A stretch of DNA of 64,000 bases, from positions 1 to 64,000 of IMG/VR virus record IMGVR_UViG_3300008267_000014; one strand, given 5' to 3'. Shown in pieces: positions 1 to 64,000 of this stretch (its first letter is position 1; each line of letters opens with the position of its first letter). Made by a program: the position numbers and the translations under genes. The DNA is from a virus. The notes beneath the pieces are model-generated. The model was given only the letters and a program-made list of their open reading frames with translations, did no database searches and had not been told where the DNA came from.

Positions 1-234
1 TAATTAAATAATATTATAAATAACTGGATTCTAGACTAGAAAATATTGATTTTTTTTTTAAAAGTAAATAGATAAATTTTAACCTTCATGTTATTAATTT
101 CTATTTTACTATCAGTATCAAAAAAAATAATAATTTTATATTTTTTCTATTTACTTGATATTTATTAATAATGTTATTTCACATTAAGATAACAAATATA
201 AAAATATAATAAAAAAAGTAAAAAAAATAATATT
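1..234. other. AT-rich leader upstream of tail tube gene
   Basis: No supportable coding sequence is seen in this very AT-rich stretch. A short inverted repeat (TTCTAG-A-CTAGAA, 29-41) followed by a T-run could be a weak terminator for a gene to the left. A late-promoter-like octamer lies at 159-166. The last 40 bases are almost pure A/T and hold no Shine-Dalgarno sequence before the ATG at 235. Confidence 0.5.
159..166 (+). promoter_or_regulatory. Candidate late promoter element (TATTTATT) before tail tube gene
   Basis: GATATTTATT matches the element found before most virion genes in this window. It ends 68 nt before the tail tube ATG, so the leader would be longer than at the other sites. 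Assigned by similarity and position only. Confidence 0.4.
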
Positions 235-723
235 ATGGCAGACTTACTAATGAAAATGCCGGTCCCTTATGAGCCGAAAAGACAGAATAGATTTATTCTT
301 AGATTTCCATCAGAATTAGGAATAAATGAATGGTATGTTGAATCAGCATCAAGACCAACTGTTACTGTTAACCCTGTTGCAATCCCATTTTTAAATACCG
401 AAACTTACGTTGCGGGTAAATTTACATGGGGTACTATTAGTGTTAAATTTCGTGACCCTATTGGACCTTCAGCTACTCAAGCGTTAATGGAGTGGGTTAG
501 GTTATGTGCCGAATCAGTTACAGGTCGTATGGGTTACGCCGCAGGTTACAAGAAAAACGTCGATTTAGAAATGTTAGACCCGACTGGTGTTGTAATTGAA
601 AAATGGATACTTGAAGGTACATTTTTATCGAGTGTTAACTATGGTAGTTTGGGTTATGGTAATGATGGTTTGGTTACTATTGATGCTGTTTTAAGACCTG
701 ACCGTTGTATATTAGTATACTAA
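235..723 (+). CDS. Tail tube protein (T4 gp19 family)
   Basis: A 162-aa protein, almost exactly the length of T4 gp19 (163 aa), which stacks as hexamers to form the inner tube of a contractile tail. The pattern fits the family: an N-terminal 'NRFILRF' strand, a central segment with 'NTETYVAGKFTWGTISVKFRDP' character where T4 has its 'VAGDRTFDDWTVTV' strand, and a C-terminal beta-rich half ending 'VTIDAVLRPDRC'. It is the first of a run of tail genes (gp26-like, tape measure, hub), which supports the call. The start follows an A-rich leader without a Shine-Dalgarno sequence. A related tube-fold protein such as gp54 is possible but less likely given length and position. Confidence 0.8.
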   Translation: MADLLMKMPVPYEPKRQNRFILRFPSELGINEWYVESASRPTVTVNPVAIPFLNTETYVAGKFTWGTISVKFRDPIGPSATQALMEWVRLCAESVTGRMGYAAGYKKNVDLEMLDPTGVVIEKWILEGTFLSSVNYGSLGYGNDGLVTIDAVLRPDRCILVY

Positions 724-743
724 AAGATTGATTTTATTAAATT

Positions 744-787
744 AAATCCATATATTTATCAAATAATCTTGATAGATATATGGATTT
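744..787 (+). promoter_or_regulatory. 19-bp hairpin burying the homing endonuclease start codon, with late-promoter motif in its left arm
   Basis: AAATCCATATAT (744-755) is perfectly complementary to ATATATGGATTT (776-787). The pairing continues inward through one T-G pair (756/775) and six more pairs (757-762 with 769-774), leaving a 6-nt loop at 763-768. The ATG at 780-782 is fully paired. The octamer TATTTATC (753-760) lies in the left arm. A transcript started about 6 nt downstream of it would lack the left arm and free the ATG. Confidence 0.7.
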
Positions 788-2366
788 TTCTTTTTTCACA
801 GTTGATAATAAATCGGGCTATAAAACAAAAGAAAGTTGGTTATCTAAAAACCATCCTCAATTATATACTGATATAATCGAGTATTGTGAAAATTTAAAAA
901 TAAATCTTTCATTTAAGGAAAAGATTTATTTTTTTTTCAACAAATTAACTGAAAGACCTAAATGTTTGACTTGTAATTCTGAAATAAAATTCAGAGATAG
1001 GTTTGATAAACCATACGGTGAATTTTGTTCTGTATTATGTATTAATTCTAATAAAACTGAAATGTTGAAGAGAATTAAAAAAACGATGAATGATAATTAT
1101 GGGGTCGATTATTATCCCCAACATGATGAGTTCTTAACTAAACAAAAGTTAAGTAAATTATTAAAATTTGGTGATGAAAATTATAATAATCATGAAAAGG
1201 GTAAAAATACTAAATTAGAAAAATATGGGGATTTTAACTATAATAACCATGACAAATATAAACAAACTTGTATTGATAAATACGGAAATGATAATTTCAG
1301 TAAATCAACTGAATATAAAAATCAAACAATAACTTCTTTTAAAAAAACTTATGATAATATCAATATAATAGATGTTATTAAAGATAATGTAACAATTTTA
1401 TGTGATAAATGTGATTCCTATTACATTGTTACAAAACAATTAATATATGAAAGGAATAAAAGAAATTATGAAATATGTACAGTCTGTAATCCGATTGGTC
1501 AAAACCAACGAAGTGGATATGAAAACGAGATTTGTGATTTTTTTAATGAAAAAAATATAAAGTATATTCCAAATAAAAGAATTTCTTACGGTAAAAGTGA
1601 AATTGATATTTTCTTACCTGATTATTCATTAGGTATAGAATTTAATGGTTTATATTGGCACAATGAATTGTTTAAAGATAAAAATTATCATTTAAATAAA
1701 ACAAACTTGTGTAACGAAAATAAAATCGAATTGATTCATATCTTTGAAGATGAATGGATTTATAAAAAAGACATTGTTAAGTCGATATTAAATAATCGAA
1801 TTGGTTTTTTTTCTAACAAAATATACGCTAGAAAATGTGATATACGTGAAATAAGTTCAAATGACTCTAAAATGTTTTTAAATAATAATCATATTCAAGG
1901 GAATGTTAATTCTAAAGTTAGGATTGGTTTATTTTATGAAAACAACTTAGTTTCTTTAATGACATTTTCTAGTGGTAGAATTATAATGGGAGGTAAAAAA
2001 ACTGAATGGGAATTAAATAGATTTTGTAATCTAATTAATTTTAATGTAATAGGTGGTGCTTCAAAATTATTAAAATATTTTATAAAAAAATATACCCCAG
2101 AAAAAATCATTTCGTATTCTGATATAAGAATATTTAATGGTGGTATGTATGAAAAATTAGGGTTTGTTAAAATTTCACAATCTAAACCTAATTATTGGTA
2201 TATAATTAACGATATTAGAAAACATAGGTTTAATTATCGTAAATCTATCTTAATTAAAGAAGGTTATGATAAGAATTTAACCGAACAAGAAATTATGTTT
2301 AATAGAAAAATTTATAGAATTTATGATTGTGGGAATATAAGGTGGGAATATAATTTAACTACTTGA
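780..2366 (+). CDS. Free-standing homing endonuclease, Vsr-like/EDxHD type with GNAT-like C-terminus
   Basis: A 528-aa protein that interrupts the tail gene order between the gp19-like and gp26-like genes. Visible domains in order: a Cys4 zinc-knuckle-like cluster (C62, C65, C83, C87); three or four repeats of about 20 residues of the form KYGDxNYNNHxK (about 106-190), as in DNA-binding arms of phage endonucleases; a second Cys4 cluster (C208, C211, C233, C236); a Vsr-like nuclease core (about 245-330) with 'EIDIFLPDYSLGIEFNG' followed by 'YWHNE' and 'IFEDEW', typical of the EDxHD homing nuclease group; and a C-terminal domain (about 350-480) with 'GGASKLLKYFIKK' and 'MYEKLGF', which looks GNAT-like. 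Such genes cut phage genomes lacking them and spread by recombination. Its ATG is buried in a hairpin with a promoter motif, suggesting late-only expression. Whether the GNAT-like part is enzymatic is unknown. Confidence 0.75.
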   Translation: MDFSFFTVDNKSGYKTKESWLSKNHPQLYTDIIEYCENLKINLSFKEKIYFFFNKLTERPKCLTCNSEIKFRDRFDKPYGEFCSVLCINSNKTEMLKRIKKTMNDNYGVDYYPQHDEFLTKQKLSKLLKFGDENYNNHEKGKNTKLEKYGDFNYNNHDKYKQTCIDKYGNDNFSKSTEYKNQTITSFKKTYDNINIIDVIKDNVTILCDKCDSYYIVTKQLIYERNKRNYEICTVCNPIGQNQRSGYENEICDFFNEKNIKYIPNKRISYGKSEIDIFLPDYSLGIEFNGLYWHNELFKDKNYHLNKTNLCNENKIELIHIFEDEWIYKKDIVKSILNNRIGFFSNKIYARKCDIREISSNDSKMFLNNNHIQGNVNSKVRIGLFYENNLVSLMTFSSGRIIMGGKKTEWELNRFCNLINFNVIGGASKLLKYFIKKYTPEKIISYSDIRIFNGGMYEKLGFVKISQSKPNYWYIINDIRKHRFNYRKSILIKEGYDKNLTEQEIMFNRKIYRIYDCGNIRWEYNLTT

Positions 2367-2404
2367 TATTTTAAAATTATATATTATTTTATAATAAAAA
2401 AGAA

Positions 2405-3157
2405 ATGGAAGAAACGTTAATACAAGCCGCAACTGAAAATTTTAATTTACCTCATGATGTTATTTATTTACCTAGTGGTGGTTCATTTTATAAATCTAAA
2501 AAGAAAAGTGTAAAGGTTGGTTATTTAACCGCCGCTGATGAAAATTACTTATTAAGTAATGGTTCAAAAGAAAACATAGTGATGACATTACTTCGTAATA
2601 AATTGTACGAACATGATATTAGACCTGAAGAAATGTTAGATGGTGATATTGAGGCAATCTTAATCTTTTTAAGAAATAGTTCTTTTGGTCCTGAATATAC
2701 TGTAACTTTAATTGACCCTAAGACTGATAAAAGTTTTTCACACACTGAAATTTTAGATGAATTAAGAATTAAAGAAACTTTAGTTAAACCTGATGAATTC
2801 GGTACATTTACAACTACTTTACCTAAGACAGGTTCATCTGTTAAATTAAAACCTATTACTTTTTTTGAAGGTTTAGAATTAGATAAGATGGCGGATAATT
2901 ACCCTGCTGGTCGTGTTGCACCGTTAATTACTTGGAGGTTAAATAAATATATCGTAGAAGTAAATGGGAATAGTGATAGAAGTATTATATCTCAATTTAT
3001 TGAACAATTACCGATATCTGATTCAAAATATATTCGTAATTTTATACAGGATAACACACCTTCATTAGATTTAAAAAGACAAGTTTTAGCCCCATCAGGA
3101 GAAAAGGTGACGTTTAACGTATCCTTTGGGGTTGACTTTTTTCGCCCTTTCTTCTAA
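2405..3157 (+). CDS. gp26/gp51-family baseplate hub or tail assembly protein (zero-frame product)
   Basis: A 250-aa protein resembling the T4 gp26/gp51 baseplate-hub family. The N-terminus has the 'HDVIYLPSGGSFYK' type opening, followed by 'VGYLTAADENYLL' and a helical segment with 'MLDGDIEAILIFLRNSSFG'. In T4 this family acts in hub assembly next to the tape measure, and here the tape measure gene follows directly. The zero frame ends abruptly with 'DFFRPFF' and a stop at 3155-3157. The +1 frame is open from there to 3296 with plausible protein sequence, so this ORF is probably the short form of a frameshifted pair, like lambda G/GT. The start follows an AATAAAAAAGAA leader without a Shine-Dalgarno sequence. 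Confidence 0.7.
   Translation: MEETLIQAATENFNLPHDVIYLPSGGSFYKSKKKSVKVGYLTAADENYLLSNGSKENIVMTLLRNKLYEHDIRPEEMLDGDIEAILIFLRNSSFGPEYTVTLIDPKTDKSFSHTEILDELRIKETLVKPDEFGTFTTTLPKTGSSVKLKPITFFEGLELDKMADNYPAGRVAPLITWRLNKYIVEVNGNSDRSIISQFIEQLPISDSKYIRNFIQDNTPSLDLKRQVLAPSGEKVTFNVSFGVDFFRPFF
3131..3146 (+). promoter_or_regulatory. Probable programmed +1 ribosomal frameshift site
   Basis: The zero frame reads GTT GAC TTT TTT CGC CCT before stopping 12 nt later. A +1 slip at TTT-C (3140-3143) moves tRNA-Phe from TTT to the better-paired TTC and continues with GCC CTT TCT. The next zero-frame codon, CGC, appears rare in this AT-rich genome and could stall the ribosome. A weak hairpin (TAAAACGT 3164-3171 with ACGTTTTA 3187-3194) follows. 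A -2 slip would reach the same frame with one extra Phe. Confidence 0.55.
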
Positions 3158-3296
3158 TTATAGTAAAACGTTAATTGAGGAATTTTACGTTTTATCAAAA
3201 TTTCTTAGAGTTTCATATAGTGATTATTTAATCATACCTACATATATGAGAAAACATTTAATCAATCGAATTATCGAAGATAATACGCCAAAGTAA
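3144..3296 (+). CDS. +1-frame extension of the gp26-like protein (GT-type C-terminal part)
   Basis: Reading GCC at 3144 onward gives 50 residues starting ALSSNYSKTLIEEFY and ending RIIEDNTPK before TAA at 3294-3296. The sequence is helical and amphipathic, with 'LIEEFYVLSKFLRVS' and 'IPTYMRKHLINRII'. There is no good start codon at its head, so it probably exists only as a fusion of about 296 aa made by frameshifting from 2405. A G/GT-like pair of tail assembly chaperones just before the tape measure gene is the standard arrangement in tailed phages. A sequencing indel in the T6 run is the main alternative. Confidence 0.6.
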   Translation, partial: ALSSNYSKTLIEEFYVLSKFLRVSYSDYLIIPTYMRKHLINRIIEDNTPK

Positions 3297-3312
3297 AATA
3301 ATACTTTGGTGT
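3285..3312 (+). terminator. Hairpin at end of the gp26-like extension
   Basis: ACGCCAAAGTA (3285-3295) pairs with TACTTTGGTGT (3302-3312) with one G-T pair and a 6-nt loop. It contains the extension's stop codon, and its last base overlaps the TATTTATA element. There is no strong T-run, so it may be a weak terminator or an RNA end/processing signal. Confidence 0.35.
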
Positions 3313-3319
3313 ATTTATA
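3312..3319 (+). promoter_or_regulatory. Candidate late promoter element (TATTTATA) before tape measure gene
   Basis: An exact TATTTATA ends 20 nt before the ATG at 3340, in the short gap after the gp26-like gene. Position and sequence match the other copies. Confidence 0.5.
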
Positions 3320-3339
3320 TTATTAAAACATTATAATTT

Positions 3340-5154
3340 ATGGCTGGTAGTGAAGAAAATAAAGGTTCTCAACCTTTTAAAGAGGTTGCTGACATGCTCG
3401 GTAAAACAATTGCCGATGTATTAAGGAGTAATACTCAATTTGAATCTATAAAAAAAGAAATATATGATTTAGATACTCGGTATTCGACAATATCCAGAAC
3501 TATGGGGGTTGGTCGAGAATCGGCAATTGCTATTAAAACTGCATTGGCTGATTCATATTCATCAATTGCTAAATTAGGTGGTGGTTATGCGGAAATTAGT
3601 GAAATACAAAAGAGTGTTATTAATAACCTAAATCGTAATGTTATTGTTAGTTCTGACTATTTCGAAAAATTATATGCGACCGAATTAGTTACAGGACAAA
3701 AAAGTGATAGTTTAATCAAAAATTTTAAAGAAGTTGGTTTTTCATTATATAGTATTGCCGAACAAATGGAAGGTGTTGTTAGTAGAGCTAGAGAAGTTGG
3801 TGTAAGTGCTCAAGCGGTATCCTCTATGGTTATGACAAATATGAGTAAATTAAACTTATATAATTTTTCTAATGGTGTTGATGGATTATCTAAAATGGCA
3901 GTACAAGCGGCGTCAATGAGAATTGATATGGGTGAAATATTTAAATCGGCTGAAAAAGCGTTTAAACCTGAAGGTGCTATTGAAATGGCGGCCGCGTTCC
4001 AAAGATTAGGGGTTCAACAAAGTAATTTATTAGACCCGTTAAGGTTAATGAATATGGCTGAGAATAATCCTGAAGAATTACAAGAATCTTTAAGTGAATT
4101 ATCTAAATCATTTACGGAATTAGATGCGAAGACAGGAAGAATAAGAATAATGCCGGGTGCTCAACGTAGAATGAGAGAAGTAGCACAGGCGGCGGGTATT
4201 GGTGTCTCAGAATTTGCTAAAATGGCGATAGGTGCTGGTGAATTGGATTTAAAACTAAACAAGATTAAATTCCCTGAATTTGCAACTGAAGAACAAAAAG
4301 AATTCTTAGCGAATATCACTGAAATCGGTAAAGGTGGGGAAATGAAAATTAAAGTTGGTGGTTTAGAACAAGATTTAGAAAAGGTATTAAAAGAAGTTGG
4401 TGGTGATAAAGATAAGTTTGAAAAACTAATAGAAGCTTCAAAGCCTGTTACTATGGAAGATTTGGCGAAGCAACAATTAGATGTACAAACAAAACAATTA
4501 GGTGCTATCAATTCACTTAAAGGTGTTACTGGTAGGGCAATTGGTTCTAGTGAAACCGGTGAAATGCTTATAAAAACATCAAGTGAATTAACCGAAAAAA
4601 CAACAGGATTATTCCAAGGAGAAAAGTTATCACCTAAAACAATTAGAGAAGGTATTGATAGTAATTTGGGGGAATTTCTTAATGTTATTGAAGATATATC
4701 TAAAGGTAAAGGTACAATTGAGGATGTTGGTAAAGTTGTGAGTAAAATGTTCACTAACATGAGTAATTATGCTGAAGAAACATTTACGGAGATGTCAGAG
4801 ATTTTTAAGAAAAATAAACTTGATTTACAAACATCAAGTAGTGCTGGCAGTAGAATAACCGGTAATTTACTAGGTAAAGATGAAACGGTACAAAATAAAT
4901 CATTATTATTTTTACCGAGCGATGAAAGTACTAAAAATCAAAATTTACCGGAAGGTAAAGTTGAGGAAAAAATTGAAAGTAAACGAGAAGTTTCAGTTAA
5001 CGGTGCTTTAGATTTAAATGTTAAAATTGACGCTCCACCAACTATGGATAGTGCCAAATTAAATGAAATTATTAATTCAACTGAATTCCGTGAGAAACTC
5101 ATTAAAATAATTGACAATGCTAAAACATCTGACGGTCAATTAAAACCTAAATAA
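3340..5154 (+). CDS. Tail tape measure protein (T4 gp29-like)
   Basis: A 604-aa, largely helical protein rich in Ala, Lys, Glu and Ser, close in length to T4 gp29 (590 aa), which sets tail length. It lies directly after the gp26-like assembly protein and before the baseplate hub genes, where a tape measure is expected. Long amphipathic helices run through about residues 60-330 (for example 'GVSAQAVSSMVMTNMSKLNLYNF' character, 'IEMAAAFQRLGVQQSNLLDPLRLM'). The Lys/Glu-rich C-terminal part ends with a short ordered segment 'LNEIINSTEFREKLIKII'. No transmembrane segment is obvious. If it works as a ruler, the tail tube should be about as long as that of T4. The call rests on context, size and composition rather than a diagnostic motif. 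Confidence 0.7.
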   Translation: MAGSEENKGSQPFKEVADMLGKTIADVLRSNTQFESIKKEIYDLDTRYSTISRTMGVGRESAIAIKTALADSYSSIAKLGGGYAEISEIQKSVINNLNRNVIVSSDYFEKLYATELVTGQKSDSLIKNFKEVGFSLYSIAEQMEGVVSRAREVGVSAQAVSSMVMTNMSKLNLYNFSNGVDGLSKMAVQAASMRIDMGEIFKSAEKAFKPEGAIEMAAAFQRLGVQQSNLLDPLRLMNMAENNPEELQESLSELSKSFTELDAKTGRIRIMPGAQRRMREVAQAAGIGVSEFAKMAIGAGELDLKLNKIKFPEFATEEQKEFLANITEIGKGGEMKIKVGGLEQDLEKVLKEVGGDKDKFEKLIEASKPVTMEDLAKQQLDVQTKQLGAINSLKGVTGRAIGSSETGEMLIKTSSELTEKTTGLFQGEKLSPKTIREGIDSNLGEFLNVIEDISKGKGTIEDVGKVVSKMFTNMSNYAEETFTEMSEIFKKNKLDLQTSSSAGSRITGNLLGKDETVQNKSLLFLPSDESTKNQNLPEGKVEEKIESKREVSVNGALDLNVKIDAPPTMDSAKLNEIINSTEFREKLIKIIDNAKTSDGQLKPK

Positions 5155-5180
5155 GATGATAAAAAAATATATAAACATTC

Positions 5181-5188
5181 TATTTATA
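5181..5188 (+). promoter_or_regulatory. Candidate late promoter element (TATTTATA) before giant baseplate gene
   Basis: An exact TATTTATA ends 15 nt before the ATG at 5204 in a 49-nt intergenic gap. Confidence 0.5.
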
Positions 5189-5203
5189 TAATAAAAAAAT
5201 ACA

Positions 5204-8200
5204 ATGTCGAATAGTTCACTGTCTTTCATATCAACAAACAATTTTAGAAATAGTTTGATGGTAAAGAATTTAAAAAAATATTCTGTTGTTGGTAATTATA
5301 CACCACCTTCAGGTCCATTAAATTATGAAGCACCTATTAATAATTATTCGGTTAAAGATTCAGATGATACTCTAATATCTAATGACCCCTTTGCAAGTAA
5401 ATTATATCCGTTAAATACTTACGGTCCTAATGGTGGTTATAATTTGAATATTAGTTTTAACAGACCACCATTACCTGTTAAACCAAATCAAGGTCCTTAC
5501 AAACCTAACGAAAGTTATTTATTAAGTTTAAGTAATAACTTTTTAAATCGTTTACCTAAATCTCCGGCTATTATTAATACTTACATACCATTAGGTGGGT
5601 ATAAATCTACGTATGATGTTATCGATACTATTAATAAAAGACATATTTTTTTACCATATTTAAATAGTTTTAACGCTTCAACATATACCGCTTATGATAT
5701 TTTAAAATATGATAATCCTACAGGAAGTGATGGTTCTTTATCTCAAGATTCATTTATTGCTAAAATAGGTTCTAAACGATTAAATTTTTCGTTATCTGAA
5801 AGAATTAATGTTGAAACTAAAAAAACATTAACAGGTGGTCAAATTTTTAATATAACTGTCGGTAGTATTGATAGTGGGTTACAAAGTAGATTATCGGGAA
5901 GTTATTTCCCAACATCAACTATTCCTGGTGATTATTTTGACGATTCAAATCAACCTAATACATTAACTAATCAAACGGCTAATGCTTTAAACGTTGTTAA
6001 TAAATTAACAGGGGGATTTTTAGGTCCGATTTTAACAACAAAAACAAAACCATCCCAAGTCTTTATTAATAACTCAGGTGATGGTCAAGTTTCGTTATTA
6101 TTTAATAATCTTAGTTATAATAGATATAGTCCTGGGTACGATAAAAAAGGTCAAACAACATCTAATGTTGGTGTGGGAATCACTTCGTTATTACTTAACG
6201 CTGTCAATATAAACGGTGATATTAATAGTACGTATTATGTTGGTAGTAAAACTAACGAACCTTCATCTATAACATCCCCTATGGGGGCTGTACCTATCAC
6301 TCCATTTGGAGAACAAAGTTCGACACCTGTATACGGACCTTCCGAAATTGGACAATTATTCGAAGGTAATATTGGTCAATTAAATTTTGGATTAGCCGGT
6401 AAATCAACAAGTAATGGTGGTGGTCTTGATGGTGGTTTAGTTTGGGTTTCACCTAAATATAAATCAAATGCTGGATTTCACGCAGTACCTGGCGGAGGTA
6501 GTGGTAGTAAAGACGATGAATTTAATCAAATAAGTAGTTTATATTCTAAAGCAGAATCCACTAACTTAATTTTTAAACGTAGTTCTATTTTAGATTATAC
6601 CCAACGATTAGTTGATTCAGCAGATAACGTATCGGGAATTAATCGTTTAAAACATGTAGGTAATGCTATTAATCAAGTTAGTAAGGTTTTTAATGATGGT
6701 TATAAAGAAATAACTAAAGGGTCTCAAGTTTTATCATATCTTGATAATACAACAGGTAATGAAAAAGGTATCGAATATTGTCGAGTATTTACTAAAGACA
6801 CACCTTATTATACTTACGCTGATTTACAAAAAACAGATGGTATTACAACATCGGGTAGGAGATTTACTAATTCAGTATTAGATAATACGTTTAATTTGAA
6901 TATCGCACCACTTAAAAATCCTGGTTCTACTAATATACAACAAAATTCTAAAGGTGACTTCGTAGCTAAAAAATATATGTTCTCAATTGAGAATTTAGCT
7001 TGGAGAACATCGAGTAGAGATGGGTTTAGATATGATGACTTACCTGTTTGTGAAAAAGGACCTAATGGGGGTCGCGTAATGTGGTTTCCTCCGTATGATA
7101 TTTCGTTTAATGATAGTAGTACTGCTAATTGGCAACCAACCACATTTTTAGGTCGTCCTGAACCAATTTATACCTATAAAGATACTAATAGAACAGGTAG
7201 TTTAAGTTGGAAAATAATTGTTGACCACCCTTCAATTATGAATACGATAGTTGATAAACAATTAAAAGGTAAATCGAAAGAAAGAATTGATTCTATTATT
7301 AATTCATTTTTTGCGGGATGTGTTAAATATGACATTTATGAATTAGCTATTAAATTTAATACAATACCTGTTAATGAGTTATATACTTATCAACAAATTT
7401 TAAATAATCCAAGATTAACCGATGTTGAAACAGTATCTAATATTATTAAGAATATACCTGCCGGTAATTCAAATAATAATAACACACCTACATCAGACAT
7501 AACTAACAATAATAACAATAAAGAAGTTATCGTTGACCCGGCATTAGATGAGTTTAAAAACAATTATATTGATTTTGGATTCTATTTTGATAATGATGTA
7601 CCGGGACCTAGTAAAGGTACGGTTTCTAACGTTAATTTTGAATCGGCATATAATTCTTATGTATCGACATCTAATATAGATGAATATGTTAAAATATCTG
7701 AAAAAACATTTAACGATGGTTCTGAAAAAAATGTTAAATCTTTTTTTGATAATTTTGTGACAGGTAACTATAACAAGTTTTGTGGTGGTGATAAAAATTT
7801 CATAATAGATGCTTATAATATTTTAGAAAAAAAATTAGGTACTATAACTATTATAATGGAAGGTTCGGCGTCCGCAACGGCTAGTAATGATTATAACGCG
7901 TTATTATCACAACGAAGAATTGATTCTGTTAGAAAGTTTTTTGAAACTAAAGAAGTTGGTGGTAAATCACTTGGTAAGTTTTTAGGTAAAACATTTAATA
8001 TTAAATCGGCTACGGGTCGAGGAGAAGATACTGTAATTCCGAAATCTTATACTATCGATAATAAGGAAATTAATGATTCCCCAACAGGTCAAGAAGTTAA
8101 TTGTAATCAGGATATTAAAGATAAAAATGGTGTAGTCACTTCAAATTCACAAAAGTATTCTACAAGTGCTATGGCGTGTAGACGTGTTAAAATTAAAGAA

Positions 8201-10162
8201 ATAAAAATTGACCCTATACCTGAAACTAAAAAAGATAGTACTTTACCTAAAGAAGTTGTTAAACCTGAAACCGCAACGACTCAAGCAATACCATCACCAA
8301 AACCACAACCAACAGTTTCTATTGAAAAGAAACTAAAAGAAGGTTTATCTAAAAAAATATTAAGAAATTTATTGTCAGAATGTGATTATTTTGAGGTTAT
8401 TAAAGAAAGTGACCCAATGATTTATACATCAATTAAGGAAAAAATTAAATATTTTAATCCTGCGTTTCACTCAATGACACCTGAAGGTTTAAATGCTCGT
8501 TTGGTTTTTTTAAATCAGTGTATGAGACCTGGTGAAACAATACCTATTATTGGTACTGATGGTAAACCAAAGAATAGTGATGCTATGAATACGTCTTTTG
8601 GTGCTCCACCTGTGTTAATTTTAAGAATTGGTGATTTTTACAACACTAAAATAATTCCAAATAATTTATCTATAACTTATGACCCACTACTTTTTGATAT
8701 TAATCCTGAAGGGATTGGTGTGCAACCAATGATTGCTAAAGTAACATTAACTTTTAACATGATTGGGGGTATGGGATTAGCGAAACCTGTTGAACAATTA
8801 CAAAATGCGTTATCGTTTAATTATTATGCTAATACTGAAATATATGATGAAAGAGCAACTCCAACGGAAGATACTTCAGCTATTGATAAAAAAGTTTTAG
8901 ATGCTTTATTAGCAAAACAACCACCGGTTACCGTTAATAATGTTGTTGATAATAAACAAAATGATGCTGCGTCGACTATAGGAGAAATTATTTCAACAGT
9001 ACCGTTAAATGCTAATGGTGAAACAGGTGAGATTAGTTATAAAACGATAATGGATAAATTATTAGATAATACAAAAACGTATTTTACTAACATTTATAAT
9101 ACATTAGAAGAAATTGTAAAACAAACCAATTATGGTGTGTTACAGACAATTAATCGTGAACGTAATTTTAAAGAAGGTACTTTAGAAACTAATTCACCGG
9201 CGGTTAAAAATAAAACGTATATCTATGGTAAACCATCTAACGTTAGCGGTAGTTTGGATAATTTATTTAATTTAGCTATTAGTGATATTAGTAGTGGTGT
9301 TAATCCTATCATTAGTAAATTAACTAATGAAAAGTTTACCGATGAAAGTGTTATTACAATTATTAAAAATAATTTAATAACATATATTAGAAATGTTAAA
9401 TCGTCAATGGTTTTAGATGTTAATAATATTGTTAATAACAAATTAAGTACTCCACAACAAGAATATATACAGTATATAAGAAAACTAAATTTTGTTAATA
9501 GTTTAAGTGATGGTAAATTACTTGAAACGGGTGTCCCTAAGATATATAATATATCCAAAACAGATAAAGTTACTAATACAGGTCCTAATGTTGTATACGC
9601 TGATACATATGAAGAATTTTACGGTGATTATTTAACGGTATATATTCAGTTAGAAGAATATTTGATAACTCTTAGTAACAAACAAATAATACCTGTAACA
9701 ACAGTTACTGATGGTAGTTTTACACCGATATCTAAATTTAACGGAAGTCGAGAAGATATGACATTTTTTATGGTTATTTCTAGAATTTTTATGGATAAAA
9801 ATAAAGTAGATGATTTTAAAAAACAAATAATGACGGCGAATGTGAAGAATGTTACTAAACCTAAAAAATTAGAAAAAACATTCAATAAAATTGTTGATGA
9901 TTTAGTAGATACTTATAGTGACGAAGTTAAGTCTGAAGAAAAATTATACAGTAAATTTAAAACAGATTCTGAATTTACGAAATACACTAAAGACATTGAA
10001 ACACTTTTATATAAAAAAGGTAAAACTAGAGTTTTTAATTTTACGACAGTTCCTGACCCCGCTAAAAAGGATACACAAGAAAAAGCGTTAAAAGATTTAT
10101 ACGCACCACTAAACCCTAATACTGATGTTAAAACATTTGATGGTAAAGTTAAATTTAATTAA
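5204..10162 (+). CDS. Giant baseplate/tail protein with internal OmpA-like peptidoglycan-binding domain
   Basis: A 1652-aa structural protein between the tape measure and a gp53-like gene, so most likely part of the baseplate or hub. The N-terminal ~780 residues are Asn/Ser/Gly-rich and beta-like. Residues about 786-1000 look like an OmpA C-terminal domain: the opening 'IDFGFYFDND', then 'LSQRRIDSVRKFF' near residue 900, 'GRGED', and a closing 'ACRRVKIKEI', following the family order in which Arg and Asp contact peptidoglycan. A Pro/Lys-rich linker follows. A C-terminal region then has 'NNLSITYDPLLFDINPEGIGVQPMIAKVTL'-like content and 'LQNALSFNYYAN', with the flavour of hub/tail domains in other T4-like phages of Bacteroidota (from memory). 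The OmpA part suggests the tail docks on the cell wall during penetration (inference). Only 2 nt separate it from the next gene. Confidence 0.6.
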   Translation: MSNSSLSFISTNNFRNSLMVKNLKKYSVVGNYTPPSGPLNYEAPINNYSVKDSDDTLISNDPFASKLYPLNTYGPNGGYNLNISFNRPPLPVKPNQGPYKPNESYLLSLSNNFLNRLPKSPAIINTYIPLGGYKSTYDVIDTINKRHIFLPYLNSFNASTYTAYDILKYDNPTGSDGSLSQDSFIAKIGSKRLNFSLSERINVETKKTLTGGQIFNITVGSIDSGLQSRLSGSYFPTSTIPGDYFDDSNQPNTLTNQTANALNVVNKLTGGFLGPILTTKTKPSQVFINNSGDGQVSLLFNNLSYNRYSPGYDKKGQTTSNVGVGITSLLLNAVNINGDINSTYYVGSKTNEPSSITSPMGAVPITPFGEQSSTPVYGPSEIGQLFEGNIGQLNFGLAGKSTSNGGGLDGGLVWVSPKYKSNAGFHAVPGGGSGSKDDEFNQISSLYSKAESTNLIFKRSSILDYTQRLVDSADNVSGINRLKHVGNAINQVSKVFNDGYKEITKGSQVLSYLDNTTGNEKGIEYCRVFTKDTPYYTYADLQKTDGITTSGRRFTNSVLDNTFNLNIAPLKNPGSTNIQQNSKGDFVAKKYMFSIENLAWRTSSRDGFRYDDLPVCEKGPNGGRVMWFPPYDISFNDSSTANWQPTTFLGRPEPIYTYKDTNRTGSLSWKIIVDHPSIMNTIVDKQLKGKSKERIDSIINSFFAGCVKYDIYELAIKFNTIPVNELYTYQQILNNPRLTDVETVSNIIKNIPAGNSNNNNTPTSDITNNNNNKEVIVDPALDEFKNNYIDFGFYFDNDVPGPSKGTVSNVNFESAYNSYVSTSNIDEYVKISEKTFNDGSEKNVKSFFDNFVTGNYNKFCGGDKNFIIDAYNILEKKLGTITIIMEGSASATASNDYNALLSQRRIDSVRKFFETKEVGGKSLGKFLGKTFNIKSATGRGEDTVIPKSYTIDNKEINDSPTGQEVNCNQDIKDKNGVVTSNSQKYSTSAMACRRVKIKEIKIDPIPETKKDSTLPKEVVKPETATTQAIPSPKPQPTVSIEKKLKEGLSKKILRNLLSECDYFEVIKESDPMIYTSIKEKIKYFNPAFHSMTPEGLNARLVFLNQCMRPGETIPIIGTDGKPKNSDAMNTSFGAPPVLILRIGDFYNTKIIPNNLSITYDPLLFDINPEGIGVQPMIAKVTLTFNMIGGMGLAKPVEQLQNALSFNYYANTEIYDERATPTEDTSAIDKKVLDALLAKQPPVTVNNVVDNKQNDAASTIGEIISTVPLNANGETGEISYKTIMDKLLDNTKTYFTNIYNTLEEIVKQTNYGVLQTINRERNFKEGTLETNSPAVKNKTYIYGKPSNVSGSLDNLFNLAISDISSGVNPIISKLTNEKFTDESVITIIKNNLITYIRNVKSSMVLDVNNIVNNKLSTPQQEYIQYIRKLNFVNSLSDGKLLETGVPKIYNISKTDKVTNTGPNVVYADTYEEFYGDYLTVYIQLEEYLITLSNKQIIPVTTVTDGSFTPISKFNGSREDMTFFMVISRIFMDKNKVDDFKKQIMTANVKNVTKPKKLEKTFNKIVDDLVDTYSDEVKSEEKLYSKFKTDSEFTKYTKDIETLLYKKGKTRVFNFTTVPDPAKKDTQEKALKDLYAPLNPNTDVKTFDGKVKFN

Positions 10163-10164
10163 TT

Positions 10165-10491
10165 ATGGCTGGTAGACAATATTATAATCGATATGGTAAT
10201 TTTTTAATTAATGGTCAACAAACTGTTGTTCCTTATGTTGAATTAACGAGTAAAAGCACTGATAAACGGTATATTTACAAAATTGGTCAATCGAGACTTG
10301 ATAAAATATCACAACAAAATTATGGGACACCATATTTTGGGTGGTTAATATTATTGGCTAATCCTAAATTTGGGGGACAAGAATGGAATATAACTGATGG
10401 TTCTATATTGACAATTCCATATCCTTTAGTAGCTTCTTTACAAGATTATAACAATCAATTAGAAACACATTTCTTTTATTATGGTAGATAA
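10165..10491 (+). CDS. gp53-like baseplate wedge protein with LysM-like fold
   Basis: A 108-aa protein. Its middle reads like a LysM-type module: 'YIYKIGQSRLDKISQQNYG', then 'YFGWLILLANP' and the closing 'ITDGSILTIPYP'. Small proteins of this kind are baseplate parts in contractile tails (gp53 in T4, a LysM tail protein in P2/Mu relatives). It sits 2 nt after the giant baseplate gene, and its last 11 nt overlap the next gene, so the three are likely translated together. Family choice (gp53 or P2 gpX-like) is uncertain, but a baseplate role is well supported. Confidence 0.6.
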   Translation: MAGRQYYNRYGNFLINGQQTVVPYVELTSKSTDKRYIYKIGQSRLDKISQQNYGTPYFGWLILLANPKFGGQEWNITDGSILTIPYPLVASLQDYNNQLETHFFYYGR

Positions 10492-13400
10492 CAATGAAAA
10501 CATATTAGTCGATTTTGATTACAACAATATTATAATAGTTGACCCAAATAAAGTACTTGATAATAACGGTAAATCTAAAGAAAGATATGTAAGTCATGAA
10601 AATTTAGTAATGTATGCTAATCTTGAGTGTAAGTTATTACCAAGAACTAAATTAGCGATAGGTGCTGCTTATAATGATTCTATACAAACAGTCTCCGTTG
10701 CAACTATAAATTTTTTAAAACCGGGTGATAAAACTTTTTTAGATAATAGTTGGACTGATGAGTTAACAGGTAAAGATTCATTAAAGGGTGAAGGTATTAA
10801 TCAACCGAATCAAACATCGGTTACTAATCCTAATAAAAGTAATGATTTTTATATACGACAAACCATATATTCTAGTGGTAAAGAAACTGCAACTGATACG
10901 GGATTATTGGGTATTGTTTCTATTAATATAAGACAAGGACTTGATTTTCTACCAACGTTTGAGATTAATTTAATTGATATTAAAGGTAGAGCGTTATTTG
11001 AAGCTGGTAATAGTTCACCATATGCCGCGTTTTTTAACATGCCTTATCCACCATTTACGTTAACGATTAAAGGTTATTATGGTAAAGCAGTTAAGTATAC
11101 CTTATATATGAGAACGTTTGATGCTTCATATGATACAGGTACAGGAAATTTTCATCTAAAATTAAATTTTTACACTTATAAATATTCGTGTATAGCTGAA
11201 GTACAAATGAAATACTTATTGGCGGTATCTAATATGTATAAGTCAACATATTCAATTAAACCACAAAGTGGTGGGGGTGGTAACTTAACTGAAGTTAAAG
11301 ATGTTATTTCATCTAAAGGTTATGAAAAAATTAAAGAAGTTTATAGTGAATTTAAAACTAAAGGTTTAGTACCTGAAAATTTTCCAGAAATGACTTTAAT
11401 GGGTTTACGTTATAGAATTGAAAATTTTGTAACAAACACTCTTGATTCATTTGTTAAAACTAATACTGACCCATTAACTAATGTGGTTTCATATCAAACA
11501 CAATTAAACGAGTTTAAACGTGAAGTGTACTTATACGAATTTTCTAAATCATGGTTCGATAAGTATATGGATAAAGTTAATTATTTAATAATTGATAATC
11601 CAAATGTTGTTGGTTCTATAAATAAAAAAATAAAAGTTTATACATTTAAACCTGAAATTAAAATGCAGGATAGAGCTAATTCATTAGCTTCGTTAAATGA
11701 ATTGATATTAAAATATAAAAATATATTAAATTCTAATGTAACGTTAGGTATTAATGGTTCTTATACCGTTAACGGAAAAAAAACTGTTTCGGAAATACCA
11801 TTTACTATAACTAATACTGATATCTTTAAAATCGAATTCACATCTGACGACATTGATGTAACTGAAACTTATAGACAAGTTACGGGTAAACAAGGTATAC
11901 CGACTGTTGAAGAATTAGATAAATTTAAAGCGGACATTATTGTTAAAAAAATTGGTAATCAAAAACTTGTTAAAAAAGATGGTAATTTAGAAGAAAAAGT
12001 TGAATGGTTTTATTTTGAAGGTGACAATAGTTTTATGGATAGAATTGAGAAAATGAATAAAAGTCTCAACTCATGGAAAGAAAAAATCGAAAATGATTTA
12101 ACAGATTCTTTAAGTAACTTAATTCAAAGTTCTGACAATGGGATAGGATTCCTACCTACAATTAGAAATGTTTTAGGTGTTGTATTTGCGAATGGTGAAG
12201 CGTTTTTACGATTATTAGATGATACTCACAAAACGGCTTGGATTGAGAGAGATAATATTGAAAGAAAAAGAGCTATCTTTAAAAACGATACATCTAATGC
12301 TAATCCCGATAATATAAGTTCGGGGTCTAATGAGAAATTACCGGTTTATCCTTGGCCGACATATATGGTATCGACTAATGGTGATGATGGTTATGAAAGA
12401 TTTGAATTAAGATATCCCGGTGACGACAATGTTGTTGGGGAAACCAATGGTTTTAAATTTGATGTTTGGCCTGAAATTGAGTTTGTCGAAGAATTTTTAA
12501 GAGGTTATACTGATAGAGGTGTTGAACCTAAAATAAGTCAACCTAAATTTAATGAAGTTACTGATACTAAAAGAATAACACTTAATGCGATTGAATTCCC
12601 AATCACAAATACTGTTTATGAAAATAAAGAAGAAGTAAAATTCTTTTACGAGATTTTTGAACGAATATTTTCAATTACTAATTATAGTAGATTAACACGT
12701 TCTAACGGTATTTCAACAAATGAAGATAAAATAGCTGAATTAATTTCAGAATCAGAACTTTTAAATATTAAAGAAAGTTTATCAAACGATAATCCATTCT
12801 TAATTAAGAAACTAAAAGAATATGGATTTAATTCTTCTAATTTTATTAGTTTGTTAAAACATATTTCAAATGAGGGTGTCGGTATTAGCTGGCAAAATTT
12901 TATTAGAGGTATTTTTAATACGCCTTACATTAAATCACAATCAGAAAATAGTTCGTTTTCTTTTATAAATCAGGATGTCATTAATAATGATATAACAAAA
13001 CCATTACTTAGCCTAACTAAAGAAAAAGATTTTGTTGAATATATTTCAAACTCAACAACAAGTAATAATTTTGATATTTTAGATACATACCCTTTTATTG
13101 ATACTAATTGGTGTAAAACTAATTTATCTGATAGTGGTTCATTTAATATTAGTAATGATGCGTTTAATACAACTAAAGTATTAACGTTTAACACTACATT
13201 AAAATCTATAACTAATTTTAATACTGATAAATTATACCCTTTTACTAATTTTATTTATAAAGATGTTATCACACCTACACCTGAAAAATCACCAAATTTA
13301 GCGGATTTTTATAGAAGTAGAACCCCTGATAAACAAATAGTAACTGAAGGTAATTTAAATTATTTTAATTATAGTGGTAACGTTATTTCAAACCAAACGG

Positions 13401-16400
13401 TATCAATGTTAAACACACCTTACTTTATTAATTCGATACAAGAAGGTATAAAAAACTTTAGGAATTTTGATACTAATCCATTTGTCAGTAGTGCTTATTT
13501 ATTTTTAAACAGTTTACCATTATCAACATTAAGGGAGAAATATAAGAAATATGATAATAATACATCTGTTGATTTAGATTATATTTTTGCAACTCTTAAA
13601 AAATTCGGTGCTTTACATGATGTGCCGTATGTGTGGATATTAAAATTAGGTTCTATTTGGCATCGATATAAAAAATATATCGAAAGTGGTGTCGACATAT
13701 TAGATAATGTATGGAAAGATTTTGATTATGTTACTAATTTTGACCCTGTTACTTCAGCTACTACTAAGGATTATATTTTAACTATAAATGGTGGTAACGT
13801 TGATATTATATTAGAAAAAAACACGACGTTAGGTAGTCAAACTAGTTCATTAATTAACACAGGGTTTTATCCTAAATTGATAAATGATTTTAACGTTTTT
13901 TATCAAGGTTTTGAAGTCTTTACAGGTTATACTAGTACTGATTTACAATATGGTATTGATAATTTTGGTGTTAAATTACAATATGTTCCGAGTGCTTTAA
14001 TTCAAAAAAGTAAGGGATTTGACGAAAATAATGTTAATAGAACTTTAACCATAATTCCTTGGAGTACTTATGTTGAGTCTGTTGATGGGGCTAATATGTT
14101 TACATTCCCCTCAATTGGAAGTGTTTTAAATCAAACATATAATGAATGTTTTAAAAATGATATTTTAACTGAAGAAGTTTCGGGTAACACATCAATGTAT
14201 AATGGGTCAGTACGATTATTTTGGTCATTACCTAATTATGGTTATTATGATAATAGTAGAGTTGTTAAACCAACACCATTACAACATTTAAAAAAGATAT
14301 TGTCAGGAAGAACCCAAGAAAATTTCTCAATAAATAGTACACCATATGACTATTCAGATATTAGTGAAATGTTTTCAGTTTTTGAAAAAGATGTTTTAGA
14401 TTTATTCGAATCTAAATTCTTAGATTTTTCTAAATCCAAATATGATTCTGAACCATCAAATGAAAGTAATTTTGGTACTAATTTCCAAAGTCTGATGATT
14501 GACTTAATGAAAATTACTAATCAAACAGGTAAAACAGGTACTGAAATTGTTGAAAACATTCAACAAACACAATTATCTAATTTTAATACGGTGATTAGTA
14601 AGTTTTTTGATAAGAAGTTACTCATTAAATATGGTAACCCATCTTCATTTAATAAAAAATTATTTTATACGTTTTCTAACTATGAAATTGTTGACCCATA
14701 TCAATGGGGGTATTATCAGACTTTAACACCTGATGCGTTACCTTATAATGGTGGGAATATTACCCTACAATCATCTAAAACTAATTATCCTAATGAGTGG
14801 AAAGCGTTAGAAACTTATGTGGGGTTTAGTAATATTACTTTCTTAAAATATACTGATAACGGTTCTTTTATAACTGACTTTTTTATTGATTTTAATATTG
14901 CATTTTCTGTTGAAAATATTAAGAATTTAACACCAATTATTAAAATATATGCTAGTCAAAAATTAACAGAATATATTAATAATACCGGACTACCATCAAC
15001 TACTGATGATAAAAATTCATACGCTATATTGAAAGATGGTAATATTGTTGAGATATTAAGAGGTCCTGATAATAAACAAACTGCGGTCTTATTAAGACCT
15101 GATAGAACTAAAATATTTGTTGGTAAATCTAAAGTACAACCTATTGATTTAATTTTAATTGAAGAAATGATATTGAATTATTACGGACCTTTGGGGTTGA
15201 TACGAAATCCTATAGTTTCTAAAGAAATTAGACCGAAAAAATTGATAACCAATCAAAATCCTAAATCAAACTTTAATAGTGAAAATTTTAAAAGGATGAT
15301 GGATTTATATATTAACAGTACCATTCTTTTCCAAGATAGGATAATTAATAATTTAATGATTAATTTACAATCTAATTTAGCTAATGTTAATTTCACACCA
15401 CAACGTAAGATTAATAGTGCAACTACCGGTAATGTTGCTAAATTAGATTTATGGGAAAGTTTTAAATCAATAAATGATAAATGGATAGCTGGCACTGATT
15501 TTAGTGAAAAAACATTATTTGAGGATATTTTATTCTTAGATAGGGCTAGTAGAAATATCGGTGATGTTTTATTAGTTGATATATATAAATTAAAAAATAG
15601 AATTGAACAATTATATAAAACTTCTGATAATGTAGATATGTACTCATTTGTTGCGTCTATTTTATCTGAAAATAATTTTCAGTATTCCAATATCCCTGGA
15701 TATGTTAATTATTATAATGTCCAAGATGCTGTTAAAAATTCTAATCCAAAATCTGAAGGTACTTCTGAATTTGCAAATACCTTATTTGGTACATTTATGA
15801 ATGTTGATACACGTAATTCATCATCTAAAATGGTATGTACTTACGCTGGTAAACCTAGTAGTGTTATTGCAATAAATAATGTTGATTTTAAATTTAGAGA
15901 TGACGCATTTGATTTAAGAAAAGCTAGTGATAATCCATTAATTGAAAATCAAAAAGATAAAAAAGATTGGGATAAATCTAATAAAGTTGTTGGTTTTAAT
16001 GTTGATATTGGGACACAAAATCAATCCATTTTTAATGGTTTTAAAGTTAGTCAAAATTCAGGTAAACCAACGGCCGAATCTTTGGCGGTTGAAACTATGA
16101 TGGCGAATGTTTCTAATGGTAAACAATTTGCAACACAAACAGTTTCACTATATAATTTATATAAAAATAGAAGTTATACTTGTAACATTACTATGATGGG
16201 TAATGCGTTAATACAACCGTTGATGTATTTTAATTTGAGATATGTCCCTATGTTTCACGGACCTTATATGATTACAAGTGTTAATCATAGTATATCACCG
16301 GGCTCTTTTGTTACTAATATCGAAGGTATTAGACAACCAACTGCGTCACTTCCTAAAATTGATGATTATTTACAGTCGATAAAAACCAATTTATTAACAA

Positions 16401-17104
16401 CTGTTATTGAAAACATCAAAGAAAAATCTAAAAAAGAATTAACTAAAGAACAAAAAGAAGTTAAAGAAACACCTAATGTAATTAATCAAAATAATTCAAC
16501 AACAGCCATGGCATCGAGTGGTAAGATATTGGAAGTGTCTAATACTTGTTCTAATATGTTAAACAGTAAATATAATAGTTATGTTGGTGATAATACGCCT
16601 GGATTATATGAACTTAATATTAGTGATATAACTAATAAGATAGAAACAAGGATGTCGGCCTTAAATATTGATGATGATGGTAAATTAAAATATGTGGTGT
16701 TTTCAGTATTTTACATTTTTTCATCTACTAAGAATGACACTATTGAAGGATATGGTTATAATTTTTCAGGTGTTAAATTAAACAACGCTTGGAATTCGGG
16801 AGCGAAGTTTAAAACTGAATATTTTTGTTATAATGATGGTAAGAATAATTTACCATATGCTATTTTTACTTCTCTTGAGGATAATATTGATTTATTATTA
16901 AATAGATGGAAATTAAGAATGGGTGATGTGCCTGATTTAAAACCTGAAACTATTGCTAAATTTTGGTTTATAAATAAAGATTCAATTAAATTAACAGACA
17001 CCGCTTATGACATTTACAAAGACAAAAATAAAACAGAACTTAGTAATATTGAAAGTAAAATAAAAAAAGGTTTACAGTTATTTAATGCAAATTTAAGAAA
17101 TTGA
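10481..17104 (+). CDS. Giant baseplate hub protein (gp27/gpD-like ends), 2207 aa
   Basis: A 2207-aa protein overlapping the gp53-like gene by 11 nt. The N-terminal part (about 140-250) has 'DFLPTFEINLIDIKGRALF', 'PPFTLTIKGYYGK' and 'FHLKLNFYTYKYS', a beta-barrel pattern common in phage hub proteins. Near the C-terminus (about 1836-1950), 'GNALIQPLMYFNLRYVPMFHGPY' and 'ITSVNHSISPGSFVTNIEGIRQ' follow the hub signature 'QPlmyF...p.F.G.Y.I..V.H'. The last ~185 residues (about 2020-2207) form a separate domain with 'IEGYGYNFSGVKLNN' and 'LPYAIFTSLEDNIDLLLNR', which could be a muralytic or wall-binding tip domain (low confidence). The middle ~1500 residues are beta-rich and unassigned. Its size is far above T4 gp27 (391 aa), so it may merge several hub functions. 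Confidence 0.6.
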   Translation: MVDNNENILVDFDYNNIIIVDPNKVLDNNGKSKERYVSHENLVMYANLECKLLPRTKLAIGAAYNDSIQTVSVATINFLKPGDKTFLDNSWTDELTGKDSLKGEGINQPNQTSVTNPNKSNDFYIRQTIYSSGKETATDTGLLGIVSINIRQGLDFLPTFEINLIDIKGRALFEAGNSSPYAAFFNMPYPPFTLTIKGYYGKAVKYTLYMRTFDASYDTGTGNFHLKLNFYTYKYSCIAEVQMKYLLAVSNMYKSTYSIKPQSGGGGNLTEVKDVISSKGYEKIKEVYSEFKTKGLVPENFPEMTLMGLRYRIENFVTNTLDSFVKTNTDPLTNVVSYQTQLNEFKREVYLYEFSKSWFDKYMDKVNYLIIDNPNVVGSINKKIKVYTFKPEIKMQDRANSLASLNELILKYKNILNSNVTLGINGSYTVNGKKTVSEIPFTITNTDIFKIEFTSDDIDVTETYRQVTGKQGIPTVEELDKFKADIIVKKIGNQKLVKKDGNLEEKVEWFYFEGDNSFMDRIEKMNKSLNSWKEKIENDLTDSLSNLIQSSDNGIGFLPTIRNVLGVVFANGEAFLRLLDDTHKTAWIERDNIERKRAIFKNDTSNANPDNISSGSNEKLPVYPWPTYMVSTNGDDGYERFELRYPGDDNVVGETNGFKFDVWPEIEFVEEFLRGYTDRGVEPKISQPKFNEVTDTKRITLNAIEFPITNTVYENKEEVKFFYEIFERIFSITNYSRLTRSNGISTNEDKIAELISESELLNIKESLSNDNPFLIKKLKEYGFNSSNFISLLKHISNEGVGISWQNFIRGIFNTPYIKSQSENSSFSFINQDVINNDITKPLLSLTKEKDFVEYISNSTTSNNFDILDTYPFIDTNWCKTNLSDSGSFNISNDAFNTTKVLTFNTTLKSITNFNTDKLYPFTNFIYKDVITPTPEKSPNLADFYRSRTPDKQIVTEGNLNYFNYSGNVISNQTVSMLNTPYFINSIQEGIKNFRNFDTNPFVSSAYLFLNSLPLSTLREKYKKYDNNTSVDLDYIFATLKKFGALHDVPYVWILKLGSIWHRYKKYIESGVDILDNVWKDFDYVTNFDPVTSATTKDYILTINGGNVDIILEKNTTLGSQTSSLINTGFYPKLINDFNVFYQGFEVFTGYTSTDLQYGIDNFGVKLQYVPSALIQKSKGFDENNVNRTLTIIPWSTYVESVDGANMFTFPSIGSVLNQTYNECFKNDILTEEVSGNTSMYNGSVRLFWSLPNYGYYDNSRVVKPTPLQHLKKILSGRTQENFSINSTPYDYSDISEMFSVFEKDVLDLFESKFLDFSKSKYDSEPSNESNFGTNFQSLMIDLMKITNQTGKTGTEIVENIQQTQLSNFNTVISKFFDKKLLIKYGNPSSFNKKLFYTFSNYEIVDPYQWGYYQTLTPDALPYNGGNITLQSSKTNYPNEWKALETYVGFSNITFLKYTDNGSFITDFFIDFNIAFSVENIKNLTPIIKIYASQKLTEYINNTGLPSTTDDKNSYAILKDGNIVEILRGPDNKQTAVLLRPDRTKIFVGKSKVQPIDLILIEEMILNYYGPLGLIRNPIVSKEIRPKKLITNQNPKSNFNSENFKRMMDLYINSTILFQDRIINNLMINLQSNLANVNFTPQRKINSATTGNVAKLDLWESFKSINDKWIAGTDFSEKTLFEDILFLDRASRNIGDVLLVDIYKLKNRIEQLYKTSDNVDMYSFVASILSENNFQYSNIPGYVNYYNVQDAVKNSNPKSEGTSEFANTLFGTFMNVDTRNSSSKMVCTYAGKPSSVIAINNVDFKFRDDAFDLRKASDNPLIENQKDKKDWDKSNKVVGFNVDIGTQNQSIFNGFKVSQNSGKPTAESLAVETMMANVSNGKQFATQTVSLYNLYKNRSYTCNITMMGNALIQPLMYFNLRYVPMFHGPYMITSVNHSISPGSFVTNIEGIRQPTASLPKIDDYLQSIKTNLLTTVIENIKEKSKKELTKEQKEVKETPNVINQNNSTTAMASSGKILEVSNTCSNMLNSKYNSYVGDNTPGLYELNISDITNKIETRMSALNIDDDGKLKYVVFSVFYIFSSTKNDTIEGYGYNFSGVKLNNAWNSGAKFKTEYFCYNDGKNNLPYAIFTSLEDNIDLLLNRWKLRMGDVPDLKPETIAKFWFINKDSIKLTDTAYDIYKDKNKTELSNIESKIKKGLQLFNANLRN

Positions 17105-17123
17105 ATTTTTTTATAATTAACGA

Positions 17124-17131
17124 TATTTATA
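17124..17131 (+). promoter_or_regulatory. Candidate late promoter element (GATATTTATA)
   Basis: An exact TATTTATA preceded by GA. It ends 14 nt before the ATG at 17146, in the 41-nt gap after the hub gene. Confidence 0.5.
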
Positions 17132-17145
17132 TATAAAATAATCTT

Positions 17146-17370
17146 ATGAATACTAAATTAATATTAGATAGTTATTTGGGTAAAAATACTCGATATACTG
17201 AAAAAGATGCCGGAAATGGTTTTAAAGAAGTGTGTGATTTGGACACGGGTGATTGTTATACTATCAGAATGAAAGATGGTTTGATTGAACGTGTTGATAA
17301 CACTATGAAAACACATAAAAAAATACAAGTAGAAACTTTAAACGGGGTAAAACAACTTTTAAATGGATAA
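17146..17370 (+). CDS. Small hypothetical protein
   Basis: A 74-aa protein I do not recognise. It is mixed in charge, with two Cys in 'EVCDLDTGDCYTIRMKDG', a pattern reading like a small beta-hairpin. It sits behind a late-promoter-like element and overlaps the next gene by 8 nt, so it is probably co-translated with the Pro/Ala-rich protein and expressed late with the tail genes. No signal peptide or membrane segment. Confidence 0.6.
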   Translation: MNTKLILDSYLGKNTRYTEKDAGNGFKEVCDLDTGDCYTIRMKDGLIERVDNTMKTHKKIQVETLNGVKQLLNG

Positions 17371-18061
17371 GAAAAATATGAAAATAGATATTAAAATATT
17401 AGAAGAGTTATCAAGATTTAACTCTATTAATAAATATATTAATGAGCAAACATTACCACCAGCACCCGGTGCTGAAGGTGAAATACCTCCACCCGCTGAA
17501 GCCGCACCTGTAGCTCCCGGAGCACCCGCTGAACCCGGTTTACCTGCCGACCCTAACGCAGCTGCACCTGGACTACCTGCACCACCTCAAGATAGTACAC
17601 CTATTGATGTAAATGCTGACCCTGATGTGGAAAAAATTGAAAATGGTAAGGGTGAAGGTGAAAAAGAAGAACTTGAAATTACTGATTTAGTAAAATCTCA
17701 GAAAAATGTTGAACAAAAACAAGAAGAGTATTTTAACAATCTATTTAACCAAATCCAAAATCTTGAAAAGAAATTAGGTGAAATGGATAATATTGTAACT
17801 AAATTAAATACTTTAGAAGCTAAAGTTGAAAAATATCGTGAAAAAACACCTCAAGAAAAACTTGAATTAAGAAGTTTAGATTCAGGACCGTTCAACCAAA
17901 AACTAACAGATTTTTTTATTGACAAACAAGAAGATATGGAAAAATCAGGTAAGAACGAATATATCTTAACTAAAGATGATGTTACAAATTTTACACCTAA
18001 TGAATTAAAAAAAACATTTAGGGATTTTGGTGACGAAGAAAACAAATTCAAACAAATATAA
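17363..18061 (+). CDS. Pro/Ala-rich coiled-coil protein of unknown function
   Basis: A 232-aa protein in three parts. An N-terminal helix (about 1-30) is followed by a low-complexity Pro/Ala/Gly stretch (about 31-85, for example 'PPPAEAAPVAPGAPAEPG') with clearly higher GC than its surroundings. Next come an acidic segment and a coiled coil (about 108-165, 'NLFNQIQNLEKKLGEMDNIV'), then a conserved-looking C-terminal segment with 'LDSGPFNQKLTDFFIDKQ'. It is the last gene before a strong terminator, so it closes the upstream late unit. The layout suggests a structural or scaffold-type protein with a flexible arm, but I do not recognise the family. Confidence 0.6.
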   Translation: MDKKNMKIDIKILEELSRFNSINKYINEQTLPPAPGAEGEIPPPAEAAPVAPGAPAEPGLPADPNAAAPGLPAPPQDSTPIDVNADPDVEKIENGKGEGEKEELEITDLVKSQKNVEQKQEEYFNNLFNQIQNLEKKLGEMDNIVTKLNTLEAKVEKYREKTPQEKLELRSLDSGPFNQKLTDFFIDKQEDMEKSGKNEYILTKDDVTNFTPNELKKTFRDFGDEENKFKQI

Positions 18062-18081
18062 TTAATTGAACATAATGTTAG

Positions 18082-18123
18082 AACTTGTCCACTTATAGAG
18101 ATATAATGGACAAGTTTTTTTTT
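18082..18123 (+). terminator. Rho-independent terminator closing the tail unit
   Basis: AACTTGTCCA (18082-18091) pairs perfectly with TGGACAAGTT (18107-18116) across a 15-nt loop and runs into an unbroken T-tract. It lies between the last upstream tail gene and the promoter of the replication module. Confidence 0.85.
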
Positions 18124-18133
18124 ACCCTAAAAT

Positions 18134-18162
18134 TTGACAAATTCATATTACTAACCTATAAT
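18134..18162 (+). promoter_or_regulatory. Consensus sigma70-type promoter for the replication module
   Basis: TTGACA (18134-18139) and TATAAT (18157-18162) are both perfect and exactly 17 nt apart. They start 11 nt after the terminator and end 29 nt before the SSB start codon. The same stretch contains TTTG (18133-18136), so it also partly resembles the Bacteroidota TTTG/TAnnTTTG form. Likely early or middle expression by host polymerase. Confidence 0.65.
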
Positions 18163-18191
18163 TTATATAAACAATTAAACTTAAAATATAT

Positions 18192-19037
18192 ATGGCGACA
18201 ACATTAGATGCGGTATTAGCACAGTACGAAAAATCACAACAAGGAAGTTCAAACAGTACTTCTAAAATGTCTCAAGATGAGAGAATGAAGAAGTATTTCG
18301 CGGCTCTTTTAAAAGACAATGAAAAACAAGGTCAAAAAAGATTAAGAATCTTACCTACTAAAGACGGGTCTTCACCCTTTAAAGAAGTTTTCTTCCATGA
18401 AGTACAAGTGGATGGTAAATGGGTTAAATTATATGACCCCGGAGTTAATTCAAATGAACGTTCACCTTTAAATGAAGTGTATGAAGAATTAATGTTGGCT
18501 GGTGATAAAGAACTAGCTAGAAGTTATAAATCAAGGAAATTTTACATCGTTAAGGTTATTGACCGAGATAACGAACAAGACGGACCTAAATTTTGGCGTT
18601 TTAAACACAATTATAAAAATGAAGGTATTTTAGATAAAATCATCCCTATTTGGAGAGCTAAAGGTGATATTACAGATGCTGAAAAAGGTCGTGATATTAT
18701 CCTTGAAATGACTAAAGCTAAGACACCTAAAGGTTTATCTTATACAGTTATTCAAACTGTTATGTATGATGACCCATCTACATTACATGAAGATAAAGAA
18801 ACTTACGATTCTTGGGTAAATGATGAATTAACTTGGGAAGATGTTTATTCTAAAAAACCTGTTGAATATTTAGAAGCTATTGCTAGAGGAGAAACTCCAA
18901 GATGGAATACTGAGTTAGGTAAATATGTTTACGGTGATTCAACTTCATCTGAAGAAAGTTTTGGTGGGTCAAAAACAACTAATAAAATAACTGACCCTCA
19001 AATTAATAACGAGCCTGATGAAGATTTACCATTTTAA
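18192..19037 (+). CDS. Single-stranded DNA-binding protein (T4 gp32-like), zinc-free
   Basis: A 281-aa protein with gp32-type organisation: a basic N-terminal arm, a core around 'GQKRLRILPTKDG' to 'YTVIQTVMYDD', and an acidic, flexible tail. T4 gp32 (301 aa) coats single-stranded DNA in replication and recombination and binds zinc through a His and three Cys. The matching region here ('SPLNEVYEELMLAGDKELARSY...KFYIVKVID') has no Cys, and the whole protein is Cys-free. The tail ends DEDLPF, like the peptide at the tip of bacterial SSB (DDDIPF), rather than the T4 tail. First gene after a consensus promoter and upstream of a UvsX-like recombinase, as expected for a replication and recombination unit. 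Confidence 0.75.
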   Translation: MATTLDAVLAQYEKSQQGSSNSTSKMSQDERMKKYFAALLKDNEKQGQKRLRILPTKDGSSPFKEVFFHEVQVDGKWVKLYDPGVNSNERSPLNEVYEELMLAGDKELARSYKSRKFYIVKVIDRDNEQDGPKFWRFKHNYKNEGILDKIIPIWRAKGDITDAEKGRDIILEMTKAKTPKGLSYTVIQTVMYDDPSTLHEDKETYDSWVNDELTWEDVYSKKPVEYLEAIARGETPRWNTELGKYVYGDSTSSEESFGGSKTTNKITDPQINNEPDEDLPF

Positions 19038-19054
19038 TAAATAATTTTTTTTTT

Positions 19055-19090
19055 AAAAGGTACTAATTGATTAAGTTAGTACCTTTTATT
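19055..19090 (+). terminator. Hairpin terminator after SSB
   Basis: AAAAGGTACTAA (19055-19066) pairs perfectly with TTAGTACCTTTT (19076-19087) around a 9-nt loop, followed by ATTATTATT. A T-run also precedes it on the other side. It probably limits or attenuates read-through from SSB to downstream genes, giving more SSB than recombinase. Confidence 0.7.
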
Positions 19091-19121
19091 ATTATTAATT
19101 AAACTTTAAAACGTAAACAAA

Positions 19122-19346
19122 ATGACAAACGAACATAAAATAAGATTAAAAATGTATGATGCTTTATGTGTAAAATATGAAGCTCAAATCTTAGAATACG
19201 AAGCATCATTAATGGTTTATTTTTCTTCACCTGTTGGTATTGGAGAACATCCTCAACATATTGAAGAAATGGACAAATTAGTTGAAAAAATAGCAAATGC
19301 TAAAGATAAATTAGAAACTATTAAAGAATTTTATAAATACAATTAA
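19122..19346 (+). CDS. Small helical hypothetical protein
   Basis: A 74-aa protein, unrecognised, predicted to be mostly helical and probably a short coiled-coil dimer ('KIRLKMYDALCVKYEAQILEY', then 'EEMDKLVEKIANAKDKLETIKEFYKY'). It lies between SSB and the UvsX-like gene and ends 1 nt before the latter's ATG, so it is probably translated with it. The position suggests a replication or recombination accessory role, unproven. Confidence 0.6.
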   Translation: MTNEHKIRLKMYDALCVKYEAQILEYEASLMVYFSSPVGIGEHPQHIEEMDKLVEKIANAKDKLETIKEFYKYN

Positions 19347-19347
19347 T

Positions 19348-20352
19348 ATGGCAATTAAGAAAAAAGACATTAGTTTAGAATCGATTAAGAATAAATTCTC
19401 AACTAAAACTAAATATAAACCTGAAAGTTTTTACAATTGTGGTGAAGCGTTTATGGACGCTTGTGGTTTACCAGGGCCTATTAAAGGACATATTAATATG
19501 TTTCTTGGACATTCGAATTCTTCTAAAACGACCGCTATGATATTAGCGGCTGTTGATGCACAAAGACAAGGTGACTTACCTGTGTTTATTATTACTGAAA
19601 GAAAGTGGAATTGGGAACATGCCGTTGAATTAGGTTTAGATGCTACCCAAAATGAAAATGGTGAATGGGACGGACATTTTATTTTTAACGATAGTTTTGA
19701 TTATATTGAACAAGCAACTGATTTCATTAATCAAATTTTAGATGCTCAAGAAAGTGGTGATATTCCGTATAACGTACAATTTTTATGGGATTCTGTAGGT
19801 TCTATACCATGTAAAATGACTTATGATGGTAAAGGTGGTAAACAACATAATGCTGCGACATTTGCTGATAAAATTGGAATGGGTATTTCAGCTAGAATAT
19901 CTAAGACAAAAAAAGAAGATGTACCATATTATGCAACTATGGTAGTAATTAATCAACCATGGGTTGAATTACCTGATAATCCTTTTGGTCAACCTGAAAT
20001 TAAAGCTAAAGGTGGTGAGGCGTTATGGTTATCATCCGCATTAGTATTCTTATTTGGTAATCAAAAGAAAGCGGGTATTAATCATATTACAGCTACTAAA
20101 AATAATAGAACTGTTGTTTATGCAACAAGAACTAAAATTTCAATATTGAAAAATCACGTTAATGGTTTATCATATAAAGATGGTAAAATATTGGCAGTTC
20201 CCCAAGGATATATTAAAGACGATAAAGGAGCGATTGAAAAATATAAAAAAGAATATTCTGAATATTGGAATAAAAAATTAGGTGGTGAAGGTGACTTTAA
20301 ACTTAGTGAAGTTTTCATTCCTAATACGGATGAAGAAGAAATAGAGAACTGA
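19348..20352 (+). CDS. UvsX/RecA-like recombinase
   Basis: A 334-aa RecA-fold ATPase. Walker A is at residues 54-62 (GHSNSSKTT), matching the UvsX style of GPSKSFKS more than RecA. 'VFIITERKWNWEHA' sits where the catalytic Glu region is expected, and Walker B is 'VQFLWDS' at 143-149. UvsX forms filaments on SSB-coated single strands and catalyses strand exchange, and the gp32-like SSB gene lies just upstream. It is shorter than T4 UvsX (391 aa), with an acidic C-terminus ('NTDEEEIEN'). A related RecA-fold phage ATPase is possible, but the module context favours UvsX. Confidence 0.75.
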   Translation: MAIKKKDISLESIKNKFSTKTKYKPESFYNCGEAFMDACGLPGPIKGHINMFLGHSNSSKTTAMILAAVDAQRQGDLPVFIITERKWNWEHAVELGLDATQNENGEWDGHFIFNDSFDYIEQATDFINQILDAQESGDIPYNVQFLWDSVGSIPCKMTYDGKGGKQHNAATFADKIGMGISARISKTKKEDVPYYATMVVINQPWVELPDNPFGQPEIKAKGGEALWLSSALVFLFGNQKKAGINHITATKNNRTVVYATRTKISILKNHVNGLSYKDGKILAVPQGYIKDDKGAIEKYKKEYSEYWNKKLGGEGDFKLSEVFIPNTDEEEIEN

Positions 20353-20377
20353 TTGTGTAACTTTTAAATAAAATTTA

Positions 20378-21379
20378 ATGACTAAAACCTTATTGGTTGA
20401 TGGTAACAACCTAATTAAAATTGGTTTTCACGGAGTGAAGGATTTCTTTCACTCCGGAAAACATGTAGGTGGGGTGTGGCACTTTTTAAACACACTTAGA
20501 CGTTTTATTGACGTTGAAAATTTCGATAAAGTTTTAGTTTTTTGGGATGGTGAAGACAATTCATCTGCTCGCAAAATATTATATCCCCAATACAAAGAAA
20601 ATCGTAAGACTTCTTTCGACGTGACCCAAGAAAGTTCTATTAGAGAACAAAAAGAACGTGTTAAACAATACTTAGAAGAGTTGTTCATAAGACAAATTTT
20701 GGTAGATAAGAATGAAGCTGATGATTTAATTGCTTATTATTGTCAAATATCACCTGATGAAGAAAAAACTATATTTTCAGGTGATAGAGATTTAACACAG
20801 TTAATTTCCGAAAATGTTAGAGTTTATTTACCGGATACTAAAAAATATTACGGTTTTGGTGATAAAATCAAATTAAAAGAAATTGAATTACCTCATTATA
20901 ATATTAAAACGTATAAAATTTTAGTTGGTGATAAATCTGATAATATCAATGGTATATACTTTCTTGGTGAAAAAACATTAATTAAGTTATTTCCTGAGAT
21001 ACTTGACCGTGAAGTTAATATTACCGATATTTTAAATAAGGCTGAGTTACTACATAAAGAAGATAAAGACAATAAATTATTACAAAATCTTTTGTCTGGT
21101 AAAACAAAAAGTGGTATATTTGGTGAAGAATTTTTTGAGATTAATGAAAAAATAGTAAATTTGTCTAACCCTTTAATTAACGAAGATGGAAAAAACGTAG
21201 TACATGAGTATTATTCAGAAACACTCGACCCTGATGGGAGAGGTCATAGGAACGTAATCAAAATGATGATGGAAGATGGATTCTTCAAGTTCCTACCAAA
21301 AGGTGATAACGCTTGGATATATTTCCTAACACCTTTTTTAAAATTAACAAGAAAAGAAAAAAGAAAATTTAAAAAGTAA
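20378..21379 (+). CDS. 5'-3' exonuclease / RNase H (T4 Rnh, FEN-1 family)
   Basis: A 333-aa member of the FEN/5'-nuclease family, near the 305 aa of T4 RNase H, which removes RNA primers from lagging-strand fragments. The acidic metal ligands are in the expected order: D8 ('LLVDGNN'), D57 ('VFWDGED'), E113/D115/D116 ('NEADD'), D136/D138 ('SGDRDLTQL') and D185/D188 ('VGDKSDNINGI', the helix-hairpin-helix entry). It lies between the recombinase and an unknown gene upstream of the helicase. A strong RNA hairpin falls within codons 18-27. The start follows AAATTTA without a Shine-Dalgarno sequence. Confidence 0.85.
   Translation: MTKTLLVDGNNLIKIGFHGVKDFFHSGKHVGGVWHFLNTLRRFIDVENFDKVLVFWDGEDNSSARKILYPQYKENRKTSFDVTQESSIREQKERVKQYLEELFIRQILVDKNEADDLIAYYCQISPDEEKTIFSGDRDLTQLISENVRVYLPDTKKYYGFGDKIKLKEIELPHYNIKTYKILVGDKSDNINGIYFLGEKTLIKLFPEILDREVNITDILNKAELLHKEDKDNKLLQNLLSGKTKSGIFGEEFFEINEKIVNLSNPLINEDGKNVVHEYYSETLDPDGRGHRNVIKMMMEDGFFKFLPKGDNAWIYFLTPFLKLTRKEKRKFKK
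20431..20456 (+). promoter_or_regulatory. Strong intragenic hairpin at the start of the 5'-nuclease gene
   Basis: CGGAGTGAAGG (20431-20441) pairs with CTTTCACTCCG (20446-20456), 11 bp with one G-T pair and an ATTT tetraloop, 53 nt inside the gene. It is one of the most stable hairpins in this AT-rich window and uses codons uncommon here (GTG, AAG, CAC, TCC). Possible translation or transcript-stability element. Confidence 0.4.
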
Positions 21380-21386
21380 AAAATTT

Positions 21387-21839
21387 ATGAAAGAACATGA
21401 ATCAACAAAATTGGAGTTTTTAATGATGGTAAACGATAACATTATCGTACAAAGATTTTTCAACATCAGAGAGTTTAACCCTAAAGCTAAAAACTCTATG
21501 GATTTATATGACTTACTTAATGATTTTAAGTATGATTTAGAATACCAATTAAAAATGAAAACGGTAACGTATATGTTAGATAATACCTATGAAATTTCTA
21601 GTAACCCTAACATGTTAGAAACGTCATCAACTAACGGTCCTGAATATTTTAACATTTTTATTAAACAAGGTGATGTGACAATTTGTCATAGACAGATAGA
21701 CGCTAAACCGTACCCACCTAAAGTTAGATACACTGTAGATGTACGCCCACACCTAAAAAACCTTCTTATGAACTTAACTGACATTTTTTCATCTGAAAAT
21801 TTATCTTACGAATATCTTAATGTTAGTTTATCTGCGTAA
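21387..21839 (+). CDS. Hypothetical protein between 5'-nuclease and helicase
   Basis: A 150-aa protein I do not recognise. It has a helical N-terminal half with 'IIVQRFFNIREFN' and 'LYDLLNDFKYDLEYQLK', then a more beta-like second half with 'EYFNIFIKQGDVTICHRQID'. No catalytic motif is obvious. Seven nt separate it from the 5'-nuclease, and the helicase start follows 27 nt later, so it is part of the replication transcript and probably a replication accessory protein. A helicase loader role is conceivable by position only. Confidence 0.6.
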   Translation: MKEHESTKLEFLMMVNDNIIVQRFFNIREFNPKAKNSMDLYDLLNDFKYDLEYQLKMKTVTYMLDNTYEISSNPNMLETSSTNGPEYFNIFIKQGDVTICHRQIDAKPYPPKVRYTVDVRPHLKNLLMNLTDIFSSENLSYEYLNVSLSA

Positions 21840-21847
21840 TATTTATC
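21840..21847 (+). promoter_or_regulatory. TATTTATC octamer before helicase gene
   Basis: TATTTATC ends 19 nt before the helicase ATG at 21867, the same spacing and variant as at the homing endonuclease. It is the only such element in a replication gene gap. It may give extra late expression of helicase and the nrd genes, or be chance. Confidence 0.2.
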
Positions 21848-21866
21848 TTTAAAACAAGAATTAATT

Positions 21867-23252
21867 ATGAGTTCAAGTAAAAATTTCGAATACTTAGGAA
21901 GTAGTTTTCAACTTCAATTACTAAATCAAATAATAGTTGATAAAGAATTCTCAAGGTCAATTATTGACGTTATTGAAGTAAATTATTTTGAAAATAAATA
22001 TTTTAAAATCATCATACAGATGATTCGTGAATATTATTCGAAATATGAACATACACCAACTTTTGATACTTTAGAGCAAATTACCAAGTCAGAATTACAA
22101 CAAGGTACTGCGTCTAAAATGGTTATAGATACTATCAATAAAATAAAAGAAGCTCCTATTGAAGGGAGCTCTTTTGTTCAAGAAAAGGCTATGAAGTTTT
22201 GTAAACAACAAGAGTTACAAAAAGTAATGAATAAAGCTCAAAAGATTATTGATGGTGGTGAGTTTGAAAATTATGATAAAGTAGAACAGTTGGTAAGAAC
22301 TGCATTACAAGTTGGTGAACGAGAAGATGGATTAACTAATGTTTTTTCTAATTTAGATGATGTTTTAGACGAGGATTATAGACATCCTATACCTATGGGT
22401 ATCCCTGGTATAGATAGACTCTTAAAAGGTGGTTTGGCTAAGGGAGAGATAGGTGTTGTATTAGCACCAACAGGTGTCGGTAAGACAACCCTAATGACTA
22501 AAATTACTAACCACGCGTTTAATTTAGGATATAACGTACTTCAATTATTTTTTGAAGATAATCCTAAGATAATTCAAAGAAAACACTTAACTTTGTGGAC
22601 TAAAATACATCCTGATGAATTGACTCTTAAAAAAGAGGATGTGGTAAAGAAAGTTACAGAAATAAAAGAAACCATGCCAAATCAACTAATATTGAAAAAA
22701 TTACCATCTGATAGTATTACGATGTTACAGATTAAAAATCAGATTCGTAAGTTAATTGCTGATGGTATTAAAATTGATATGGTGTCATTAGATTATATTG
22801 ATTGTGTTGTTCCTGAGAGAAATCTTGGGGATGAATGGAAATCAGAAGGTTCGGTTATGAGAGCATTTGAATCTATGTGTCATGAATTGAATTTAGTTGG
22901 ATGGACGGCGACTCAAGGTAATAGAAGTTCTATTTCATCTGAAGTTGTAACGACAGACCAAATGGGTGGGTCAATTAAAAAAGCACAAGTTGGACATGTT
23001 ATTATTTCAGTGGCTAAAACATTACAACAAAAAGAAATGAAATTAGCAACAATTGCGATTACTAAGTCTCGTATTGGTGATGATGGAGTTGTCTTTGAAA
23101 ATTGTAAATTTGATAACGGTATGTTAGAAATTGACACTGATTCTTCGGTGACGTTCTTAGGTCTTGAAGAACAAAATGAAGAAAAACAAAGAAATAAAGT
23201 AAGAGATTTATTAGATAAACGTAAAGAAAGAGAACAAGCTAAACAAAAATAA
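21867..23252 (+). CDS. Replicative DNA helicase (DnaB / T4 gp41 family)
   Basis: A 461-aa hexameric-type helicase, close to T4 gp41 (475 aa). The N-terminal ~150 residues form the helical collar domain. The RecA-like motor follows: '[16 protein letters not shown]' leads into Walker [10 protein letters not shown] (200-208), '[10 protein letters not shown]' carries the catalytic acidic residue, and Walker B 'MVSLDYID' starts at 305. A later '[10 protein letters not shown]' is the H3-like motif. It unwinds the fork 5' to 3' and recruits primase. It is followed after 2 nt by nrdB, linking the fork to dNTP supply as in T4-type phages. The C-terminus is a Lys/Glu/Arg/Gln-rich helix. Confidence 0.9.
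22146..22174 (+). promoter_or_regulatory. Terminator-like hairpin inside the helicase gene
   Basis: AAAG-A-AGCTCC (22146-22156, one bulged A) pairs with GGAGCTCTTT (22165-22174) around an 8-nt loop and is followed by TGTT. It lies about 280 nt into the gene. A role as internal attenuator is speculative. Confidence 0.25.
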
Positions 23253-23254
23253 AT

Positions 23255-24202
23255 ATGGAAAAAATATTAAAATCAAATCCAAATCGATTCGTTATATTCC
23301 CAATTGAACATCATGACATTTGGGAATATTATCAAAAACATCAAGCAGCTTTTTGGACGGCTGAAGAAGTTGATTTAACAGATGACATTAGAGATTGGTC
23401 TAATTTGTCTGACAATGAAAAATATTTTATTAAAAATATTTTATCATTCTTTGCGGCATCTGACGGTATAGTTAATGAGAATTTGGCTGAGAATTTTTAT
23501 CGTGAAGTACAATATCCTGAAGCTAAATTCTTTTATGGGTTTCAGTTAGCGATGGAAAATATACATTCATTGATGTATTCTCTATTAATTGATACTTATA
23601 TAAGTGACGGTAAAGAAAAAGACGAATGTTTTAACGCTATTGAAAGATTACCTGCGGTTCAAAAGAAAGCTAGTTGGGCTTTAAATTGGATTAGTAACGC
23701 ATCTTTCCAAGAAAGATTAATAGCATTTGCGGCAGTTGAAGGAATTTTCTTTTCAGGTTCTTTTTGTTCGATATTTTGGTTAAAATCGAGAGGTATTATG
23801 CAAGGGTTATGTAACGCTAATTCTTTAATTTTTAAAGATGAAAACTTACATTGTGACTTCGCAATACACTTATTAAATAACCATTGTGAAGAAAAACCTA
23901 GTGAAGAAAAAATTAAAGAAATTTTACTTTCGGCTTTAGAAATCGAAAAGGAATTTATTACTGAATCTTTACCGGTATCATTAATAGGTATGAACCAAAA
24001 CTTAATGAAACAATATTTGGAATTTGTTGTTGATGGGTTATTGGTTAAATTAAATTGTAAAAAAGTATTTAATGTTGAACAACCATTTAAATTCATGGAA
24101 CAAATTGCAATCGAAACAAAAGGAAACTTTTTCGAGTCAAGAACCATGGAGTATCAAAAAGCAAAACTTAACGAATCAATTACATTTACAGACGAGTTTT
24201 AA
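23255..24202 (+). CDS. nrdB: Class Ia ribonucleotide reductase small subunit (NrdB)
   Basis: A 315-aa R2 protein that makes the tyrosyl radical for dNTP synthesis. All iron and radical residues are visible with E. coli spacing: D40 in 'WTAEEVD', E101 and H104 in 'ENIHSLMY', radical Y108, E162 in 'VEGIFF', E196 and H199 in 'KDENLH' (34 residues between E162 and E196, as between E204 and E238 of E. coli). It is shorter than E. coli NrdB (376 aa), mainly at the C-terminus, which ends '[11 protein letters not shown]', a plausible NrdA-docking tail. It starts 2 nt after the helicase stop and is followed 19 nt later by nrdA. Confidence 0.95.
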
Positions 24203-24221
24203 TCACTATAATTTAGAAACT

Positions 24222-26639
24222 ATGATGTCATTAAAAATACAAAAACGAAATGGGGAAAGCGTTTCATTTAATCCCCAAAAAATCTATAACCGTATTAAGA
24301 AGGCTGCTAAAGGATTAAATGTTAATTCCGATGAAATATTCATCAAGGTTATTACTTCAATGCCAAACGAAGGTAATATAACAACTAAAGAACTTGATAG
24401 ATTAGTATATGAAATATCTTCTTCATATACGGGAAGTCACCATGATTATTCAAGATTAGCATCATCTATCGCTATTTCTTTATATCATAAAGAAACTATG
24501 GATAGTTTCACTGATACTATGAAATTATTACATAAAGATGGTGTTGTTCATGATAGGTTAATTGAAATTATCACCGCTTACGGTGAAAAAAATATTGATT
24601 CAGTTATTAACCATGATAATGATTATAATTTCGATTATTTTGCATGGGTTGCGTTAAATGAAATGTACTTGTTAAAAACATCAACAGGTAAAGCGATTGA
24701 AAGACCACAACACATGTATATGAGAATAGCCTTGTGGGTGACGGATTCTTTTGAAGAGGCGGTTGATTATTATAAATCATTATCTGAACAACGTATTTCT
24801 AAGGCGACTCCTATTATGATTAATTCAGGAACATTAGTTCCCCAATTAGCGTCTTGTGTTTTACATTATAATGACGGAGATTCAAGACAAGGATTATTAA
24901 ATACTCTTAACGATATTTCAACTTATTCATCAGATGCTGCGGGTATTGGATTATGTATGTCAAATCAAAGAAGTAAGGAAAGTCGTATTAGTACTTCAGG
25001 TGGTTTTGCAGGTGGTTTATTAAAATATTTAAAAATTGTTAACGAATCATTAAGATTTTTTAACCAACAAGGTAGAAGACCTGGTAGTGCTGCGGTTTAT
25101 TTAGAACCTTGGCATAAAGATATTTTCGATTTATTAGATATTAAAAAGAATACGGGTAAAGACGAATTAAGAGCGAGAGATATTTTCACATCACTTTGGC
25201 TTCCTGATAATTTCATGAGAGCGGTTAGAACTAATAATGATTGGTATTTATTCTGTCCTCATGATATTAAAAAAGCGGGTATTAAAGCGTTACAAGAATG
25301 TTTTGGCGATGAATTTGAAGAGAATTATAATAAAGCGGTTAATTTAGGGTTAGGTAAAAAAGTTAAGGCTATGGATATTTGGACTAAAATAATTGAGTCA
25401 CAAATTGAAACAGGTGTACCTTATTTATGTTCTAAAGATAATGCTAATAAAAAGACTAATCATCAGAACATTGGGGTTATCAAACAATCTAATCTTTGTA
25501 ATGAGATTTATCAATACACAGATGAGTCAACAACCGCTATTTGTACCCTATCATCAATCGTTATAAAGAACTTTATTAATGACGGTAAATTCGATTTTAA
25601 TTTATTGTTTAATGAAGTTAGAAAAGTTGTTAGAACTTTAAATAAAGTTATTAATATCAATAGTTATTCTACTGAAAAAGGTAGAAAAGGTGGTTTAGAA
25701 CAAAGAGCGATTGCTATTGGTGTACAAGGATTAGCCGATGTATTCTATATTTTAGATTATATTTTCACATCAGATATGGCTAGAAAATTGAATAAAGATA
25801 TTTTTGAGACAATTTATTTTGCCGCTATTACTGAAAGTTGTTCTTTGTGTAAAGAAGGTAAATATGAACCATATCAATACTTTAATGGTTCACCAATGTC
25901 TAATGGAATATTCCAATTCGATATGTGGGGTTTAAGTAATAATGATTTATCAGGTTTGTGGGATTGGAATTCGTTAAAAGAAGAGGTTAAAAAGTACGGT
26001 GTTTGTAATTCGTTGTTTACGGCTCAAATGCCTGTTGCATCATCAGCTAAAATAACAGGTTCATTTGAAATGACCGAACCCGCACAATCCGCACTATTTA
26101 ATAGACGAGTTGTAGGTGGTGAGATTTTAATCGTAAATAAGTATTTAATTCAAGATTTTGAAAAAATTGGTATTTGGTCTGAAACTTTAAAGAATGATAT
26201 TATATTAAATGATGGCTCAATTCAGAGTATTGATTTTAATAAATATTTGGATATTGAAGACAAAAATTACAATAAAAAAGTCAAAAGAATTGAACATTTA
26301 GTTTCAAAGTATAAAACTATTTGGGAAATCTCTCAAAGAGAGTTGATTGATATGGCATCTGAAAGAGCACCATTTATCGACCAATCACAATCGATGAACA
26401 TTTATATGTCAAATCCGACCTTATCTAAGGTAACATCATCTCATTTCCACGCATGGGAAAAAGGACTAAAAACATTATCTTATTATATTAGAACTAAAGC
26501 TATCTCAACGGGGGCTAAACATTTAGCGGTTGACATTTCTAAAACTGAAATAACAAAACCGACTGAAAAAATAAATAATAATATTATACCACCAAAACCA
26601 TCAACATCCGATTTTGAATGTTTTGGTTGTTCATCATAA
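24222..26639 (+). CDS. nrdA: Class Ia ribonucleotide reductase large subunit (NrdA)
   Basis: An 805-aa catalytic subunit reducing ribonucleoside diphosphates. The frame is open upstream to 24072, but that would overlap nrdB by 131 nt. The ATG at 24222 (or 24225) begins 'MSLKIQKRNGESVSFNPQKI', a typical ATP-cone start, so I chose it. Key residues: C212 in 'LASCVL', 'NLCNE' with thiyl-radical C426, redox partner C441 in 'AICTLSS', and the radical-transfer pair Y754-Y755 in 'KTLSYYIRT'. The C-terminal redox tail is 'ECFGCSS', with a CxxC instead of the longer CxxxxC spacing of E. coli. It works with NrdB to supply dNTPs for phage replication. A terminator follows at once. Confidence 0.95.
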   Translation: MMSLKIQKRNGESVSFNPQKIYNRIKKAAKGLNVNSDEIFIKVITSMPNEGNITTKELDRLVYEISSSYTGSHHDYSRLASSIAISLYHKETMDSFTDTMKLLHKDGVVHDRLIEIITAYGEKNIDSVINHDNDYNFDYFAWVALNEMYLLKTSTGKAIERPQHMYMRIALWVTDSFEEAVDYYKSLSEQRISKATPIMINSGTLVPQLASCVLHYNDGDSRQGLLNTLNDISTYSSDAAGIGLCMSNQRSKESRISTSGGFAGGLLKYLKIVNESLRFFNQQGRRPGSAAVYLEPWHKDIFDLLDIKKNTGKDELRARDIFTSLWLPDNFMRAVRTNNDWYLFCPHDIKKAGIKALQECFGDEFEENYNKAVNLGLGKKVKAMDIWTKIIESQIETGVPYLCSKDNANKKTNHQNIGVIKQSNLCNEIYQYTDESTTAICTLSSIVIKNFINDGKFDFNLLFNEVRKVVRTLNKVININSYSTEKGRKGGLEQRAIAIGVQGLADVFYILDYIFTSDMARKLNKDIFETIYFAAITESCSLCKEGKYEPYQYFNGSPMSNGIFQFDMWGLSNNDLSGLWDWNSLKEEVKKYGVCNSLFTAQMPVASSAKITGSFEMTEPAQSALFNRRVVGGEILIVNKYLIQDFEKIGIWSETLKNDIILNDGSIQSIDFNKYLDIEDKNYNKKVKRIEHLVSKYKTIWEISQRELIDMASERAPFIDQSQSMNIYMSNPTLSKVTSSHFHAWEKGLKTLSYYIRTKAISTGAKHLAVDISKTEITKPTEKINNNIIPPKPSTSDFECFGCSS

Positions 26640-26675
26640 TCCCGACAATAATCCCGACACACTGTCGGGATTTTT
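26637..26675 (+). terminator. Terminator after nrdA with duplicated left arm
   Basis: AATCCCGACA (26650-26659) pairs with TGTCGGGATT (26663-26672) around a 3-nt loop, followed by T-rich sequence. The same left arm (TAATCCCGACA) also occurs at 26637-26647 and overlaps the nrdA stop codon, so two alternative hairpins can form with the single right arm. It separates the replication module from the baseplate wedge genes. Confidence 0.85.
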
Positions 26676-26713
26676 ATTTTTATTATGATACAAAAAAAAT
26701 ATTATTAATATAA

Positions 26714-26721
26714 TATTTATA
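26714..26721 (+). promoter_or_regulatory. TATTTATA element just before the gp25-like gene
   Basis: An exact TATTTATA, but it ends only 4 nt before the ATG at 26726. If it is a -10-like element, the transcript would start at or inside the start codon. It therefore gives a leaderless mRNA or is not the working promoter. Confidence 0.35.
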
Positions 26722-26725
26722 TCAT

Positions 26726-27184
26726 ATGGCAAATGGTATAACATATGGGATTAATTTTCCGTTTAATGATTCTACGGATGGTAAATTCTTGGATTTATCT
26801 GAAACTAATCAGGAAGAAATTAGAAGTAACTTAATACATCTTTTATTAACAAGAAAAGGTACTAGATATTATCTACCTGATTTTGGAACTCGTTTATACG
26901 AATTTATATTTGAACCGATGGATGGTCCTACTTATTCCGAGATTGAATCTGAAATAAGAGAAACCGTTAAAGAATATATTCCCGGTATTACTATAACTAA
27001 AATGAGTATTTCACCGGCATCTGAAGGTGATGAGGATAAAGGTTCGTTTATCAACGGTAATGATGAACGTGTATTTAGAGTACCTGGTATTGGTACAAAA
27101 GAACATACCGCTAAAATTAGAATCGATTATAGACTAAATGATGATGCTTTTAGTACTAGCGATTTTGTTATTATTAATTTATAA
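26726..27184 (+). CDS. Baseplate wedge protein (T4 gp25 / GPW family)
   Basis: A 152-aa protein with the gp25-like lysozyme-fold wedge signature: 'EEIRSNLIHLLLTRKGTRYYLPDFGTRLYEFIFEP', then 'IESEIRETVKEYIPGI' and a C-terminal strand 'AKIRIDYRLND'. T4 gp25 (132 aa) joins the sheath to the baseplate and helps start sheath polymerisation. It is first in the wedge gene cluster, and the gp6-like gene follows 5 nt later, the usual pairing in contractile tails. It begins right after the nrdA terminator. Confidence 0.9.
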   Translation: MANGITYGINFPFNDSTDGKFLDLSETNQEEIRSNLIHLLLTRKGTRYYLPDFGTRLYEFIFEPMDGPTYSEIESEIRETVKEYIPGITITKMSISPASEGDEDKGSFINGNDERVFRVPGIGTKEHTAKIRIDYRLNDDAFSTSDFVIINL

Positions 27185-27189
27185 GAATT

Positions 27190-29028
27190 ATGGCTGAGAA
27201 AAAAATATCGTATACTACAAGAGATTTTGAATCGATTAGAACCGAGTTAGTTAATTTTACAAGGACGTATTATCCTGATTTATTGGATAATGTTAATGAT
27301 GCGTCAATATTTTCAGTAATATTGGATTTAAATGCCGCGGTTACTGATAATTTACAATTTAATATTGATAGAAGTATTCAAGAGACTGTGTTACAATACG
27401 CACAACAAAGGTCATCAATATATAATCTCGCTAGAACGTATGGTTTAAAAATACCGGGATTAAGACCTTCAGTTGCTTTAGTTGACTTTTCAATAACCGT
27501 ACCCGCTTATGGTGATAAAGAAGATATAAGATATTGTGGTATATTAAGGAGAGGTTCACAAATTAATGGTGCGGGACAAGTTTTTGAAACTGTTTATGAT
27601 ATTGATTTTTCTTCACCAATTAATAATGAAGGTTACCCTAATCGAGTTAAAATACCTAATTTTGACGCTAATAATAAGTTAATTAATTATACCATTACTA
27701 AACGAGAAACTGTTGTTAATGGAACTACTAAAGTGTTTAAAAAAGTTGTAACACCAAATGATGTTAAACCTTTTTATGAGTTATTTTTACCTGAGAAAAA
27801 TGTTTTAGGGATAACTAGTGTTTTATTAAAAGATGGTACACAATATGCTAACGTACCAAGTGTACAAGAATTTTTGGGTTTAGATAATAGATGGTATGAA
27901 GTTAAGTCATTAATTGAAGATAGAGTTTTTGTCGAAGACCCTACCAAAGTTTCTGATAGTCCTGGTATTAAAGTTGGTAAATATGTTACAACGAGTGACA
28001 AATTTATAACCGAATATACACCTGAAGGGTTTCTTAAAATGACCTTTGGTGGTGGTAGTCAATCTGCAGATGAGCAATTAAGAGAATTTGCAAGAAATGG
28101 ATATCAACTTAATTTAAATAAATATTCTAATAATTTCGCATTAGGGTCAACTTTAAAGGCTAACTCAACTGTATTCGTACAGTATCGTGTTGGTGGTGGT
28201 GTTTCTAGTAATTTAGGTGTTAATGTTATAAATAAAATAGGTACTGTTTCATTTTTTGTTAATGGTCCGTCTGAAACAATGAATACTACGGTTGTAAATT
28301 CATTAAGATGTAATAACGTTACTGCTGCTATTGGGGGTGCTGATTTTCCTAGTTTAGAGGAAGTTAGAAATTTAGTTTCTTTTAACTTTTCAGCTCAAAA
28401 TAGAGCGGTGACTATTGATGATTATAACTCATTAATTAGAACTATGCCGTCACAGTTTGGAGCACCTGCTAAAGTGGCAATCACTGAAGAAAATAATAAA
28501 ATTATAATTAAGATGTTATCTTATGACGAATCAGGTAAATTAACTGAAATCGTTTCTGACACTCTAAAAAATAATGTTGCGAATTATTTATCTAATTATC
28601 GAATGATGAATGATTATATCTCTATTCAAACTGCAAATGTTATTGATTTAGGTGTAACAATTGATTTAGTTTTAGATTCAAGTCAGAACCAAGGTACTGT
28701 TATTAGTAAAGTAATTAATATTGTATCCGATTTCTTTGAACCGACTAATCGACAAATGGGTCAAAATGTGAACGTTTCTGAATTAAGAAAAGAGATTCAG
28801 TCCGAAAATGGTATTATCACAATATCTAATATTTCATTTTTTAATAAAGTGGGGGGACAATATTCATCATCACAAACATCACAAAGATATGTTGATAATG
28901 AAACAAGAGAAATTGAATTAATTGATGATACGATATTCGCGGAACCTAAACAAATTTATCAAATAAGATATCCTAATAAGGATATAAATATTAGGGTTAA
29001 AAACCAAACAACGACTAATTTTAGTTGA
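27190..29028 (+). CDS. Baseplate wedge protein (T4 gp6 / baseplate J family)
   Basis: A 612-aa protein close in length to T4 gp6 (660 aa), the wedge ring component. The N-terminus 'ISYTTRDFESIRTELVNF' with 'SIFSVILDLNAAVTDNLQFNIDR' and 'RSSIYNLARTYGLKIPGLRPS' is the family's recognisable opening. The middle contains 'TFGGGSQ' and 'VFVQYRVGGGVSSNLGVNVI', and the C-terminal part 'RAVTIDDYNSLIRTMPSQFGAPAKV' and 'LSNYRMMNDYISIQ', both typical of gp6/J proteins. With gp25-like upstream it forms the core wedge. The 72-nt gap downstream holds a late-promoter-like element for the next gene. Confidence 0.9.
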   Translation: MAEKKISYTTRDFESIRTELVNFTRTYYPDLLDNVNDASIFSVILDLNAAVTDNLQFNIDRSIQETVLQYAQQRSSIYNLARTYGLKIPGLRPSVALVDFSITVPAYGDKEDIRYCGILRRGSQINGAGQVFETVYDIDFSSPINNEGYPNRVKIPNFDANNKLINYTITKRETVVNGTTKVFKKVVTPNDVKPFYELFLPEKNVLGITSVLLKDGTQYANVPSVQEFLGLDNRWYEVKSLIEDRVFVEDPTKVSDSPGIKVGKYVTTSDKFITEYTPEGFLKMTFGGGSQSADEQLREFARNGYQLNLNKYSNNFALGSTLKANSTVFVQYRVGGGVSSNLGVNVINKIGTVSFFVNGPSETMNTTVVNSLRCNNVTAAIGGADFPSLEEVRNLVSFNFSAQNRAVTIDDYNSLIRTMPSQFGAPAKVAITEENNKIIIKMLSYDESGKLTEIVSDTLKNNVANYLSNYRMMNDYISIQTANVIDLGVTIDLVLDSSQNQGTVISKVINIVSDFFEPTNRQMGQNVNVSELRKEIQSENGIITISNISFFNKVGGQYSSSQTSQRYVDNETREIELIDDTIFAEPKQIYQIRYPNKDINIRVKNQTTTNFS

Positions 29029-29078
29029 TGATTTATTTTAAAATTTTTTGTTTTATCTTTTAAAAATAGTATATAAAG

Positions 29079-29086
29079 TATTTATT
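29079..29086 (+). promoter_or_regulatory. Candidate late promoter element (TATTTATT)
   Basis: TATTTATT ends 14 nt before the ATG at 29101, in the 72-nt non-coding gap after the gp6-like gene. Confidence 0.45.
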
Positions 29087-29100
29087 TTTAAATTAATAAA

Positions 29101-32100
29101 ATGTCAAATTCATATAGAATAAGAACAACACCTGGTGTTGATAAATCAGTTAAGGTAACATTAGAACAGGATTTTGAATTTTTAGAAATACTCTCATTAA
29201 AAGTATTACAAAGTCAAGTTTATACGAGAGTTTGTTCCGATTACGGTGTTATTGTAGGTCGTGTAAGTGTTAATAACGGGTTTGGTATTCCAAACGCTAA
29301 AGTATCAGTATTCATCCCTTTAGAAGATTCTGATAGTGGTAACCCTGTAATTACTGAATTATATCCTTATAAAACTTTAAGTACAACTAATGATGATGGT
29401 TATAGGTATAATCTTTTACCAACTGAACCCTCATATAGTAACCATATTCCAACAGGTTCATTTTTCACTAGAGAAGATGTTTTAACTAACCCTAATAAAA
29501 TTGAGGTTTACGATAAGTATTATAAGTATAATGCCGTGACTAATGAAAGTGGTGATTATATGATTTTTGGTGTTCCGGTGGGTTCACAAACAATTGTTGT
29601 TAATGTTGATTTATCTGATATTGGTGAGTTCTCATTATCACCTCAAGATTTAATTAGAATGGGTCGTGCTACCGAATCACAAGTAAGTGGTACTAAGTTT
29701 AAGTCTTCCGCCAATTTAAATGAATTACCTCAAATTATAACTATAAATAGAACTTTAGATGTTGAACCTTTTTGGGGTGATGAAAGTGTTTGTACGTTAG
29801 GTATTACAAGAACAGATTTTGACTTATCAGATGAGGCGAATATTGATATTCGACCTACAGCAATCTTTATGGGTTCTATTTTATCAACTAATGACGATTA
29901 CAGTCTTAAAGCGAATTGTCGACCCGCATTGAAATCGGGTGAATTATGTAGTTTGGTTGTTGGTCCTGGTGAGATATTAGCAATTAGACAAACCATTGAT
30001 ATTGATAATAATGGTAGACCTATATTAGAAGAATTTAAATTAGAATCCGGTGGTAAAGTAATAGATGATAACGGTACTTGGTTAATTGATGTACCAATGA
30101 ATTTAGATTATGTTGTTATAAATGAATTTGGTGAGAGAGTTTTATCTAACGACCCTAAAGTTGGGATTCCAACTAAAGGTAAATATCGATTTAAAGTTAA
30201 ATGGGGACAACCTCCTACATTATCGGAATCAGTTAAAAGAGCATATTTTTTAGTTCCTAATATAAAAGAGTATGGGTGGGTGACATCATCGGATGACCCA
30301 TTATATAAGTCATTCACTACTGACGAATATGAAAGAGTTAAAAAATCATATACGTTTAGTTTAAATTGGGATGATTACGGTAGTATTGATAATACGACAG
30401 GATTACCTGATACTATCGGGTTACAAATGATACAAGAAGCGATTGATTGCGAAGACAGATTTTATGATATGACTTTCAATAAAGTTTATACTGTGTCACA
30501 AATGATAACTCAATATCGAAAAGGTACTGCCAAAAGAAGATTCATTTCAATAAAAGATATTGTTAATGATACTTGTGAGAGTGAAAATTACAAATTTCCA
30601 ACTAACGATGCTTATAAAAAAACCGACATTTTATTTTTAGTATTTACAATATTTAGTTTATTGTTTAGACCTACATTATATGTTTTAGTTTTATTATTAC
30701 ATATATTATCATTTATTGTTGTTTACATTTTAGTACCCTTATTAACTTTATTAGTTAGATTAATACAGGCGGTTGCAAAAATAGTTCAGAAACTGGCTAG
30801 TTTGGTAAGTATTAGCATTTCATTACCTAATTTTAGTGAACTTTTAGATAAACTTAACGATATTAAAAACCGGTTTACTAATTTCAAAATACCTAATTTA
30901 ACATATCCTGATTGTGAATTATGTGACTGTAACGACCCATCAACCCAAAGTCCTGATAATACACAGACAATACCGGGGTCTATTAATCAGACTAATGAAA
31001 TAATAAATACAGATGGGAGTAATTTATTATTACCGATTAGTAATGTTATTATTTATAATCAAATAACAGGGTATGATATAAGTGTTAATGAGTTACTTTC
31101 TGGATATCAGATACCTATGACAGGTAATATACCTAATTATGTTGGTACTCCTTATCCTATACCTAATCCTAATAACGCTAATAGTGGTTTACAAACCGAT
31201 TATTATTTTACAAGCGATTTACCGTTATCGGAAAGACTTAATTTATTTAACACTAAATCTAAATATTTTAATAATGTTGTCGGTGGTGGTGTTAATCAAA
31301 TAAAAGTTAAATTCGATACTGTTTTAAATCCATCACCAAGTAAGTACCATTTAGATAATGTTATGGTGGTTATGGTGTCTGAAAATCAAATTAATAAATT
31401 TAGTAGTGGACAGATATTATCATTTCAGGATGTTAAATTATCGGGTGATATAAATATTAATACTGATGAAATAAATGATTATGGTACTAATAGTATTACA
31501 GGTAGTACGTTATTAAATGATACTATAATTACGCAAAAAACAATAACTTATTCAGACCCTAATGGAGGACCAACGTATTTAAGTGTTGTTTATAATTTAA
31601 CAGGTAAAACATCTGATAATGAATGTAAATACGCTAGATATCCTGTAGATATTGAATATTTCCAAGTAATAACAGGTGTTACATATAATAATTATACGGC
31701 ACATACCGACACATCATTAGTCAATTCTTTAAATACACGTTTTTTAAATAATGATACGTATATTAACACAATTAATTCATTAATGAATGTCCAAGGGCTT
31801 AATAATGGGTGTGCGACAAATCAGAAATTTGTAAAACCTATTAACTTAATTAATGGATATGAAAAAAAATATATTGTTTTTTTAGTGAGAGGTGTAGACC
31901 CTAATTCCACTAGAGTGAAATGTGAGTACGATTTAAGTAAATTATTTGGATATAATAATTGGGGTTATATTAAAGTGAGCGGTTTATTTAAATTAAATAT
32001 TCCTATTCAAGGAACGCCTCTAAATATTAAACATACCGTTAATGATAATAATACTATTGATACATATAGTAATTTGAAACTTTTTTACCCATCTATGTTT

Positions 32101-34068
32101 TTCCAACCTGGTAATCAAATGTCAGGTTTTACAACATCATTACCTAAATACTATTCTAATTTAGATAATACAACTATACCGTCTAATTTAGGGGTAATTA
32201 ATGATGTTAATTATGGTTTAAAAATTAAAAATGATAATGATTATACGTTAGAATGGGTTAAGCATACTATAGATACGGCTTGTAATGTTAGTGGTGATTT
32301 AACATATGCCCCAATCCAAACCCAACCGTTGAATAATTCTAGAACGTACATACCTTTTGAACCTATCGAAGGTGGTTCATTTATGTATTTAAATGTAAGT
32401 TTTAATCATTTACCATTTGTAAAGTGGCCGACCAATCAAATTAACATTAGTTACTATAGTAGAAAATACAATAATAATGTTAATATATTACCTAGTAATA
32501 ATTTAACTAACAATATAGTAATGAGGTCAGATAGATTGCCGACTTCAACCATGGTATATGAACCTAAAAAAGGTAATGATAATAGTTATCTACTTAATTC
32601 TAATCCTATCACGTCTGTTTATTTAGTGAGTGATGATGGATTTATTTCTTCTTCTAATAATGTTACTAACGAAATTGGTGATGATATACCGGTAATAATA
32701 CCAAATCCTTTATTAAATAGTTTTAGTTGTAATGGGTTAGTCCCTTTAAATTGTTATTATAATTCAGGTGGTACTGTCAAAATACAACCATCAGGTAATA
32801 GTTGTTATAAACATAATGATGGTAATTTAAAATTAGAAAATGGGTGTTATATATTAGTTACCACACCTATTAAAACATTATTGAGTGATTTTAGTGTTAT
32901 TACCGAATGGTTGAGTCGATTAACAATTAGTTTTGCGGCATGTAGGAACGTTTTTGGTCATATATTTACAAATAATTGGGTAAATGGAACTTTATATGCG
33001 TTTAGTTTTAAAAATAACAGATATTTTAATTCTAAGAATGTTCCTTATTCTGTATATTGTAAAGATAATCTATTTTTTGATAACACAGAAACTTATAATT
33101 TTTATTATAGGTGTAGTCCATGGGATTTTACAAATAAAAAATTTATAGGTAAAAATAGTCCTGGATATGATGGAAACGAAAAAAATTTACTATATCCTAC
33201 AACAATAATGGATTTGGGACCTAGAGATTTTTACTCACAAGAAATTGCATTGTCAAACAATTTTGATGGTTATGTAATGAAAAATTTAAATAACACTAGT
33301 TTTGGTGATGTATCAGAAATACTTAATTTGTTTATTATTACTAGACTTACAAATAGCTCATTTATACAAAAATTAATCGCTGGTACAACAGTAGATAGTT
33401 TTTTTAGTCGTAAAAATAGAATGATTGACGGAGATTATGCTCAGATGATTTCAATTAATTCGGAAGTCGGTGTAACACCTTTTGAAGCTGAAAATTATCC
33501 TAACCCTAATCAGATTTATTATAACGGTGGTGCATCTACAGATGGTGTGTTTGGAATATTTTTTAGTTCAGATACTCAAGTTAGGGATTATTTAACCCCT
33601 AAAAGAACAATAAACGTTAATAACTTACCTATCACTAATTCTTGTTCGTTTGAATATATACCGGTTAAATCACAAATAGTACCATTTTATCAGTGGGATG
33701 TTAAACAAAATAGTGATGGTGATAGTATATTTGGCTCTCAATTAAACAATTGGTTTACTAATGAAGTTGATACGAATGGGTTTTTTAGTAGTAGATATCA
33801 ATCGATGGATAGAATCCAACCGGTATCTAGATATTTTAGAGGGAATAATATGACTCAAACTAATTATTATAAAGGATATATTTATTCTGTTGATAATAGT
33901 GGTAATTTAAGTGGGTCGGTATCAAATTGGAATCAAAATTCAGGTATTTATAGTAGAGCAATTACTAATGGTGCACCGTTTCACTTCTTTTTTGGTTTAA
34001 AACGAGGGAAATCGGCTTTCGATAGGTTCACTACTAAATGGATTGACACAACAAATGAAAATGATTAA
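29101..34068 (+). CDS. Large baseplate/tail protein with a membrane-type hydrophobic segment, 1655 aa
   Basis: A virion protein by context, between the gp6-like wedge and other tail genes. An N-terminal region (about 45-170) contains 'GVIVGRVSVNNGFGIPNAKVSVFIPL' character and 'NESGDYMIFGVPVGSQTIVVNV', resembling carboxypeptidase-regulatory (transthyretin-like) beta-sandwich domains. Residues about 510-556 are strongly hydrophobic ('FLVFTIFSLLF', 'LYVLVLLLHILSFIVVYILVPLLTLLV'), enough for two membrane spans. An amphipathic helix and a Cys cluster 'CELCDCND' follow. The remaining ~1000 residues are Asn/Ser/Tyr-rich and beta-like. A hydrophobic hairpin in a tail protein suggests membrane insertion during DNA delivery, but this is inference. 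It ends in a TAATG overlap with the next gene. Confidence 0.55.
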   Translation: MSNSYRIRTTPGVDKSVKVTLEQDFEFLEILSLKVLQSQVYTRVCSDYGVIVGRVSVNNGFGIPNAKVSVFIPLEDSDSGNPVITELYPYKTLSTTNDDGYRYNLLPTEPSYSNHIPTGSFFTREDVLTNPNKIEVYDKYYKYNAVTNESGDYMIFGVPVGSQTIVVNVDLSDIGEFSLSPQDLIRMGRATESQVSGTKFKSSANLNELPQIITINRTLDVEPFWGDESVCTLGITRTDFDLSDEANIDIRPTAIFMGSILSTNDDYSLKANCRPALKSGELCSLVVGPGEILAIRQTIDIDNNGRPILEEFKLESGGKVIDDNGTWLIDVPMNLDYVVINEFGERVLSNDPKVGIPTKGKYRFKVKWGQPPTLSESVKRAYFLVPNIKEYGWVTSSDDPLYKSFTTDEYERVKKSYTFSLNWDDYGSIDNTTGLPDTIGLQMIQEAIDCEDRFYDMTFNKVYTVSQMITQYRKGTAKRRFISIKDIVNDTCESENYKFPTNDAYKKTDILFLVFTIFSLLFRPTLYVLVLLLHILSFIVVYILVPLLTLLVRLIQAVAKIVQKLASLVSISISLPNFSELLDKLNDIKNRFTNFKIPNLTYPDCELCDCNDPSTQSPDNTQTIPGSINQTNEIINTDGSNLLLPISNVIIYNQITGYDISVNELLSGYQIPMTGNIPNYVGTPYPIPNPNNANSGLQTDYYFTSDLPLSERLNLFNTKSKYFNNVVGGGVNQIKVKFDTVLNPSPSKYHLDNVMVVMVSENQINKFSSGQILSFQDVKLSGDININTDEINDYGTNSITGSTLLNDTIITQKTITYSDPNGGPTYLSVVYNLTGKTSDNECKYARYPVDIEYFQVITGVTYNNYTAHTDTSLVNSLNTRFLNNDTYINTINSLMNVQGLNNGCATNQKFVKPINLINGYEKKYIVFLVRGVDPNSTRVKCEYDLSKLFGYNNWGYIKVSGLFKLNIPIQGTPLNIKHTVNDNNTIDTYSNLKLFYPSMFFQPGNQMSGFTTSLPKYYSNLDNTTIPSNLGVINDVNYGLKIKNDNDYTLEWVKHTIDTACNVSGDLTYAPIQTQPLNNSRTYIPFEPIEGGSFMYLNVSFNHLPFVKWPTNQINISYYSRKYNNNVNILPSNNLTNNIVMRSDRLPTSTMVYEPKKGNDNSYLLNSNPITSVYLVSDDGFISSSNNVTNEIGDDIPVIIPNPLLNSFSCNGLVPLNCYYNSGGTVKIQPSGNSCYKHNDGNLKLENGCYILVTTPIKTLLSDFSVITEWLSRLTISFAACRNVFGHIFTNNWVNGTLYAFSFKNNRYFNSKNVPYSVYCKDNLFFDNTETYNFYYRCSPWDFTNKKFIGKNSPGYDGNEKNLLYPTTIMDLGPRDFYSQEIALSNNFDGYVMKNLNNTSFGDVSEILNLFIITRLTNSSFIQKLIAGTTVDSFFSRKNRMIDGDYAQMISINSEVGVTPFEAENYPNPNQIYYNGGASTDGVFGIFFSSDTQVRDYLTPKRTINVNNLPITNSCSFEYIPVKSQIVPFYQWDVKQNSDGDSIFGSQLNNWFTNEVDTNGFFSSRYQSMDRIQPVSRYFRGNNMTQTNYYKGYIYSVDNSGNLSGSVSNWNQNSGIYSRAITNGAPFHFFFGLKRGKSAFDRFTTKWIDTTNEND

Positions 34069-35834
34069 TGGGAAATGTAAATGATATTAGAATTGTATTA
34101 GGTAGTTTAAGATATAAATCAGCGTCAGACACTGATTCATCTATCCAACTACCTTTAGTACAAACTGTTAAAGAAAATATTGAATTTGATAGAACAATTA
34201 ATGTTGATTTAGCAGAAGTCTATGATAAAGAAAGACAAGAATCAACAATAGTTAGACCTACTTGTAAGTTTTCAGTTTTATTTAAAAATTCATATACAGG
34301 AACAACAAACTATACACCATTTAAAAATAATTTATATTACGTAAATGCGTCTAATACCGCGGCTTTACAATGTAATAGTAATTCTAATTCTGTCTTATGG
34401 GGTGGGTTTCCACAGTATAATGAATTTGATTTTATAAGAAACGATTATAATGTTTCAGGGTATACTTTACCGCCAAATAATCATATTGATTTTGTGGCTA
34501 AAAGTGCCTCTACCTATAATTGGAATTTTTTTATGAGTTATCCGTATAGTAATAACTTAACAAAAAAAATGAGTGCGTATAATCCTGATTATGGTGTAAC
34601 ATTAAATTGGGTTGCCGGTGACGGATTACCTTTTGTCATCACTAACGCATCTGAAGGTGGTAATAATATCGTTAGTCTAAAATCACCATTAAAACATGGT
34701 TTATCAATTGGTGAATATGTTAAATTAAGTATTAGTTACAATAATAATCAATATTATCAGGTTTATTCTTTGGGTGACTTTGGAGGTAATAATAGTGATT
34801 ATATTTTTAATATATTTAATTACGGTTTTACAGGGTCTACGTTTAGTGACGGTATTAATGGTACGTTTGTTCGAGTTGTTGATATAAACAATACGGGAGA
34901 TACGACTTCAAAGTACTATGTTAAACAAATTAAATTGTTAACTAATGTTGATGATGCGGTTATGACTAAAGCCGGATTTGAACAAAATATTTTTGGTGGT
35001 AGTAAAAAATTTGAAAGTAGTGGATTAACACCTAATCATATTGAAAGAGTTTCTATTAAAGAAGGTGCTCAATCATATACATTATCATTTAATAAGGATT
35101 TTGATATAAGTGAAATACGAGATAATCAAAAAAGACCTATAACTGAATTATTCTTTACTGTTATTTGGAAAGGGTATTTTGGATGGACATTCGGAATACC
35201 TAATGGAATTAATTATTATGGATTGAAACAGGGTTATGAATGTAACTTACAGTTGATAAATAATTTACCAAATACATGGTGGACTAATTCTAATTCTGAT
35301 AATAGAACTAATTTCCCTATGGGTACTTATACAACACCATTAGGGACTAAACCTTTTACTTATATTAAATCACTTAAAGCTGGTGATATTATTGACGGTG
35401 AATATTGTGAATTTAATGATTTTGAGCAAACCGAAAGAGTAATTAGTCCAATATATCACAAATTCACATTTAATCCATTTGTGTTTAATAATAAAGGAAA
35501 TTTACCAAATTCTAATAATTTATTTGGGTATTATTATGAACCACATCATAAAATAACAATTAAAGAATATTCTGAATATGTTGAAGAAGGTGATATAGAT
35601 TCTGTTGATAATGTCCCTGACTATTCATACTTCTCAACCACTAAAAATTCATTTGTATGGAAAGATATTTATCCTTACGGTTATATTGATTCTAATAATG
35701 TTGGTGTTGATTATCCATTTGTTAATGGTAAACATTACCCACATACTAATACAATTTTTAGAATAATCCCTGAAGGTACTAATTTCATAAACAATACGAC
35801 TGTAGCTGAACCGACAATTGATGGATGCGAATAA
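34068..35834 (+). CDS. Tail structural protein of unknown family
   Basis: A 588-aa protein starting in a TAATG overlap with the previous gene, so translation is probably coupled. The N-terminus ('NDIRIVLGSLRYKSASDTDSSI', 'IEFDRTINVDLAEVYDKERQEST') and the aromatic, Asn-rich, beta-like remainder fit a virion part. A segment 'SIKEGAQSYTLSFNKDFDISEIRDNQKRPITELFFTVIWKG' may be a domain boundary. I do not recognise a family. The position between the large wedge-associated protein and small tail proteins indicates a baseplate or fibre-attachment role. Confidence 0.55.
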   Translation: MGNVNDIRIVLGSLRYKSASDTDSSIQLPLVQTVKENIEFDRTINVDLAEVYDKERQESTIVRPTCKFSVLFKNSYTGTTNYTPFKNNLYYVNASNTAALQCNSNSNSVLWGGFPQYNEFDFIRNDYNVSGYTLPPNNHIDFVAKSASTYNWNFFMSYPYSNNLTKKMSAYNPDYGVTLNWVAGDGLPFVITNASEGGNNIVSLKSPLKHGLSIGEYVKLSISYNNNQYYQVYSLGDFGGNNSDYIFNIFNYGFTGSTFSDGINGTFVRVVDINNTGDTTSKYYVKQIKLLTNVDDAVMTKAGFEQNIFGGSKKFESSGLTPNHIERVSIKEGAQSYTLSFNKDFDISEIRDNQKRPITELFFTVIWKGYFGWTFGIPNGINYYGLKQGYECNLQLINNLPNTWWTNSNSDNRTNFPMGTYTTPLGTKPFTYIKSLKAGDIIDGEYCEFNDFEQTERVISPIYHKFTFNPFVFNNKGNLPNSNNLFGYYYEPHHKITIKEYSEYVEEGDIDSVDNVPDYSYFSTTKNSFVWKDIYPYGYIDSNNVGVDYPFVNGKHYPHTNTIFRIIPEGTNFINNTTVAEPTIDGCE

Positions 35835-36627
35835 TAGATATAGAATTAAATTAACTAATGATAATAATCAGTTTATTAACATACCTTTAGAAATTAAATG
35901 GGATTTCACAGGTAGAGATGATAGTATTGAGTTATATGAAGATGAAGTTATTGGTGGAATTTTAGGAAGTCCCAAAGATTATGAAATTATGCGATTCGCA
36001 CATGATTCGCATATTGGTAGTAGTAGAACTGATGTTAATTACGAGTTTAATTTTTTTGGTGGGACTAAAATAGATATTCCTACTTCAACTATAACTGATT
36101 GGTCTTCTAGTTATCTAAAAGAAGGTTTTACCCAAACTCAAGTTTATTATTATGAAAAACCTTTTACTAAATCTTTCTTTAAATTAGATTTTTACGATAC
36201 AACTGATGTTAATACACAAACAATTTATATGACTATTATAATACCTGTTCAACAAGGGTTTACTGAGAATGTGTTAATATCGAGTTATTTGTCATCGGTT
36301 AAAATTAAAAAACCGACATTTAAATTAGATTACGTTGGTGATAAAGAAGGTTTTTTTATTTATTGGTTAAGAAAAGAAGAGATTAATGATTTAACCACTT
36401 TTTATATGAGTGCTAAATTTTTTGATGCTAGATTAGGTGTTTTTGTTAAAATGATGACAGTGCCACAATCTAACTTACCTGATAGATTTAATTTTGACGC
36501 TAATAAGTATTTTTATTATAAACTAAAAATTAATAGAGATAATTATACTTATTCGGTGTTTGATTTAAACAATGTAAGGATTGGTGATACAAACCCCATA
36601 AAATGGTATGAATATGTTAATCCGTAA
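35821..36627 (+). CDS. Tail structural protein of unknown family
   Basis: A 268-aa protein overlapping the previous gene by 14 nt. The frame also has a TTG at 35818, but the ATG at 35821 is the better start and gives 'MDANNRYRIKLTNDNN'. It is beta-rich, with 'FINIPLEIKWDFTGRDDSIELYEDE' and a repeated pattern of aromatic strands. No catalytic motif or membrane segment. It is coupled through TAATG to the following gene. Probably a small baseplate or fibre-connector protein, assigned by context only. Confidence 0.55.
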   Translation: MDANNRYRIKLTNDNNQFINIPLEIKWDFTGRDDSIELYEDEVIGGILGSPKDYEIMRFAHDSHIGSSRTDVNYEFNFFGGTKIDIPTSTITDWSSSYLKEGFTQTQVYYYEKPFTKSFFKLDFYDTTDVNTQTIYMTIIIPVQQGFTENVLISSYLSSVKIKKPTFKLDYVGDKEGFFIYWLRKEEINDLTTFYMSAKFFDARLGVFVKMMTVPQSNLPDRFNFDANKYFYYKLKINRDNYTYSVFDLNNVRIGDTNPIKWYEYVNP

Positions 36628-37811
36628 TGCAAGATAGAGTTTATAATTATAAAATTTCACCTGATGTTATTAGTAATAAGATTTTTATTACTGATTATTA
36701 TATTAATACTGAAAATAATGAAGAATTTGTTGTTTGTTGTGATGTAATTACAAGTGCAACAACTGAAACATTAACAGGTCAAACGTATGTTTATTCATCG
36801 ATGACCCAAATATTGTCGGGAGGAACTAACGGGACTTCACTATTAACGGGTATGACTATACCTATCTTTTTAAGTGAGAATACTGTTGATATTGGATACT
36901 ATTCAACATTTGATGGAATGGTGGTTCAGAAAGATGTAATGACCAATTTTATTTTTTCATCGAATACGTTAAATCCATATTTGGTTCAATTGTATAATAC
37001 ATCTGATATTGAATTTAAAAAATATCTTTCATTTAGTGAGTATAAGATAGATTGGGGTGATAGTACACCAATTGAAACTTTAACTGTATTTAGTCCTAAT
37101 TTTTACCCACACACTTATACACAATCTGGTAATTTTAATATTGTTATGTCAGGTATAAGTCCATGGGGTGTTAATCTAATAAAAAAAACTGTTACAGTAC
37201 CTTATAGTGATATTACTATTACAAATCCTAACGGTACTGCTTATTTCTATCCATCAGGAGGGTCTTGGTCAGGAACACCGTTAATGTATGACTATATTTT
37301 TAGCGGCGATAGCGAATGTGAAACTCAGTTACAGATAAATAACCAATTTACTTCAGTCCCTATCGTAATTACAGGATTTACTAATTCAACCATGAACGAT
37401 TTAAGTCAATATGGTAGTAAAAATAATCCTGCTTTATTTGCGGGTAAGTTTAAAATAGGTATAGAAGTAACTGCGAATACTAATACAATAGGTACTTTTT
37501 GGGGGCCTTCAAATGATGGATTGTATACAGGGTATACTATAAATGGTATTGATTACTATGATTATAATGATGGTACAACTATTTTTATTGCGAAATCATC
37601 AGGGTTAACATCTGATATGTTAATTTGTTCAGCAATAACTAAAAACGAAACGTTATTAAATGTAATAGACGAACCTGAAGTACAATCTAATGTCTACATA
37701 GAACGTGGGAAAACTTCGGGATTAGAATCGTTACAAAGACTTGGTGAAGTGGATAACGTGGGTGACTTAGAAAAATATGGATATGGTTTTTTTAATGTCA
37801 CAAAAACATAA
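36627..37811 (+). CDS. Tail protein with PKD-like domain
   Basis: A 394-aa protein starting in a TAATG overlap. Residues about 120-195 look like a PKD-type beta-sandwich: 'YKIDWGDSTPIETL', then 'FYPHTYTQSGNFNIVMSG' and 'KKTVTVP', following the WGDG...HtY...G.Y.v.l signature. PKD domains are common in Bacteroidota surface proteins and in phage tail proteins that touch the surface. The C-terminal ~90 residues are mixed helix/strand and end 'VGDLEKYGYGFFNVTKT'. Probably surface-facing baseplate decoration. Confidence 0.6.
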   Translation: MQDRVYNYKISPDVISNKIFITDYYINTENNEEFVVCCDVITSATTETLTGQTYVYSSMTQILSGGTNGTSLLTGMTIPIFLSENTVDIGYYSTFDGMVVQKDVMTNFIFSSNTLNPYLVQLYNTSDIEFKKYLSFSEYKIDWGDSTPIETLTVFSPNFYPHTYTQSGNFNIVMSGISPWGVNLIKKTVTVPYSDITITNPNGTAYFYPSGGSWSGTPLMYDYIFSGDSECETQLQINNQFTSVPIVITGFTNSTMNDLSQYGSKNNPALFAGKFKIGIEVTANTNTIGTFWGPSNDGLYTGYTINGIDYYDYNDGTTIFIAKSSGLTSDMLICSAITKNETLLNVIDEPEVQSNVYIERGKTSGLESLQRLGEVDNVGDLEKYGYGFFNVTKT

Positions 37812-37817
37812 TAATGA

Positions 37818-37825
37818 TATTTATA
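37818..37825 (+). promoter_or_regulatory. Candidate late promoter element (GATATTTATA)
   Basis: An exact TATTTATA with preceding GA in the 44-nt gap. It ends 30 nt before the ATG at 37856, which follows an A-rich leader. Confidence 0.5.
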
Positions 37826-37855
37826 TTTAAATAAATTAAGAAAAAAATTAACTGA

Positions 37856-38764
37856 ATGGCAACGGGAGTTTATGGAACTATAAGACCAGCGGATGTATCA
37901 CCGGCAGATGTTGATATAATATTAAATTATACACCATCTAGAGATGAAACTAATAACTTTGTAATGACTAAGTTAGACTCTACATCGGTATTGAAGCCCT
38001 ACTTTAACAATAGTAGTACAGGTGGTAATGCTAATGTTGAGATACTCGGTGGGTTATATAATTTAAAATTACCTTCAGATGTCTTCAATAAAATAGGTAT
38101 CTATACAATCTATATTAGACCTGCTCAAATTAGAACTAAAATTTTGGATTGTGGTGTTTTATCCGCAATACCAAATGTTAAAGGATTAGTTATTGATTTA
38201 AGTGAAGTACCATCACAATTTAGAAATAAATTTGTTACACAAGGATTAGTTGGTTTTAGAATTGAGTATTTAAATACTGATGGGACTAAAATCCCTAATT
38301 TTTTCAGAATAATAACATCTTCATTTTTTTGTGAACCTGTTGTTCAAAATTTAACTAATACGTCTCAAAAGGCTATTAGATATAGATACACCGATAATAA
38401 TACTAATTTAATATTTTGTACGGTATCACCATCATCGTCACCAAGTAATAAACCTAACGCGACTCCTTTTATTGGACAACCAAATCAAAATATCATCATT
38501 AGTAATACGTTCTTCAATCCTATTACTTTAGATATTGAAATGGCTGAACATGATTTCTCAACATTAGCTATTGCGTTGTTTGGTAATCAAACAAAATCAA
38601 TGGATGACGGTATTTACACTATGTACGATAGTAATAACAATATTTATAAACAATACAACTTATACGAAATTAGAGACCAATTTAATCATTTATTATACGA
38701 AGTTAGACAAGATAGAAATAATAACATTGACTTTAGTAAAAACTTTACAAACATCACTCAATAA
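37856..38764 (+). CDS. Tail structural protein of unknown family
   Basis: A 302-aa protein behind a late-promoter-like element and coupled by TAATG to the next gene. It starts 'MATGVYGTIRPADVSPADVDI'. It is beta-rich in the first two thirds ('IYIRPAQIRTKILDCGVLSAIP', 'GLVGFRIEYLNTDG') and has a Ser/Pro/Asn linker ('SPSSSPSNKPNATPF') before a C-terminal part 'MDDGIYTMYDSNNNIYKQ'. The family is not recognised. It is a plausible baseplate component because the gene sits with the wedge and tail protein I-like genes. Confidence 0.55.
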   Translation: MATGVYGTIRPADVSPADVDIILNYTPSRDETNNFVMTKLDSTSVLKPYFNNSSTGGNANVEILGGLYNLKLPSDVFNKIGIYTIYIRPAQIRTKILDCGVLSAIPNVKGLVIDLSEVPSQFRNKFVTQGLVGFRIEYLNTDGTKIPNFFRIITSSFFCEPVVQNLTNTSQKAIRYRYTDNNTNLIFCTVSPSSSPSNKPNATPFIGQPNQNIIISNTFFNPITLDIEMAEHDFSTLAIALFGNQTKSMDDGIYTMYDSNNNIYKQYNLYEIRDQFNHLLYEVRQDRNNNIDFSKNFTNITQ

Positions 38765-41700
38765 TGGCTGAAAAAAAATATATTTGTCCCCCAACACCAG
38801 CAACTGGTTCAGGTACATTTTCTGACGATTTAGTCGGTTTTCAGTTAGTGCAAGGTGGTGGGTTAACTCAAGGTAATTTTACGTTTAATACGGCTATTAC
38901 TGAAAAAAGTAATAGAACTTTTAATACGGGTACTTTTTCAGACCCGATTAATTTAGATTCGTTAGGTATTGAAAGTGTTCAACAATCTAAACAGATTTTT
39001 GAAAATAATTTTAAAGTCTATCCTAATTTTGATTTAAGTCAAATTACTAATTTTACATTATATGGTTCATTACAAAAACGATTTTCAGTATCTGTTCAGA
39101 AAATAATTAATTATTTTCCAGCATCTATTGAATCTACTTTTTTGGGTATTAATTATAGTACAGGTGCAACGGCTACTAATATTAGTTATAATCCTATAAC
39201 AGATACTACGGTTTTTGATTTAGATTGTTCTAGACTTCGTAATCAATTTGATGTTGATTTTACTGTTAACGCAACTAGAAATTTAGAACTTAGAGAAATT
39301 AGTGTTTCACCATTAAGGAATTTAACTGTTGAATACGCTAAATATTCATTGTTTTTTAAATCTAACGAATATAGTGTATCGTATATAATACCTACAACTT
39401 CATTAGTTGATGGTACTTTAACTATTTCAGTAATAGGTAATCCTTTTTCGGGTAATACAGAATCTTTTGATAACTTGTTAATTAGACCTAACGATTATGA
39501 AGTTAATCGAGTATTCAACGAAGAGTTTGATGAAGTTGAAAAATTTCTATTAAATAGAAATGTTAACCCTAAATATACGGCAACATTTAGTGTACCTAAA
39601 GAAAGTGATGATGGTACTTATTATAGTATTAATCAAAATATTACTTGGCCTTTAAATGGGTCTTGGAATATTGATATTATTTCTTCGCAATTTACAAATT
39701 ATTTAACTGATTTGAATACTATTGCGGAATCTTTAGATTCATATAAAACGAATTTAATTTCAAGATTTTTAACGACAGATGCGATTAAAGATTTTGATAC
39801 TATTGACCAAAAAGTTGAAAAATCATTACAAATTTATGGTAGAAGTTTTGATGAAACTAAAAAGTTCATAGATGCTTTGGCATATATGAATTCGGTTAAT
39901 TATAATGTGGGTAATGACATACCGTCCCAATTATTAAAAAATTTAGCTCAAACATTAGGGTGGAAAACAAATATGTCACCTATTACCAATGAAGATTTTT
40001 TAGCGTCAGTTTTTGGTCAAAAGGTAACTGAAAAGTCACAATTTACCGGTATTTCCACACCATCAACACCTGATGAATTAAATTATCAATATTTTAGAAA
40101 TTTAATTTTAAATTCGGCATATCTCTTTAAATCTAAAGGAACTAGAAAATCTGTAGAAAATCTAATGAGATTAATTGGTGCTCCTGATGCCTTAGTTGAT
40201 TTCAATGAGTATGTGTATTTAGCTGACCAAGCAATTAATCTTAATCAATTTAATAGTCAATTTGGACAAATTTCAGGTGGAACTTATTTAATAGAGTTAC
40301 CTGTTTTAGACCAAAATGACGTATATACCTTCCAAGGAGTTTCTTATACAGGATTCACAACAAGTTCAATTATTAAAGATGTTAATATTGGTAGAGATGA
40401 ATATCCTATGGATGATAACGGTTTTCCTAGAGCACCGTTGGATAGTGAAGAATATTATTTTCAAATAGGTTCAGGGTGGTTTGAACAAACGCCTGAACAT
40501 AGAGCACCTGAAAGTGTTAATTTAACTAATAGTGTGTTCACAGGTTCAAATCCTGATTTCCAAACCGAGTTAATACCATATACCTATGGTCAAGATTATT
40601 TAACTCCGTTTAGAGATTTTCCATTTATGGATTTAGGGTATAACCTAAATAAGAGTGTTGATAACAATAAAAGTTGGGTTGTTAATGAAACAGGATTAAG
40701 AAGTAATCTTGATGGAGGTTATAATGCTAGATATTATACTAGTGATGAAAGATTAGTTTTGAATGTTAAAAATATCGATTTATTTTTAAATCCTTCACAA
40801 GGTTTATTGTATGATGTTTGGTACATGTCGAGAGAATATAACTTCCCGATACCTGATGAAGGGTTAAATTATACCCCCTCAACGTATTGTAATCCAATAC
40901 CTAGTGGTTATATGAAAATGGGTGTTAATCAATTTAGTACTACGTTTCCGAATGTACCATACCCACAAAAAGGGGGTGTTGATTGGACTGAAATCAATCC
41001 TAAACCTAAACAACAAACATTTTTTGAGTTCGCACAGACATTTTGGTCTAATATGATTAATGTTCGTAATAGACAGTATTCTTCAGGTGGTTATCCTACT
41101 TTAGAATCTATTTATTGGAAATATTTAGAATCTGAGAATTTCATTAATCAACCAAATGATAATTTCACATATAAAACAATGATTGATTATGTGAATGGTC
41201 TTGGTGATTATTGGGTTAGATTAGTTGAACAAATGATGCCGGCATCGACATTATTTAATTCAGGTGTAAGATACGAGAATTCAATTTTCCATAGACAAAA
41301 ATTTGCATGGAGAAGACAAAGAGGTTGTGAAATTATTCCTGTTCCTTGTGGTCCTTGTACATTATCGGGTAATTTATATACTGTTGATTGTCCGACTCAA
41401 AGTGTTGAATGTTCATTGTATCCATGGAATGATAATCCGGCAATACAATCATTTTCAGCTATATTAGGTAATGTTATTAATTCATATGTCGGCTCAATTG
41501 GGACTAACATTAATAGTTGTAACTTAAATAGTATAACATCTGAATGGTTTGTTGACATTAGATTAAATGATGTTACAGTTGTTAGTAAATCGTTTTTTAA
41601 CGGAGTTGGTTTATCTGTACCCGCATTAAGTTCACCAAGTAATGTTGATTGGCTAAATGCCGTTATAGAATCCTTAGATGAATTTAAAAATTATGGGTAT

Positions 41701-41820
41701 GATTATGAAATAATTGAAAATGAAACTATTTTAATATATAACACATTATGTTCAGAATCAGATGAAGGTGTTTCATTCAAACTAAATGTTGGAATAAATT
41801 TTAATATAACTTGTAATTAA
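38764..41820 (+). CDS. Large baseplate protein with tail-protein-I-like segment, 1018 aa
   Basis: A 1018-aa protein starting in a TAATG overlap. Residues about 437-482 read 'NYQYFRNLILNSAYLFKSKG' followed by 'TRKSVENLMRLIGAPDALV', resembling the P2 gpI-type motif in which a helix carries 'yKGT...i..ll...G' and links baseplate to fibre. Before it lies a long helical stretch ('IDQKVEKSLQIYGRSFDETKKF', 'LLKNLAQTLGWKTNMS'). The N-terminal third is beta-rich. The C-terminal part is Cys-containing ('VPCGPCTLSGNLYTVDCPTQ'), leading into a small terminal domain. A TAATG overlap joins it to the SprB-repeat adhesin, consistent with anchoring that adhesin to the baseplate. Confidence 0.55.
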   Translation: MAEKKYICPPTPATGSGTFSDDLVGFQLVQGGGLTQGNFTFNTAITEKSNRTFNTGTFSDPINLDSLGIESVQQSKQIFENNFKVYPNFDLSQITNFTLYGSLQKRFSVSVQKIINYFPASIESTFLGINYSTGATATNISYNPITDTTVFDLDCSRLRNQFDVDFTVNATRNLELREISVSPLRNLTVEYAKYSLFFKSNEYSVSYIIPTTSLVDGTLTISVIGNPFSGNTESFDNLLIRPNDYEVNRVFNEEFDEVEKFLLNRNVNPKYTATFSVPKESDDGTYYSINQNITWPLNGSWNIDIISSQFTNYLTDLNTIAESLDSYKTNLISRFLTTDAIKDFDTIDQKVEKSLQIYGRSFDETKKFIDALAYMNSVNYNVGNDIPSQLLKNLAQTLGWKTNMSPITNEDFLASVFGQKVTEKSQFTGISTPSTPDELNYQYFRNLILNSAYLFKSKGTRKSVENLMRLIGAPDALVDFNEYVYLADQAINLNQFNSQFGQISGGTYLIELPVLDQNDVYTFQGVSYTGFTTSSIIKDVNIGRDEYPMDDNGFPRAPLDSEEYYFQIGSGWFEQTPEHRAPESVNLTNSVFTGSNPDFQTELIPYTYGQDYLTPFRDFPFMDLGYNLNKSVDNNKSWVVNETGLRSNLDGGYNARYYTSDERLVLNVKNIDLFLNPSQGLLYDVWYMSREYNFPIPDEGLNYTPSTYCNPIPSGYMKMGVNQFSTTFPNVPYPQKGGVDWTEINPKPKQQTFFEFAQTFWSNMINVRNRQYSSGGYPTLESIYWKYLESENFINQPNDNFTYKTMIDYVNGLGDYWVRLVEQMMPASTLFNSGVRYENSIFHRQKFAWRRQRGCEIIPVPCGPCTLSGNLYTVDCPTQSVECSLYPWNDNPAIQSFSAILGNVINSYVGSIGTNINSCNLNSITSEWFVDIRLNDVTVVSKSFFNGVGLSVPALSSPSNVDWLNAVIESLDEFKNYGYDYEIIENETILIYNTLCSESDEGVSFKLNVGINFNITCN

Positions 41821-44054
41821 TGTCTTGTTTACTATCATATAACTTAATCGGAATAACCGGTGATTGTACAAATCAAAGTTTAGGTTCGTTTGAAATTGAA
41901 ATTTTCGGTGATGCTCCTGATTTTACGATACAATGGTTATCACCCATCACTAGTACTATACCATTAGGTGAAGGTGCTACCATTTATAACGTCGAAAATC
42001 TAAGCTCAGGAACGTATGTTTTTAATATTATTGACAGTTGTTCTCCAACTAACACAACAGTGCCCGTTTCAATCTATATTTCTAGTGGAACTTGTTGCAC
42101 TATATCTGAAATACAAAATACTTTATGTAATCAAAATAATGGGTCTTTAACTGCCACCACAACATATGATTATGGTGAAAGTTCATTTTACTTATATCAT
42201 AATACTTTAGGTTATATAACATCAGGTGTTACCGATGTTAATTTACCAACGAACTCTACTGTATTCACTAGCTTAAGTGCTGGTACTTATTATGTTATTG
42301 TCGATGATGGGGGTGGATGTACAGGAACAACAGAAAGTGTTGTTATACAACCATCAGATAGTCTTGATTTTGGATTTTTCATAGTTAACGATGCGGGGTG
42401 TGCGGTCAACTCAGGTAAAATATTTGTTACAGGTTTAACAGGTAATCCTCCATATACTTATTTATGGACTAATGGTGAAACTACTGATTCAATAACGGGA
42501 TTAACTGCCGGTGCTTACGGTGTTACAATCACCGATAGTTCAGGTTGTGAGGTTAGTAAAGATACATATGTGGTACAAGTACCACCGATGGGTCAATCGG
42601 GTATATTAGTTACACAACCATCTTGTTTTACAAGTAATGGTTCTGCAACTATCTATATTTCTGGTGGTACATCACCATTTTATTATTCGGGTTCTAATGG
42701 AACTATAATTGTAGATTTCAGTAATATTGTAGTCTTTGATAATTTACCGGCAGGAACATTTAACTATTATGTCCAAGATTCGGGTTTATGTAAATATTAT
42801 GGTAGTGTTAGTTTAATAACCCCATTGAGTTTTAATATTGTTTCTGTAATAAAAACTAATTCAAGTTGTAGTAATGATGCGGGAACTATTAATGTTCAGG
42901 TATCTTCAGGAACACCACCATATACATTCTCATTAACATATCCAAATTCTTCGGTTAATACCACAACAACAACATTTGGTAATTATACCTTTAATAATTT
43001 AGCTTCGGGCGAATATACATTATCAATTACTGATGCTGGTGAATGTGAGTACACTGAAACAGTTATAATTGAAAATGAGGTTTTATTTTATCTTGATATT
43101 CAAACTACGGGAACTACTTGTAACATATCTAATGGTTCGATAAGTGTTGAAGTTTCAGGGGGTACAGGTCCTTATTTATATGAGATTGATGGTGATATTT
43201 TTCAGTCTAATGAAACAACGTTAAGTTCTCAAACATTTAATAATATTTCATCTGGTAATTATTTGGTGTCAGTTACGGACAATAGTGTTCCTTGTAAACA
43301 AACGTTTCCTATTTTTGTTCCATCATCAAATAGTGTTGATTTTATTACAACTAGTTCTAATCCTACAGGTATTAATAATGGTGTTATTACAACTCTAATA
43401 ATTGATGGTGAACCACCATTTACGTTAGAGTGGAGTTCTAATGTTAATGGACAAACAGGTATGACCGTTACTAATTTATCGGCAGGTACTTATACCATTA
43501 AAATAACTGATGATAACGGATGTGTTAAAGAAAAAACAGTTATACTACAAGGTAGTAATACGTCAAGTAATTATTCTATTTATAATGTTTGTGAGAGTAT
43601 TTTTCAAAATACCGTTGTTAATCTTCAGAAAAAGGCTCTTAATATGTTACTTGAAGGTTTTAATGATTTAACCTCAAATGAAGAAAATTGTATTCTAAAT
43701 CAAGCTATTTTTGATGCATCTGTTACTATTAATGGTGTTACAAATAGACAATCTTTTTATACTGGTAGTACATTAAGTGATGTGCCGACAGATACTATGT
43801 GGGGTGACGCTATCATTGAATTAATAACGTCATATGATGGTATTACAGATGTTTTTATCGATTACAATAATAATGACGTTTCGGTTATAGCTGAATGTGA
43901 TTTATCTGAGGCTAAAGTTTCGGTTAATATGGTAATTCGTTATGATATATCATGTTCTACTTGTAATGATTGTCCTGAATGTGGAAGTAAACAATTTCAA
44001 GACTTTGAATGTTTTGATTTCATGGATTATGTTCCTTATGATTTTATGGGTTAA
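41820..44054 (+). CDS. SprB-repeat tail adhesin
   Basis: A 744-aa protein composed mainly of about six SprB-type beta-sandwich repeats of 80-95 residues (about 90-590). Their pattern is 'GnPPYTYLWTNGETT', 'I.gLTAGAYGVTITDSSGC' and 'GGTSPFYYSGSNGT'. SprB repeats are named for the gliding-motility adhesin of Flavobacterium johnsoniae and are abundant on Bacteroidota surfaces. Here they probably form an elongated fibre. The C-terminal domain (about 600-744) has 'ESIFQNTVVNLQKKALNML' and a Cys-rich end 'CSTCNDCPECG'. It shares its start with the stop of the upstream baseplate gene, so it is likely tail-attached. The repeats may help binding to host surface polymers. Confidence 0.7.
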   Translation: MSCLLSYNLIGITGDCTNQSLGSFEIEIFGDAPDFTIQWLSPITSTIPLGEGATIYNVENLSSGTYVFNIIDSCSPTNTTVPVSIYISSGTCCTISEIQNTLCNQNNGSLTATTTYDYGESSFYLYHNTLGYITSGVTDVNLPTNSTVFTSLSAGTYYVIVDDGGGCTGTTESVVIQPSDSLDFGFFIVNDAGCAVNSGKIFVTGLTGNPPYTYLWTNGETTDSITGLTAGAYGVTITDSSGCEVSKDTYVVQVPPMGQSGILVTQPSCFTSNGSATIYISGGTSPFYYSGSNGTIIVDFSNIVVFDNLPAGTFNYYVQDSGLCKYYGSVSLITPLSFNIVSVIKTNSSCSNDAGTINVQVSSGTPPYTFSLTYPNSSVNTTTTTFGNYTFNNLASGEYTLSITDAGECEYTETVIIENEVLFYLDIQTTGTTCNISNGSISVEVSGGTGPYLYEIDGDIFQSNETTLSSQTFNNISSGNYLVSVTDNSVPCKQTFPIFVPSSNSVDFITTSSNPTGINNGVITTLIIDGEPPFTLEWSSNVNGQTGMTVTNLSAGTYTIKITDDNGCVKEKTVILQGSNTSSNYSIYNVCESIFQNTVVNLQKKALNMLLEGFNDLTSNEENCILNQAIFDASVTINGVTNRQSFYTGSTLSDVPTDTMWGDAIIELITSYDGITDVFIDYNNNDVSVIAECDLSEAKVSVNMVIRYDISCSTCNDCPECGSKQFQDFECFDFMDYVPYDFMG

Positions 44055-44090
44055 ATATGAATTTTAACTAATCATTTAATAATATAGTGA

Positions 44091-44098
44091 TATTTATT
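44091..44098 (+). promoter_or_regulatory. Candidate late promoter element (GATATTTATT)
   Basis: TATTTATT preceded by GA ends 13 nt before the ATG at 44112, in the 57-nt gap after the SprB-repeat gene. Confidence 0.45.
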
Positions 44099-44111
44099 GT
44101 AAAACTTTATT

Positions 44112-46073
44112 ATGTTATTAACAGATAGAATTGAATATTCAGGTGCTAGTGGTGACCATCTAATACATATCGTTGTCACTGGAGATACTTCTCAAAATCC
44201 CGCAGGTAGTTCATTTAAATTACCTCTAAGTAAAGTTGTCGATATTGTGCCTTACGCAACGGGTGGTACTTATAATTCGATAACGGGTGATATAACGTTT
44301 ACAAATAGTACAGGTGGAACATTTGTTGTTTCAGGTATAACTTGTGATACCATTGAAATAACTAATTCTGAATTTTTAAATTTAATAGATACTAATAGTG
44401 TAAAAGTAGGTTGTTTTTATAAAATAACTGACCCTATTAATGCTGATGAAGGAGTTATCGTTCAAGGTGTTATAACTAATTCTAATTCTAGTTTACAAGG
44501 TAGTGGTATTTTTTTAAATGCCGATTATCAGGGAGTTGGTGATTATAGTGGGGTTAGTGGATATACAGGAAATATAGGTATTTGGGGAACAACACCTAGA
44601 AGTGTGTCGGTTGGAAATGTTGTATTATGGAATAACTTACATTATAAAAACTTAACAGGTTCATGGGGTTCAGCACCAACTGGGGATAGTACAAATTGGG
44701 TTCTTTTAACAAAAAGCGTTACTAATGGTTATATTAGAGAAATTGATTTTATAAAATATAATGTTTACACTAATTTGGTTATTTATAGAGCTGATAGGAG
44801 ATTAAACGAAGTTGATTATGCTACTTTTGGAGGAAGTGATAATAATTTTAATGAATTTCAATGGGGTAAAGATAGAGTAACTGGGAATAAGTTAAAGGGT
44901 AAAGGTAGAATGAATTGTGCTAATAGCAATTGTACTTTTACAAATAACTTAATAGAGGGTACTTTAACAGACACTACTCAAGTTAATGGGTTCATTGGTA
45001 GTTATATTTCAAATATAATATCAAATGAAAGTTATATAACTTGTACTAACTATAATTATGGTTTTGTTACTAATAATAGTTTAACAGGAGCATCTTATAT
45101 ATTATTTGGTTTTATTGAATATGGTTCAGAAATAATAAAAAATACTTTAAATACTAGCTCTTATATAGATATTAACATAACAGCAGGTTATAGAGCTTTT
45201 GTAAATAACATTTTACAAAATGAAAGCTATTTTATTTGTCCTAACATACAAGCAAGTTTAAGCAATAATTCAATAAATAATAGGTCTTGGATAATTATTG
45301 ATATTTGTGAGGGGGTGTTGATGGAAAATAGATTAAATTGTGGTAGTCAATTACTTATAGATTATGTTCAAACATTAATTCAATTTAATCAATTAGATAA
45401 TAATAGTGTAATTACTATAAACCAATGTCAAACTGCATTACTTAAAAATACTTTAGATAAATCAACTATAACTATAAGCACAGTATGTAATTATACAATT
45501 CAAAGAAATTATTTAAGTCATTCTGTTATAACTGTACCAACTTTTAATGCTAGTTTTGAGGAAAATAATTTACAAAATAGTGGTATTGTTGGTACAGAAT
45601 TTAATTTTACTAATTATATTTTAAACTGTATTGTATCTAATTATTCAATAGATTTGAGTGTTATTACTAATGGGCAGCAATACAAAACATTAAATTTAGG
45701 ATATAGTAATTTTGATAAAACTTTAGATTTAGACAATCCTACTATTTACGATTTGTCAACTCAAACTTTAATAATCCAAGATTTTGGTATTATTGGCATA
45801 TATAGATTAACAAATACAACATCAAAAACTATTTCAAAAATAACTACTAATTATGGTGGTGATAGGGTAATGAGATATTACACAGATAGTAGTTTAGATT
45901 TTCAACATACTTTAATAGCAAGTGCAACTGATGGGGATTTAGTTTGTGACGCTCCAAGTAGTATAATTACGATTATAGGTAGAACTATCGGTTCAGATTT
46001 TATAGAATATCAGCAAAGTATTGATGGTGGACAATGTTTAAATTTAAGAACAAATTTAGTAAAACTAGCTTAA
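44112..46073 (+). CDS. Tail fibre with probable beta-helix shaft
   Basis: A 653-aa protein. The N-terminal segment (about 1-85) contains 'ITGDITFTNSTGGTFVVSGI', a motif also present in the SHAEG fibre at 53482 ('NGDLIFTNATGGTITISGI'), so it is probably a shared attachment or collar module. The middle (about 230-500) is a run of short strands with Asn ladders ('NNLIEGTL', 'NNSLTGASYILFGFIE', 'NTLNTSSYIDINI', 'NILQNESYFI', 'NRLNCGSQLLID'), the pattern of a right-handed parallel beta-helix like tailspikes. The C-terminal ~150 residues form a different beta domain. No depolymerase active site can be assigned by eye. It is the first of a series of fibre genes. Confidence 0.6.
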   Translation: MLLTDRIEYSGASGDHLIHIVVTGDTSQNPAGSSFKLPLSKVVDIVPYATGGTYNSITGDITFTNSTGGTFVVSGITCDTIEITNSEFLNLIDTNSVKVGCFYKITDPINADEGVIVQGVITNSNSSLQGSGIFLNADYQGVGDYSGVSGYTGNIGIWGTTPRSVSVGNVVLWNNLHYKNLTGSWGSAPTGDSTNWVLLTKSVTNGYIREIDFIKYNVYTNLVIYRADRRLNEVDYATFGGSDNNFNEFQWGKDRVTGNKLKGKGRMNCANSNCTFTNNLIEGTLTDTTQVNGFIGSYISNIISNESYITCTNYNYGFVTNNSLTGASYILFGFIEYGSEIIKNTLNTSSYIDINITAGYRAFVNNILQNESYFICPNIQASLSNNSINNRSWIIIDICEGVLMENRLNCGSQLLIDYVQTLIQFNQLDNNSVITINQCQTALLKNTLDKSTITISTVCNYTIQRNYLSHSVITVPTFNASFEENNLQNSGIVGTEFNFTNYILNCIVSNYSIDLSVITNGQQYKTLNLGYSNFDKTLDLDNPTIYDLSTQTLIIQDFGIIGIYRLTNTTSKTISKITTNYGGDRVMRYYTDSSLDFQHTLIASATDGDLVCDAPSSIITIIGRTIGSDFIEYQQSIDGGQCLNLRTNLVKLA

Positions 46074-46106
46074 ATAATAAAATTAAAAAAAATATAATAA
46101 AAATTT

Positions 46107-49100
46107 ATGATAACATTAAGTGAAGTACCTTCAGGTGGGAGTTTTACAGGTGGAACTGTAAATGGTGCAACTTATTTTACAGGTGGATTAACAGCTAATA
46201 CATTTAGTGCTACTACATATCTTAATTTACCTGAAAACCCATATTGGACTTCAGGGTCAACTTGGAACGGAACAAATTATCCGATTAAAGCGAATAATGA
46301 TAGTGGGTTAGATGCTACAGGTGATTATTCAGTTGCTGAAGGTTATAATACAACTGCGGTTGGATTTGGTAGTCATGTCGAAGGTTCTAGCTCGACATCT
46401 ATAGGTGTTATTTCACACGCTGAAGGTTATTTTACTATATCATGTGGTGGTTATAGTCATGCTGAAGGTTGTTTAACTATTTCTTGTGGTTATACTAGTC
46501 ATTCTGAGGGTAGTGAAACCACCGCAATAGGGTTTGCAAGTCATGCTGAAGGTGAAAAGACTAAATCTTGTGGAATATCTAGTCATGCTGAAGGATATTT
46601 AACCATATCGTGTGGTGATAGAAGTCATACTGAAGGTCTTTGTACAACATCAATTGGTGATAATAGTCATGCTGAAGGTGAATGTACAATAACTAGTGGT
46701 AATAGTAGTCATGCTGAAGGTTTTATTACGACCGCTATTGGGTGTTATAGTCACAGTGAAGGTGAATGTACCATGGCTTGTGGTTGTGCTAGTCACGTTG
46801 AAGGTCAATTTAGTAGTGCGATTGGTGATTTTTCACACGCGGAAGGTTGGGTTAGTAAAGCCTATGGGTGGGCTAGTCACACACAAAATGATAGTACAGT
46901 TGCTTGTGGTGATGCAAGTCACGCCGAAGGTAGTGAAACTACCGCTATCGGTAATCTAAGTCACGCTGAAGGGGGTGATACTACGGCTATTGGTGATAAT
47001 AGTCACGTAGAAGGTCAATTCACAACGGGTTGTGGGTACGCAAGTCATGCTGAAGGATTTGGGTCTTTAGCTTATGGATGTGCAAGTCATGCCGAAGGTC
47101 AATTAACAATAGCTACGGGACAAATGTCACATGCTGAAGGATATTCAACAAAAACTGGAGGTGAAATATTAGAACCGTTTAATAATAACGGAATATTTTA
47201 TTCGGCATCAACTAACCCGTTATTATATGTATTATATGATTTTTCATCGTTGATTAGTGGTACTAGAATTCAAGTAAGTACTATTAATAGTGCATTTGAA
47301 TCTTTCGTAGCTTCAACTTATTATGATAGTATATCAGGTATGACTATCATTACGTTAACTTCTGACGAATACGGGTTAGACATATCTTACACAACTGAAG
47401 GTATATCCATATTTAATTTTCAAAACACAATACAAGGAGATGCTTCACATGCTGAAGGTCAAATGTCGGTCGCATATGGTGATGCTTCACATGCTGAAGG
47501 TAGAAATACAATAGCTTATGGTGATTATTCACATTCTGAAGGTATAACTACAACATCTTGTGGTTGTTACTCACATTCTGAAGGAGTGTTAACTACTTCG
47601 TTAGGAGTTGCTTCACACGCAGAAGGTAGTCGTACAACCGCTTGTAATGTACATACTCATTCGGAAGGTGCTTGTACTATTGCCGATGGTGACGGCTCAC
47701 ACTCTGAGGGTATTTATAGTACCTCCGTGGGTCATTATTCTCACGTTGAAGGTGTTGGTACAACATCGATAGGTTATGGTTCGCATGCTGAAGGTGGTTT
47801 TTATGATAGTATTGAAGATACATTTTATGAGGGTGGAACGTCAATAGGACGTGGTTCACACGCTGAAGGTTATAAAACAACATCATTTAGTACTGTTTCA
47901 CATTCGGAAGGTACTCAAACAAGGTCAGGTATTAACGCTTACGGGATATCCGCAGAAACTGTAACAAACGGATTTTTGATTTTAAATACTATATATGACG
48001 TTAGCACTGAGTTTTCGATAGGGGATACTGTTATTTTAGAAGATGTGCCGTTATTAAACATATTATCAACTGTAAGTAGTGTATTTTTTAATGGAACTTT
48101 AACAACGATACAATTATCCAATTCAGGTTTAACTGGTAATTATAAAAAAATTGCCAATATAGATAATGTTAATCCTAATTACGCTGATTCATCGATAGGT
48201 TATGGTTCGCATGCTGAGGGTGCTGGTACAAAATCAATTGCTGGATATAGTCATGTTGAAGGGGTTAATACTAAAACTTATGGTGGTGGTTCACATGCTG
48301 AAGGTAGAGATACAACAACTATCGGAAGAGCATCACATTCGGAAGGTGATTGTACTGTTGCGACAGGTTACAGTTCTCACGCTGAAGGTGGTTGTAACAA
48401 TTCATATGGGACTTTCTCACACGCTGAAGGTAGATGTACCATGGCTTGTAATTGGATGTCACATTCGGAAGGTGATTGTACAACATCTTTAGGTTATGGT
48501 TCACATTCAGAAGGTTATTCTACTACATCAGGAGCTAAAGGATTTAGTATATATAATAATACGGTTTCAAATGGGTTATTACAATTAGAAAATAATTATG
48601 GTGATGTTACATCGGAATTTAATCCTAATAATACGGTAACATTATTTGATGGGACGTATTTTAATCCTGTTTTCACTATTTCTGCGGTTACATATGATAT
48701 ATTATTATCCGCAACAACAATTCAATTATATCAAAGTTGGGTCACAAGTACATATTTACAAATTGTTAATTTAAATAATTTAGATAGTGTGTATGCGGAC
48801 GCACCTGTTGGTGATTTTTCACATTCTGAAGGGTATTGTACTAAAGCTATTGGCTACCAATCCGAATCGCAAGGTCTTTGTACTATATCATTTGGTAATA
48901 CGTCACATTCTGAAGGTCAGAAAACAACTGCAATTGGTGGTGCTAGTCATTCTGAAGGTAGTGATACAACGGCATTTGGGTGTTCTAGTCATGCTGAAGG
49001 TCTTTGTACTATGGCTTGTGGTAATTATAGTCATTCTGAAGGTAGTGAAACAATTGCTTACTGTGATAATAGTCACGCTGGTGGAGTTTCGTCAATCGCT

Positions 49101-49520
49101 AGTGGTGATACATCATTTATTCATTCAACTTGTTCGGTAGTAACAGGTGACAGAAGTGCTGTTATTGGTGGTCAAAATATTACGGGAACAACAAATGATA
49201 CTGTTTATGTACCTAATTTGAATATTGGTATTATTGGGTCGGGTACAAGTGTTAGTATTTTAGGTGTTGATGGTAGTGGTTATGTTGTTAGTGGTAATAG
49301 TCTAACAAGTAAGTATATTACAAATTTAACATTCACTGGTAGTGAAACTAAAACTATTACCCATAACCTTAATACAAAATTTGTTCATTGTTCAGTTTGG
49401 GACACTAGTACTAATGAATTAATAACGGCACAAGTTGTGAGGGTTACCGGTAGTGAAACTACTTCATTATACATTACTATTGCAACTGCGGGTAATTATG
49501 ATATATTAATAACAGGATAA
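46107..49520 (+). CDS. YadA-head-like tail fibre with ~45 SHAEG repeats (fibre A)
   Basis: A 1137-aa fibre. After an N-terminal module (residues about 8-80, shared with the 53482 fibre) come about 45 repeats of 14 residues with pattern S-H-[AS]-E-G-x-x-T-x-[SA]-[ICY]-G-x-x, a variant of the YadA-head left-handed beta-roll of trimeric autotransporter adhesins that also occurs in phage fibres. Three larger domains of about 85-95 residues interrupt the arrays; the second and third are clearly related to each other ('TVSNGLLQLENNYGDVTSEF', 'TTIQL', 'YAD'). A module 'SGDTSFIHSTCSVVTGDRSA' with 'GGQNITG' and 'DTVYVP' closes the array, and a C-terminal ~70-residue beta domain follows. Probably a homotrimeric long fibre. 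Confidence 0.75.
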   Translation: MITLSEVPSGGSFTGGTVNGATYFTGGLTANTFSATTYLNLPENPYWTSGSTWNGTNYPIKANNDSGLDATGDYSVAEGYNTTAVGFGSHVEGSSSTSIGVISHAEGYFTISCGGYSHAEGCLTISCGYTSHSEGSETTAIGFASHAEGEKTKSCGISSHAEGYLTISCGDRSHTEGLCTTSIGDNSHAEGECTITSGNSSHAEGFITTAIGCYSHSEGECTMACGCASHVEGQFSSAIGDFSHAEGWVSKAYGWASHTQNDSTVACGDASHAEGSETTAIGNLSHAEGGDTTAIGDNSHVEGQFTTGCGYASHAEGFGSLAYGCASHAEGQLTIATGQMSHAEGYSTKTGGEILEPFNNNGIFYSASTNPLLYVLYDFSSLISGTRIQVSTINSAFESFVASTYYDSISGMTIITLTSDEYGLDISYTTEGISIFNFQNTIQGDASHAEGQMSVAYGDASHAEGRNTIAYGDYSHSEGITTTSCGCYSHSEGVLTTSLGVASHAEGSRTTACNVHTHSEGACTIADGDGSHSEGIYSTSVGHYSHVEGVGTTSIGYGSHAEGGFYDSIEDTFYEGGTSIGRGSHAEGYKTTSFSTVSHSEGTQTRSGINAYGISAETVTNGFLILNTIYDVSTEFSIGDTVILEDVPLLNILSTVSSVFFNGTLTTIQLSNSGLTGNYKKIANIDNVNPNYADSSIGYGSHAEGAGTKSIAGYSHVEGVNTKTYGGGSHAEGRDTTTIGRASHSEGDCTVATGYSSHAEGGCNNSYGTFSHAEGRCTMACNWMSHSEGDCTTSLGYGSHSEGYSTTSGAKGFSIYNNTVSNGLLQLENNYGDVTSEFNPNNTVTLFDGTYFNPVFTISAVTYDILLSATTIQLYQSWVTSTYLQIVNLNNLDSVYADAPVGDFSHSEGYCTKAIGYQSESQGLCTISFGNTSHSEGQKTTAIGGASHSEGSDTTAFGCSSHAEGLCTMACGNYSHSEGSETIAYCDNSHAGGVSSIASGDTSFIHSTCSVVTGDRSAVIGGQNITGTTNDTVYVPNLNIGIIGSGTSVSILGVDGSGYVVSGNSLTSKYITNLTFTGSETKTITHNLNTKFVHCSVWDTSTNELITAQVVRVTGSETTSLYITIATAGNYDILITG
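46130..46348 (+). repeat. Direct repeat, copy 1 (fibre A entry module)
   Basis: This ~219-bp segment encodes 'GGSFTGGTVNGATYFTGG' through 'NDSGLDATGDYSVAEGY'. It is closely matched, roughly nine in ten bases by eye, by 55698-55916 in fibre B. A shorter related piece is at 53851-53946. Confidence 0.8.
46371..49110 (+). repeat. 42-bp degenerate tandem repeats encoding SHAEG 14-mers (fibre A)
   Basis: About 45 copies of a 42-bp coding unit with core AGTCATGCTGAAGG in four blocks (roughly 46371-47160, 47446-47930, 48207-48535 and 48819-49110), separated by three non-repeat domains. The blocks diverge at third codon positions while the protein pattern is kept. Confidence 0.85.
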
Positions 49521-49536
49521 TTTTAAAAATTAAAAT

Positions 49537-51780
49537 ATGGCAAATAGAATAGAAACAGGATTAAATATAAAAGGATTAAGTGGTGATACTAACGCATTAC
49601 ACGTAACAGGTAACTCATTTATAAATGGTGATGTTAACATCACAGGTAATGTTAATGTTATTGGTACAGCAACAACTTTAAATACTGAAACCGTTCAAAC
49701 AAGAGATAATAGAATACTGTTGAATTATAGTGGTACTACATTAAGTGCGATTGGTGGTGGTATTGAAGTTTTAAGTGGTAAAACTAATGGTACTAATATT
49801 AGTTTAACTACGGATAGTAATGGTGATTGGAATTCAAATACTGGTCTAAATATTAGTGGTAGGACTTCTGATAATACAACATATGGTTTAAGAGTACAAA
49901 ATAACGGTGGTACAGATAATTTAGTTATTAGAAATGATGGTAATGTTGGTATTGGGACAAGTAGTCCAACAAGAATTTTGGATAGTAGAGGTACTTTTAA
50001 TCTACAACCAAGTACAAACACTTTTTTAAGATTTGATTCTTACATGATAGAAGCCCAAGTTGGTAGTTCAAGTAACGCCTTAGCCATTAATATAGATAAT
50101 TTTGGTGGTTCTCAATTAAGAGGTAGTGGTTCTTCTGGGTTAGTAAGTGGTTCAAATAGTTTCGGTATAACTAGTGGTGGGTTAGGTTGGTTTAGGATAG
50201 ACGATAAACTTATTTTTTCATATAGTGATAATTACGTTATAGGATGGTGGGATTTACAAAATAGTAGATTTAGAATAGGTGGTGGGGGATATTCACCAAT
50301 TTATTCTTCAACCACAGAAACATTTGAAGTTATTGGTACTTCAAAAATAAGTGGTAATGTCGGTATAGGTATAACTGGTTCAACAGATGTTAATACTAAA
50401 CTTAAAATCGTTGGTACAGATTCATCATCAAATTACGGATTAAAAGTCCAAAATAGTGGTGGTACAGATAATTTAGTAGTTAGAAATGATGGTAACGTTG
50501 GTATCGGAACAAGTAGTCCAATATCTAAATTACATATTAAAACAACACAAAATCTTACTTCTAATATTGATTACTTTTTACTAGGAAGTGATATATCTAA
50601 TTATTTCATTAGAGCTCACACAAATGGTTATGGTAGTTATGAGACAAGTAGTTTAAAGTTCGCAACTTATGGTGGTGATATTAATTTTACACTAGGTTCT
50701 AATGCTCAAAATAATTTTAATGTTAAACATTCAATATTTAATAATGAATTTAATGTTGGTGGTGGTAGTTTTTATAGTAAATTTTATCATGGTGGTTTTG
50801 CACAAAGTGATGGTATTATCGATGAGTCTTATTTTACTGGTTCAATTATTCCGTCAAGAAAAACGACAAAAACCATTATATCTAATAATGAAGGTGGTAC
50901 TCTTGCTGATACGTATGAAGGATTAAGAATTAGGAAAGGTAATTGGGTTAATACATCTGGTACTACATATTACCCATTAATCGCTTTAGATGGTAATGTT
51001 GGTATCGGAACGGCAACACCAAATGCAAAACTAACCATAGAAAGTCAAAGTGGTATTACTTATCCACTTAGTGTTTCTAGTGTAAATGTAGGTTTAACTA
51101 GAAGTAGATTCCTAAATGCTGGTGGTAATCAAACTGACATACAGATAGGTAATAATAATGGTGGTAATTCATTATACTTAGGTTTAACAAATACTTCAAT
51201 ACCTTATTTAGATAATAGAACTAGTAATAATTTCGAATATCAAATAGTTGGTATTCCAAAAGTTACAATAGACACATCTGGTAATGTTGGTATAGGGACA
51301 AGTACCCCTGGATTTAAACTTCAAGTTATTAACGATAATAATACTGTTGGGATAGAAACAACTGTTGATGGTTCTTCTACACCATTACGACTAACATCTA
51401 CAGATGGAGGGTTTTCAGATAATCAAGAAATAAGAATTGATACTTACCAATCATCATCAATAGTTACAAGATTTGCCACTTACTACGATAGTTCAACAAC
51501 ATGGGGATTTAAATTTTATGGGACAAATAGTTTCTTAAATTCTCAACCAATAATGACATTAAATGGTAATGGTAACGTTGGTATTGGAACAACATCACCA
51601 ACGGCTAAATTAGATATATCCGGTAATACCGGTTATAATCAATTAAGGTTAAGGACATCTTATACACCAACAAGTTCTAGTGATACTAGCGGTAATGTCG
51701 GTGATATAGCTTGGGATGACAATTATTTTTATTGGAAAACATCATCACAATGGTTAAGAGTTAGTGGTCAAACGTTTTAA
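49537..51780 (+). CDS. GIGT-repeat tail fibre
   Basis: A 747-aa fibre. The N-terminus has 'GDVNITGNVNVIGTATTLNT' and 'QTRDNRILLNYSG', a common phage fibre head. About five copies of 'NVGIGTSSP' lead short repeated segments ('YGLRVQNNGGTDNLVIRNDG'), typical of fibre proteins that often end in an S74 intramolecular chaperone. No S74 peptidase domain is visible here. Instead the protein ends with 'GDIAWDDNYFYWKTSSQ' and 'WLRVSGQTF', a cap shared with the SHAEG fibre at 53482. It starts 16 nt after fibre A and is followed by a bidirectional terminator. Confidence 0.7.
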   Translation: MANRIETGLNIKGLSGDTNALHVTGNSFINGDVNITGNVNVIGTATTLNTETVQTRDNRILLNYSGTTLSAIGGGIEVLSGKTNGTNISLTTDSNGDWNSNTGLNISGRTSDNTTYGLRVQNNGGTDNLVIRNDGNVGIGTSSPTRILDSRGTFNLQPSTNTFLRFDSYMIEAQVGSSSNALAINIDNFGGSQLRGSGSSGLVSGSNSFGITSGGLGWFRIDDKLIFSYSDNYVIGWWDLQNSRFRIGGGGYSPIYSSTTETFEVIGTSKISGNVGIGITGSTDVNTKLKIVGTDSSSNYGLKVQNSGGTDNLVVRNDGNVGIGTSSPISKLHIKTTQNLTSNIDYFLLGSDISNYFIRAHTNGYGSYETSSLKFATYGGDINFTLGSNAQNNFNVKHSIFNNEFNVGGGSFYSKFYHGGFAQSDGIIDESYFTGSIIPSRKTTKTIISNNEGGTLADTYEGLRIRKGNWVNTSGTTYYPLIALDGNVGIGTATPNAKLTIESQSGITYPLSVSSVNVGLTRSRFLNAGGNQTDIQIGNNNGGNSLYLGLTNTSIPYLDNRTSNNFEYQIVGIPKVTIDTSGNVGIGTSTPGFKLQVINDNNTVGIETTVDGSSTPLRLTSTDGGFSDNQEIRIDTYQSSSIVTRFATYYDSSTTWGFKFYGTNSFLNSQPIMTLNGNGNVGIGTTSPTAKLDISGNTGYNQLRLRTSYTPTSSSDTSGNVGDIAWDDNYFYWKTSSQWLRVSGQTF

Positions 51781-51797
51781 AAAAAATATTATATATA

Positions 51798-51832
51798 AAA
51801 AGTCAGATTAAAGAAATCTGACTTTTATTTTT
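51798..51832. terminator. Bidirectional terminator between GIGT fibre and methyltransferase
   Basis: AAAAGTCAGATT (51798-51809) pairs perfectly with AATCTGACTTTT (51815-51826) around a 5-nt loop, with T-runs on either strand. The minus-strand methyltransferase stop codon lies inside the stem (51808-51810), so one hairpin serves both convergent genes. Confidence 0.85.
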
Positions 51833-52488
51833 TTAGGGTCTATATATTGTTCACAATATTCTAATAGGTTTTTAGGTGTATTGATTTCATCATTTTTTAA
51901 TGTATGAAATTCCCCTATTAAGTATTCTATTTTATTAAATAATTCAGGATTTATATTTTTAAGAATATCATATTCCGCCCCCTCACAGTCTATTTTTAAT
52001 AGTTTAATTTTATTAACCTTTTCAGTTTTTAAAATGTCATCTATAACTACATTAATGGGTAATGATTTAATAATATTTTTATAGTATAAACCAACGGGTT
52101 CTTCATATACAAAAGATGAACCACCTGTATTACCAACTGGCATATTCATTATAACATCTCTACCATCAGAAGTGATTGCGTTATTAAAAATCCTTACATT
52201 ATTTATATTATTTAATTGAATGTTTTTACTTAAACAATGAAATGTATTATATGTTGGCTCAAATGAAAATATTTTACAATTAGGATTAACTTTAGATAAA
52301 TAAGTTGAAACAACACCTACGTGAGCCCCAATGTCAATAATAACATCATCATCATTTATTTTTAATTCATTTAGATGGTATTCTTCTTTCAGTTCTTCAT
52401 AAATCCAATATACTGAATTTGATTTTTTATGGTCGTAAAATTTAATACGTTCATCTAGTATTCTTATTTCTTTAAGTGAGTTTATCAT
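51808..52488 (-). CDS. FkbM-family SAM-dependent methyltransferase
   Basis: A 226-aa methyltransferase. The SAM-binding motif is 'VIIDIGAHVGVVS' (49-61), followed by 'KIFSFEPTYNTFHCLSKNIQLN' with acidic E77, and later 'LLKIDCEGAEYDIL', the FkbM family hallmark. FkbM enzymes O-methylate sugars or polyketides, so the substrate here is probably a glycan. It overlaps the upstream glycosyltransferase by 4 nt (ATGA) and must be co-translated with it. Both lie on the minus strand inside the plus-strand fibre cluster. Likely targets are glycans added to the fibres or the host surface polysaccharide; the sequence does not decide. Confidence 0.85.
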   Translation of the reverse strand: MINSLKEIRILDERIKFYDHKKSNSVYWIYEELKEEYHLNELKINDDDVIIDIGAHVGVVSTYLSKVNPNCKIFSFEPTYNTFHCLSKNIQLNNINNVRIFNNAITSDGRDVIMNMPVGNTGGSSFVYEEPVGLYYKNIIKSLPINVVIDDILKTEKVNKIKLLKIDCEGAEYDILKNINPELFNKIEYLIGEFHTLKNDEINTPKNLLEYCEQYIDPKKIKVRFL

Positions 52489-53393
52489 AATTCAAATTCA
52501 ATATCGTAAGCTTTATCTTTTTCAAGAGATTTTATAATATCATTAACATTAAATAATGTTTTGGTATCAAATGGAAATTCGGTAGGTTTACCTGTAATAT
52601 CGTAAGGTTGTAAATAACTTTTTTGAGTTGTATGATGAACTATTTTAGCATCTGTCACAATATTATCATGTAAATCATAACCAAATACTTTTGGATTATT
52701 CACGACCCAACAAACTGTTGATGGTATATTAAGTGCCGTTGATATATGTTGACAAACTGAGTCAATGAATAAACGTTTATCTGAATACATTATCATAATA
52801 GCGATTTCTCTCATTGGTTTAGTTAAACCTTCAGCACCGTTAATTAAAATTTGTTTTTCACCTTTAATTTGGAAGGTATGATAACCTAAATTATTATAAT
52901 GTCTAACAATTTTCTCACAGTCTATTACAGGTAAATCTCTAGCCCAAGAATAACCTTCTTCATAAGAACCACCGAATGGTTGTATTAAAAAAATTGGTTT
53001 ATTTATTTTTGAAATAATTGTATTTCTAACATATGAAATTTCTCTTTGTGAGAAAAATAATTCAGGTTGTTCACCGTTATATGGTATATTAAATAAATCA
53101 CACCAAATTTTAATTAAATGTGCTCTTTCGTATAAATAATCTTCAGTATCATAAGGATTTAAAATCATTATTTTACTGTTTTTATTTTTAACATAATCAT
53201 CGTAGAAATATTTTAATTCACCGAATTTAAATATTTTATATACGTTAGGATTATTATACCATAAATCATCCCAAGCTGTAACAATGATAATTTTACTTTG
53301 AGGGTATTGTTTTTTTAATGCTTTAATAACGGCGGTTGCCATAACATTTTTACCCGCACCCCCTTTTATTTCGAAAATAATATATTCGTGCAT
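52485..53393 (-). CDS. GT9-like glycosyltransferase (heptosyltransferase fold)
   Basis: A 302-aa protein with the GT-B layout of ADP-heptose:LPS transferases: an N-terminal 'FEIKGGAGKNVMATAVIKALKK' (GGAGKN at 11-16), 'PQSKIIIVTAWDD', then a C-terminal nucleotide-sugar half with 'FLIQPFGGSYEEGYSW' and 'SDKRLFIDSVCQHISTALNIPSTVCW', where the GT9 'D...H.AaaLg.P.v..fG' motif is expected. The C-terminal His/Ala spacing is kept, but the usual GPT motif is replaced. It forms a two-gene minus-strand operon with the FkbM methyltransferase. A role in glycosylating Thr/Ser-rich fibres or altering host glycans is plausible; donor sugar unknown. Confidence 0.7.
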   Translation of the reverse strand: MHEYIIFEIKGGAGKNVMATAVIKALKKQYPQSKIIIVTAWDDLWYNNPNVYKIFKFGELKYFYDDYVKNKNSKIMILNPYDTEDYLYERAHLIKIWCDLFNIPYNGEQPELFFSQREISYVRNTIISKINKPIFLIQPFGGSYEEGYSWARDLPVIDCEKIVRHYNNLGYHTFQIKGEKQILINGAEGLTKPMREIAIMIMYSDKRLFIDSVCQHISTALNIPSTVCWVVNNPKVFGYDLHDNIVTDAKIVHHTTQKSYLQPYDITGKPTEFPFDTKTLFNVNDIIKSLEKDKAYDIEFEL

Positions 53394-53453
53394 ATGAATA
53401 GTTTTAAATAAAAAAATATAATATTAAACGAAAAACTAAACTGTGCGGATTGA

Positions 53454-53461
53454 TATTTATA
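53454..53461 (+). promoter_or_regulatory. Candidate late promoter element (GATATTTATA)
   Basis: An exact TATTTATA with preceding GA. It ends 20 nt before the ATG at 53482, in the 88-nt divergent gap between glycosyltransferase and fibre. No comparable element is seen for the minus-strand pair. Confidence 0.5.
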
Positions 53462-53481
53462 TTATAAAAAAATAATATATT

Positions 53482-56400
53482 ATGACTGATTTTAGTTCTC
53501 TTGGGGGTGTTGGTATCATTGGGTTTATTTCACCTAAAGGTACAAATGATACTTATGCGGTTATTGACCCTACTTATGGTGTCGATGGTTTACGAAATGT
53601 TAACACAACTTCTGATTTAGATTTAATAACAACCGAAAGAAGACGTGCGGGTATGATTGTCGGTGTCTCTGGTGGTACGACATATTATAAATTAAACCCT
53701 GAACCTTGGAACTATAGCTCAACCGATTGGTCAATCTTTTATACAGGGGAAAATGCATTAATTGGTGTTAGTCTTGTTAATGGGGATTTAATTTTTACAA
53801 ACGCAACCGGAGGGACGATTACGATTTCGGGTATTAGTTCTAATGAAATTTATTGGACTTCAGGCTCAACTGGAAATTTCTCAATTAAGGCTAATAATGA
53901 TAGTGGGTTAGACGCTATAGGTGATTATTCATTAGCCGAAGGGTATGATACAAAAGCTATTGGTGATTATTCATTTGCCGGTGGTTCAGGAACTACAGCA
54001 ACGACAATATCGAGTGTTGCATTAGGTGTTAATAGTATTTCAAATGCTACCAATGTTTTAGAATTAGATACACCGATATCAATTTATTATACTAATTTAA
54101 CGACTGAAGATTATTGTAATGATTATGGACTTTATATGATAGTAATACCAAATACTAATCCGTATATTGATTTTTATGATTACATTTTTAATAGACAATC
54201 GACATTTATATTAAGTGGTAGTAGTGGTACTAAAATAGTGAACAATACTACAATTAGTGTTGATGATGTTTATGTGAGTTATGATACATTTTTATTTTTT
54301 TATGATTGTGAAAATGGTACTGATTATACAATAATTAGTGGTAATACTTTCATTGATACAACGGTTAGTGGTAGTTCAGCATTTGCGTTTGGGACTAATT
54401 TAAAATCTTGTGGTTCTAATAGTTTTGCTGAAGGTAGATGTAATAGTGCTATTGGTTCATATAGTCATTCTGAAGGATATAAGACAACTAGCTTAGGTCT
54501 TGGTAGTCATTCTGAAGGTAGTTGTAATATATCTTGTGGACGTTATACTCACTCTGAAGGTGGTTTAACTACTGCTATAGGTAGTTATAGTCATGCTGAA
54601 GGATATAATACTTCTACTATTGGTGATTATACCCATGCTGAAGGATATAATAGTAAAGCGATTGGGTTATATAGTCATGCTGAAGGATATAATACTATCG
54701 CTTGTGGTCAATATAGTCATGCTGAAGGATATAATACTATCGCTTGTGGTCAATATAGTCATGCGGAAGGGTATAATACTATTACTTATGGTCAATATAG
54801 TCATGCTGAAGGGAATTGTTCAAAAGCTTGCGGTTTTGGGTCACATGCTGAAGGTGGTGGTGTTTATTGTAGTGGTAACTATCTATCAGGAGGTGTTGCG
54901 ATTGGTCCTGGTAGTCATGCTGAAGGTATATGTACCCTTGCATGTGGTGATGGTAGCCATGCTGAAGGGTATGGTGCTGGTGGTGTTGGTATTTGTGGTA
55001 TATGTTATAGAACAATTGCATCAGGTTGTGGGTCACATGCCGAAGGGTTAGTAACAACCTCTATTGGTAGTGGGTCACATGCGGAAGGTGGGTTTGCACG
55101 ATGTATTACCAATTGTGTTGGACAAAGTTATACCGTTATTTATCTTGGTGGTACGGCAATTGGTGGTGGTAGTCATGCTGAGGGAGGTAATACTAGAACA
55201 TCAGGAATTACTAGTCATGCAGAAGGATACGGAAGTACATCATTTGGGTTTGGAGGACATTCAGAAGGAATTCATTCGACCTCAATCGGAAATGGGTCAC
55301 ATGCTGAAGGTGGGTTTTATATCCCTACAGCGTTTACAGGTGATATTTGTTATATTAGTGGGGGTGTTGCTATAGGGGATAGTAGTCATGCGGAAGGTAT
55401 TGATACTAAATCTTGTGGTGTTGCAAGTCATGCTGAAGGTAGTGGTACTACCGCTTATGGTTTTGTTAGTCATTCGGGTGGTATTAATACAATTGCTTCT
55501 GGGAATACATCATTCATCCATTCAACCAATTCTGTTGTAATTGGTGATAGAAGTGTTGTGTTAGGAGGTCAAAATATAACAGGTGATACATCAGACACTG
55601 TTTATGTGCCTAAATTAAATATCGGTACATTAGGTACAGGGTCTAGTATTAATAATTTAGGTATCGATGTTAATGGTTTTATTGTGACTGGAACAACTTC
55701 AGGTGGAAGTTTTACAGGTGGAACTGTAAATGGTGATACTAATTTTACAGGTGGATTATCAGCTAATACATTTAGTGCTAGCACATATTTTAATTTACCT
55801 GAAAATCCATATTGGACATCAGGTTCAACTTGGAACGGTGCAAATTATCCGATTAAAGCTAATAATGATAGTGGTTTAGATGCAACTGGTAGTTATTCAG
55901 TTGCAGAAGGTTATGGAACATGTACTATTACGTTAGCGATTAGTAGTCATGCTGAGGGACATCGTACCACAACATTTGCATGTGGTAGTCATTCCGAAGG
56001 TAGTTGTACTACGGCTTACGGTTGTTTTAGTCATAGTGAAGGTTTTTGTACTAAATCTTGTGGATGTAATAGTCATGCTGAAGGTTGTTTTACAACATCA
56101 ATAGGTAATAATAGTCATTCTGAAGGTTCGTGTAACATATCTTGTAATAATTCAAGTCACGCTGAAGGTTTTTGTACCACATCTTTTTGTTCTTATAGTC
56201 ATACTGAAGGAACTGATACTAAAACTTATGGTCAATATAGTCATGCTGAAGGACAATCGACAACAACTAGTGGTCAAAGTAGTCATGCTGAAGGTAATTT
56301 AACGACATCAATTGGTAGATATAGTCATGCTGAAGGATATTCCACTAATTCTTGTGGTTGTTATAGTCATGCTGAAGGTGAATGTTCCGATACTTGTGGT

Positions 56401-57030
56401 AATTATAGTCATGCTGAAGGAACTATAACCGTTTCATCGGGATGTGGTAGTCATGCTGAAGGTATTTGTACCACATCTATAGGTAAACACAGTCATTCTG
56501 AGGGTAATAATACTAAATCATGCGGATGTGGTAGCCATGCTGAAGGTTATTATACAACTTCAATTGGTTTTTATAGTCATGCCGAAGGTTGTGGAACTAC
56601 CTCTTTTACTGATTATAGTCACGCTGAAGGTATTTGTACGGTATCATTATCATTAGGTAGTCACTCAGAAGGGTTTTGTACTACTGCTGGAAATTGTTTT
56701 TCACATTCGGAAGGAATTTGTACTTTGACAATAGGATGTGCTAGTCATTCAGGTGGTATTAATACGATAGCTTCAGGTGACACGTCATTTATCCACTCAA
56801 CAAATTCAGTTATAACCGGTAATAGAAGTGTTATTTTAGGAGGTCAAAATATAACAGGTAGTACTGATGATACAGTATATGTCCCTGATTTAGTAATTAG
56901 AAAATCTCAAATAGTTCCTACAGGTAGTACCCATAATATTGGTGAAAATGGGTCTGTTACTTGGGATAATGATAATTTCTATTGGAAGGCTAATGGTTTA
57001 TGGTTAAAAATTAGTGGAATAACTTTTTAA
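53482..57030 (+). CDS. YadA-head-like tail fibre with ~41 SHAEG repeats in two arrays (fibre B)
   Basis: An 1182-aa fibre. The N-terminal ~90 residues ('DTYAVIDPTYGVDGLRNVNT', 'TERRRAGMIVGVSGGTTYY') match a widespread phage fibre anchoring domain. Next come 'NGDLIFTNATGGTITISGI', a first SHAEG array (about 330-665) with loop insertions, and the closing module 'SGNTSFIHSTNSVV' with 'GGQNITG'. The shared 'GGSFTGGTVNGDTNF' module (about 738-812) follows, then a second array (about 820-1090), a second closing module, and the cap 'VTWDNDNFYWKANGLWLKIS'. The gene thus looks like two fibre A-type units fused in tandem. Behind a late-promoter element; probably a trimeric long fibre. Confidence 0.75.
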   Translation: MTDFSSLGGVGIIGFISPKGTNDTYAVIDPTYGVDGLRNVNTTSDLDLITTERRRAGMIVGVSGGTTYYKLNPEPWNYSSTDWSIFYTGENALIGVSLVNGDLIFTNATGGTITISGISSNEIYWTSGSTGNFSIKANNDSGLDAIGDYSLAEGYDTKAIGDYSFAGGSGTTATTISSVALGVNSISNATNVLELDTPISIYYTNLTTEDYCNDYGLYMIVIPNTNPYIDFYDYIFNRQSTFILSGSSGTKIVNNTTISVDDVYVSYDTFLFFYDCENGTDYTIISGNTFIDTTVSGSSAFAFGTNLKSCGSNSFAEGRCNSAIGSYSHSEGYKTTSLGLGSHSEGSCNISCGRYTHSEGGLTTAIGSYSHAEGYNTSTIGDYTHAEGYNSKAIGLYSHAEGYNTIACGQYSHAEGYNTIACGQYSHAEGYNTITYGQYSHAEGNCSKACGFGSHAEGGGVYCSGNYLSGGVAIGPGSHAEGICTLACGDGSHAEGYGAGGVGICGICYRTIASGCGSHAEGLVTTSIGSGSHAEGGFARCITNCVGQSYTVIYLGGTAIGGGSHAEGGNTRTSGITSHAEGYGSTSFGFGGHSEGIHSTSIGNGSHAEGGFYIPTAFTGDICYISGGVAIGDSSHAEGIDTKSCGVASHAEGSGTTAYGFVSHSGGINTIASGNTSFIHSTNSVVIGDRSVVLGGQNITGDTSDTVYVPKLNIGTLGTGSSINNLGIDVNGFIVTGTTSGGSFTGGTVNGDTNFTGGLSANTFSASTYFNLPENPYWTSGSTWNGANYPIKANNDSGLDATGSYSVAEGYGTCTITLAISSHAEGHRTTTFACGSHSEGSCTTAYGCFSHSEGFCTKSCGCNSHAEGCFTTSIGNNSHSEGSCNISCNNSSHAEGFCTTSFCSYSHTEGTDTKTYGQYSHAEGQSTTTSGQSSHAEGNLTTSIGRYSHAEGYSTNSCGCYSHAEGECSDTCGNYSHAEGTITVSSGCGSHAEGICTTSIGKHSHSEGNNTKSCGCGSHAEGYYTTSIGFYSHAEGCGTTSFTDYSHAEGICTVSLSLGSHSEGFCTTAGNCFSHSEGICTLTIGCASHSGGINTIASGDTSFIHSTNSVITGNRSVILGGQNITGSTDDTVYVPDLVIRKSQIVPTGSTHNIGENGSVTWDNDNFYWKANGLWLKISGITF
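54465..56750 (+). repeat. 42-bp tandem repeats encoding SHAEG 14-mers (fibre B), with one exact duplication
   Basis: Two blocks (roughly 54465-55480 and 55945-56750). Units 54670-54711 and 54712-54753 are identical over all 42 bp, and the next (54754-54795) differs at only a few positions, showing recent local duplication inside an otherwise diverged array. Confidence 0.85.
55698..55916 (+). repeat. Direct repeat, copy 2 (middle of fibre B)
   Basis: Same module as 46130-46348, about 9.6 kb away in the same orientation, between the two SHAEG arrays of fibre B. Recombination between the copies would exchange or delete the genes between them, including the glycosyltransferase pair. Confidence 0.8.
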
Positions 57031-57059
57031 ATAAAATAAAAAAATAATAAATTAAAAAG

Positions 57060-57067
57060 TATTTATT
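57060..57067 (+). promoter_or_regulatory. Candidate late promoter element (TATTTATT)
   Basis: TATTTATT ends 8 nt before the ATG at 57076 in a 45-nt A/T-only gap. The short spacing would leave a very short leader. Confidence 0.35.
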
Positions 57068-57075
57068 AAATAATT

Positions 57076-59031
57076 ATGACATCTATCCAAATTACCGAAA
57101 TATCAGGATTAACATATCCTTATGATATCTATGTTTGTGATGTTTTTGGTAATCAATGTTTATTAGTGGCCACTATTAATAGTGATGTACCACCAGTAAA
57201 TACTTTAGTATTACCACCACAATTTAATACCGCTCCTGCAGTTGGTGTTAAAATAGTTTCACATGATTGTGTTAAATTTAACATAGTTTATTGTTATTTG
57301 GTTTATACTAGAACGCCTACGCCAACACCTACAGTTACACCAACGATTACACCAACGAACACTCTAACACCTACTAACACTGAAACACCTACTCAAACTC
57401 CTACAAATACCGTTACACCAACTAATACTGAAACACCTACTGTTACGCCAACTCCAACTAACACTGAAACGCCTACTCAGACCCCAACTAATACGATTAC
57501 ACCGACTAATACTGTCACACCTACTAATACTGAAACGCCGACGCAAACTCCGACTAATACACTAACACCTACAAATACCGTAACTCCCACAAACACTATT
57601 ACACCTACAAATACTGAAACACCAACGGTTACTCCGACACCAACAAATACTATCACGCCAACTAATACAATTACACCAACTGTTACACAAACACCAACAA
57701 ATACTCTTACGCCTACTAACACTGAAACCCCTACAGTTACCCCAACTAATACTCTTACGCCAACAAATACCGAAACTCCTACTCAAACACCTACAAACAC
57801 CATTACGCCAACAAATACTGAAACGCCGACTCAAACTCCTACAAATACTATAACACCTACTAATACTGAAACGCCGACGCAAACTCCGACTAATACGGTC
57901 ACACCGACTAATACTGAAACACCTACACAAACCCCAACTAATACGGTTACTCCGACAAATACTATAACACCAACTAATACTGAAACTCCGACTCAAACAC
58001 CTACTAATACGGCAACACCTACTGTTACACAAACACCTACTAATACTGAAACTCCAACACAAACACCTACCAATACTATTACTCCGACAAATACCGAAAC
58101 TCCAACACAAACTCCGACAAATACGGTAACCCCAACAAATACTGAAACTCCAACACAAACACCTACCAATACTGTTACACCAACTAACACCGAAACGCCT
58201 ACTCAGACCCCTACCAATACTTTAACACCGACTAATACCGAGACACCAACACAAACTCCTACTAATACAATTACACCTACCAACACCGAAACGCCTACAC
58301 AAACACCAACTAATACAGTCACACCAACTAATACGGAGACCCCAACTCAAACCCCTACTAATACGATTACACCTACTAATACTGAAACACCTACTCAAAC
58401 TCCAACCAATACGATAACACCAACTAACACCGAAACGCCTACTCAGACCCCGACCAATACTCAAACACCGACTAATACGATTACACCTACAAATACTGAA
58501 ACCCCTACCGTTACTCCAACTAATACTGTTACGCCGACCAATACAGAAACTCCAACACAGACCCCTACTAATACCCAAACTCCAACTAACACAATCACAC
58601 CAACAAATACTGAAACGCCTACTCAGACCCCAACTAACACAGTTACACCTACTAATACTTTAACCCCAACTAACACTCAAACTCCTACTCAAACGCCTAC
58701 AAATACTATAACACCTACTAACACTGAAACCCCTACACAGACACCTACCAACACGATAACACCTACTAATACTGAAACACCAACGCAAACACCGACTAAT
58801 ACCGAAACACCAACGCAAACGCCAACAAATACGATTACACCTACGAATAGTGAGACACCTACACAAACGCCAACTAATACGGCAACGCCAACATATACCC
58901 CATCAATAACACCATCGTATACACCATCGGCAACACCAACTTTAACACCATCACCAATAGTGGGTGATTTCTTATTACTTGAAACCGGTGATTATTTATT
59001 ATTAGAAACAGGTGATAAGATTATATTATAA
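57076..59031 (+). CDS. Thr/Pro-repeat stalk protein (TPTNT repeats)
   Basis: A 651-aa protein in three parts. A globular head (about 1-78) has '[22 protein letters not shown]'. A stalk of about 545 residues consists of hexapeptide-like repeats TPTNTx alternating with TPTQ ([30 protein letters not shown]). A short C-terminal tail carries the duplicated motif 'LLLETGD', common at ends of phage virion proteins. The stalk has no charged residue except Glu and should be extended and rod-like. Its Thr density would suit O-glycosylation, and a glycosyltransferase gene lies 4 kb away (inference). Local GC is well above the neighbours. Probably a virion appendage. Confidence 0.7.
57310..58960 (+). repeat. 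Thr-Pro coding repeat with scrambled synonymous codons
   Basis: About 90 hexapeptide units with an 18-bp coding period. All four Thr codons and all four Pro codons are mixed without obvious order, so long exact DNA repeats are rare although the protein repeat is almost perfect. Confidence 0.85.
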
Positions 59032-59067
59032 AAAAAAATATCGGTCATTTCTAACCGATATTTTTTT
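59032..59067. terminator. Bidirectional terminator between stalk gene and RuvC-like gene
   Basis: AAAAAAATATCGGT (59032-59045) pairs perfectly with ACCGATATTTTTTT (59054-59067) around an 8-nt loop. A- and T-runs on the two sides let it work on both strands between convergent genes. Confidence 0.85.
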
Positions 59068-59086
59068 ATTAAAGCTTAAAGTGTAC

Positions 59087-59686
59087 TTACCAAATACCTT
59101 GTTGTTTCATATAACCTAAAACACAACAATAAGCATCTGATTGGTCAAAATTTTCTTTTTTAAGTGTATTATTTTTAGTGTATAACCATTGTATTTGTGG
59201 TTCTTTTTTTGCGACTTTTTCCCAAATTATCATTTTTTTATCGATGTCTTTAGGTAATCCTCCGAATAACACATGTTTACCTTTATCATTAACTTGGACT
59301 AATTCGGGAAATGCATATTTTCTTGAATTGTAAGTTGAAATGAATTTAGGTACAATTCCTAAAGTATCATAAATTTCTTTACAAAGAAATGAGTTAAATC
59401 TTAATAATGTTTGAACTGTGTTAATGTTATTTGAATTTAACAAAGGTTCTTCAATTATTACGTTAACGATACCCATACCTTGATATTGGATTAATTTTTT
59501 CTTAAAAATTTCAGCCTTTAAAAGTAATTCGGTGATTTTACAATCTTGTTTAGGTTTAGGTTGTGGTGAAATATGACATAATTCTAAAAGTTCTTTATCG
59601 ATAATATCAAATAATGCCCAACCAATTGTTCTGGTTGAGATGTCTAATCCTAATACTTTTGGTTTTTCTTTTAATGGTTTTTTCAT
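59087..59686 (-). CDS. RuvC-like Holliday junction resolvase
   Basis: A 199-aa RNase H-fold nuclease. D15 lies in 'VLGLDISTRTIGWAL', E79/E80 in 'NVIIEEPL', and acidic residues D181/D184 in 'FDQSDAYCCVLGY', the three carboxylate clusters of RuvC-type enzymes. Such proteins cut branched DNA before packaging; T4 uses the unrelated endonuclease VII (gp49). It is the last gene of the minus-strand fibre unit, 3 nt after the fibre gene upstream, so it would be made late, when branch resolution is needed. The second half contains 'YNSRKYAFPELVQVNDKGK', a possible DNA-binding loop. Confidence 0.75.
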   Translation of the reverse strand: MKKPLKEKPKVLGLDISTRTIGWALFDIIDKELLELCHISPQPKPKQDCKITELLLKAEIFKKKLIQYQGMGIVNVIIEEPLLNSNNINTVQTLLRFNSFLCKEIYDTLGIVPKFISTYNSRKYAFPELVQVNDKGKHVLFGGLPKDIDKKMIIWEKVAKKEPQIQWLYTKNNTLKKENFDQSDAYCCVLGYMKQQGIW

Positions 59687-59689
59687 AAA

Positions 59690-62080
59690 TTAAAAATCGA
59701 ATTTTACGATAAATTGCTGAATACCTTGTCTAAGAGTTGGAGATTGCAGCTTAGATATAATCATAAGATTTTTATTTGAGTCGTAAAGACTAATTTCTGT
59801 AATATATGATTTTGTACCTTTAGTCCAAGTAGGATTAGATGAAGTTAAAAATTCAGATTTTGATAAGTTTAATTTATATTTCATTTCATAAATTGTTGCT
59901 TGTATATCAGTTTCTAAATTACCATAGAAATAATATTCATCTCCAAAATTAAGAGTTTGACCTGTATCACCAATCGTTGATAATGGTATATAATCATTTA
60001 AATCATAAAAATCGGCGGCATCATAAGCGTCTTTTGTAATAACAAATGTTGTACCTGTTAATGTATTTTGTGTTAGATAACCATTAACTGTTGTCGCACT
60101 TACTTGGTCTGTAACGTCAATAATTCTCCATTCATCAGATAGCGGTCTTGTATCACCTGATACTTTTTGACAGATAAGTTCAATTTTTTCGGCAAAAAAA
60201 CCTTCTTTAAATGTATTATCGTAATCAGTCAAACAAGGGAAATTACCCCCAAAACTAACACCTACATTATCTGAATTCGAAGTACTACAATCATTAGGTC
60301 CAAAAATATTAACATAATAATTACAATGTATTGAATTGGTAAAAGCGCTTGTATTTGTGAATCTGTACGTTACGTACATGTTTTCACTACCGCCTGATAA
60401 TACACCTATATTACTACCATTACTTGAACCACATGTGTTAGGTGATACTAAATTTAGTTTAGGGGCTGGTAATGTCCAATTACGATTAGATTTATATGAC
60501 ATTGCGGCAACGATTTCTTCATCGTCTATAATAATGATATGGTCGTCAGGAAAAACTTTACCAATTCTACTTGGTAATCCATTAGACACTACATGTGTAT
60601 CCCATAGATTAAAATATCTTAAACCAGGTGTGTTCATGTCCTCATTTTTAGTTGATTTTAAATATTCGACTTGAAATAAATCAACATCATCAAAATTAGG
60701 TGGGTCAACCCAAAAAGTTTCACCATAACAACATTCAGGGTTTTTATGCCACATTAACCAAGGAATGTGTAGTTTGAAATTTCTAGCTTCACCTGTTGAA
60801 CTTGTTGGTGATGATGGGTCAAATGGTTCTAATGCGAATTTTTCACCATAGAATGAATCTATAGTTTGATTCGTATAATGTATCACAGCAATTGCTTTTT
60901 GTTTTTCAGGTGTTACTGTAACTTTTTGATTAAATGAGTCATAAAAATAAACAGAATCAGTATCTGTTTGACCACTAGAATTCATGTAACCAAAATATTC
61001 TTTAGCACCAATATAATTTATTGAACCAAAACCTGTGTAATCAACATTAATTGATGATACGATACCTGCAGGACTTTCAGACCAAGGAATATTCATATTC
61101 CAAATCTTAACGTTAAACTCGTCTTGATTACATACCGATTCAAAATTAATAACATCATCACTCCAATGATTAAGAGGTGTGACGCTATCATATAAATCAG
61201 TCATAGTATTAGGATATACAATTACCCTAGCATAACAACTTGTGAATGATATTGATGAATAATCAGGGACTGGTCTATCTAATGTATAACTATCATTACA
61301 TATATCAACAATTCGATATGTTAACATAGGGTAACAAGAACTCATTGTCATTGAACATTCTGTTGAAACAACAGGTGTTGGGTTAGGACAATATGTTGCC
61401 GAAGGGGTTGGTGTTGGTGTTGGTGATGAACAAGGTGTACCACTAACAGGTGTTGCTGATGGTGTGGGTGTCGGTGTTGAATATTGAGAACTTGTTGGTG
61501 TAGGTGTTGGTAAATTAATACAACTACAATTATTATCGCCTAATTTATCATAGTAAATTGTGATAAAATCGCCAATTGATGGTGAACTATAATTGGTTGG
61601 ATTACAATTTAAATTGATTACTTTTATTGTTGTACCACCTGTTAATGTTGACATGTCAATAACGTAATTAGAGTTAACAACATAATCATTTCCGGTTAGA
61701 GTACTCCAATTAGTTGGTAATGATGTAGTATCACCGGTAAAGAAACCTCTCATAGCCGCTGTATTATAAATTGGGCTAACTACTGAATCCATATATGGAA
61801 TACCGTAAGTGTTTCCAACAGTACCATCAACATAATATGGGTATTTTACGTTACCTTTATTAGATTGTGGTACACCACTACTATTTTGAGAATTAAATGA
61901 TGGTGTTAATACCATACTGTTAGATTGTTGGTAGGTTGAGGGTAAATTATTATAATTTATCTCACTATCCCCAATTTGAAAGTAACTAATATTAAAAGTA
62001 CCTTGAGATAATTTTTGTCTTGCGGTATCGGTTAATTTTGTATTTACTAACGCTGATGTATTTTTTAATATAAATGACAT
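59690..62080 (-). CDS. Minus-strand tail fibre with collar-like N-terminus and Thr-Pro linkers
   Basis: A 796-aa protein. The N-terminus ('NTSALVNTKLTDTARQKLSQ', 'FQIGDSEINYNNLP') resembles the first domain of phage tail-collar fibre proteins. Residues about 195-240 are Thr/Pro/Ser linkers ('TPTPTSSQYSTPTPTPSATP', 'SPTPTPTPSATYCPNPTP'), like the stalk of the 57076 protein. The C-terminal ~500 residues are beta-rich with several Cys and end in 'YITEISLYDSNKNLMIISKL', a motif often at the end of collar proteins. Only 3 nt separate it from the RuvC-like gene. Probably a fibre attached to the baseplate. Confidence 0.6.
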   Translation of the reverse strand: MSFILKNTSALVNTKLTDTARQKLSQGTFNISYFQIGDSEINYNNLPSTYQQSNSMVLTPSFNSQNSSGVPQSNKGNVKYPYYVDGTVGNTYGIPYMDSVVSPIYNTAAMRGFFTGDTTSLPTNWSTLTGNDYVVNSNYVIDMSTLTGGTTIKVINLNCNPTNYSSPSIGDFITIYYDKLGDNNCSCINLPTPTPTSSQYSTPTPTPSATPVSGTPCSSPTPTPTPSATYCPNPTPVVSTECSMTMSSCYPMLTYRIVDICNDSYTLDRPVPDYSSISFTSCYARVIVYPNTMTDLYDSVTPLNHWSDDVINFESVCNQDEFNVKIWNMNIPWSESPAGIVSSINVDYTGFGSINYIGAKEYFGYMNSSGQTDTDSVYFYDSFNQKVTVTPEKQKAIAVIHYTNQTIDSFYGEKFALEPFDPSSPTSSTGEARNFKLHIPWLMWHKNPECCYGETFWVDPPNFDDVDLFQVEYLKSTKNEDMNTPGLRYFNLWDTHVVSNGLPSRIGKVFPDDHIIIIDDEEIVAAMSYKSNRNWTLPAPKLNLVSPNTCGSSNGSNIGVLSGGSENMYVTYRFTNTSAFTNSIHCNYYVNIFGPNDCSTSNSDNVGVSFGGNFPCLTDYDNTFKEGFFAEKIELICQKVSGDTRPLSDEWRIIDVTDQVSATTVNGYLTQNTLTGTTFVITKDAYDAADFYDLNDYIPLSTIGDTGQTLNFGDEYYFYGNLETDIQATIYEMKYKLNLSKSEFLTSSNPTWTKGTKSYITEISLYDSNKNLMIISKLQSPTLRQGIQQFIVKFDF

Positions 62081-62123
62081 TTTATTATTTTAAATTTTAT
62101 TTATTCATGTTCTGATTTAGTAT

Positions 62124-63266
62124 TTAACTTCTATTGTAAAATGGGTCAGAAATGACTACTGTACAACAATTACATCCTGTGATACTGGCATTACTTAAAG
62201 ATATATTAGAACTGTCAAATGTTGATGAACAACAATCTAAATATGAACCGGCATAATTTTCTAAATCAAATCCAAATGGTATTGGAGTCCATTCATCAGG
62301 TGGTAACCAAGCACCAGGAGGTGTTGGAGTTGGAGTCGGTGTTTGAGTAGGAGTGAGTGTTGGTGTGTTATTACAAGTTTTATTAAGGGTACTAACAGTT
62401 TGAATTGTGAAAGTATCTGTTGATGTTATTGTTATAGTATTCCTATTGTGTGAAACGTTTCTAGTATATGTTAAATAAGATTGACACCCTATTTGAGCAT
62501 TTGGTTGAGTTGATTCCACCGTATTATCAATATATGAAATTGGATTACCATTTTTCAATACTTGTGTTGTGAATGTGTAGTTAGCTGAATTAGAATAAGG
62601 TGTTCGTATAAATTGACTATATAAACTCATATCAAATGTAATTGTTACACCGTTTGGTAAAGGTGGTGATACTGATAACGAATATGTGTCTTGAACAGTT
62701 GTTGTGGTTGTTGTTGAAACTAACGTTGCTGAACCAAGTAACGACGCTGTTAGAGTATATTGTGTTGGTGAAGTTTGTTGGGCTAAAGTAACTGTTGAAG
62801 ATACTACAGTACCTACATTATCAATAACTTTAACTGAATATTGACCACCACACAAACCATTAGCTATTGCTGATGTACCATATGTTAATCCATTATTAAA
62901 TGAATAACCGTAAGGTGGTACACCGCCTGTTGCTTGAATGGTAATTGTACCGTCACAAGTACAGGTTGGATTACTAAGACTAGTGGTAAATTCTAATAGG
63001 TCTAATGGCGGACAAACACCTTGGTTTGCGTCAACACTATAACTATCGCCAATTACCGTCCAATTATTATTTATTGGTGGATAAGCTGGATTAGTATTAA
63101 TTACTTGAGTTGAACCCAAACTTGACCCTGACATTCTCCAAGCATTTATTGATGTATCCCAAATTATTTTAAGTGTACTATCATCTGACAACCATGATTG
63201 ATAACCATTATAAGTTCCATTTGGGTTGAAATGTGCGTTAGTTTTATATTGACCTTCGAAAAACAT
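62124..63266 (-). CDS. Minus-strand adhesin with one SprB-like repeat and Thr-Pro linker
   Basis: A 380-aa protein. The N-terminal ~65 residues ('YKTNAHFNPNGTYNGYQSWL', 'LKIIWDTSINAWRMSGSSLG') form a small head. Residues about 95-165 read as one SprB-type repeat ('NPTCTCDGTITIQATGGVPP', 'GLCGGQYSVKVIDN'). A beta region with 'TTTTTVQDTYSLSVSPPLPN' and a linker 'TPTLTPTQTPTPTPTPPGAW' lead to a short Cys-containing end ('YLDCCSSTFDSS', 'ITGCNCCTVVISDPF'). It lies between other fibre genes and is very probably a virion surface protein. Confidence 0.6.
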   Translation of the reverse strand: MFFEGQYKTNAHFNPNGTYNGYQSWLSDDSTLKIIWDTSINAWRMSGSSLGSTQVINTNPAYPPINNNWTVIGDSYSVDANQGVCPPLDLLEFTTSLSNPTCTCDGTITIQATGGVPPYGYSFNNGLTYGTSAIANGLCGGQYSVKVIDNVGTVVSSTVTLAQQTSPTQYTLTASLLGSATLVSTTTTTTVQDTYSLSVSPPLPNGVTITFDMSLYSQFIRTPYSNSANYTFTTQVLKNGNPISYIDNTVESTQPNAQIGCQSYLTYTRNVSHNRNTITITSTDTFTIQTVSTLNKTCNNTPTLTPTQTPTPTPTPPGAWLPPDEWTPIPFGFDLENYAGSYLDCCSSTFDSSNISLSNASITGCNCCTVVISDPFYNRS

Positions 63267-63270
63267 ATTA

Positions 63271-63657
63271 TTAATTAATTATTGTAAAATTTAAGCAAAA
63301 ATCATATAACTCAGGTACAGGTGTTGGTGTTGGTGTAGGTGATGGTGATGGAGTTGTCGTTGCTGATAAAACACAAACTTGAGTTAATTGAAAATCGTTA
63401 TAGTAATCTTTTATTGTTGCGGTATAAGTCCCAATACTTAGATTAGTTATTGTATCACCTATACCACCATTATCCCATTGAATGTCATAAGGATATGTAC
63501 CACCAGTTATGATTAGACTTGCGATACCATCTGTTGACGTAGTACTTGATGGGTTAGTTGAATTACAAATAACTGACATTGGAAATATAGTTATCACACC
63601 ACATTCATTTCTTTCTGTTGGGGTGTTTGTTGAAAATATATTTCGTTTTTTAACCAT
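63271..63657 (-). CDS. Small SprB-repeat adhesin
   Basis: A 128-aa protein with a single SprB-like repeat (about 35-95: 'NPSSTTSTDGIASLIITGGT', 'YPYDIQWDNGGIGDTITNL', 'SIGTYTATIKD'), then a linker 'SPSPTPTPTPVPE' and a short C-terminal strand. It starts 15 nt after a minus-strand TATTTATA and is 4 nt upstream of the next adhesin. No signal peptide is evident, which fits a virion rather than an exported host-type protein. Confidence 0.6.
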   Translation of the reverse strand: MVKKRNIFSTNTPTERNECGVITIFPMSVICNSTNPSSTTSTDGIASLIITGGTYPYDIQWDNGGIGDTITNLSIGTYTATIKDYYNDFQLTQVCVLSATTTPSPSPTPTPTPVPELYDFCLNFTIIN

Positions 63658-63672
63658 TTTATATTTTTACTA

Positions 63673-63680
63673 TATAAATA
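63673..63680 (-). promoter_or_regulatory. Candidate late promoter element (TATTTATA), minus strand
   Basis: TATAAATA on the plus strand reads TATTTATA on the minus strand. It ends 15 nt before the ATG of the small adhesin (63657). It is the only minus-strand copy placed like the plus-strand ones, and it heads the minus-strand fibre cluster. Confidence 0.5.
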
Positions 63681-63726
63681 ATCAATAATTTGGTTTTTTG
63701 TATTAAAAAGTTATAATAATACTATA

Positions 63727-64000
63727 CTATATAATATAATATGGGTTAACATATGTTGCAACACCACCTTCGAAAGTGTATGCTAAATTCCAATAATATA
63801 ATGGCATACCGTTAGAGACCTCTTTTCCGAATATTTTAAAATCATCGTAATTTGATGGTGCGTTATGTAAAACGACATAAAATGAAGAATGATATTGGTT
63901 ATAAGTTGTCCCATCATCATCTCTTGGGTATAATGTTGGTAAATCAGGACAAACAATTGAAACTAAATTAGGTATCGATTCATTATTACCGAAAGAATCT
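63727..64000 (-). CDS. C-terminal end of a minus-strand structural protein (cut by window edge)
   Basis: Reading the minus strand from 64000, one frame is open to TAG at 63727-63729 and gives about 90 residues, including 'CPDLPTLYPRDDDGTTYNQY', 'SSFYVVLHNAPSNYDDFKIF' and 'PLYYWNLAYTFEGGVATYV'. Codon use and aromatic, beta-like composition match the neighbouring virion genes, so it is likely another fibre or baseplate protein. The start lies outside the window and I do not recognise the family. Confidence 0.65.
   Translation of the reverse strand, partial: DSFGNNESIPNLVSIVCPDLPTLYPRDDDGTTYNQYHSSFYVVLHNAPSNYDDFKIFGKEVSNGMPLYYWNLAYTFEGGVATYVNPYYII

Follow-up and report, generated by a model that had tools for sequence, protein, structure and literature searches.

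The window analysed here, a stretch of 64,000 nucleotides, contains a free-standing homing endonuclease gene (HEG) between a tail tube protein gene and a baseplate hub gene (Table 1), and this locus lies within an 87.8-kb phage genome fragment. The HEG product matches the Hef/Vsr-like profile phrog_3339 over the full length (residues 21-525, 7e-117), and its phage relatives are annotated as Hef-like or homing endonucleases. The presence of the HEG varies among relatives at this single tail tube/hub site, with a remnant left in L114. The nearest named isolates are all distant and include Flavobacterium phage immuto and Microcystis phage Mel-JY01; a search of the hairpin DNA described below against named isolates returned no good match.

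Table 1. Features of the tail tube/HEG/hub locus in window coordinates, and positions of a HAD-like gene in related loci
Feature	Position	Strand	Remarks
Tail tube protein gene, upstream	235..723	+	phrog_4542 tail tube, 4e-26; conserved neighbour in HEG-bearing relatives
-35-like hexamer TTGATT	728..733	+	exactly 17 nt before TATATT; 4/6 matches in window
Left hairpin arm	744..762	+	near-invariant AATCCATATATTTAT among relatives
Putative promoter core TATATTTAT	751..759	+	-10-like TATATT overlapping virion-gene element TATTTAT; invariant in HEG relatives
Hairpin loop	763..768	+	holds predicted transcription start 763-764 (from spacing to -10-like/late element)
Right hairpin arm	769..787	+	start codon 780-782 buried inside
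Free-standing HEG, 528 aa	780..2366	+	phrog_3339 homing endonuclease, 7e-117
U-tract TTTTTCTTTTTT, terminator-like	785..796	+	directly after GGA of stem; codes for FSFF
Baseplate hub gene, downstream neighbour	2405..3157	+	phrog_150, 7e-12; Pfam T4_baseplate, 1.4e-5
HAD-like gene	L005:490, L008:835, L011:835, L096:2982, L137:3016, L143:3036, L367:1019		

The start of the HEG is overlapped by a hairpin at 744-787 (AAATCCATATATTTATCAA-ATAATC-TTGATAGATATATGGATTT), composed of 19 contiguous pairs, including one G-U, and a 6-nt loop. This is exactly the structure described in the original prediction, which had also placed the endonuclease ATG inside it, and the ATG was indeed located in the right arm. 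The stem is AU-rich, with 3 G-C pairs. RNA folding of positions 721-800, which had been proposed as a check, yielded -22.6 kcal/mol (z = -5.3), a stability equalled by none of 200 shuffles. The hairpin is the longest short-loop hairpin across the 64 kb and the only one there with a stem of at least 18 pairs, and no such stem was found in 12 first-order Markov random sequences of equal length. A chance origin of the hairpin is ruled out by the fold statistics and the Markov controls, together with its conservation.

In RNA initiated upstream, the HEG initiation region lies under a stable RNA helix, as in T4-type locks. The modelled probability that the ATG is unpaired is 0.0006 in the long transcript of the window, in agreement with the claim that read-through RNA would fold over it, versus 0.77 in a short RNA starting in the loop at 763-764; the respective means over 26 starts of the HEG family are 0.002 and 0.70. 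The related claim that a transcript starting just after the element would expose the ATG is thus borne out by the model for a start position that is itself predicted. No Shine-Dalgarno sequence precedes position 780, and the AUG itself is paired. Bacteroidetes mRNAs dispense with Shine-Dalgarno sequences and the structure of the start region tunes their initiation (PMC6847099), a parallel that would apply here if the host belongs to that group.

A protein search identified 67 relatives of the nuclease. The hairpin is kept by approximately 25 distinct HEG relatives, nearly always at the tail-tube/hub site, and nearly all close relatives (at least 57% identity) lie between tail tube and hub with their ATG under a hairpin. 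The exception is L016, in which a second nuclease gene stands first and bears the hairpin instead, and in the distant HEGs of L018, L019 and L024, at the same site, the terminator is separate and the ATG is free. Across 24 distinct sequences and 17 counted pairs, pairing is present in 94.3% of cells, compared to at most 57% when the arms are slid by 1-3 columns, and both sides are changed in 10 cells, compared to a shuffled mean of 3.1 (0/500 shuffles as high), these counts being biased towards structure because part of the set was recruited with a DNA pattern requiring the core of both arms. The protein-found subset comprises 11 distinct sequences.

Pairs 8/47 and 22/33 are changed on both sides, many other arm changes are one-sided (G-U), with A-U to G-U frequent, and right-arm changes facing T are almost only A/G. 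In L121, an altered codon (GAA for GAT) is matched by a change in the left arm. Variation falls mostly in the right arm, and the sequences of the inner stem differ among relatives with pairing retained; the covariation check proposed for related phages reveals conserved pairing in which the right arm follows through G-U pairs and some compensatory changes. The left arm hardly varies, which would be expected of an arm that doubles as a promoter, and this near-invariance makes the cross-pairing of arms between equal-spacing relatives uninformative (14.8 pairs with the own arm and 14.6 with the other).

The left arm contains TATTTATC at 753-760, which had been taken for a variant of an element preceding virion genes. 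The element is real as a class, with the shorter core TATTTAT(A): in this phage group, TATTTAT precedes 178 of 396 non-HEG gene starts in the sense orientation, compared to 29 in antisense and 24 in shuffles, and it is found upstream of most tail tube genes and in related isolates. The exact sequence TATTTATC was rejected as the element, since it is not enriched in the window (9 found versus 10.8 expected).

Furthermore, one of the hexamers TTTACA, TTGACA or TTGACT lies exactly 17 nt before TATATT at 25 of 27 distinct HEG starts (shuffled expectation 0.5). Among the other nuclease families described below, a -35 box is present in 10/14 members of the Vsr-like family and in 0/30 of the HNH family. 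The tail tube gene has a -35 box with this spacing in 0/79 sequences, and its promoter is preceded in 60 of 79 distinct sequences (L069-L148) by a AAAGTNAA box that is absent from HEG promoters. The single-strand DNA-binding protein (SSB) gene has TTGAC[AT]-N17-TATNNT or a close variant in all 58 distinct relatives, and TATTTAT is no commoner there than by chance. As judged from these motifs, the putative HEG promoter is a composite with features of both the virion-gene and the SSB-gene classes. The late designation originally given to the promoter is uncertain: TATTTAT is shared with virion genes, but the -35 box of the relatives resembles that of a replication gene and the tail tube gene lacks one. 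Both promoter readings would place the start at 763-764, in the loop, a position from which the RNA of the promoter would lack one arm of the hairpin.

Elsewhere in the window, a consensus TTGACA-N17-TATAAT lies before an SSB-like gene (18134-18162), with the same spacing in 58/58 distinct relatives. The phage encodes a 266-aa sigma-70 family factor (L384:13849-14649, G000 about 77.3-78.1 kb; phrog_351, 1.6e-53), which is a candidate reader of one promoter class. Near-identical copies of TTGGTAGGTAATAAAAAA(A)TAGGTATATTTG stand before two consecutive genes (G000 76424 and 76727) and have the look of a repeated Bacteroidetes promoter (TAnnTTTG type).

The hairpin also has the layout of an intrinsic terminator, in that its AU-rich stem runs straight into a U-tract where a transcription unit ends; the first 3.5 kb contain 3 sites of this terminator-like kind (0.5 expected), the hairpin among them. 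Where relatives lack the HEG (most of L069-L148), the position of the hairpin is taken by an ordinary terminator, often AATCC...GGATTTTTT. In L237 the hairpin, with a T9 tract, has outlasted the HEG, and in L114 it persists at the head of a HEG that has suffered a large internal deletion, the promoter element having decayed. Among 481 terminator-like hairpins of related loci, a forward TATTTAT occurs in the left half of 9, and 7 of these 9 stand before HEGs. These comparisons suggest that the hairpin, besides its putative locking of translation, probably serves as the tail-tube terminator, a role that the original prediction had overlooked. Termination may be weak, given the AU-rich stem and a U-tract that is interrupted by codon 4 in several relatives (TTTTCAATTTTTT).

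Two other hairpins were observed in this context. In Microcystis phage Mel-JY01 (L382:4713-4744), the late element occupies the loop of a terminator-like hairpin, which is followed by a T-tract, an SD-like AGGAG and an ATG, placing a putative promoter within a terminator with the ATG left unburied. At 896-933 of the window, a second, almost purely A-T hairpin with a T-run lies towards the 5' end of the HEG coding sequence, recalling the terminators known from inside the T4 HEGs mobE and segF (PMC2988022).

The arrangement is not restricted to the one nuclease for which it had been described. Protein searches identified two further nuclease families in which the left arm carries the element and the ATG lies under complementary arms. 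The HNH/endonuclease VII-like family (~160 aa, 30 distinct starts) has GTTTATCC[AG]TATATTTATNNNNATGGATAAAC; in most cases a separate terminator stands just upstream, and no U-tract follows the stem. Co-variation in this family is weak apart from position -4. By its layout, this family shows a putative ATG lock without a terminator. The Vsr-like family (~300 aa, 10 distinct starts), at the tail-tube site, has AATTCCCATATATTTATNNNNATGGGAATTTTT. The gap between TATATTTAT and the ATG is 4 nt in 25 of 30 HNH starts and 9 of 10 Vsr-like starts, which predicts 5' ends at or adjoining the AUG. A GIY-YIG family is represented by two full-length close members, one of which has a clear hairpin. Applied to any gene, a loose minimum-free-energy test of ATG pairing could not tell HEGs from the rest because of its noise in AT-rich DNA.

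Taken together, these data suggest that stop and start signals for a mobile nuclease gene are combined in the hairpin, a reading to which we assign a probability of about 0.66. RNA reading through from the tail tube gene holds both arms and would fold; part of it would probably stop at the U-tract, and in the remainder the paired AUG of the nuclease would go untranslated. The nuclease would have its own promoter, formed by the -35-like box and TATATTTAT in the left arm, with a predicted start in the loop. RNA from this internal promoter, having no left arm, could not form the hairpin and would evade both stop and lock, exposing the AUG after a leader of ~16 nt.

The reading of the hairpin as a terminator alone, which would end the tail-tube message and contain the ATG because the HEG cassette joined there, agrees with the position and U-tract of the terminators in HEG-less relatives and with L237, where the hairpin persists without the HEG. 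We nevertheless consider it improbable, given that the HNH family has an ATG hairpin with no U-tract and mostly with a separate upstream terminator, and that the ATG stays free in the distant HEGs of L018, L019 and L024, where the terminator is separate. It is more improbable still that 744-787 is a DNA palindrome bound by the nuclease or another protein as an operator overlapping the promoter. I-TevI does bind an operator that covers the late promoter of its own gene (PMC2988022), and palindromes suit dimers, but pairing is kept among relatives where inner stems differ, and the layout recurs in unrelated nucleases whose stems are different, both of which favour pairing over a fixed binding sequence.

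As to the timing of the combined signal, the original prediction corresponds to the logic of T4 I-TevI, segB and mobE, in which a late promoter drives the gene, earlier read-through is silenced and translation is late only. That logic is documented for T4-like phages, and TATTTAT, as the upstream element of virion genes in this group and in related isolates, including most tail tube genes, is consistent with it; however, the 25 of 27 HEG promoters that also have TTTACA/TTGACA-N17-TATATT share this with the SSB gene (58/58) and not with the tail tube gene (0/79). Moreover, the tail tube gene upstream also belongs to the late genes, so that no early read-through is evident and the T4 early-to-late logic is not directly transferable; a switch from early read-through to late release fits poorly in its simple form, and we regard it as doubtful. 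The timing may tentatively be inverted, with a -35/-10 promoter that supplies the nuclease early or at all stages and a hairpin that curbs its overproduction from abundant late tail-tube read-through. This accords with the composite promoter and its 17-nt-spaced -35 box, and with an upstream transcription that is the tail tube's only and purely late, but TATTTAT is invariant too, which a pure -35/-10 promoter would not need, and the HNH family has the hairpin with a -35 box in 0/30. Speculatively, unrelated mobile nucleases may have repeatedly adopted a self-escaping terminator, with near-leaderless mRNAs in the HNH and Vsr-like families and, at the window site, a timing inverted relative to T4 that blocks late tail-tube read-through.

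Lock-and-escape control is established for I-TevI, I-TevII, I-TevIII, segB, Aeh1 mobE, e, soc and 49 (PMC2988022, PMC3014915), reviews on which our comparisons with T4 rest, and the analogy drawn originally with T4 genes whose hairpins are escaped by late transcripts is apt. Among the closest known systems are T4 segB and Aeromonas phage Aeh1 mobE, likewise free-standing HEGs, with RBS hairpins and late promoters, in which a hairpin sequesters the initiation site in upstream-initiated RNA and the position of the promoter leaves its own RNA unable to form that hairpin (PMC2988022). In contrast to these, the locus described here has no Shine-Dalgarno sequence, its AUG is itself paired, the promoter core falls within the left arm, the terminator-like hairpin replaces the terminator of the upstream gene, the nuclease belongs to another family and relatives have a -35 box. 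I-TevI, like I-TevII and I-TevIII, has a hairpin on early/middle RNA and a late promoter just upstream that frees the start (PMC2988022, PMC3014915), but is intron-encoded within early/middle units, whereas this HEG is not in an intron and lies downstream of a late structural gene. The T4 genes e, soc and 49 also have start regions buried in longer transcripts and freed by late ones (PMC3014915), but are genes of the phage itself, with no terminator role in these reviews. In T4 mobE and segF, the terminator lies apart from the promoter and start codon, whereas here all three overlap.

A search of the literature on leaderless or terminator-coupled HEGs found nothing closer. The lock principle is known, and what is new is the overlap of terminator, promoter and AUG, the recurrence across three families of nuclease, a promoter of composite type and mRNAs predicted to be nearly leaderless. 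The analysis extends the idea of hairpin-locked nucleases from T4 to a large group of uncultivated phages, in which a single short element can act as terminator, promoter and start-codon lock, and it provides promoter classes that can be tested in these phages, together with a compact layout for controlling expression in one direction. Furthermore, the layout in three nuclease families suggests strong selection for insulating a selfish gene from the transcription of its neighbour.

Similar arrangements were observed at two genes other than HEGs. In several phages, the start codon of a ~490-aa gene (MSI..SYF.RNNTI; starts at L337:116, L321:284, L277:314 and L305:469) pairs with an arm beside the same promoter element, with GAATTAATTGATATTTAT upstream of ATGTCAATT..AATTC. 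Upstream of the tail tube gene, the ATG of a HAD-like gene (..YYAFDWDDN..) follows the late element by 4 nt, behind a terminator, a spacing that suggests a leaderless late mRNA for a non-HEG gene too.
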